Below are positions 1 to 25,985 of a DNA stretch of 25,985 nt, piece by piece. Origin of the DNA: a virus; IMG/VR virus record IMGVR_UViG_3300025646_000314, positions 1 to 25,985 of that record, one strand, 5' to 3'. A program made the position numbers and the translations under genes. The notes under the pieces were generated by a model. That model made no database searches and had not been told where the DNA came from. It was given only the letters and a program-made list of their open reading frames with translations. Numbering within the stretch: the first letter of the stretch is position 1; every line of letters starts with the position of its first letter.

Positions 1-1
1 T

Positions 2-2182
2 GCAACCAATGCTTCGAACAGTGCTACTTCAGCAGCTAACTCAGCTGCCGCTGCTGCTGCTTCTTACGATACTTTTGATGACAGATACTTAGGAAGTAAA
101 ACTTCAGACCCCACACTAGACAATGATGGCAACGCTTTAGTATCTGGTGCATTATATTTTAATTCATCTGCTAACGAGATGCGTGTTTATGATGGTGCGA
201 ACTGGATTGCTGCTTCCAGTGCAGGTACAGCTTCTTTAATTATTTATGAATACACAGCAACCTCTGGTCAAACTACCTTTAGTGGTAGTGATGATAATGC
301 TGCTAGTCTTTCTTACAGTGTTAATAATTTATTTGTAACTCTCAATGGTGTGGTTTTAGATCCTGATGATTACACAGCAACAGACGGATTAAGTATTGTC
401 TTAGGTACAGGAGCTACCACAGGAGATTTATTAACTGTTCATGCGTTCAAATCATTTACAGTATCAGAACTTAATGCCAACAATCTAACAACTGGTACTA
501 TCCCTGATGCTAGATTTCCTTCAGTTCTTCCCGCAGTAGATGGTTCTAATCTTACTGGTATTACCTCTACCACAATTAATAACAATGCTGACAATAGAGT
601 TATTACAGGAAGTGCTACTGCTAATACTTTAGGGGGTGAAGCTAATCTTACATTTGACGGAAACACTTTAAATGTTTCACCTAACAGTGGTTATTTAAGA
701 ATTAAAGCTGGTACTACTGACGCAACAAACAATGTTCGTTTAGAAGCTGGTGGTACTGTAAATACTTACTTAGAGTATAGAGGTTATCTTGGTCATATTT
801 TTGATGTCGATACCACAGAAGCTATGCGTATAGACAGTTCTGGTAATGTAGGTATTGGTACAAGTAGTCCATCTAGTATGAACGCAGGTGCTAATCAATT
901 AGTTGTAGGTAATGGCTCTACTGGACAAGGTTTAACTATTTACTCTAGTACCACTACAGCAGGTTCTATTCACTTTGCAGATGGAACCTCTGGTGATACA
1001 GCTTATCGTGGTCAGTTAGTATATAATCACAATGGCGACTATATGGCTATGTATACAGCCGCCGCAGCACGTATGCGTATAGATAGTTCTGGTAATGTAG
1101 GGGTTGGTACAACTAATCCTCAAAAACTTTTACATATTGCAGGTGATGCTAATGCAGACAGTGGTACAGTCACAAATCCAATTACTATTCGTATTCAAGA
1201 TACTGAAAACGTAGGTTCTGGAGGAGATACTACTAATCCTTGGGGTGCTATAGAATTTTTTTCTAGTGATACTAGTGACACTGCAAGAGTACAAGCAAAA
1301 ATAGGTTCAATTTATGGTTCTCAATATGGTGATGGTTCACATTTAGCATTTTATACTTCAGCAGGAGGTAGTGCTACTTTGTTTGAACGTATGCGTATAG
1401 ATAAATCTGGTAATGTCTACGTGGGTAGAACAGACACAAATTTAAACAATGATGGATTTTTTGTTCTTTCTTCTGGTGGTCTTGGAATAGTTAGAGATAG
1501 TTCAGCACCTGTTGAAATTAATAGAAAAACAAATGATGGAGAATTAATTTCTTTTAGACAAAATTTTACACAAGAAGGAACTATATCAGTATCTGGTGCT
1601 ACTGTTTCTTATAATGGTTTTACAGGCACACACTGGTCAAGACTTAGTAATAATTCAAAACCAACAATCTTAAAAGGTACTATCCTAGAATCACTTGATG
1701 AGATGATGGATTGGTATCAAGTTCAATTTGATATTACTAATGAAGAAGGAAACACAACAACACATAAAGAAAGTTATGAACTAGGTAATGGTGAAAGTGT
1801 TGGTGATGTGATTACTTACAATCACGAAGGTACAGATTATTCAGCAACTATTATTCAAGAAGCTGATGTCAAACACACCAAAGCAAAAATATCCGATACA
1901 GTAGATGCTAAAAATGTTTATGGTGTTTTTATGGCTTGGGATAATGATGATGACACAGTCAATGATATGTATGTGGCACAAACAGGTACATTTGTTGTGA
2001 GAATGAATAGTGCCGAAACAGTATCTAAAGGTGATTTAATTCAATCCAATGGTGATGGCACAGGTAAAGTTCAAGCAGATGATTTATTAAGAGCATCAAC
2101 TGTAGCCAAAGTATTATCAACAATTAAAATAGAAACTTATGACGATGGCTCATATATTGTGCCTTGTTCATTACATTGTTAA
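2..2182 (+). CDS. Tail fibre protein, 5' end outside window
   Basis: The reading frame is open to the left edge, so this is the C-terminal 726 residues of a longer protein, and the ATG at 179 is internal. It starts with an Ala/Ser/Asn-rich stretch, then a segment with DDRYLGSK and ALYFNSSANEMRVYDGANW, typical of tail fibres that follow an alanine-rich coiled region. The centre carries three copies of an MRIDSSGNVGIGTSSP-type motif (codons starting at 824, 1073 and 1391), common in phage fibres. The last ~170 residues, with YGVFMAWDNDDD, SKGDLIQSNGDGTGKVQ and a DGSYIVPCSLHC end, resemble the C-terminal modules of cyanophage fibres. That module may be a trimerisation or self-cleaving chaperone domain (inferred). 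Expected role: receptor binding. Followed by a second fibre gene and small companion genes. Confidence 0.85.
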   Translation, partial: ATNASNSATSAANSAAAAAASYDTFDDRYLGSKTSDPTLDNDGNALVSGALYFNSSANEMRVYDGANWIAASSAGTASLIIYEYTATSGQTTFSGSDDNAASLSYSVNNLFVTLNGVVLDPDDYTATDGLSIVLGTGATTGDLLTVHAFKSFTVSELNANNLTTGTIPDARFPSVLPAVDGSNLTGITSTTINNNADNRVITGSATANTLGGEANLTFDGNTLNVSPNSGYLRIKAGTTDATNNVRLEAGGTVNTYLEYRGYLGHIFDVDTTEAMRIDSSGNVGIGTSSPSSMNAGANQLVVGNGSTGQGLTIYSSTTTAGSIHFADGTSGDTAYRGQLVYNHNGDYMAMYTAAAARMRIDSSGNVGVGTTNPQKLLHIAGDANADSGTVTNPITIRIQDTENVGSGGDTTNPWGAIEFFSSDTSDTARVQAKIGSIYGSQYGDGSHLAFYTSAGGSATLFERMRIDKSGNVYVGRTDTNLNNDGFFVLSSGGLGIVRDSSAPVEINRKTNDGELISFRQNFTQEGTISVSGATVSYNGFTGTHWSRLSNNSKPTILKGTILESLDEMMDWYQVQFDITNEEGNTTTHKESYELGNGESVGDVITYNHEGTDYSATIIQEADVKHTKAKISDTVDAKNVYGVFMAWDNDDDTVNDMYVAQTGTFVVRMNSAETVSKGDLIQSNGDGTGKVQADDLLRASTVAKVLSTIKIETYDDGSYIVPCSLHC
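824..1430 (+). repeat. Three copies of fibre motif (MRIDSSGNVGIG type)
   Basis: Copies at 824-870, 1073-1120 and 1391-1430 share the core atgcgtatagatagttctgg and continue with codons for GNVG. The third copy is diverged after SGNV (YVGRTD). Two further copies lie in the next fibre gene. Each probably forms one turn of a repeated beta fold in the fibre shaft. Confidence 0.8.
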
Positions 2183-2199
2183 ACAAAGGAGAATAAAAG

Positions 2200-2484
2200 A
2201 TGGCAATAACATACGAATGGTCTTTCCCCAACTTTGAAGTTAATTCTTTAAATGAAGTAAAGACAATCCACTGGCGATACACTGCAACAGATGGTGATTA
2301 TTCAGCATCTATGTACGGAAGCTGTGCAGGTTCAGAAGGAATGGATTTTGATGAAATGACACAAGAACACGCAATTATGTGTGTGACTGAAAATCAACCT
2401 GTGGAAGATATGCAATCAAAATTATCAGCACAGATTGAAGCACAAAAAAATCCAGAAACAACATCAATGACAAAGGAGTGGTAA
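2200..2484 (+). CDS. Small conserved phage protein, unknown function
   Basis: 94 residues starting MAITYEWSFPNFEV, then VKTIHWRYTATDGDYSAS and a C-terminal QSKLSAQIEAQKNPETTSM. Short proteins of this pattern (an MAITYEW start, a WRYxATDG core and an AQIE..KNP end) are frequent beside tail fibre genes in marine cyanophages and pelagiphages. No function is known to me. A strong AAAGGAG lies just upstream of the ATG. The stop overlaps the next start by one base. The position between two fibre genes suggests a fibre-associated or virion role, which is inference only. Confidence 0.8.
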   Translation: MAITYEWSFPNFEVNSLNEVKTIHWRYTATDGDYSASMYGSCAGSEGMDFDEMTQEHAIMCVTENQPVEDMQSKLSAQIEAQKNPETTSMTKEW

Positions 2485-2690
2485 TGTTCACATTTGAAGG
2501 TAAAGAATATGATGAAAATAAACTCAGTGATAAAGGCAAGGTAGCTTTTATACAGTTACAAAACATCATGAATAAAAACAATCAAATTGCTATGGAACAA
2601 GACCAGATAAATGTCTTGGCTCAACATTATAATGCCATATTGAAAGAAGAATTATCTAAAGAAGAAGAAAAAAAAGCAAAGAGTAAGTAA
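2484..2690 (+). CDS. Small conserved phage protein (DUF6447-like)
   Basis: The ATG at 2484 overlaps the preceding TAA by one base and lies 5 nt after AGGAG (2474-2478). An upstream in-frame GTG at 2478 lies inside that Shine-Dalgarno sequence and is less likely. The 68 residues begin MFTFEGKEYDENKLSDKGK, followed by a helical QLQNIMNKNNQIAMEQDQINVLAQHYNAILKEEL and a Lys/Glu-rich tail. A beta hairpin followed by one long helix is the pattern of short cyanophage proteins I recall as DUF6447 (from memory). Function unknown. Confidence 0.78.
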   Translation: MFTFEGKEYDENKLSDKGKVAFIQLQNIMNKNNQIAMEQDQINVLAQHYNAILKEELSKEEEKKAKSK

Positions 2691-3856
2691 TGAGTAAGAC
2701 AAGAGATAAAGCTAATACACCACAAACCAATTTCTCATCTACTGGTATTGATGATAATGCGACTAGTACTGCAGTTACTATAGATAGTTCTGGTCAAGTA
2801 GGCATTGGCACAAGTAGTCCTAGTGCAGAACTTCATATTTCTAAAAGTGCTGATGCAGGAAATGCTGAATTTTTAATAGAAAATTCTTTTACTACAGCAG
2901 GAAGTACAGACGAAACTGTCAGAATGCAAGGAAGATTTGGTGGCTATGATGCTAGTTATATAGTAACTGGAAAAGAATTAGATTTTACTACTTCAGGTAA
3001 TAGAAGTTCCTTTATGTCATTTTGGACAAGAGGTGCAGGAACTTTAGCAGAAGCAATGCGTATAGATAGTAATGGTAATGTGGGGATTGGAACTACAACA
3101 CCTGACTTAGGGTTTGGTGGAACATATTTAGAAGTTGCCAATTTATCACAAACACCATCAATAACAATTCGTTCTGATAGAGCAGGTGGTGGTAGTCTAC
3201 AATTTGGTGACCAAGATGATAGTAATGTTGGTTACATTTCATATCAACATAACAACGATAGAATGGTTTTCAGAGCAGGTGATAACCAACAAGTTTATAT
3301 TGATGGTGCAGGTTGTATGATGTTAGGTACAACAACTACAGGAAGTGCAGGAAATGGTGATTTAGTAGTTAATGGCAACATCTATCTCGGTGGTACAGGT
3401 AGTGCCAATGCCTTAGATGATTATGAGGAAGGTACTTGGACACCAGTTTTCACATCAAGTGGTGGTGATTACACAATAACATATGCTGCCACTGGACAAC
3501 AAGGTCGTTATACAAAAATAGGACAGACTGTCATTTGTCATTTTTTATGTGCAGCTTCAGCAACAGCACCAAGCGGTGGAAGTGGTACTTTTAGATTAGG
3601 TAATTTACCTTTTTTACCTGTAACAGGAGCAGTAATTCCAGCTGGTCATGGTTCAATAGGAATTTCTAATAATTTAAATGTAAATATTGATGCTACTCAA
3701 CTTCTTTGGAACTTGGGAATAGACGCTACAGTTGCAGACCTAATGTTTTTAACAGATAGTTCTGGCATAACATCAACATCTAATGCACCCTATACAGTAG
3801 TTCATAATGCTAATGCAAGGATTGATGGAACAATAATATATAGAACAAATGCATAA
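2690..3856 (+). CDS. Second tail fibre protein, probable receptor-binding tip
   Basis: 388 residues. It has two MRID-SGNVGIGT-type repeats (near residues 30-45 and 122-138). The C-terminal part is typical of phage fibres: LDDYEEGTWTPVF followed by YTITYAATGQQGRYTKIGQTV, then a beta-rich tip ending in RIDGTIIYRTNA. There is no N-terminal virion-anchor domain like that expected for the first fibre, so it probably attaches to that fibre or is a side fibre (inference). The ATG overlaps the previous TAA by one base, with only a weak ribosome site, so translational coupling is likely. Fibre tips change quickly between related phages, so this gene is a likely host-range determinant. Confidence 0.82.
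   Translation: MSKTRDKANTPQTNFSSTGIDDNATSTAVTIDSSGQVGIGTSSPSAELHISKSADAGNAEFLIENSFTTAGSTDETVRMQGRFGGYDASYIVTGKELDFTTSGNRSSFMSFWTRGAGTLAEAMRIDSNGNVGIGTTTPDLGFGGTYLEVANLSQTPSITIRSDRAGGGSLQFGDQDDSNVGYISYQHNNDRMVFRAGDNQQVYIDGAGCMMLGTTTTGSAGNGDLVVNGNIYLGGTGSANALDDYEEGTWTPVFTSSGGDYTITYAATGQQGRYTKIGQTVICHFLCAASATAPSGGSGTFRLGNLPFLPVTGAVIPAGHGSIGISNNLNVNIDATQLLWNLGIDATVADLMFLTDSSGITSTSNAPYTVVHNANARIDGTIIYRTNA
2779..3103 (+). repeat. Two further copies of the fibre motif
   Basis: Copies at 2779-2820 (tagatagttctggtcaagta) and 3056-3103 (atgcgtatagatagtaatgg) match those in the upstream fibre gene at both DNA and protein level. Shared repeats within and between the two genes could support recombination between them. 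Confidence 0.75.
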
Positions 3857-3868
3857 AGGAGTAAAACA

Positions 3869-4123
3869 ATGGCAATAACAAAAGAAACAACTATCGCTAA
3901 AATAGAAGTGGTAGGCGAATACAAAGCTGTGCAAATTGCTACTGATACAGTCATCAAAGAAGATGGCGTAGAGTTATCAAGAAGCAGACACAGAAAAGTA
4001 GTTCACCCAGACCAAGATATTACAGGCGAAGATGCAGAAGTACAGGCAGTATGTAATGCTGTTTGGACACAAGCAGTTAAAGATGCTTGGACTGCGTTTC
4101 TAGCTGAACAACAGAGTGTCTAA
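3869..4123 (+). CDS. Small conserved marine-phage protein, unknown function
   Basis: 84 residues starting MAITKETTIAKIEVVGEYKAVQIATDTVIKEDG, then SRSRHRKVVHPDQDITGEDAEVQAV and NAVWTQAVKDAW. Proteins with this pattern (MAITKET start, HRxVxxPxxDxTGED core) are common in the fibre neighbourhood of cyanophages and other marine phages. No function is assigned to them as far as I know. AAAGGAG lies at good distance from the ATG. It overlaps the next gene by one base (TAATG). Confidence 0.8.
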   Translation: MAITKETTIAKIEVVGEYKAVQIATDTVIKEDGVELSRSRHRKVVHPDQDITGEDAEVQAVCNAVWTQAVKDAWTAFLAEQQSV

Positions 4124-4335
4124 TGAACTTAGACAGTAAAACCATAGGCATCATCATGGCGATAGCAGTGCAATCGGTATCGCTTGTATGGTTTATTAGT
4201 AAACTCGATAGTCGTGTTGCTAGTAATGAAAAGGATATGCAAAAGATAATGCAGATGCACCATAAGTATGATGAGATGGATAGACAACTCGATAGATTGA
4301 TGTGGTTATTAGAGCAAGATTCTCTATCAAAATAA
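4123..4335 (+). CDS. Small membrane protein with N-terminal TM helix and coiled coil
   Basis: 70 residues. A single hydrophobic helix at about residues 7-26 (TIGIIMAIAVQSVSLVWFI) is followed by a charged, heptad-like region (NEKDMQKIMQMHHKYDEMDRQ). This topology fits an inner-membrane spanin subunit or a holin accessory protein, and the gene opens the lysis-type cassette. There is no sequence match I can name, so the function is inferred from layout only. Its ATG overlaps the preceding stop. Confidence 0.7.
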   Translation: MNLDSKTIGIIMAIAVQSVSLVWFISKLDSRVASNEKDMQKIMQMHHKYDEMDRQLDRLMWLLEQDSLSK

Positions 4336-4362
4336 TTGATTATGCACAATTCAAAATATAAA
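4336..4362 (+). promoter_or_regulatory. Possible sigma-70 promoter before lysis-side genes
   Basis: TTGATT (4336-4341), a 15-nt spacer and TATAAA (4357-4362) lie in the 92-nt gap between two small genes. A perfect TTGACA also occurs at 4363-4368 but has no -10 box at 16-18 nt. Spacing is short, so this is a weak call. Confidence 0.25.
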
Positions 4363-4427
4363 TTGACAGAATGTTAGAAAATAATAGTTTCAACGCTCAT
4401 CAACATTACTTACAGAGAGGAAAAAAC

Positions 4428-4592
4428 ATGACTGAATCAGAAGCCCATTCTTTGCAGAAAGAATACAACGAAATTAAACAAACTTATCATATGTTATTAG
4501 ATAAATATGAAGAAAAATGTGCGTTGCTCTCTCAAAAAAATCAAGAGATTATTGAACTGAAATATAAAAAAAGACCTAGTGAAGCCGCATGA
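4428..4592 (+). CDS. Small coiled-coil protein, unknown function
   Basis: 54 residues from the ATG at 4428, chosen because AGAGAGG (4414-4420) lies 7 nt upstream. An in-frame ATG at 4371 has no ribosome site. The protein is almost entirely helical and charged (MTESEAHSLQKEYNEIKQTY, then LLDKYEEKCALLSQKNQEI). It overlaps the next start by ATGA and sits in a run of small translationally coupled genes. No function is recognised. Confidence 0.65.
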   Translation: MTESEAHSLQKEYNEIKQTYHMLLDKYEEKCALLSQKNQEIIELKYKKRPSEAA

Positions 4593-4792
4593 CAAACGAT
4601 ACAGAAAAACTTGCTAAACTCGATAAAGAGGTTGCAGTTATTTCTGAGCGTTTAAACACTATCCAAAACAATCATTTATATCATATAGAGAAAGATATAA
4701 GCTCTATTAAAAAGGTTATTTATAGCTCTTTATTTCTCGTATTTTCTAATTTACTGGGCTGGATATTTGCTATAACTTTAAAGATGTTTTGA
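4589..4792 (+). CDS. Probable XhlA-like membrane protein / holin accessory
   Basis: 67 residues: an N-terminal coiled-coil region (KLDKEVAVISERLNTIQNNH, then IEKDISSIKK), then one C-terminal membrane helix (VIYSSLFLVFSNLLGWIFAITL). This order and length match the XhlA (hemolysin XhlA/holin-associated) type found in phage lysis cassettes. The family call rests on architecture, not on a signature motif. ATGA overlap with the gene before and TTGA overlap with the gene after suggest coupled translation. Confidence 0.6.
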   Translation: MTNDTEKLAKLDKEVAVISERLNTIQNNHLYHIEKDISSIKKVIYSSLFLVFSNLLGWIFAITLKMF

Positions 4793-5001
4793 ACATCTAT
4801 GCAATTATCCTAGCCTGTATACAGGCAGTATCATTACCCTTAGATAAAACTTGCGAAGCAATACCAGTATATGAAGTATCATTCAAGTCTGTGCCTGAGT
4901 GTTTAGATTATATAGATTACTTTGCTAAAACATTTAAATCAGCAAATACAGACTTGTATGTAACAGGCTTTTGTACTACAAAAGATATAAATGAAACATG
5001 A
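4789..5001 (+). CDS. Small secreted or membrane-anchored protein, unknown function
   Basis: 70 residues starting at a TTG that overlaps the preceding TGA. No ATG, GTG or CTG is better placed, so the start is likely but not certain. The first ~16 residues (MNIYAIILACIQAVSL) are hydrophobic without a positive n-region, and ILAC is only a poor lipobox. The rest has Cys at residues 9, 22, 38 and 62, suggesting disulphides outside the cytoplasm. It could be an outer spanin-type partner for 4123-4335, but it lacks the usual proline-rich region. Function unknown. Confidence 0.6.
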   Translation: MNIYAIILACIQAVSLPLDKTCEAIPVYEVSFKSVPECLDYIDYFAKTFKSANTDLYVTGFCTTKDINET

Positions 5002-5698
5002 CAAGATTCTTTGCGTTTCAGATACACACTTTCCCTATCACCACCCAGATACATTTAGGTTCTTAGAGAAACTTAAGAAAACCTACAAGCCCGATACTGT
5101 TATTCATATAGGAGATGAAATGGATTGGCACAGTATTAATGTATCTCATGTTATAAACCCTGATCTACCTAGCCCAGCTGACGAACTATTGGCTGGTCAA
5201 TCTCTCTGCAAACAATTAGAGAAGATCTTTCCTAAGATGACTTTATTAGAAAGTAATCATGGATCAATGGTTCTTCGTAGAGCTATGGCTAAAGGTATGT
5301 CTAAATGGTTTATTAAAGATTATAATGAGATACTAGATGTTGGTTCTGGTTGGAGATGGACTGAAAGACATATGCTGGAAACTAGCAAAGGAAGAATTGT
5401 TTTTGCTCATCAGTTTTGCAAAGACATAGCCAAAGCTTGTAGAGAAACATCTATGAGTTGCGTACAAGGTCATTTTCACACAGTATCTGAAGTCAAATAT
5501 GTGGGTAATGACTTTCATTTAAATTGGGGTATGACACTAGGTTGTTTAATAGACAAGAAATCATTAGCTATGGCATATATGAAAGTGAATTTAGCCAAGC
5601 CAATATTATCTTGTGGTGTGATAACTCATGGTGTACCATACCTCGTTCCTATGGTCCTCAAGAATAATGGTTCATGGGATAACAACATATATCTATAG
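4991..5698 (+). CDS. Calcineurin-like metallophosphoesterase
   Basis: 235 residues with the metallophosphatase signature in order: D11-x-H13 (SDTH), G41-D42 (GDEMD), N89-H90 (ESNH, in place of GNHD/E), H140 and G160-H161-x-H163 (GHFH). All expected metal ligands are present, so the enzyme is probably active on a phosphodiester or phosphomonoester. The substrate cannot be told. Similar stand-alone phosphoesterases occur in many phages, with proposed roles in nucleic acid or nucleotide processing. The ATG overlaps the previous gene by 11 nt. Its place among lysis-type membrane genes is odd and gives no clear clue. Confidence 0.88.
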   Translation: MKHDKILCVSDTHFPYHHPDTFRFLEKLKKTYKPDTVIHIGDEMDWHSINVSHVINPDLPSPADELLAGQSLCKQLEKIFPKMTLLESNHGSMVLRRAMAKGMSKWFIKDYNEILDVGSGWRWTERHMLETSKGRIVFAHQFCKDIAKACRETSMSCVQGHFHTVSEVKYVGNDFHLNWGMTLGCLIDKKSLAMAYMKVNLAKPILSCGVITHGVPYLVPMVLKNNGSWDNNIYL

Positions 5699-5708
5699 GA
5701 GAATGGAT

Positions 5709-5849
5709 ATGGATGAAATACTAGACGATATTATCAGAAGGCTAGAGCGTTGCGAAGCAGCTCTCGGCATTGATGATGAAGAAGAAGGAGATACAGATGA
5801 AGAATTTGATATTGAATTTGAAGAAGAAGTGGGACCTACTAAACAATAA
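5709..5849 (+). CDS. Very acidic small protein, unknown function
   Basis: 46 residues from the ATG at 5709, which lies 7 nt after AGGAG (5697-5701). Another ATG at 5703 would touch that sequence, and the longer frame from 5628 runs inside the phosphoesterase. The N-terminus is a helix (MDEILDDIIRRLERCEAALG) and the rest is almost all Asp/Glu. Its 3' third is overlapped in another frame by a membrane-protein gene (5797-5910). Function unknown. Confidence 0.65.
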   Translation: MDEILDDIIRRLERCEAALGIDDEEEGDTDEEFDIEFEEEVGPTKQ

Positions 5850-5910
5850 CGCTAAGTTATTTGTAGGTGCTGTAGCACTTCTCATTCTATACGGATTAAT
5901 CTTTGGATGA
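5797..5910 (+). CDS. 37-residue single-span membrane protein, overlapping frame
   Basis: ATG at 5797 with AAGGAG (5785-5790) 6 nt upstream, and a stop overlapping the next start as ATGA. The product begins with a basic segment (MKNLILNLKKKWDLLNNN) followed by a hydrophobic helix (AKLFVGAVALLILYGLIFG). The start overlaps the acidic gene 5709-5849 in another frame. The ideal ribosome site, coupling to the holin gene and clean topology all support a real gene. It is probably a lysis-cassette membrane peptide, such as a holin partner or antiholin (inference). Confidence 0.7.
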   Translation: MKNLILNLKKKWDLLNNNAKLFVGAVALLILYGLIFG

Positions 5911-6308
5911 TTAATTTACTAGGTGCGATTGGACCTATTGCTAAGATTGCATTAGGCGTTGTTGATAAGGCAGTAGAGGATAAAGATCTGAAAGAAAGAT
6001 TGAAGTCTGAAATTTCACAACAACTCTTAAACAATGATAACAAAGAACTCCAAGCCGCTGCCTCTATTATTAAAACAGAAGCTGGTAGTAAACACTGGCT
6101 TACTGCAACATGGCGACCAGCCTTAATGTGGATATGTATCATAGTAATTTTTAATAATTACATCTTGATGCCATTCGCCAACTTGCTATTCGGTAGTAGT
6201 CTGACTTTAGATATACCTGATCCTATGTGGAATTTGCTCACAATCGGTGTTGGAGGGTATATAGCTGGAAGATCAGGCGAAAAGATAGCTGAGAACTGGA
6301 AAAAATAG
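5907..6308 (+). CDS. Holin, three-TM GTA-type
   Basis: 133 residues. An amphipathic N-terminal half is followed by EAGSKHWLTATWRPALMW, then a hydrophobic helix (ICIIVIFNNYILMPFANLLF) and a second near TIGVGGYIAGRSGEKIAE. The order SxHWLTxxWRP, FNNYI and GGYxxGRSxEK is characteristic of the three-transmembrane holin family named for gene-transfer-agent release. Such holins permeabilise the inner membrane to release or activate the lytic enzyme. The gene ends the late + strand run, followed directly by hairpins. No endolysin is recognised next to it. Confidence 0.85.
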   Translation: MINLLGAIGPIAKIALGVVDKAVEDKDLKERLKSEISQQLLNNDNKELQAAASIIKTEAGSKHWLTATWRPALMWICIIVIFNNYILMPFANLLFGSSLTLDIPDPMWNLLTIGVGGYIAGRSGEKIAENWKK

Positions 6309-6321
6309 GCTTTTAAAGCCC

Positions 6322-6352
6322 GTACAGGGGGTACTTAGATACCCCCATGTAT
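6322..6352 (+). terminator. Hairpin after holin gene, no U-tract
   Basis: GGGGGTA (6327-6333) pairs with TACCCCC (6340-6346) around a 6-nt loop. With one bulge the stem extends by GTACA/TGTAT. It lies 18 nt after the holin stop but has no T run, so it may act as an RNA 3' end or processing stem, or as a weak terminator. Confidence 0.45.
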
Positions 6353-6390
6353 GATTGCCTTCGGTATATAATTTCTTTTTGTATGGATAA

Positions 6391-6460
6391 AAATTTCTGT
6401 GTAGGCGTGTAGCCACCAGCTAATGCTTTACGCTTACTACCTTATGTCTTTCCTACACAG
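6391..6460 (-). terminator. Possible terminator of the leftward early operon
   Basis: Read on the - strand, CTGTGTAGG (6460-6452) and CCTACACAG (6405-6397) form a 9-bp stem around a 46-nt loop, followed by AAATTTTTA. It lies downstream of the last - strand gene. The long loop makes this uncertain. Confidence 0.35.
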
Positions 6461-6779
6461 TTCCATATGGAAACTTTTAGGGGTAGGAAAAAGCGGAGGG
6501 TATAGAAACCTACCCCTGTTGTATCGCAAACTAGAAGAAAGGTTATTCTAGTGCCGTTATGCAATACAAAAATCAATTCGCCAAGGGCGAGGGATTAGTG
6601 TTATTACCCTCATGCTTTCAGCTACAGATATACATTCATCATTTGCCTACTCACAACCACCTTCGAGTACCTCAGGCATTTGCCCATACTTCATCTACAG
6701 TGTACCTTACGCCTCTGTATAGACGTTATTCAGTCAGCCGATACAAGACCGTCATCCTGTATCACGAAACTTTTAAAAC

Positions 6780-7055
6780 TTATTCTACAAACGACAGTTG
6801 TCTATCTATATGGGATAGCAACCTCATCTCAATATATGTTTTTGCTTTCTTCTTTGCAAGACCATAAGAACCAGCAGTTCCTATGACCTTTTTATCAGCA
6901 TTAATGTAACTATCATCTACTATAATCTGCCAAGATTCATTTCCTGTATAGCTAGATGCTCTACTGTTCCTTACTAGATGAATCACAATATCATCATTAA
7001 ATGTTCTAGGAACTGTTGCAGTATAGTGTCCTTTAGTTACTTTACGATATGGCAT
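6780..7055 (-). CDS. Hypothetical early protein
   Basis: 91 residues, the last gene of the leftward operon. It starts MPYRKVTKGHYTATVPRTF and continues as a mixed alpha/beta sequence (DDIVIHLVRN, ESWQIIVDDSYINADKKVIG) with a basic segment near AKKKAKTYIEMR. GAAAGGA lies upstream of the ATG as in neighbouring genes. I do not recognise a family. Being next to SSB hints at DNA metabolism, but that is only context. Confidence 0.7.
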   Translation of the reverse strand: MPYRKVTKGHYTATVPRTFNDDIVIHLVRNSRASSYTGNESWQIIVDDSYINADKKVIGTAGSYGLAKKKAKTYIEMRLLSHIDRQLSFVE

Positions 7056-7073
7056 TATAGACTTTCCTTTCGT

Positions 7074-7481
7074 TTAAAATGGTATATCTGCTCCTTCATC
7101 ATCATTACTACTTGATGTATTATTAGATGAACTTGCTGATCCTTTTGTTCCGACAATCTTAATATCACCAGAAAACTGTGGAACTACAACTTCTGTTGCA
7201 TATCTGGTTTCACCATTATGTTCATATTTTCTAGTTTCTAATTGTCCTTCTACATAGATTTGCATTCCTTTTTTGTAATGCTTCTCTACTGTTTCAGCTA
7301 ATCTTGGATCGAACACAACTACATTGTGCCATTGTGTTCTTTCTACTAGTTCACCTTTAGCATTGTTATACTTCTCATGTGTTGCCACTGATAGCTTAGC
7401 GAACTTCTTTTCTTTACTAGATATTTTAACCTCAGGATCGTTACCTAGATTACCTACTAGTATTACTTTATTTATTGTCAT
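7074..7481 (-). CDS. ssb: Single-stranded DNA-binding protein
   Basis: 135 residues with the SSB OB-fold pattern: MTINKVILVGNLGNDPEVK at the start, then FAKLSVATHEKY, ERTQWHNVVVF, LAETVEKHYKKGMQIYVEGQ and a Ser/Asn-rich linker. It ends in the acidic tip DDEGADIPF, the tail through which SSBs recruit repair and replication proteins. Full length for the family. It coats ssDNA during replication and recombination and pairs naturally with the annealing protein and exonuclease of the same operon. AAGGAG lies upstream of the ATG. It overlaps the preceding gene's 3' end by 14 nt. Confidence 0.95.
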   Translation of the reverse strand: MTINKVILVGNLGNDPEVKISSKEKKFAKLSVATHEKYNNAKGELVERTQWHNVVVFDPRLAETVEKHYKKGMQIYVEGQLETRKYEHNGETRYATEVVVPQFSGDIKIVGTKGSASSSNNTSSSNDDEGADIPF

Positions 7482-7650
7482 TTTTTATTACTCCTTTATG
7501 TAATAGTTCTTGTTTATAAAGATCTCTAATATCTCTAATTGCATATTGAATACTCTCTAGTTTATTAAAGATACCAGATAACTCATATTCTAAACGCTGG
7601 TCTAATACCTTGGCATCTGATCTTGTTTCAAGTTCAGGTAATTGGGACAT
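7468..7650 (-). CDS. Hypothetical small helical early protein
   Basis: 60 residues from the ATG at 7650, chosen because AAGGAG lies 7 nt upstream and the ATG overlaps the previous stop as TAATG. The longer frame from 7692 lies inside the upstream gene. The sequence is helical and charged (MSQLPELETRSDAKVLDQRL, FNKLESIQYAIRDIRDLYKQ), like a short coiled-coil protein. No family recognised. It overlaps the SSB start. Confidence 0.65.
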   Translation of the reverse strand: MSQLPELETRSDAKVLDQRLEYELSGIFNKLESIQYAIRDIRDLYKQELLHKGVIKNDNK

Positions 7651-7901
7651 TAATACGCTCCTTCCATTCTGCGTTCTACTTGATCTTGACATAACTCATC
7701 AGTTCTATCTCTGACTGCTAAATCAACTTCTTCGTCTAACCATTCTCTCCCTAATAGAAACATTAATGTGTATCGTTTCCATTTGGGAATACCATGAAAT
7801 ACACTATGGCATACTTCTAAATGGTCATAACCTTCATAATAATCTTCTAGAGATTCTGATACTATATCAGATCCCCAGCTTTCTATTTTCTGTTTAATCA
7901 T
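7650..7901 (-). CDS. Hypothetical early protein
   Basis: 83 residues, Trp- and acid-rich (MIKQKIESWGSDIVSESLED, GIPKWKRYTLMFLLGREWLD, ending DQVERRMEGAY). The ATG overlaps the upstream stop (ATGA), with GGAAGGA further upstream. No domain recognised. It is part of the same co-translated chain as SSB and the annealing protein. Confidence 0.65.
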   Translation of the reverse strand: MIKQKIESWGSDIVSESLEDYYEGYDHLEVCHSVFHGIPKWKRYTLMFLLGREWLDEEVDLAVRDRTDELCQDQVERRMEGAY

Positions 7902-8167
7902 GTATATAGTTTCCTTCCGATTAATTTATCTACTTGATCTCTATCTAATCTATAGTAACCCCATTGTTTTCTATCTAATTCAAAATTAGATTTCTTTAAT
8001 GTTTTAACTATACCACCAACTAAATCCCAAGCATTAAATCTAACTTTAATTTCTTTATCACCTTCTTGATAATGTATTTGAAACATATTGTTATCAGGTG
8101 TCATAGAAATATTAGTTATGTTTTTCCCATAAAAATACTTATGGTTTCTTACTATTTTTCTAGGCAT
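7898..8167 (-). CDS. Hypothetical early protein
   Basis: 89 residues, basic and beta-rich (MPRKIVRNHKYFYGKNITNI, KEIKVRFNAWDLVGGIVKTL, ELDRKQWGYYRLDRDQVDKL). It overlaps genes on both sides by one to four bases, indicating translational coupling directly after the annealing protein. No family recognised. A role as a DNA-binding accessory of the recombination genes would be a guess. Confidence 0.65.
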   Translation of the reverse strand: MPRKIVRNHKYFYGKNITNISMTPDNNMFQIHYQEGDKEIKVRFNAWDLVGGIVKTLKKSNFELDRKQWGYYRLDRDQVDKLIGRKLYT

Positions 8168-8646
8168 TACTTAGCTACCTTTAGTTCCTTTACTTTAGAT
8201 TCATTTGCTGTTGCAAACTTCTGCTTCATTTGTTCAACATATTTATTGCTGTCAAATAAACCTAGAAATACATCAGCTGCCATACCTAGATGCGACATAG
8301 CTTTAGTCATAGCATCAGTCATAGCTTTCTTTGGTGCTTCGTCATCTAATGTACCTTTGGTATTATACAAAGGATTGACTGCTGATACTGGACCATACCA
8401 GTTAAAGTCTTTGTCAGTATCTTCACGCCAACCTATTTTAAGTTCGGCAAATACATTCTTATCTGTATAATTGTAAGATACTTCGTATGTCCAACCTTGA
8501 CCGACTGGACCAAACTGATCGGTCATTTTCATAACCTGATACATTGGATCAGTTGTAGTTAAATCTCTACCAAACTTATTAAATGATTTGGTAAATTTAG
8601 GATCAGTATGTTTGAAACTGTCCCAGATACGTTTGTTATCACTCAT
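8167..8646 (-). CDS. Rad52/Sak-like single-strand annealing protein
   Basis: 159 residues. It begins KRIWDSFKHTDPKFTKSFNK, followed by GPVGQGWTYEV (~46-56). Near residues 101-136 is a segment matching the Rad52/Sak pattern: EAPKKAMTDAMTKAMSHLG, then AADVFLGLFDSNKYV. In Sak-type phage recombinases this T-D-A-x-T-K-A-x-S-x-L-G helix is the most conserved part. Function: annealing of complementary ssDNA at ends opened by an exonuclease. Context is strong, since SSB lies downstream and a YqaJ/lambda-Exo-like nuclease upstream in the same operon. Family assignment is by eye. Confidence 0.75.
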   Translation of the reverse strand: MSDNKRIWDSFKHTDPKFTKSFNKFGRDLTTTDPMYQVMKMTDQFGPVGQGWTYEVSYNYTDKNVFAELKIGWREDTDKDFNWYGPVSAVNPLYNTKGTLDDEAPKKAMTDAMTKAMSHLGMAADVFLGLFDSNKYVEQMKQKFATANESKVKELKVAK

Positions 8647-8984
8647 TTAAAATATAACTCCTTCTTTTTAGTTAATTTATCCTTGTGAATCCAAGCTATA
8701 ACATTTCTGTTATTCTTGTTTTTTCTTCGTTCACCAGAATCTTCTAATACACCTAATAGTGATAGCTCTGTTATTCTTGCTCTCACACTAATTAAGTTTT
8801 GTTTTATTTGGTCTGCTACTTCATCAGCTGTATATGTATTCATTGGACCAAATTTAAATACATCTTCAATAGCATATCGCTGTCTTGGATATTTCATATT
8901 GATTTTATCAGCTGCTTCTTTGCTAGTTGATCGAGCCTTGTAACCAGCTTGGTATGGATATTGTGATTTGTTCTGATAATCCAT
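8643..8984 (-). CDS. Winged-helix DNA-binding protein
   Basis: 113 residues from the ATG at 8984, which has AAGGAG 8 nt upstream. A longer frame to 9017 is less likely. The segment TADEVADQIKQNLISVRARI followed by TELSLLGVLEDSGERRKNKN and NVIAWIHKD reads as a winged helix in which a helix-turn-helix is followed by an arginine-rich wing. Similar short proteins occur in many phages and are thought to bind DNA during replication or regulation. The first 62 nt overlap the exonuclease 3' end in another frame, so the two are translationally linked. Confidence 0.72.
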   Translation of the reverse strand: MDYQNKSQYPYQAGYKARSTSKEAADKINMKYPRQRYAIEDVFKFGPMNTYTADEVADQIKQNLISVRARITELSLLGVLEDSGERRKNKNNRNVIAWIHKDKLTKKKELYFK

Positions 8985-9585
8985 TGATTTTCTCCTTCTG
9001 TTTTGTAAATGCATCAAAGTCTACATAGTCTGGTGGCTGAACATCAGATTGAACATAAGCCCACAAATGTGTTTCAGCATATAAAAGTCTATGAATAAAC
9101 TCTATATCAGCATCAACCTCGTATATTTTGTGTTGTAGATTACCTATCAACACAGATAGATATGCTTTCTTTAATCCTGTTACTAACATGTAATGTTGTA
9201 ACTGTGGATAATATCTATCAATCACATCTTTTGCACTAAACGGACTAACATGTTTAGCTTCAAATATAGCTTGTTGTTTATGTATTATTCCGTCTACTGT
9301 TGCGTGTAAAAATTCTATATCTTCATTTTTATACACTTTGTTATTGTTTGTTACTTCAAAACCAGTTTGTTTTTCAAACCAATCAATGTTAAATGATTCG
9401 GTATGAATACCCATTTGAACTGGTAATACATTAGATAAATCATCAGGTTCTGCTCTACCTGTTTTTAATAACCAAATATCTTTCCATTCACCCTTGACTA
9501 TTTTGATAGCATCTGTGCCACCAAAACTTACTTGGATCTTATCTGCTGGAATTTCGATCTGGTCTTTTCTTTTTTTAGTTGCCAT
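8923..9585 (-). CDS. YqaJ/lambda-Exo-like PD-(D/E)XK exonuclease
   Basis: 220 residues with the nuclease core in order: GIHTESF (E63), TVDG (D98), E109-A-K111 and the QLQHYM motif (Q128, Q130) that follows motif III in YqaJ/lambda-exonuclease proteins. These residues hold Mg ions and cut DNA 5' to 3', leaving 3' tails for the annealing protein. It lies in one operon with a Sak-like annealing protein and SSB, as in lambda-type recombination modules. GAAAGGA lies upstream of the ATG. The 5' end overlaps the gene before it by 58 nt and the 3' end overlaps the winged-helix gene by 62 nt, large even for this dense operon. Confidence 0.85.
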   Translation of the reverse strand: MATKKRKDQIEIPADKIQVSFGGTDAIKIVKGEWKDIWLLKTGRAEPDDLSNVLPVQMGIHTESFNIDWFEKQTGFEVTNNNKVYKNEDIEFLHATVDGIIHKQQAIFEAKHVSPFSAKDVIDRYYPQLQHYMLVTGLKKAYLSVLIGNLQHKIYEVDADIEFIHRLLYAETHLWAYVQSDVQPPDYVDFDAFTKQKEKINGLSEQITISIPSWLQGSIN

Positions 9586-9836
9586 TCATTAAGTTCCTTT
9601 CTGTATTTATTATATAGCATTTCTGCTACATGATAAACTTTTCTATTATCTAATACTCTTTGAGAATTATATAAATATTCAAATCCTCTGTACTGTTCAT
9701 AAGTAAAATATTTCTTAGCAGCTTTAAGTATTATATTTCGTTTCATCTGCTTAGCAGTCATTGGGCTAACAGATTTATCTTCTTCTTTTAATACTGTTCG
9801 TTTATATTTTCCTAGTATATCATTTAGTGTTTTCAT
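9528..9836 (-). CDS. Hypothetical basic early protein
   Basis: 102 residues, strongly basic and helical (MKTLNDILGKYKRTVLKEED, AKQMKRNIILKAAKKYFTYE, ending KKEKTRSKFQQIRSK). No domain recognised. The charge suggests nucleic acid binding. It overlaps the exonuclease start by 58 nt and the upstream gene by 17 nt. The ribosome site is weak (AAGAAG next to the ATG), so coupling is likely. Confidence 0.62.
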   Translation of the reverse strand: MKTLNDILGKYKRTVLKEEDKSVSPMTAKQMKRNIILKAAKKYFTYEQYRGFEYLYNSQRVLDNRKVYHVAEMLYNKYRKELNEWQLKKEKTRSKFQQIRSK

Positions 9837-10182
9837 CTTCTTGTTTAGCTTCTTCCTTTTCAGAATCAGTTAGATCACACCAATTAATAGTCATTTCACG
9901 AATAGGTTTATTAAATGGATAGTGATCGTTGAAACCTTTAAGCTCATCAATATTACAGAAATCATCTGAAAACTCATACTTATCAACTAAATTTTTAATA
10001 GTTTTAATAGAGTTATTTATCTTAGAAATCTCTGCATATATTAAATAAGCAGCAGCAGCTTTTCTTAGTTTACCAATTAAAGCTGGATAGCTGCCTTTGT
10101 TGAAGATTGGCAGACTTTCTGCATGTTCAAATAAATTAATATTTTTACTTCTATCTTCATCACAATAATCATTATCGTACAT
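9820..10182 (-). CDS. Hypothetical early protein
   Basis: 120 residues starting MYDNDYCDEDRSKNINLFEH, then a helical centre (IGKLRKAAAAYLIYAEISKI) and an acidic end (DLTDSEKEEAKQEDENTK). AAGGAG lies 7 nt before the ATG. No family recognised. It sits upstream of the recombination genes. Confidence 0.65.
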   Translation of the reverse strand: MYDNDYCDEDRSKNINLFEHAESLPIFNKGSYPALIGKLRKAAAAYLIYAEISKINNSIKTIKNLVDKYEFSDDFCNIDELKGFNDHYPFNKPIREMTINWCDLTDSEKEEAKQEDENTK

Positions 10183-10183
10183 A

Positions 10184-10393
10184 TTAGTTCTCCTTCTTAA
10201 TATAATTATTATCTGTACTATAGAAATGTATATCCTTTACATATTGATTAATAGAATCATTAATATCTTTGTGTAAAGGTAGTAAGTTTCCAATAGGTAA
10301 TTCTATTGGTCTACCTTTAGCATGATATGCTTCATCTATTTCTGATTTAGTTAAACTAAGTAATAGTTTATCTTGATAGTATATTATCCTCAT
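10184..10393 (-). CDS. Hypothetical early protein
   Basis: 69 residues (MRIIYYQDKLLLSLTKSEID, GRPIELPIGNLLPLHKDIND, ending NYIKKEN). GAAAGGA lies 7 nt before the ATG. It overlaps the HTH gene's 3' end by 26 nt. No family recognised. Confidence 0.6.
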   Translation of the reverse strand: MRIIYYQDKLLLSLTKSEIDEAYHAKGRPIELPIGNLLPLHKDINDSINQYVKDIHFYSTDNNYIKKEN

Positions 10394-10619
10394 GGTCTTT
10401 CCTTTCGGTTAATGTTATCTGGCAGCCTAATGCATCTGCCCAGCAACAGAAAAGATAACCACTCGGTTTGCGTATGCCTACTTCCCATTTGGAAACAAGA
10501 CCTCGAGCTACACCCAGTATTTCATCTACTGTTGCTTGAGTATACCCCAGCTTTTCACGAGCCGCAACAAACTGGGGTATAATTTCCTTATAGAATTTTT
10601 TGCCTAAGGCATAGTCCAT
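10368..10619 (-). CDS. XRE-type helix-turn-helix protein
   Basis: 83 residues from the ATG at 10619. An in-frame TTG at 10649 would add ten hydrophobic residues and neither start has a good ribosome site, so the start is uncertain. The segment AREKLGYTQATVDEILGVAR followed by GLVSKWEVGIRKPSGYL fits the Cro/C1/XRE fold: a helix, a turn, a recognition helix around GVARGLVSKWE, then the conserved G-x-R-x-P. A role as transcription regulator of phage genes is likely. No operator could be assigned to it. Confidence 0.75.
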   Translation of the reverse strand: MDYALGKKFYKEIIPQFVAAREKLGYTQATVDEILGVARGLVSKWEVGIRKPSGYLFCCWADALGCQITLTERKDHEDNILSR

Positions 10620-10638
10620 AAGGAATTGATATAATAAT

Positions 10639-11505
10639 TTAAGCAGCAAGTAAAGTGTTCCAATCTTGTGATTGCAACATAGATGCTACTTTGTCAGATC
10701 GTGATCTAAACTTATTCATAGGCTGTCCACGACCTTCTGGGTGTGTAGCCCAGTGTGTCGCAGTTTGATAAACAGCATACATGTTTACACCATATCTACG
10801 TTTGTAAGTTTCCCAATGAGTAGATAGTTCTGACATAGCATAATCCGACACTCTAGGGTGAATAGGATCATCTATTTGAGCTAGTGTATTCTCAAACAAA
10901 TATCTTACATTTTCTTGTTTGATCTGCTTTCTAGCCATTGTTTCAAACCATTCTGGGAATTGATTGAAAGAGTCTAAAGCTCTGGATATATCAGAAGCAC
11001 CGATAGAAGTCTTGGTATTCCAATTCTTTTTAGACATACCTTTGATCTTCCAGTCGGCTCTCATACAACCATTAAGACAATAGACAATGATTGGACCGAA
11101 AATAAATTGTTCAGCCCAACGTAAATTGTAGGCAGTCCATGCCCATAATCGGAGCTTCAATGTATCTTTGCCAAAGGTAGTAGTCGTACCATGAAATGTA
11201 ATTAAACGACTGAATTTACCACCATTATCAATGATATCATCTTGTACTTCTACATTGTCTAGATCTAATGAATTAGATTCCATAAGACCTTGATTCAACA
11301 TATTGACAAAGTCAGGATAAGTCCTGAGGTTTTCGGCTGATGCGTTGCTCATAGTAGCGATATATTTATCATCATTGAACAATGCTTTTTTGTCTGGTAT
11401 TTGTTCCCAATCGCCATTCTGTAAATCGTGGTAATAAATTTCACGAATATTGGGGACAATGTTACAGTTTTCTGCTATGTGCAGTTTACTTTCTGTGGTT
11501 ATCAT
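10639..11505 (-). CDS. DUF932-like phage protein
   Basis: 288 residues. The pattern fits DUF932-type phage and plasmid proteins: a beta-rich first half, FGPIIVYCLNGCMRADWKIK near residue 135-155 (the expected C-x-N-G-C/M motif), then helices and a C-terminal HWATHPEGRGQPMNKFRSRS with a final DWNTLLAA. The function of this family is not established. A ribosome site AAAGGA lies 7 nt before the ATG. This is the largest gene of the early operon and is preceded by a G5/C5 hairpin (11547-11567). Confidence 0.65.
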   Translation of the reverse strand: MITTESKLHIAENCNIVPNIREIYYHDLQNGDWEQIPDKKALFNDDKYIATMSNASAENLRTYPDFVNMLNQGLMESNSLDLDNVEVQDDIIDNGGKFSRLITFHGTTTTFGKDTLKLRLWAWTAYNLRWAEQFIFGPIIVYCLNGCMRADWKIKGMSKKNWNTKTSIGASDISRALDSFNQFPEWFETMARKQIKQENVRYLFENTLAQIDDPIHPRVSDYAMSELSTHWETYKRRYGVNMYAVYQTATHWATHPEGRGQPMNKFRSRSDKVASMLQSQDWNTLLAA

Positions 11506-11546
11506 ATATATTCCTTTCTAATCACACATTAAGTCCTTCTGTTCTG

Positions 11547-11567
11547 GTGGGGGAGAATATCCCCCAC
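11547..11567 (-). terminator. G/C-tract hairpin between early genes
   Basis: GTGGGGGA (11547-11554) pairs with TCCCCCAC (11560-11567) around a 5-nt loop, in the 73-nt gap upstream of the DUF932-like gene. There is no T run on either side, so it may partly terminate or mark an RNA processing site. Confidence 0.45.
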
Positions 11568-11578
11568 TAGATAAATCT

Positions 11579-11851
11579 CTATAAATCTTCTATTCCAACA
11601 GTTTTAAGACGACTTAATTCTTCATCAATATGATCTTCGGTTTGTCGATCAGTATCTCGTAAAGATCTAAGCTGTTTTAATATACCATTAAGTATTAACA
11701 ATTCGGTTTTGTTATACTTGTGTTCTGGCTTAATCAATATTTCTATATTGATGATTGCACTAGTTAAGTACATCATGCGTTCACCAATAGATAATGAACG
11801 CATTTCTAAATCATCTATAATGTCTTGATTAAGTTGTTTTACTTTTCCCAT
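11579..11851 (-). CDS. Hypothetical helical early protein
   Basis: 90 residues from the ATG at 11851, which follows a GAAAGGAAAGGAAA ribosome site. A start at 11872 would place seven basic residues ahead and lacks a better site. Sequence is helical (MGKVKQLNQDIIDDLEMRSL, NKTELLILNGILKQLRSLRD, ending KTVGIEDL). Coiled-coil-like. No family recognised. It overlaps the upstream gene by 23 nt. Confidence 0.63.
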   Translation of the reverse strand: MGKVKQLNQDIIDDLEMRSLSIGERMMYLTSAIINIEILIKPEHKYNKTELLILNGILKQLRSLRDTDRQTEDHIDEELSRLKTVGIEDL

Positions 11852-12035
11852 TTTCCTTTCCTTTCTCGTCAAGTGATTGTAGTTCTAATAAATGCATACG
11901 TTCTTGAGGAGATAATAAATCATTTTCTTTCAATGCTTTTATTAACTCTAGATTAACCATATACAATTTATGAACTTTATCTTGTAAATGAGATATCAAC
12001 TTTAACAATTCTTCATTAAACTGCGACTGTTGCAT
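11829..12035 (-). CDS. Hypothetical helical early protein
   Basis: 68 residues from the ATG at 12035, with GAAAGGA about 8 nt upstream. The longer frame to 12086 lies within the neighbour. Helical throughout (MQQSQFNEELLKLISHLQDK, VHKLYMVNLELIKALKENDL) with a basic tail. It resembles its downstream neighbour in size and helical character, but no sequence relation is evident. Confidence 0.6.
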   Translation of the reverse strand: MQQSQFNEELLKLISHLQDKVHKLYMVNLELIKALKENDLLSPQERMHLLELQSLDEKGKENGKSKTT

Positions 12036-12357
12036 CAATGTTTCCTTTCTGTTGTTGTTCATATTGATTACCTTTCGGATCATCAATATTGCCTATGATA
12101 GCACCTGTACGAGCATCATATACATGACCTTCTGGTGATATATGAAATACTCTTTTTTCGGTGCGATCAAAACGATCACGATTAAGTTCTCTTTCGACTC
12201 GATTATACTTGTATAAGTTCGTCATTGTATTTGAGAACTCTGGATTAAGAGCTAAATGGTAATACCATACAGCTCTGCCTTTAGCATATTTAAATGCTTC
12301 GGTTGTTGCTACAGACCTAATTACTTTGCCTGATAGCCTAGCGATAGATGAGATCAT
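12016..12357 (-). CDS. Hypothetical early protein
   Basis: 113 residues. AAAGGAG lies 9 nt before the ATG. Starts MISSIARLSGKVIRSVATTE, has an aromatic segment (KGRAVWYYHLALNPEFSNTM), a charged RVERELNRDRFDRTEKRVFH and a possible beta hairpin at ISPEGHVYDARTGAIIGNI. No family recognised. Overlaps the zinc-ribbon gene upstream by 20 nt and the next gene by 20 nt. Confidence 0.62.
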   Translation of the reverse strand: MISSIARLSGKVIRSVATTEAFKYAKGRAVWYYHLALNPEFSNTMTNLYKYNRVERELNRDRFDRTEKRVFHISPEGHVYDARTGAIIGNIDDPKGNQYEQQQKGNIDATVAV

Positions 12358-12511
12358 TTTCTTTTACTCCTTTCAGTATGAATTGATCCGTTTCGGAAGT
12401 GTTGTAATCTTCTGGACTTACTTCTTCCATAAATCCAGCCTCACATGTTAGACATGGCTCGTCATCAATATAACATTCGCCATTACATTCGGGACATATT
12501 ACTTTTGTCAT
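12338..12511 (-). CDS. Small zinc-ribbon protein, 57 residues
   Basis: Read directly from the - strand. ATG at 12511 follows AGGAG at about 10 nt, and a TAG ends it at 12338. The N-terminal half has five cysteines in CPECNGECYIDDEPCLTC, i.e. C-x2-C-x3-C-x6-C-x2-C, like half of a DnaJ-type zinc domain. The rest is acidic (MEEVSPEDYNTSETDQF). It probably binds one zinc ion and a protein or nucleic acid partner. It overlaps its neighbours by 20 nt and 29 nt. Conserved cysteines make a chance frame unlikely. Confidence 0.75.
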   Translation of the reverse strand: MTKVICPECNGECYIDDEPCLTCEAGFMEEVSPEDYNTSETDQFILKGVKENDLIYR

Positions 12512-12656
12512 CACACATCATCTCCTGTTTTATTAAATCAAAATCTTCTTCTGTTAAGATCTTGAAATCTCCGTTTAAAAACGTCAATTTATAATAGTCT
12601 ATTGTTTTACCATTGTAAATAACGCTATATTTATTGATTGCTTTAAATGTAATCAT
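12483..12656 (-). CDS. Hypothetical small early protein, 57 residues
   Basis: Read directly from the - strand. ATG at 12656 lies 6 nt after AAGGAG, and the frame ends in TAA at 12483. The protein begins MITFKAINKYSVIYNGKTID, continues YYKLTFLNGDFKILTEEDFD and ends in DKSNMSRM. Its beta-rich first half is followed by an acidic helix. No family recognised. The ribosome site, 14-nt overlap upstream and 29-nt overlap downstream fit the operon's packing. Confidence 0.7.
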   Translation of the reverse strand: MITFKAINKYSVIYNGKTIDYYKLTFLNGDFKILTEEDFDLIKQEMMCDDKSNMSRM

Positions 12657-12828
12657 TTAGTTCTCCTTCCTCGTGAACCCAATGCATTTCATTTCTGATT
12701 TGCATATCTTCCATTAATTTAATAAACATATAATCTCTCTCTAGTATTGGATTGATTACGTTTAGTTCTAGGATTGCCACAGCTGTTCCAAACCATGCTC
12801 CTACTGATAGTTCAAATAAAATCTCCAT
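12643..12828 (-). CDS. Small protein with hydrophobic N-terminus
   Basis: 61 residues. The first ~27 (MEILFELSVGAWFGTAVAIL then ELNVINP) are hydrophobic enough for one membrane helix and the rest is charged with Met and Trp (IKLMEDMQIRNEMHWVHEEG). AAGGAG lies 7 nt before the ATG. Possibly an inner-membrane early protein. Function unknown. Confidence 0.62.
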   Translation of the reverse strand: MEILFELSVGAWFGTAVAILELNVINPILERDYMFIKLMEDMQIRNEMHWVHEEGELNDYI

Positions 12829-13106
12829 TATTTACTCCTTTCATAAAATAGTTTAAATGGATTGTTTATTGGTCTACTTACAAATGGTTTTCTGTTTTTA
12901 ATCCTCTCTTTTCTTTGTCTTTCTTGTTGTATTTCCATTCGTAATGCTTCACTTACTTTTTTGATTTCCTTCTTGTATTCTTCTACTGTTGAAGGATAAA
13001 CACCACGAGGTCGCATACCATATAGATCTTTGTATAAATCACTATAAGTTCCACCAAGATCACATAGTTCCTCATGTTGTTGTTTAGTTAGTACAGTATA
13101 TTCCAT
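12828..13106 (-). CDS. Conserved small phage protein, unknown function
   Basis: 92 residues. The core SDLYKDLYGMRPRGVYPSTV followed by EEYKKEIKKVSEALRMEIQQ and a basic tail (ERQRKERIKNRKP) is a pattern I know from short proteins in many phages (YKDxYGxRPRG), with no proven role. AAAGGAAG lies upstream of the ATG. It follows a 148-nt gap containing two hairpins. Confidence 0.72.
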   Translation of the reverse strand: MEYTVLTKQQHEELCDLGGTYSDLYKDLYGMRPRGVYPSTVEEYKKEIKKVSEALRMEIQQERQRKERIKNRKPFVSRPINNPFKLFYERSK

Positions 13107-13126
13107 TTTACTTCCTTTCTTTGAAA

Positions 13127-13173
13127 GCTCATTCGGTTCTTTCTTTGGCGAACGGAGTGAGCCAGTTTTTTTT
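13127..13173 (+). terminator. Rho-independent terminator on the + strand inside the - strand operon
   Basis: GCTCATTC (13127-13134) pairs with GAGTGAGC (13155-13162) and GTTC (13136-13139) with GAAC (13150-13153), separated by one G-G mismatch, loop 10 nt. CAG and eight T follow (13166-13173). The T tract is on the + strand, although all nearby genes are on the - strand. It would stop rightward read-through from the late region. Confidence 0.6.
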
Positions 13174-13201
13174 GGGAAACCCCACCATACTTAATTCAAG
13201 G

Positions 13202-13230
13202 GATATCTGGGCTGATTAAACCCAGATATC
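13202..13230 (-). terminator. Strong hairpin after the first early gene, no U-tract
   Basis: GATATCTGGG (13202-13211) and CCCAGATATC (13221-13230) form a perfect 10-bp stem with a 9-nt loop. It starts 25 nt after the stop of 13255-13758 in the - direction. Without T residues it may attenuate transcription or protect or process mRNA. Confidence 0.5.
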
Positions 13231-13254
13231 TAAGTAAACTTTGATAGCTAGAAA

Positions 13255-13758
13255 CTATTTAATAACAGGATCTAACTTGTAGCCATTTTGTTGTAACCAC
13301 TGAAGTGCCAACTGGCGTTGCTCAGCTGATTTTTCAGCTGGGCGTGCCTTGCTTGAGTAAGGCACATAGGCTTTGCCGATAGTTTTGGCAAAGAAATCAA
13401 CAAGAGCTGAACGCTTGATAGTCAATAGTTCCAAAGAGTGAGTGTACTTAGCTTTTAAGTCGTCTAATCTTTGGAGTTGATTTCCCAAAACTTCGAGGCT
13501 TTGCATAAAAGCCTTTTCAGTGTTGATTCTAGAGCCATTAGCGTCAGCTAGTTTAGCTAATCGCTGACTGACTTCGTCAAGTTTGCTTTGCAAACTTTTG
13601 ATACGATAGTCAGTTCTAGCGATAGCTGAACTAAGATCGACTTCAACATTGAATAAATCGTCAAATTCGATCTCTGGTTTGTACTCCACAGCTAATGCAG
13701 TCATTACTGCATCTCTCTTGCGTGCTTGTATGTTAGTTAGTTTATCGTTAGTTTTCAT
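13255..13758 (-). CDS. First gene of early operon, coiled-coil protein, unknown function
   Basis: 167 residues from the ATG at 13758 (AGAAAGG upstream). The frame is open to 13800, but that part runs into the AGCGA-repeat stem. The middle is long and helical (DYRIKSLQSKLDEVSQRLAK and ALEVLGNQLQRLDDLKAKY-like heptads), and the C-terminus is basic (YVPYSSKARPAEKSAEQRQL). Its GC content is visibly higher than that of the other early genes, matching the adjacent control region. As the first gene read from the divergent region it is a candidate for host takeover or control of the origin. No family recognised. Confidence 0.72.
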   Translation of the reverse strand: MKTNDKLTNIQARKRDAVMTALAVEYKPEIEFDDLFNVEVDLSSAIARTDYRIKSLQSKLDEVSQRLAKLADANGSRINTEKAFMQSLEVLGNQLQRLDDLKAKYTHSLELLTIKRSALVDFFAKTIGKAYVPYSSKARPAEKSAEQRQLALQWLQQNGYKLDPVIK

Positions 13759-13787
13759 AGTTATATTACCTTTCTGAGGATCGAGTA

Positions 13788-13864
13788 TTTGATCTCTCAC
13801 AGCGATAGCGAATAGCGAAGCGAATCAGGAGCGTTAGCGACAAGCGAGCGGGTGCGAGATCAAA
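13788..13864. repeat. AGCGA repeat cluster enclosed by a 12-bp inverted repeat
   Basis: TTTGATCTC-T-CAC (13788-13800) pairs with GTG-C-GAGATCAAA (13852-13864), one mismatch. The loop holds about seven AGCG(A) units within 13801-13848. It could be an iteron-like protein-binding array or an mRNA leader structure of the first early gene. Confidence 0.6.
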
Positions 13865-14092
13865 CACGCAGAGACTCAAGAAATAAGTGGTAATATTACA
13901 TGAAAACACGATAACTGACTGACTACAAGTAGCTAGAGAATGCTAATGACAAATTAGACCTGTGGAGTGATACAAATCAGAGAGAGATTCTCTCAGGCAG
14001 CTACAGCGAGGCAAATGAATAGGTGCGTAGCTCTAGGGTGCAGTTGGGGGCAACAAGCCCTTGCCGAGCCAGCTGACTGAGAGTCAATGTTA

Positions 14093-14117
14093 CCCCCCTT
14101 GAGGGGGGAGAGGGGGG
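14093..14117. repeat. C6/G6 hairpin with second G6 tract
   Basis: CCCCCC (14093-14098), loop TTGA and GGGGGG (14103-14108) form a hairpin. A second GGGGGG lies at 14112-14117 and could compete for the C tract. The purine run continues as GAGAGAG. Confidence 0.6.
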
Positions 14118-14134
14118 AGAGAGATAAGCGACTT

Positions 14135-14255
14135 TGTCCTACACGAAACCAGACAGAGATCTGATAGAACGAATATGATAAATAGCGAGCCTGTCGAGCG
14201 GACACGAAGTGTATTTATCATTGAGTGATGAAGATCTATCTGGTGGAGTAGGACA
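14135..14255. repeat. Long segmented inverted repeat, 30 matched base pairs
   Basis: Four arms pair in nested order: TGTCCTAC (14135-14142) with GTAGGACA (14248-14255), ACCAGA (14148-14153) with TCTGGT (14239-14244), AGATCT (14157-14162) with AGATCT (14232-14237), and ATGATAAATA (14175-14184) with TATTTATCAT (14212-14221). The centre is 27 nt and itself contains TGTC/GACA. It lies about 80 nt upstream of the small terminase gene, which makes a replication origin or packaging site plausible. Confidence 0.65.
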
Positions 14256-14301
14256 TTGGAGCGACATAACAGTAAAGTAATAGATTATTACTATAATTGT
14301 C

Positions 14302-14330
14302 TTGACAAGGGAAAACAGAGTCTATATCTA
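14302..14330 (+). promoter_or_regulatory. Candidate sigma-70 promoter for terminase genes
   Basis: Perfect TTGACA (14302-14307) followed by TATATC (14323-14328, 15-nt spacer) or TATCTA (17-nt spacer), directly before the GTG at 14338. A TATAAT at 14292-14297 overlaps upstream without a good -35. If the first is used, transcription would start near or within the start codon, so the -10 assignment is uncertain. Confidence 0.4.
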
Positions 14331-14337
14331 ACAAGAG

Positions 14338-14724
14338 GTGGGCAACGAGTTATCCAACAACAAGTATGGGCTGACAGCCAAGCAAAAGACGTTAGTAGAT
14401 ACTATCGTAGCTGAGGGTTGCAGCATCAGAGAAGCAGCCACTAAGGCTGGATATTCAACAAAAGACGGAGGCAGAGTAGCTGCTAGTCGTACACTACGAA
14501 TCCCCAAGGTACAGCAGTACATGATGGATCAAGTGGCACGAACTATAGGACTGGGAGCGGTGACTGCATCACACAAGTTAGTCCATTTAAGCAACAACGC
14601 ACGCAGTGAGTATGTGCAACTCGAAGCTAGTAAAGATATACTAGACAGAGTAGGACTACGCACCCCAGATAGAGTATCTCACCAGATAGACGGTGAGATT
14701 AAAGTGAATATAGATCTCTCCTAA
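14338..14724 (+). CDS. terS: Terminase small subunit
   Basis: 128 residues. The start is GTG at 14338, overlapped by AAGAGG. No in-frame ATG lies nearby, so the exact start is uncertain. KYGLTAKQKTLVDTIVAEGC followed by SIREAATKAGYSTKDGGRVA and a SRTLRIPKVQQYM segment is the N-terminal helix-turn-helix of small terminases, which recognises phage DNA. The C-terminal half (LEASKDILDRVGLRTPDRVS, ending in IKVNIDLS) fits oligomerisation and contact with the large subunit. It lies beside the putative pac-like inverted repeat, with the large subunit 1.7 kb downstream. GC is higher than in the head genes. Confidence 0.82.
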   Translation: MGNELSNNKYGLTAKQKTLVDTIVAEGCSIREAATKAGYSTKDGGRVAASRTLRIPKVQQYMMDQVARTIGLGAVTASHKLVHLSNNARSEYVQLEASKDILDRVGLRTPDRVSHQIDGEIKVNIDLS

Positions 14725-14772
14725 CAAACAGGGGGTGGGGGGTTAAAAAACTGTATGTGTACGGAGAGAGAG

Positions 14773-14973
14773 ATGTCAAACAAACAACAGAGTCCCAAAA
14801 AGCTCTACAACCAAACACAGATACTAAACTGGACAAGAGAAGAACAGATAAAGCATAAGGTGTGTTATGTCTGCCAACAGTGGGGGACTATTGCCTTAAA
14901 AGGAGAACATGGGAACTATTATTTCGTTTGTGCGGACCACTGGAAAGTGGATCCTTCGTATATGGATCAATAA
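14773..14973 (+). CDS. Small putative zinc-finger protein
   Basis: 66 residues from the ATG at 14773, 6 nt after GGAG (14763-14766). An in-frame ATG at 14755 is less well placed. The segment VCYVCQQWGTIALKGEHG then NYYFVCADHWK gives C-x2-C-x~19-C-x2-H, a plausible single zinc knuckle. N-terminus is Lys/Gln-rich. Unknown role, next to the small terminase. Alternatively an HNH-like remnant, but the catalytic His pattern is not evident. Confidence 0.65.
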   Translation: MSNKQQSPKKLYNQTQILNWTREEQIKHKVCYVCQQWGTIALKGEHGNYYFVCADHWKVDPSYMDQ

Positions 14974-14989
14974 GAATATATTTTTAAGG

Positions 14990-15010
14990 AAAAAAAGGCT
15001 CTCAGAGCCT
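14990..15010 (-). terminator. Rho-independent terminator on the - strand
   Basis: On the - strand AGGCTC, loop TGA and GAGCCT are followed by a run of T (+ strand A tract 14990-14996). It lies 25 nt downstream of the - strand gene 15035-15193. It also faces the end of 14773-14973. Confidence 0.7.
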
Positions 15011-15034
15011 GATGAACACGAAGTATTCTTAGGA

Positions 15035-15193
15035 TCAGACTCTTATTGAGAGAGATGAAGGGAAAGTACCTCTTTCTTTGTAATAGGTATAAGCCCAGTA
15101 CCAGCCTTCTTTGTATTCTGTTTGCAAAAATTCTTTAACATCACGATCTGGATCTTCAAAGAAATTAACAAACGCTTTGATTAGTTTATTCAT
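15035..15193 (-). CDS. 52-residue protein on the opposite strand within the late region
   Basis: Read directly from the - strand. ATG at 15193, TGA at 15035. It begins MNKLIKAFVNFFEDPDRDVK and continues EFLQTEYKEGWYWAYTYYKE, with a short tail RGTFPSSLSIRV. It is rich in aromatic residues and charged, like a small soluble helical protein. No strong ribosome site is seen, so a leaderless or weakly translated start is possible. A terminator just downstream on the same strand argues for an independent transcript. No family recognised. Placement suggests a moron-like insertion or a regulator of the late genes (inference). Confidence 0.6.
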   Translation of the reverse strand: MNKLIKAFVNFFEDPDRDVKEFLQTEYKEGWYWAYTYYKERGTFPSSLSIRV

Positions 15194-15195
15194 AC

Positions 15196-15335
15196 AGCTG
15201 ATATAATTAATATCTTATAGAAATCTAGTGCTAAAACCACACAACTGATATGATGTCAAGCCACATTTAGTGTGCATTGTATATATTTTTTTAAACAATA
15301 AAGTTTTTATTGACGCTAGGTAAGAGCTGATATAA
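15196..15335. repeat. Direct repeat AGCTGATATAA, two copies
   Basis: Perfect 11-bp copies at 15196-15206 and 15325-15335, with a weaker AACTGATATGA at about 15242-15252, in the gap between the - strand gene and the late genes. The right copy overlaps the candidate -10 of the rightward promoter and the left copy touches the start of the leftward gene. Could be a shared operator. Confidence 0.4.
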
Positions 15336-15336
15336 G
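15310..15336 (+). promoter_or_regulatory. Candidate promoter for the head genes
   Basis: TTGACG (15310-15315) and TATAAG (15331-15336) with a 15-nt spacer, in a 208-nt AT-rich gap (15194-15401). A small hairpin CAATAAA/TTTATTG precedes it. Spacing is short. Confidence 0.35.
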
Positions 15337-15366
15337 CTAAACTCGTCTGGTTAAGACATAAAGCGT

Positions 15367-15386
15367 TAGTGTTGCAACACTATAAT
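15367..15386 (+). promoter_or_regulatory. 16-bp perfect palindrome overlapping a TATAAT box
   Basis: TAGTGTTGCAACACTA (15367-15382) is a perfect dyad and TATAAT (15381-15386) begins at its right end. GGAG and the ATG at 15402 follow. No -35 is seen at 17 nt. It looks like a dimeric repressor or activator site, or a short 5' UTR stem. Confidence 0.5.
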
Positions 15387-15401
15387 AGATTGGAGAATAA
15401 A

Positions 15402-15521
15402 ATGCCTAAAGTAGGAAAAAAAGAATACCCTTACACAGCTAAAGGAATGGCTGCTGCAAAGAAAGATGCGAAGAAGTCAGGTCAGAAAATGACTATGACT
15501 AAAAAGAAATATGGCAAGTAA
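15402..15521 (+). CDS. Small basic conserved phage protein, 39 residues
   Basis: Read directly. ATG at 15402 with GGAG 6 nt upstream. The product starts MPKVGKKEYPYTAKGMAAAK, then continues KDAKKSGQKMTMTKKKYGK. It has about 14 lysines. Short proteins starting MPKVGKK-(F/Y)PYT are frequent next to packaging and head genes in marine phages. Charge suggests DNA or RNA binding, perhaps packaged in the virion (inference). It overlaps the next gene by 11 nt. Confidence 0.78.
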   Translation: MPKVGKKEYPYTAKGMAAAKKDAKKSGQKMTMTKKKYGK

Positions 15522-15645
15522 AGGTTTATACGCCAATATTAATGCCCGTAAGAAGAAGGGTATATCAAGATCAAAGAAGAATAGTACGATCAGTCCTTCA
15601 GCATATGCTAATATGAAGGCTGGATTCCCTAAGAAGAAGAAGTAA
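15511..15645 (+). CDS. Small basic conserved phage protein, 44 residues
   Basis: Read directly. ATG at 15511 lies inside the end of the previous gene. Starts MASKGLYANINARKKKGISR and ends AYANMKAGFPKKKK. The start MA.KGLYANINA(R/K) is a widespread phage pattern in small basic proteins near the terminase. Function unknown. Its stop overlaps the next ATG (TAATG). Confidence 0.78.
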   Translation: MASKGLYANINARKKKGISRSKKNSTISPSAYANMKAGFPKKKK

Positions 15646-15917
15646 TGGTAGCCAAGAAATACCAAAACCCTGAAGGTGGATTAAATGAAGCTGGAAGAAA
15701 ACATTTTCAACGTACAGAAGGAGCTAATCTTAAAGCACCTGTTAAAAAAGGAAAGAACCCCAGAAGAATATCTTTTGCTGCTAGATTTGCTGGTATGAAA
15801 GGACCTATGAAAGATGAGAAAGGTAGACCAACAAGGAAAGCCTTAGCATTAAAAGCATGGGGTTTTGGTAGTGTGGAAGCAGCAAGAAATTTTGCTAGAA
15901 ATAATAAAAAATCTTGA
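15645..15917 (+). CDS. Small basic protein, DUF6321-like
   Basis: 90 residues. NPEGGLNEAGRKHFQRTEGA and NLKAPVK, then ISFAARFAGMKGPMKDEKGR followed by PTRKALALKAWGF match the pattern I recall for DUF6321 phage proteins (GGLxxxGR, NLKxPV, SFxARxxGxKGPM, PTRKALAL). The family has no proven function. The high positive charge and the position before the large terminase suggest binding to DNA during packaging or in the virion. ATG overlaps the previous stop. The next gene starts at a TTG overlapping this stop. Confidence 0.82.
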   Translation: MVAKKYQNPEGGLNEAGRKHFQRTEGANLKAPVKKGKNPRRISFAARFAGMKGPMKDEKGRPTRKALALKAWGFGSVEAARNFARNNKKS

Positions 15918-16507
15918 GCAGTAAAGCAAAGATCAAAGGTACTCGTGTTGAACGAGAAATCGTTAAGTTATTTGAAGCACAAGGATTTTCAGCTCGTAGA
16001 CAACCTATGTCTGGAGCGATCATGGACTTTCCCCATGATGTTTATGTTAATGATTTATTTGATGGAACAACCATTGAAGTTAAAGCCAGAAAGAATGGTG
16101 CTGGATTCAAACAGCTAGATGATTGGAAAGGATCAGCTGATATTTTAATCTTGAAAAAAGATTTTGAAAATCCTAGTGTGTATCTTGATTGGAAATTATT
16201 TAAGGAGTTTTTAGATGTCTATAGAGAATACCAACATAGATTCGGAAGTGAATCTGGAAACAAGGAAACAATTTCCTCTAAGTTTTCAAGAGAGAGAACG
16301 ATTAAGAAAGATCGTAAAAAAAGTTCACCTAAAATACCTTCCCGAAAGTTTTCTGACCAACAAGGAAGCGGACAAATTAATCGAAGCTCTTGGTCCAACA
16401 GTAAGAGAAAAATTGCTAAAAGAGTACATAGACAGAGTGAAGTAGATGGTACAGTTCAACTACAAACCAGATGGCAGTACCTTAAAGAGCTTTCTAAAAG
16501 CAGATGA
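15914..16507 (+). CDS. Hjc-like PD-(D/E)XK nuclease with long overlapping C-terminal tail
   Basis: 197 codons from a TTG overlapping the preceding TGA. The first ~105 residues form a complete Holliday-junction-resolvase-like nuclease: KGTRVEREIVKLFEAQGF (E13), MDFPHDV (D42), TIEVKARK (E55-x-K57), GFKQLDDWKGSADILIL and SVYLDWKLFKEFL. It probably resolves branched DNA before packaging. Residues ~105-197 are Ser/Lys/Arg-rich without fold pattern and run in another frame over the whole of 16215-16445 and into the large terminase. Either the tail is a by-product of a frame left open, a frameshift is present, or both frames code. Confidence 0.75.
   Translation: MSSKAKIKGTRVEREIVKLFEAQGFSARRQPMSGAIMDFPHDVYVNDLFDGTTIEVKARKNGAGFKQLDDWKGSADILILKKDFENPSVYLDWKLFKEFLDVYREYQHRFGSESGNKETISSKFSRERTIKKDRKKSSPKIPSRKFSDQQGSGQINRSSWSNSKRKIAKRVHRQSEVDGTVQLQTRWQYLKELSKSR
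16215..16445 (+). CDS. Small conserved phage protein nested in the nuclease frame
   Basis: 76 residues. The ATG at 16215 lies 7 nt after a perfect AAGGAG (16202-16207), so translation here is well supported. It contains KYLPESFLTNKEADKLIEAL followed by GPTVREKLLKEYIDRVK, a pattern (FLT-KEADKLI-ALxPxxxEKLLK) I know from small phage proteins just before large terminases. Function unknown. It ends in TAG directly before the terminase ATG, with no gap, which suggests coupled translation. Entirely overlapped by the nuclease frame 15914-16507. Confidence 0.78.
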   Translation: MSIENTNIDSEVNLETRKQFPLSFQERERLRKIVKKVHLKYLPESFLTNKEADKLIEALGPTVREKLLKEYIDRVK

Positions 16508-17969
16508 TTTCTTTCGTGGAATACGAGGACCAGTAGGTTCTGGTAAATCCGTTGCTTGTTGTGTTGAAGTTTTTAAAAGAGCTATCCAACAAGAAAAAGG
16601 TAAAGACGGAATAAGAAAATCTCGTTGGGCAGTTATTAGAAATACTAATCCTCAATTAAAAACAACTACTATTAAAACTTGGCTAGATTGGTTTCCTGAA
16701 AATACTTTTGGTAATTTTGCATGGTCAGTTCCTTATACTCATAGAATTAAAGTCGCTGATATAGATTTAGAAGTTATCTTCTTAGCTTTAGATAGACCAG
16801 AAGACGTTAAAAAACTATTATCTTTAGAACTAACTGGAGTATGGGTAAACGAAGCTAGAGAGTTACCTAAGAGTATTATTGATGCCTGTACTATGCGTGT
16901 AGGCAGATATCCTTCTATGAGAGATGGTGGACCTAGCTGGTATGGAGTTATTGCTGATACTAACGCTCCTGAAGAAGATCATTGGTGGTCTATTATGTCT
17001 GGAGAAGTCCCCACCCCTGAACACTTATCCAGAGAAGAAGCCTTGATGTTAGTCAAGCCTGATGATTGGAGCTTTTATATTCAGCCTTCTGCTATGTTAG
17101 AAAAGAAAAATACTAAAGGAGAACTAGAAGGTTATGACAATAATCCTAAATGTGAGAATCAAGGTAACTTAACAGAATCTTACTATCCTAATATTATCAA
17201 AGGTAAAACAAAAGGTTGGATTGATGTGTATGTTATGAATAAACTAGGAACGATTGAAGAAGGTAAACCTGTTTATCCTAGCTGGAATGAAGGTGTCCAC
17301 ATATCAAAAGAACCTTTAGAACCATTTTCAACTACATTATTTGTAGGAATAGACTTTGGATTAACACCAGCAGCTGTGTTTGGTCAAAAATTAGCTGACG
17401 GAAGGTGGTTAATTCTACATGAACTAGTTTGTTTTGATATGGGTATTGTTAGATTTACTGAATTACTGAAAACAGAAATGGCTAAAAAGTTTAGAGGACT
17501 AGAAATAGAAATCTATGGTGATCCAGCTGGAGATTTTAGAGTTCAAACAGACGAAAGAACTCCTTTTCAAATACTTAGACAACAAGGATTAAGAGCTAAA
17601 CCAGCTCCTAGTAATGACGTTGCTTTGCGAATAGAGAGCGTAGAAGCAGCTTTAACTAGAATGGTAGAGGGAAAGGCTGGCTTCTTAGTAAACAATAGCT
17701 GTATGAACCTAAAAAAAGGGTTTAATGGGGGTTATTATTACAGGCGAATACAAGTATCTGGAGATCGTTATGATGATAAGCCTATGAAGAACAGATATTC
17801 GCATGTTCACGACGCTTTACAGTATTTAATGCTAGGTGCTGGAGAAGGTAGATCCTTAATGGCTGGTAAAACAGCACCAAGTCGAGTTATTCAAACAAGA
17901 TCTTGGAATATTTTTGATAATCAAAAGAAAAAAAAGAAATCAGTATGGCAAAACAGACTAGGTATCTAG
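16446..17969 (+). CDS. terL: Terminase large subunit
   Basis: 507 residues, usual length for the family. ATPase: Walker A GPVGSGKS (28-35), an adenine-side VIRNTNPQLKTTTIKTW, Walker B VWVNE with E136, and a coupling motif around GVIADTNAP. Nuclease: VGIDFG, then YGDPAGDF, then HVHDALQYL near the end supply the metal-binding acids of the RNase H-like fold. It drives ATP-dependent packaging and cuts concatemers. It starts right after the preceding TAG and overlaps the next gene by 25 nt. C-terminus is Lys-rich. Confidence 0.96.
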   Translation: MVQFNYKPDGSTLKSFLKADDFFRGIRGPVGSGKSVACCVEVFKRAIQQEKGKDGIRKSRWAVIRNTNPQLKTTTIKTWLDWFPENTFGNFAWSVPYTHRIKVADIDLEVIFLALDRPEDVKKLLSLELTGVWVNEARELPKSIIDACTMRVGRYPSMRDGGPSWYGVIADTNAPEEDHWWSIMSGEVPTPEHLSREEALMLVKPDDWSFYIQPSAMLEKKNTKGELEGYDNNPKCENQGNLTESYYPNIIKGKTKGWIDVYVMNKLGTIEEGKPVYPSWNEGVHISKEPLEPFSTTLFVGIDFGLTPAAVFGQKLADGRWLILHELVCFDMGIVRFTELLKTEMAKKFRGLEIEIYGDPAGDFRVQTDERTPFQILRQQGLRAKPAPSNDVALRIESVEAALTRMVEGKAGFLVNNSCMNLKKGFNGGYYYRRIQVSGDRYDDKPMKNRYSHVHDALQYLMLGAGEGRSLMAGKTAPSRVIQTRSWNIFDNQKKKKKSVWQNRLGI

Positions 17970-18358
17970 TATATTTCTACGAAAATAATGATTATCACCG
18001 AGATACTAAATTTTTTAAAAAGGGATTTAAGCATTGTGGAGTTATTACCTATGATGCAGAGAATAAAGTTTGGATATTACTAGAATATATTTTTGGTCAT
18101 TTGCTGCTAGAAACTGTATCGGAAGATAAAATAGATACAATTTTTAGAATGTTTCAAATGAAAAAAGGAAAGGTACTAGAAGGTGAAATTAAACCTAGAA
18201 ATACTAAGTTTCCTAGCTTTATGGGTTCTTGGATTAAAGAACATAGCTGTGTATCTTATGTTCAACGAATATTAGGTCTAAATAAATGGTGGATATTTAC
18301 ACCTTATCAGTTATATTGTGCGTTGAAAAAACAAAATTTTCGTGAAATAGATCTATAA
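17945..18358 (+). CDS. Putative permuted papain-like cysteine hydrolase
   Basis: 137 residues. A histidine begins a beta strand (FKHCGVITYD, H30) and a cysteine begins a helix 72 residues later (HSCVSYVQRILG, C102), followed by WWIFTPYQLYCALKK. H first and C later, with C-V-x-x-V at the helix start, is the layout of permuted NlpC/P60-like (papain-fold) proteins. Similar genes sit next to the large terminase in other marine phages (from memory). Possible roles include a protease or peptidoglycan hydrolase, including the missing lysin, but this is inference. Overlaps terL by 25 nt. Confidence 0.5.
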   Translation: MAKQTRYLVYFYENNDYHRDTKFFKKGFKHCGVITYDAENKVWILLEYIFGHLLLETVSEDKIDTIFRMFQMKKGKVLEGEIKPRNTKFPSFMGSWIKEHSCVSYVQRILGLNKWWIFTPYQLYCALKKQNFREIDL

Positions 18359-18360
18359 CT

Positions 18361-18588
18361 ATGGGAAGTTTATTTGGTACACCAAAATATACAGAATCAG
18401 AGTCAGAAAAACAGCTTCGTTTGGATAGAGAAAAAAAAATGAAGGAAGAACAAGAAGAAAAAGAAAGATTAGAAGCTGAAGAAAAGAAAAGAAAATCTCG
18501 TTTTGCTAAAGGAGTCATTGGAATGAGATCTCTATTTAGTAGAGCTGGTGGCAGAGGATTTTATTCAGAAGGGAAAGAAATTGAGTAG
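18361..18588 (+). CDS. Small charged coiled-coil protein before the portal
   Basis: 75 residues. Starts MGSLFGTPKYTESESEKQLR, followed by an uninterrupted Glu/Lys helix (KKMKEEQEEKERLEAEEKKR), then KSRFAKGVIGMRSLFSRAGG. Short proteins starting MGSLFG with such a helix are common upstream of the portal in T7-like and marine phages. Unknown function. Its end overlaps the start of the next gene by 8 nt. Confidence 0.75.
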   Translation: MGSLFGTPKYTESESEKQLRLDREKKMKEEQEEKERLEAEEKKRKSRFAKGVIGMRSLFSRAGGRGFYSEGKEIE

Positions 18589-19393
18589 TAAAGGTGGAAC
18601 ATCTTCATCTAGCAAAAGTGGAGCATCAAAAAGTTCAGCTGGAAGTTTTAGAGCAAGAGAAGGTGAAATAAAACAAAAAAAAACAGCAACTCAGGTAAAA
18701 TCTGATTTATATACTTCTATTGGAAAACAAGCAGATAAATATGCTAAAGAAAAATTAGGAATAATAACTACAGTCGCTGGTCCTGTTCAAGGAGCATCAA
18801 CAAGTCCTACTGGTTTTATATCAACAAAAAGTTCAGATCAAATGTATGGTACTGAATACCAAGCTGCAAGAAATGAATACTTAGCATCTCAAGGTTTAGG
18901 AACTGTGCAAAAAAATGGATCATTTACAACAGGAGTTCAAACAGATAAGGGATTAGTATTTAAATCAACAGCTACAGAAGCATATGAATCTGCAAAAGCA
19001 GAGCCAATTCCTCTATCAAGAGAAATGTATGAATCTCAACAAAAAACTAAATTAGTACTTGGTGCATTAGCAACAGCTGCATCAGGTATGACTGCGTTTT
19101 TTAGTTCAGCTTATTTATCTAACAAAGCAACACCTTATTCTAAATATGTTCAAAACTTTTATGATACTGCTAATGGAAGTAAAACAACAGCAGTACCAGT
19201 AAGTAGTGGTGGAAATGGTGGTAGCAAAACTACCAGTAGTAACTCTACTTCAGTTCAAGATTCTACAGCAGTAGCTCAAAGAGCTAAGAAATCTTATCGT
19301 GGAGCTTTAAGTGGTGAAACTGGAGCAATTACTGCTAGCAGAGATCCTTTTTTAGCTAGAGCTGATAAAACAATTAGAGGAGCTATGGTATAA
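18581..19393 (+). CDS. Putative virion protein, Ser/Lys-rich, unknown function
   Basis: 270 residues from a TTG at 18581, chosen because AAGGGA lies just upstream and MSSKGGTSSSSKSG is a natural start. The frame is open to a GTG at 18548. Low-complexity Ser/Lys N-terminus, then ordered segments (QVKSDLYTSIGKQADKYAKE), a hydrophobic stretch (KLVLGALATAASGMTAFFSS) and a C-terminus SRDPFLARADKTIRGAMV. Position directly before the portal suggests a structural or internal virion protein. No family recognised. Confidence 0.7.
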   Translation: MSSKGGTSSSSKSGASKSSAGSFRAREGEIKQKKTATQVKSDLYTSIGKQADKYAKEKLGIITTVAGPVQGASTSPTGFISTKSSDQMYGTEYQAARNEYLASQGLGTVQKNGSFTTGVQTDKGLVFKSTATEAYESAKAEPIPLSREMYESQQKTKLVLGALATAASGMTAFFSSAYLSNKATPYSKYVQNFYDTANGSKTTAVPVSSGGNGGSKTTSSNSTSVQDSTAVAQRAKKSYRGALSGETGAITASRDPFLARADKTIRGAMV

Positions 19394-20994
19394 TGCCTTA
19401 TATTCCAACAGCAGAACAAGAAGAAGTTAATTATTCTAATAGCGATCCTAAAGTAATTTCATTCTTAAAAAAATTTAAAGAAGCTGAACACATCTTTGAC
19501 CATTGGAAAGATAAATACGAAGAAGCATACGAATATACTATGCCTCAAAGAGAATCATTTTATGAAGAAACGATTGGGGAAAGAAGAACTGATAAGATCT
19601 TTGATGAAACAGCAGTCGTAGGTATTCAAGAATTTGCTTCTCGTTTACAAGCTGGAATGGTTCCAACTTATGGTCGTTGGGCTAGCTTACAATCAGGTAC
19701 AGAAATACCAGTAGATGCTAAGCCACAAGTAGACGAACAGTTAGATGCTATTACAGAATATATATTTGAAGTATTAGGTGGATCTAATTTTAATCAAGAA
19801 GTCCATGAAGCATTTATGGATCTTGCTATTGGTACAGCAGTATTATTAGTAGAAGAAGGAGATAGTATTAATCCTATTAACTTCCAAGCAGTACCTTTAC
19901 CAAGAGTGGTTTTAAATAATGGTCCAGATCAAAAAATAGATCAAATCTTCAGAACAAGAACAATGAGATATGATAGAGTTCTTGTTACCTATCCTAAAGC
20001 TATCTTATCACCAGAGATGATGAGAAAGATGGAAGAAAACCCAGCTGCAAAAGTTAAAATTGTAGAAGGTGTTTATCGTTTATACGACAAACCTAATGAA
20101 GAAAGATATAAATACTGTGTTGTTTGTATGAATCACAAAGAAATGATTTATGAAAAAGAACTAAGTGGTATTGGTTCTAATCCTTACATTGTGTTTAGAT
20201 GGAATAAAGCATCAGGAGAAGTTTATGGTCGTGGTCCAATATTCAATGCTATGGCTGCTATTAAAACTACAAACCTAACAGTAGAATTAATTTTACAAAA
20301 TGCTCAAATGAGTATCTCAGGTATTTATACTTTTGAAGATGATGGTGTTATTAATCCTGATAATATTAGTTTAGTACCGGGAAGTCTTATCCCTGTAGCT
20401 CCTAATAGTAGAGGTTTACAAGCATTACCAGCTGCTGGTAGATTTGATGTTGCTCAATTAATATTAGGTGATATGAGAAACAATATTAAGAAAGCTCTTT
20501 ACATGGAAAGTTTAGGTAGACCTGAAGGAACACCTATGTCAGCCACAGAAGTAGCTGAAAGAATGGCAGATCTATCTAGACAGATAGGATCGTCATTTGG
20601 AAGATTGCAATCTGAGTTTGTCAATCCGTTATTAAGACGAGTTATTCGTTTATTAATTAAACAAGGTAAAATAGAAATTCCAAAAGTTAATGGTAGAGAA
20701 GTTAAAATAGTAGCGACTTCACCATTATCTCAAGCACAGCATCAACAAGATGTAGCTGATGTTATGAGATTTTCTGAAATCTTAGGTCAAACATTTGGAC
20801 CACAAATGCTGAATATGGTTATTAAACAAGATGAAGTAGCTAGATATTTAGCTGATAAAATGGGATTACCAGAAAAACTAATAAGAGATCCAGCAGAACA
20901 ACAACAAATAGTAAATCAGTTGCAATCTATGCAACAAGGAGCTAATATGGCTCCAAATGAGTTGGGAAACCCTGAAGAACAAGGTCCAATCTAA
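19393..20994 (+). CDS. Portal protein (head-tail connector, T7 type)
   Basis: 533 residues, the usual size of the T7-like head-to-tail connector. Diagnostic segments: YEYTMPQRESFYEE near residue 50, GERRTDKIFDETAVVGIQEF, then ASRLQAGMVPTYGRWASLQS, and GEVYGRGPIFNAMAAIKTTN in the middle. PEGTPMSATEVAERMADLSR leads into the C-terminal helices. Twelve copies form the ring through which DNA enters and leaves and to which the tail attaches. ATG overlaps the preceding TAA. Met/Gln-rich C-terminus. Confidence 0.95.
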   Translation: MPYIPTAEQEEVNYSNSDPKVISFLKKFKEAEHIFDHWKDKYEEAYEYTMPQRESFYEETIGERRTDKIFDETAVVGIQEFASRLQAGMVPTYGRWASLQSGTEIPVDAKPQVDEQLDAITEYIFEVLGGSNFNQEVHEAFMDLAIGTAVLLVEEGDSINPINFQAVPLPRVVLNNGPDQKIDQIFRTRTMRYDRVLVTYPKAILSPEMMRKMEENPAAKVKIVEGVYRLYDKPNEERYKYCVVCMNHKEMIYEKELSGIGSNPYIVFRWNKASGEVYGRGPIFNAMAAIKTTNLTVELILQNAQMSISGIYTFEDDGVINPDNISLVPGSLIPVAPNSRGLQALPAAGRFDVAQLILGDMRNNIKKALYMESLGRPEGTPMSATEVAERMADLSRQIGSSFGRLQSEFVNPLLRRVIRLLIKQGKIEIPKVNGREVKIVATSPLSQAQHQQDVADVMRFSEILGQTFGPQMLNMVIKQDEVARYLADKMGLPEKLIRDPAEQQQIVNQLQSMQQGANMAPNELGNPEEQGPI

Positions 20995-21202
20995 ACAAGA
21001 TTTAGAAATAGACCACATATTCGCTTCCGTATTTAATCAGCCAAATGGCAAAAAGGTAATCGAATATTTAGAATCATTAACTGTAAAATCTGTTGTATCT
21101 CCTCAAAGTTCCAGTAGTATGTTATGGCACTTAGAAGGACAAAGATATTTGGTTAATTTAATCAAATTAAAAATAAATAAAGGAATAAAAAAAGATGAGT
21201 GA
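20957..21202 (+). CDS. Small Bbp19-like protein between portal and scaffold
   Basis: 81 residues overlapping the portal end by 38 nt. HIFASVFNQPNGKKVIEYLE followed by SLTVKSV and LWHLEGQRYLVNLIKLKI matches the small phage family that I recall as Bbp19-like (FxxxFxxPxGxxVLxxL, then HxEGQRxLV). A role is not established. It lies where podoviruses often keep a small protein next to the portal. Overlaps the scaffold start by 8 nt. Confidence 0.72.
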   Translation: MSWETLKNKVQSKQDLEIDHIFASVFNQPNGKKVIEYLESLTVKSVVSPQSSSSMLWHLEGQRYLVNLIKLKINKGIKKDE

Positions 21203-21950
21203 AGAACAAGTACAAGATCAAGTAGATAATACTCAAGTAGAAGCTACTGAAGAAGTATCAGATATACCTGAGTATATACCTAGTAAATTTTGGAATACAG
21301 AAACCAAAGAGGTTAATGTTGAAGATTTAGGTGCTTCTTATAAAGCATTAGAAAAAAAACTAGGAATGAGGACAGATGAGCTTTCTAAACAAATTAGATC
21401 AGATATAGAAGCTGAGTTATCTGGTAAAGCACCAGAGCAATATGAAATTAATCCACCTGAATTACCAGATGGTGTTAATTTAGATATTGATCCAGAAATG
21501 CCATTATTACAATGGTGGGCTGATACTGCAAAAAAAAGAGGTTTAAGCCAAGATGAATTTGATGCTGGTATTAGAGCATTTGTAGAAAATGAAGTTAATG
21601 CTTTACCTAATATAGAAAATGAAAAACAATTATTAGGAGATAATGCAAATGAAAGAATACAATCAGCTGATTTATGGGCTAAGAAAAATCTAAGTCCAGA
21701 ATCTTATGATGCAGTTGCTAGATTAGCATCTACTGCTGAAGGTGTTAGGGTTATAGAAGAAATTATGTCTTTAAACAAAGATGCTCCTATTCCTAATACT
21801 GAAACAAAAATAGATGTTAGTCCTGATCCATTAGATCTAAAAGCTATGATGAAAGATCCTAGATATTGGAAAGATGGAGAAAAAGATCCAGCCTATATTA
21901 GGAAAGTAACTGATCTTTATGAAAAATATTATAACAAAAAATCGGCTTAA
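21195..21950 (+). CDS. Scaffolding / capsid assembly protein
   Basis: 251 residues with a very acidic N-terminus (MSEEQVQDQVDNTQVEATEE). DIPEYIPSKFWNTETKEVNV, then a LGASYKALEKKLG helix as seen in many T7-like capsid assembly proteins, QYEINPPELPDG and a C-terminal MMKDPRYWKDGEKDPAYIRK. Scaffold proteins guide procapsid assembly and leave before packaging. The C-terminal DPRYW..DP segment probably binds the capsid protein. Located directly before the capsid gene with an AAGGA ribosome site. Confidence 0.85.
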   Translation: MSEEQVQDQVDNTQVEATEEVSDIPEYIPSKFWNTETKEVNVEDLGASYKALEKKLGMRTDELSKQIRSDIEAELSGKAPEQYEINPPELPDGVNLDIDPEMPLLQWWADTAKKRGLSQDEFDAGIRAFVENEVNALPNIENEKQLLGDNANERIQSADLWAKKNLSPESYDAVARLASTAEGVRVIEEIMSLNKDAPIPNTETKIDVSPDPLDLKAMMKDPRYWKDGEKDPAYIRKVTDLYEKYYNKKSA

Positions 21951-22170
21951 AAAAGTCCAAATATACTGGAGAGATGCAATCAGTCATGCTGAATGGCTCT
22001 CTCCAGATGATGCAAAAAAATTTAAACCAGCAATAAACTATACAGAAGGATTCTTATTAGAAAAAAACAAAGATTCTACCATAGTCTTTATGTCCTGTAA
22101 TGACACAGATATTGGTGATACTACAGTAATTCCTACAGAAAATATTAAATCTATCAAATTTGTGCGTTGA
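21919..22170 (+). CDS. Small phage protein between scaffold and capsid, unknown function
   Basis: 83 residues overlapping the scaffold end by 32 nt. YWRDAISHAEWLSPDDAKKF and KPAINYTEGFLLEKN, then DIGDTTVIPTENIKSIKFV match small proteins found near phage head genes (W...A.WL, then a GxxGDVTVIPxxxI end). These are beta-rich and may be SH3-like. No function known. The start is likely but no strong ribosome site is seen. Confidence 0.7.
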   Translation: MKNIITKNRLKKVQIYWRDAISHAEWLSPDDAKKFKPAINYTEGFLLEKNKDSTIVFMSCNDTDIGDTTVIPTENIKSIKFVR

Positions 22171-22233
22171 TTTTTTAATTAAACTATGCCAGTGCTATAA
22201 AAAAGACCTCGCATAGCTTTACGATATGCCTGT

Positions 22234-22261
22234 TTGACAGATAACATATCAGCCCTATCGA
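22234..22261 (+). promoter_or_regulatory. Candidate sigma-70 promoter for the major capsid gene
   Basis: TTGACA (22234-22239), 16-nt spacer and TATCGA (22256-22261), in the 131-nt gap before the capsid gene. A better -10 (GATAAT, 22262-22267) is 22 nt away. Extra expression of the capsid gene is expected, but the match is modest. Confidence 0.35.
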
Positions 22262-22301
22262 GATAATCTTGATATAAACAAACGAACAAAGGAGATAAAT
22301 T

Positions 22302-23147
22302 ATGAGTTCGAGCATAAACAATGCTTTTATTACCCAGTTTGAAGCTGAGGTACATATGGCATACCAAAGAATGGGTGCTAAGCTAAAAAATCTTGTTCGT
22401 GTAGTTAATGGTGTATCAGGCGAATCTGTTAAGTTCCAAAAAGTAGGAACAGGTGAGGCAACATCTAAAGCAAGACATGCTGAGGTTGTAGCTATGAATA
22501 TTTCTCACACTAACGTAACAGCTACTCTCGCTGATTTCTATGCATCTGACTATGTGGATAGATTAGACGAGCTTAAAACCAATATTGACGAAAGACAAGT
22601 AATTGCTAATAACGCAGCTTACGCTCTTGGAAGAAAAACTGACTCAATCATTACAACTGCTATGGCATCTGCAACTACACTAGCAAACAACGCTGGTGCA
22701 CAGGGTGGTACAGTAGCAACTGATCTTAACATTGATAAGTTTAAAGAGATGCAAGCTCTATTTGGATCAAATGATGTTCCAGATGATAACCAAAGATATT
22801 GGGCTATTGGTCCAAATCAATGGTCTGACTTATTAGCTGACGATCAGTGGACTAGACTAGAGTACATTGGTTCAGGAGAACTACCTTTCTCTGGCATGAA
22901 TTATACTGCTAAGAGATTCTTAGGTTTCTTAACCTTCGTACATTCTGGACTAGATACATCTGGTTCAACAGATAGACATACAATCGCATGGCACAAATCA
23001 TCAATGGGCTTAGGCGTTGGATCTGAAGTAAGAACTGAAGTAAACTACATTCCTGAGAAAGTAGCTCACTTAATGACATCTTACTTATCAATGGGTTCAG
23101 TGCTTATTGACACCAATGGTATTAGAGTGCAGAAGTGTGCAGAGTAA
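22302..23147 (+). CDS. Major capsid protein
   Basis: 281 residues. Opens with MSSSINNAFITQFEAEVHMA, then VNGVSGESVKFQKVGTGEAT, NVTATLADFYASDYVDRLDE, IANNAAYALGRKTDSIITTA, and DDNQRYWAIGPNQWSDLLAD in the middle. This series is typical of HK97-fold capsids of marine podoviruses. The C-terminus SYLSMGSVLIDTNGIRVQKC is also usual. A strong AAAGGAG 7 nt before the ATG and codons richer in C and G than the neighbours suggest high expression. Forms the icosahedral shell. Follows the scaffold gene and precedes a probable decoration protein. Confidence 0.93.
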   Translation: MSSSINNAFITQFEAEVHMAYQRMGAKLKNLVRVVNGVSGESVKFQKVGTGEATSKARHAEVVAMNISHTNVTATLADFYASDYVDRLDELKTNIDERQVIANNAAYALGRKTDSIITTAMASATTLANNAGAQGGTVATDLNIDKFKEMQALFGSNDVPDDNQRYWAIGPNQWSDLLADDQWTRLEYIGSGELPFSGMNYTAKRFLGFLTFVHSGLDTSGSTDRHTIAWHKSSMGLGVGSEVRTEVNYIPEKVAHLMTSYLSMGSVLIDTNGIRVQKCAE

Positions 23148-23158
23148 GGAGATAAACT

Positions 23159-23413
23159 ATGGCTTATGAAACATCAAATCCAATTAAAAAAATTGGTCAA
23201 GCTGGAGATTCTAACTCCTTATGGTTCTACACAGATGATGATGCGATTGCAGCAATCGCTGCATCTGGTTATTTTAATTCGGCTACTAAGGAACTTAAAG
23301 AGAATGATATCATTCTTTGTGTAGGTTCTAACGGTGGTACACAGACTGTAGATATCTTAGTGGTATCTTCTGCTTCGGGTGCTGCTACTGTTACAGTAGT
23401 AAACGGATCATAA
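23159..23413 (+). CDS. Probable capsid decoration / head fibre protein
   Basis: 84 residues. MAYETSNPIKKIGQAGDSNS, then LWFYTDDDAIAAIAASGYFN and a repeated beta pattern VDILVVSSASGAATVTVV. The series W-x-Y-x(T/S)xDxxxxIxxxGYF is seen in small proteins coded right after podovirus capsid genes, thought to decorate the capsid. It shares the strong AAGGAG ribosome site of the capsid gene, and both lie ahead of a terminator (23420-23440), consistent with joint high expression. Confidence 0.78.
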   Translation: MAYETSNPIKKIGQAGDSNSLWFYTDDDAIAAIAASGYFNSATKELKENDIILCVGSNGGTQTVDILVVSSASGAATVTVVNGS

Positions 23414-23419
23414 TAGAAT

Positions 23420-23440
23420 GGGGGGTTAATACCCCCCTTC
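23420..23440 (+). terminator. G6/C6 hairpin after the capsid genes
   Basis: GGGGGGT (23420-23426), loop TAAT and ACCCCCC (23431-23437), followed by TTCTTAC. The stem is strong but the T tract is poor, so it probably gives partial termination after the capsid and decoration genes. Confidence 0.6.
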
Positions 23441-23457
23441 TTACATAGGAGTTTATT

Positions 23458-24372
23458 ATGGCAATAGGAAAAACATTTAGTAAAGTAGCACAAAAAGCTG
23501 GCAAGTTTCTTAAAGATAAAGGTAAACAAGCTATTAGAGTATCAAGAGAAGCTGCATCCAAAACAAAACCAACATTAGCAAAAGCTAAAGACGTTACCAC
23601 TAAAGCAACTACTCAAATTAAGTTAGGTGCAAAAAAAGCTAAAGATGTTTATGAAAGTGGTGTAAAAGAAGAAACTATAAGTTCTTTAAAAGGAAAGGCT
23701 AAAAGAGCAACAACTAAAGTTAAAGAAAAAGTACAGCCAGTAGTAGAAAAAACAAAAGAGGCTGCATCAAAAGTTAAAGAGAAAGCTCAGCCAATTATAA
23801 ATCGTGTTAAAGACAAAGTAACAGCAAAAACATCTACATTAAAAAACAAAGCAAGAAGATCATTTATTAATGATACGCAAGTAGATGATTTTGGTGGTGG
23901 AAATATGGCTGATATGTTTGGAATACCTAAATCAGGACAAGGTGGAACATTTCAAAATGATATTCTTGGAGGATTCATAAAAGCTAAAGGAGCTGTAAAA
24001 GCAAGACCAAAAACAACTGCTGCTGCAATACTTGGTGCTGGTGCATTAACAGCTTCTATTATGACATCTAATAATAATCCTAAATCTGATTATGAAATGA
24101 AAAGATCAGGTGATGGTTTCCAATTAAAGTTTAATGATGAAGGTAAGAATAAAATCTTAACTGGTAAAGCATTAAGTCAAAAACAAGTAGATGAAGTAAG
24201 ATCTATTATTGCTTTTATGGAATCTATTATTGTATCTGATAATCCTAAAGCTAGACAAAAAGAGTTTATTGCCGCTATGGATCAATTATCAGGATATGGA
24301 GTTAATAGTGTTGTTGGTAAGAATCTAATGATTAACATGCCACAATCATTTGCTAACCCTAGAAACTGGTAA
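23458..24372 (+). CDS. Lys/Ala-rich virion protein with one hydrophobic segment
   Basis: 304 residues in three parts. Residues 1-135 are Lys/Ala-rich with heptad- or 11-mer-like repeats (TTKVKEKVQPVVEKTKEAAS followed by KVKEKAQPIINRVKDKV). They resemble amphipathic or histone/LEA-like segments. Residues 186-203 form a hydrophobic segment (TTAAAILGAGALTASIM). The C-terminal ~100 are ordered (LTGKALSQKQVDEVRSIIAF). Position between capsid and tail tube genes suggests an internal or ejected virion protein that contacts DNA or host membrane (inference). No family recognised. Confidence 0.68.
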   Translation: MAIGKTFSKVAQKAGKFLKDKGKQAIRVSREAASKTKPTLAKAKDVTTKATTQIKLGAKKAKDVYESGVKEETISSLKGKAKRATTKVKEKVQPVVEKTKEAASKVKEKAQPIINRVKDKVTAKTSTLKNKARRSFINDTQVDDFGGGNMADMFGIPKSGQGGTFQNDILGGFIKAKGAVKARPKTTAAAILGAGALTASIMTSNNNPKSDYEMKRSGDGFQLKFNDEGKNKILTGKALSQKQVDEVRSIIAFMESIIVSDNPKARQKEFIAAMDQLSGYGVNSVVGKNLMINMPQSFANPRNW

Positions 24373-24575
24373 TGGCTGAGAAGTGGATTCAAAAAGCAAT
24401 TAAGAAAAAAGGTGCTTTAAGAGCCACTGCTAAACGTATGGGCTTACTCAAATCAGGAGAAACCCTATCACAAAAAGACCTATCAACCATGAAAAAGAAG
24501 GCTGTCAAAGGTAATAATACATTACTCAAAAAAAGAGTGGCTTTGGCTAAGACCTTAAAGAAAATGAGAAAATAA
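24372..24575 (+). CDS. Small basic conserved phage protein
   Basis: 67 residues, starting MAEKWIQKAIKKKGALRATA, then KRMGLLKSGETLSQKDLSTM and a basic end KRVALAKTLKKMRK. The start MAEKWIQ(K)AI(K)KPGALR and end LAxTLxKMR(K) are widespread in small proteins near the tail tube genes of marine podoviruses. Role unknown, probably in the virion. One-base overlaps on both sides. Confidence 0.8.
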   Translation: MAEKWIQKAIKKKGALRATAKRMGLLKSGETLSQKDLSTMKKKAVKGNNTLLKKRVALAKTLKKMRK

Positions 24576-25183
24576 TGGCAACAACCAAAATAGATATTGT
24601 TAATAGAGCATTAGTATTAGTAGGAGCAAATAAGATATCATCCTTTAGTGATAATTCTACAGAAGCAACTGTAGCAGATGAAATTTATGAGGAGTTCCTA
24701 GAATCTATCTTAACAAGATCTCATTGGGATTTTGCTACTGAGCAACAACAATTATCTTTATTAGCTTCTGCACCAACAGGAAGATATGAGTATGCTTATC
24801 AGATGCCTACAAACCCAGCTGTTATTCATGTTCAGACAGTAACTGTTAATGATTTTCCTATTCCTTACGAGAGATATGGTAATAAGATATTTGTTAATGG
24901 ATATGGCTCTAATAATGTCTTAGTTATGGATTATATCTTTAGACCTGATGAAAGTACCTTTCCCCCTTATTTTAGACATGCTCTAGTATTTAAATTAGCT
25001 TCAGCCTTTGCTGGATCTATTGCTAGAGATGCTGCTTTAGTTAATCAGTTTGATGCTTTAGCAGAAAGACATTTACTCATTGGTAGAAACACTGAGAGTA
25101 AAGAAACAACAAGTAATAGACTTAATACAGATAAGTTCCTTACAAATCGCTGGAGTACACGAAGTGGTAAGATTGGATCGTAA
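24575..25183 (+). CDS. Tail tubular protein A
   Basis: 202 residues. Opens MATTKIDIVNRALVLVGANK, followed by ISSFSDNSTEATVADEIYEE and LESILTRSHWDFATEQQQLS. Then YAYQMPTNPAVIHVQTV, VMDYIFRPDESTFPPYFRHA and LVFKLASAFAGSIARDA. All are standard for T7 gp11-like gatekeeper proteins that link portal and nozzle. Normal length. Overlaps its neighbours by one base on both sides. Confidence 0.93.
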   Translation: MATTKIDIVNRALVLVGANKISSFSDNSTEATVADEIYEEFLESILTRSHWDFATEQQQLSLLASAPTGRYEYAYQMPTNPAVIHVQTVTVNDFPIPYERYGNKIFVNGYGSNNVLVMDYIFRPDESTFPPYFRHALVFKLASAFAGSIARDAALVNQFDALAERHLLIGRNTESKETTSNRLNTDKFLTNRWSTRSGKIGS

Positions 25184-25985
25184 TGCCCAGAAAAGTAAGA
25201 CAAGTTTATACCAACTTCTCAGCTGGTGAATTAAATCCTTTATTAAATTCTAGAACAGATGCTCAATCATATTTTGAGGGAGCAAAACAATGTCGTAACT
25301 GGTTTCTTTTAGATGAAGGTGGTCTAATGCGTAGACCAGCTACTAGCTATCAAGCAACTTTAGTCGGAAAGACTAGACTGATGCCTTTTATCTTTTCTGA
25401 AGATGAAGTGGCTATCTTTGCATTATCTAATGGAAGATTAGATGTTTATGGATCAGATGGATCTGTTATTCAATCAAATATTACCTCAGGAGTAAACTGG
25501 ACTGAAGCTCAGTTATTTGAATTAAACTTTGCTCAGTTTGGAGATACTATATTCTTAACACACAGAGATAATCCTATATTAGAGATAAAAAGAACTAGTG
25601 CTACTTCTTTTACAGTTTCAGCTTTTCAATTTGAAATAGATGAAGATATTGTTGTATCAGGAGCATATAAAACACATACGCCTTTTTACAAGTATGAAGA
25701 TGCTAGTGTTACTATTACTTTATCTACTGGTGCAACTGGTACTGGTAGAACAATTACAGCATCATCTCCTATTTGGACCACAGATTATATAAATCACTAT
25801 ATTAAAGTAGACGGATCACAAATTAAAATTACTGGATATACTTCTAGTACAGTAGTTGATGGAACTATTATAGAAACTGTAGCTGCTGGTGCTGGTCCTC
25901 ATAATGATTGGGAAGAAGAATTAATATCTTCTCCAAGAGGTTATCCTCAAGCTGTATCATTCCATGATAATAGATTATGGTTTGG
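25183..25985 (+). CDS. Tail tubular protein B (nozzle), 3' end outside window
   Basis: The ATG at 25183 overlaps the TAA of tail tubular A. The frame stays open to the right edge (267 codons and 2 bases). It starts MPRKVRQVYTNFSAGELNPL followed by LNSRTDAQSYFEGAKQCRNW, then GGLMRRPATSYQATLVG and, near the edge, ISSPRGYPQAVSFHDNRLWF. These segments (FSAGELxPLL..R.D...Y..GA..C.N, GGxxRRPGT-like, GYPxAVxFHxxRLxF) identify the T7 gp12-like nozzle family. A CDS start is certain, the end lies beyond the window. Confidence 0.92.
   Translation, partial: MPRKVRQVYTNFSAGELNPLLNSRTDAQSYFEGAKQCRNWFLLDEGGLMRRPATSYQATLVGKTRLMPFIFSEDEVAIFALSNGRLDVYGSDGSVIQSNITSGVNWTEAQLFELNFAQFGDTIFLTHRDNPILEIKRTSATSFTVSAFQFEIDEDIVVSGAYKTHTPFYKYEDASVTITLSTGATGTGRTITASSPIWTTDYINHYIKVDGSQIKITGYTSSTVVDGTIIETVAAGAGPHNDWEEELISSPRGYPQAVSFHDNRLWF

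Follow-up and report, generated by a model that had tools for sequence, protein, structure and literature searches.

The 25,985-nt stretch of viral DNA analyzed here (hereafter, the window) contains two divergent blocks of genes. The early genes run leftward and encode SSB, an annealing/exonuclease-family protein, a RecE-like exonuclease, an HTH regulator, and a DUF932 protein; the late genes run rightward and comprise terS, a Hjc-like resolvase, terL, a portal-type head-tail adaptor, and the major head protein. The terS gene, which encodes the small terminase subunit (14338 to 14724, + strand), was identified by a match of its product to Pfam family PF03592, Terminase_2 (E = 1.4e-9; 39.1 bits versus a cut-off of 26.1). 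The match of ORF 15914-16507 to the Hjc-like Holliday-junction resolvases is a weak one, at 20.6 bits versus a cut-off of 21.1, and PHROGs describes this ORF as RusA-like. The nearest isolate that we found was Pelagibacter phage EXVC031P Hodr (OQ414635), whose TerL and TerS are 65% and 53% identical to those of the window, and the open-access papers that we searched contained nothing on Hodr or on the element described below.

Between the early and late genes lies a long segmented inverted repeat (14135 to 14255, + strand), and the four nested arms of 8, 6, 6, and 10 bp that had been predicted around a 27-nt center were located exactly. From the outside inward, the paired arms are TGTCCTAC (14135-14142) with GTAGGACA (14248-14255), ACCAGA (14148-14153) with TCTGGT (14239-14244), AGATCT (14157-14162) with AGATCT (14232-14237), which is a palindrome on its own, and ATGATAAATA (14175-14184) with TATTTATCAT (14212-14221), and the center occupies 14185-14211. 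The placement of the repeat about 80 nt before terS also held, since the distance from its end to the GTG start codon at 14338 is 82 nt.

The repeat folds well as RNA, with z-scores of -5.2 (+ strand) and -5.7 (- strand), and none of 200 dinucleotide shuffles was as stable on either strand. Of the 588 segments into which the contig was divided for scanning, it ranked third by shuffle z, and in a cruder ranking, by folding energy regressed on GC content, it fell outside the top 25 of its strand. Purines account for 43 of its 61 unpaired bases. The strongest-folding segments of the contig start at 13509 and 13553 (z of -7.8 and -6.4; together 13509-13684), overlap the early ORF at 13255-13800, and contain nested arms of the AGTTTAGCTA..CGCT type. 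We found no Rfam match to the repeat region at either the gathering or a relaxed threshold, and a search for a tRNA-like element returned none. An intrinsic terminator was considered and rejected because no T-run follows the repeat on its 3' side; the sole match in a terminator scan was a weak site on the opposite strand at 13980-13994.

Downstream of the repeat, the late promoter of terS (14302 to 14330, + strand) consists of TTGACA at 14302-14307 and a TATCTA-type -10 element at 14325-14330, and a simple promoter scan misses it because this -10 element is weak. Such promoters are general in the group: TTGACA occurs 110 times upstream of terS in the relatives, versus 17.6 expected, and promoter-like pairs peak between -100 and 0, at 0.395 per genome versus mostly 0.03 to 0.1. 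Just before the promoter is a palindrome, GTAATAGATTATTAC (14277 to 14291), whose dyad is mostly kept, with changes, in an alignment of the relatives that lack the repeat. This palindrome is likely an operator, to which a regulator would bind. We recognized no promoter in the window that reads into the conserved region left of the repeat, and an additional rightward promoter upstream of the repeat's slot was barely above background in the relatives.

We compared the repeat across TerS relatives, fetching up to 80 per scan. Among these, the repeat is limited to the window's own lineage, where it is 89 to 100% identical, and it occupies an accessory module (14120 to 14259, + strand) that is present, absent, or replaced as a unit. 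Two relatives (L006 and L241) carry a different, shorter, and unrelated hairpin in the same slot, and the contigs of five others (L008, L009, L010, L240, and L242) have neither the repeat nor a substitute hairpin, while retaining the flanking conserved core and poly-G tracts that we describe below. Direct repeats of AGCGAC flank the module (14127-14132 and 14260-14265). Given that L008, L009, and L010 have a single AGCGAC copy at their empty sites, and that L240 and L242 have AATGCAC where AGCGAC is expected, both an insertion with target duplication and a deletion by slippage are possible. Isolated phages contained no distant copies of the repeat. Since close relatives have another hairpin or none at this site, the repeat looks exchangeable and is probably not an indispensable origin or pac site.

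Variation within the repeat was assessed across five haplotypes. Only 2 of 58 paired columns are variable, versus 11 of 68 unpaired columns (Fisher p = 0.021), which indicates that the stems are constrained, even though nothing compensates: both changes in paired columns disrupt pairs, and the compensatory arm changes by which the original prediction proposed to recognize a functional site are absent from these haplotypes. Most haplotypes have an A·G mismatch at the position of the window's last ACCAGA-arm pair. At 14239-14246, where the window reads TCTGGTGG, most haplotypes (at the same place in L003-L005 and L090) read GCTGGTGG, the E. coli Chi octamer, probably by chance.

Compensatory change is found directly to the left of the module, in a conserved structured core (13979 to 14092, + strand). 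This core comprises a long-range stem (13990-14002 with 14071-14083) that encloses a conserved purine-purine mismatch, an inner stem (GGCAA at 14010-14014 with TTGCC at 14061-14065), and a tip hairpin within 14035-14061. Both sides have changed at 5 of its 27 pairs, with 97.1% of cells remaining paired, and its covariation score was reached by none of 500 shuffles and was near 0 in slid controls. The core is kept even where all flanks differ and the repeat is gone. Its occurrence is restricted to the lineage of the window: its covariance model had no match in 99 other loci, and pattern scanning of bacterial and archaeal genomes gave none either. The purine-purine mismatch is constant in kind and switches between G·A and A·G, and one core pair alternates between U-G and U-A. 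In L002, a tip hairpin of the L008/L010 type lies in a region that otherwise resembles the window, which makes L002 recombinant at the scale of a single hairpin.

A second neighboring hairpin (13788 to 13864, - strand), formed by TTTGATCTC(T)CAC and GTG(C)GAGATCAAA around an interior that is GCGA-rich on the + strand, has four compensatory pairs, three in L006/L241 and one in L005. Its conserved mismatch is a pyrimidine one on the + strand and a purine one on the - strand, and because it lies about 30 nt upstream of the ATG of a leftward early gene (13758), it is probably part of an early leader. The hairpin that occupies the slot in a sister group exchanges whole stems with compensation (GTGCAG/CTGCAC, GTCGAG/CTCGAC, and GCCAAG/CTTGGC) and also shows a linked T-A/C-G change; these pairs were read from anchored stems and, for L015 and L020, directly from sequence.

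Folding upstream of terS is a property of the wider family as well. Across 114 nonredundant regions upstream of terS, folding was stronger than in intergenic controls (z < -5 in 19% versus 3%; p = 7e-5) and stronger than at random positions, and the sequences involved are often unrelated. On the + strand of these regions, poly-G and motifs of the AGCGA/CGAAG type are overrepresented, although the preference of the latter for loops goes little beyond that of A-rich words generally. When the strands of the 114 slots were compared, z was slightly lower on the - strand overall and lower on the + strand among the 40 strong slots. On the + strand, the conserved mismatches of the core and the repeat take the form G·A or A·G, and these mismatches, together with the U-G/U-A pair and the purine-rich unpaired bases, favor the + strand as the folded one.

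Poly-G tracts provide a further candidate signal around terS. Upstream, a C6-TTGA-G6 hairpin is followed by the poly-G doublet GGGGGGAGAGGGGGG (14103-14117; 14093 to 14117 for the two together, + strand), and a second doublet, GGGGGTGGGGGG (14731 to 14742, + strand), directly follows the gene. Doublets in this orientation occur upstream (-250 to 0) in 25 of 114 relatives and downstream (+250 to +500) in 28 of 112, with about 0.9 expected in each case, whereas opposite-strand doublets occur in 1 of 114 and 7 of 112, respectively. GGGGG itself peaks immediately before and after terS, with little elsewhere.

These doublets raise the possibility that the region is a pac site, where TerS would read signals on both sides of its own gene, as in SPP1. 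The doublets would then be the likely recognition sequences, and the hairpin, lying between terS and the upstream doublet, would be no more than an accessory element or a spacer. The excess of oriented doublets on both sides argues for such a site, as does the assignment of TerS to Terminase_2, a family that we take to include SPP1 gp1. The pac site of SPP1 overlaps late promoters, the RBS, and the 5' part of terS with its start, and TerS binds two flanking sites there (PMC6316719); the TerS of its relative SF6 makes weak, shape-selective contacts (PMC4737164). In addition, the contigs of near-complete relatives end at scattered positions and share no fixed end (Rayleigh p = 0.19), and one of 10 relatives checked has an end overlap of 123 nt, which is weakly in line with permuted genomes. 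However, the doublets are missing from Hodr and from most of its clade, and the repeat is gone where the doublets persist, as in L008. An SPP1-type pac site should be kept in close relatives, yet the repeat is absent from five contigs and replaced in two. We regard the pac explanation as unlikely and, by analogy with SPP1, the doublets as better pac candidates than the repeat. The original prediction is thus partly supported: a packaging or control region is plausible for the neighborhood, in view of the doublets and, weakly, the contig ends with no fixed end, but an origin or pac site in the repeat itself is weakly founded, given the uncompensated arms, the five contigs that do without the repeat, and the two in which another hairpin replaces it.

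The same prediction also allowed for a replication origin, which could for example be transcription primed, with G clusters on the nontemplate strand stabilizing an R-loop while a primosome is loaded at hairpins of the displaced strand. The G tracts do lie on one strand, and the early genes searched included no recognizable initiator, helicase, or polymerase, only SSB and annealing/exonuclease proteins, to which the late genes add the Hjc-like resolvase. GC skew, proposed as evidence for an origin, has its minimum and switch near 13 kb, but this coincides with the switch in direction between early and late genes and so is no argument for one. The repeat is dispensable in relatives, no initiator repeats were found, and no cognate initiator gene was recognized among the proteins searched, leaving small genes with no assigned function; we consider an origin distinctly improbable. 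It is improbable, too, that the module is a selfish, MITE-like palindromic insertion with AGCGAC as its 6-bp target duplication. AGCGAC does bound the module and is single in the empty sites of L008-L010, but slippage between the two copies fits equally well, L240 and L242 have AATGCAC in its stead, and when two module sequences were scanned for, the only matches at other places were 20-mers in one unrelated gene, at about the level of chance. The highly improbable alternative is that the repeat is a functionless by-product of local base composition: its variable presence and uncompensated arms would suit a neutral origin, but none of the 200 shuffles folds as well and the stems vary less than the loops.

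We tentatively favor, with a little less than even confidence, the explanation that the repeat is an exchangeable hairpin at the periphery of a structured element, probably an RNA, which belongs to the early/late control region of a Hodr-related phage. The module at 14120-14259 would have been inserted at one point between the leftward early and rightward late genes, and the repeat would act through its folded + strand, most likely as part of a rightward RNA that crosses the region. There it would form a variable helix peripheral to the conserved core at 13979-14092 and may adjust expression, or the binding of a protein, immediately before terS. We infer transcription of the repeat and folding of its + strand, and likewise any protein that would read it. 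Against an RNA we count the lack of a promoter for the core, the uncompensated arms, the confinement of the core to one lineage, the lack of an Rfam family, and the five contigs with no repeat. We also entertain a broader and rather doubtful possibility, namely, that in a large family of marine phages oriented poly-G doublets flank terS as a new pacL/pacR-like signal, and fast-changing, lineage-specific RNA hairpins in the intergenic slot are selected for their shape and not for their sequence.

In practice, the repeat is best treated as exchangeable. In the literature that we searched, the abundant pelagiphage-like podoviruses had no described packaging signals, and the oriented doublets around terS are a concrete, testable pac candidate. 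Next to these doublets, the covarying hairpins suggest a control element that works through its structure and that sequence searches miss because its sequence turns over so quickly.

Among known systems, the pac region of SPP1 and SF6, where gp1 acts on pacL and pacR around pacC, resembles this locus in having noncoding signals near the start of terS that overlap the late promoter region, and in having repeated motifs on both sides; the candidate signals here differ in being poly-G doublets that flank the whole gene. We know of no SPP1 counterpart to the hairpin of this phage. The control region of Hodr shares the divergent early/late layout, and its slot before terS likewise contains a long segmented hairpin, although the sequence of that hairpin is unrelated, there are no poly-G doublets, and the hairpin arms (L093, 12036-12374) carry mirrored RBS-like AAAGGAGG, one of which serves the early gene. 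The third comparison is with the peripheral helices (expansion segments) of structured RNAs, from which the repeat differs in that no Rfam family matches and its transcription and RNA role are putative. Structured-RNA peripheral helices vary by having hairpin A, hairpin B, or none at one site beside a constant core, and the same pattern, of different hairpins or none at a single site next to a constant covarying core, is what we observe ahead of terS.
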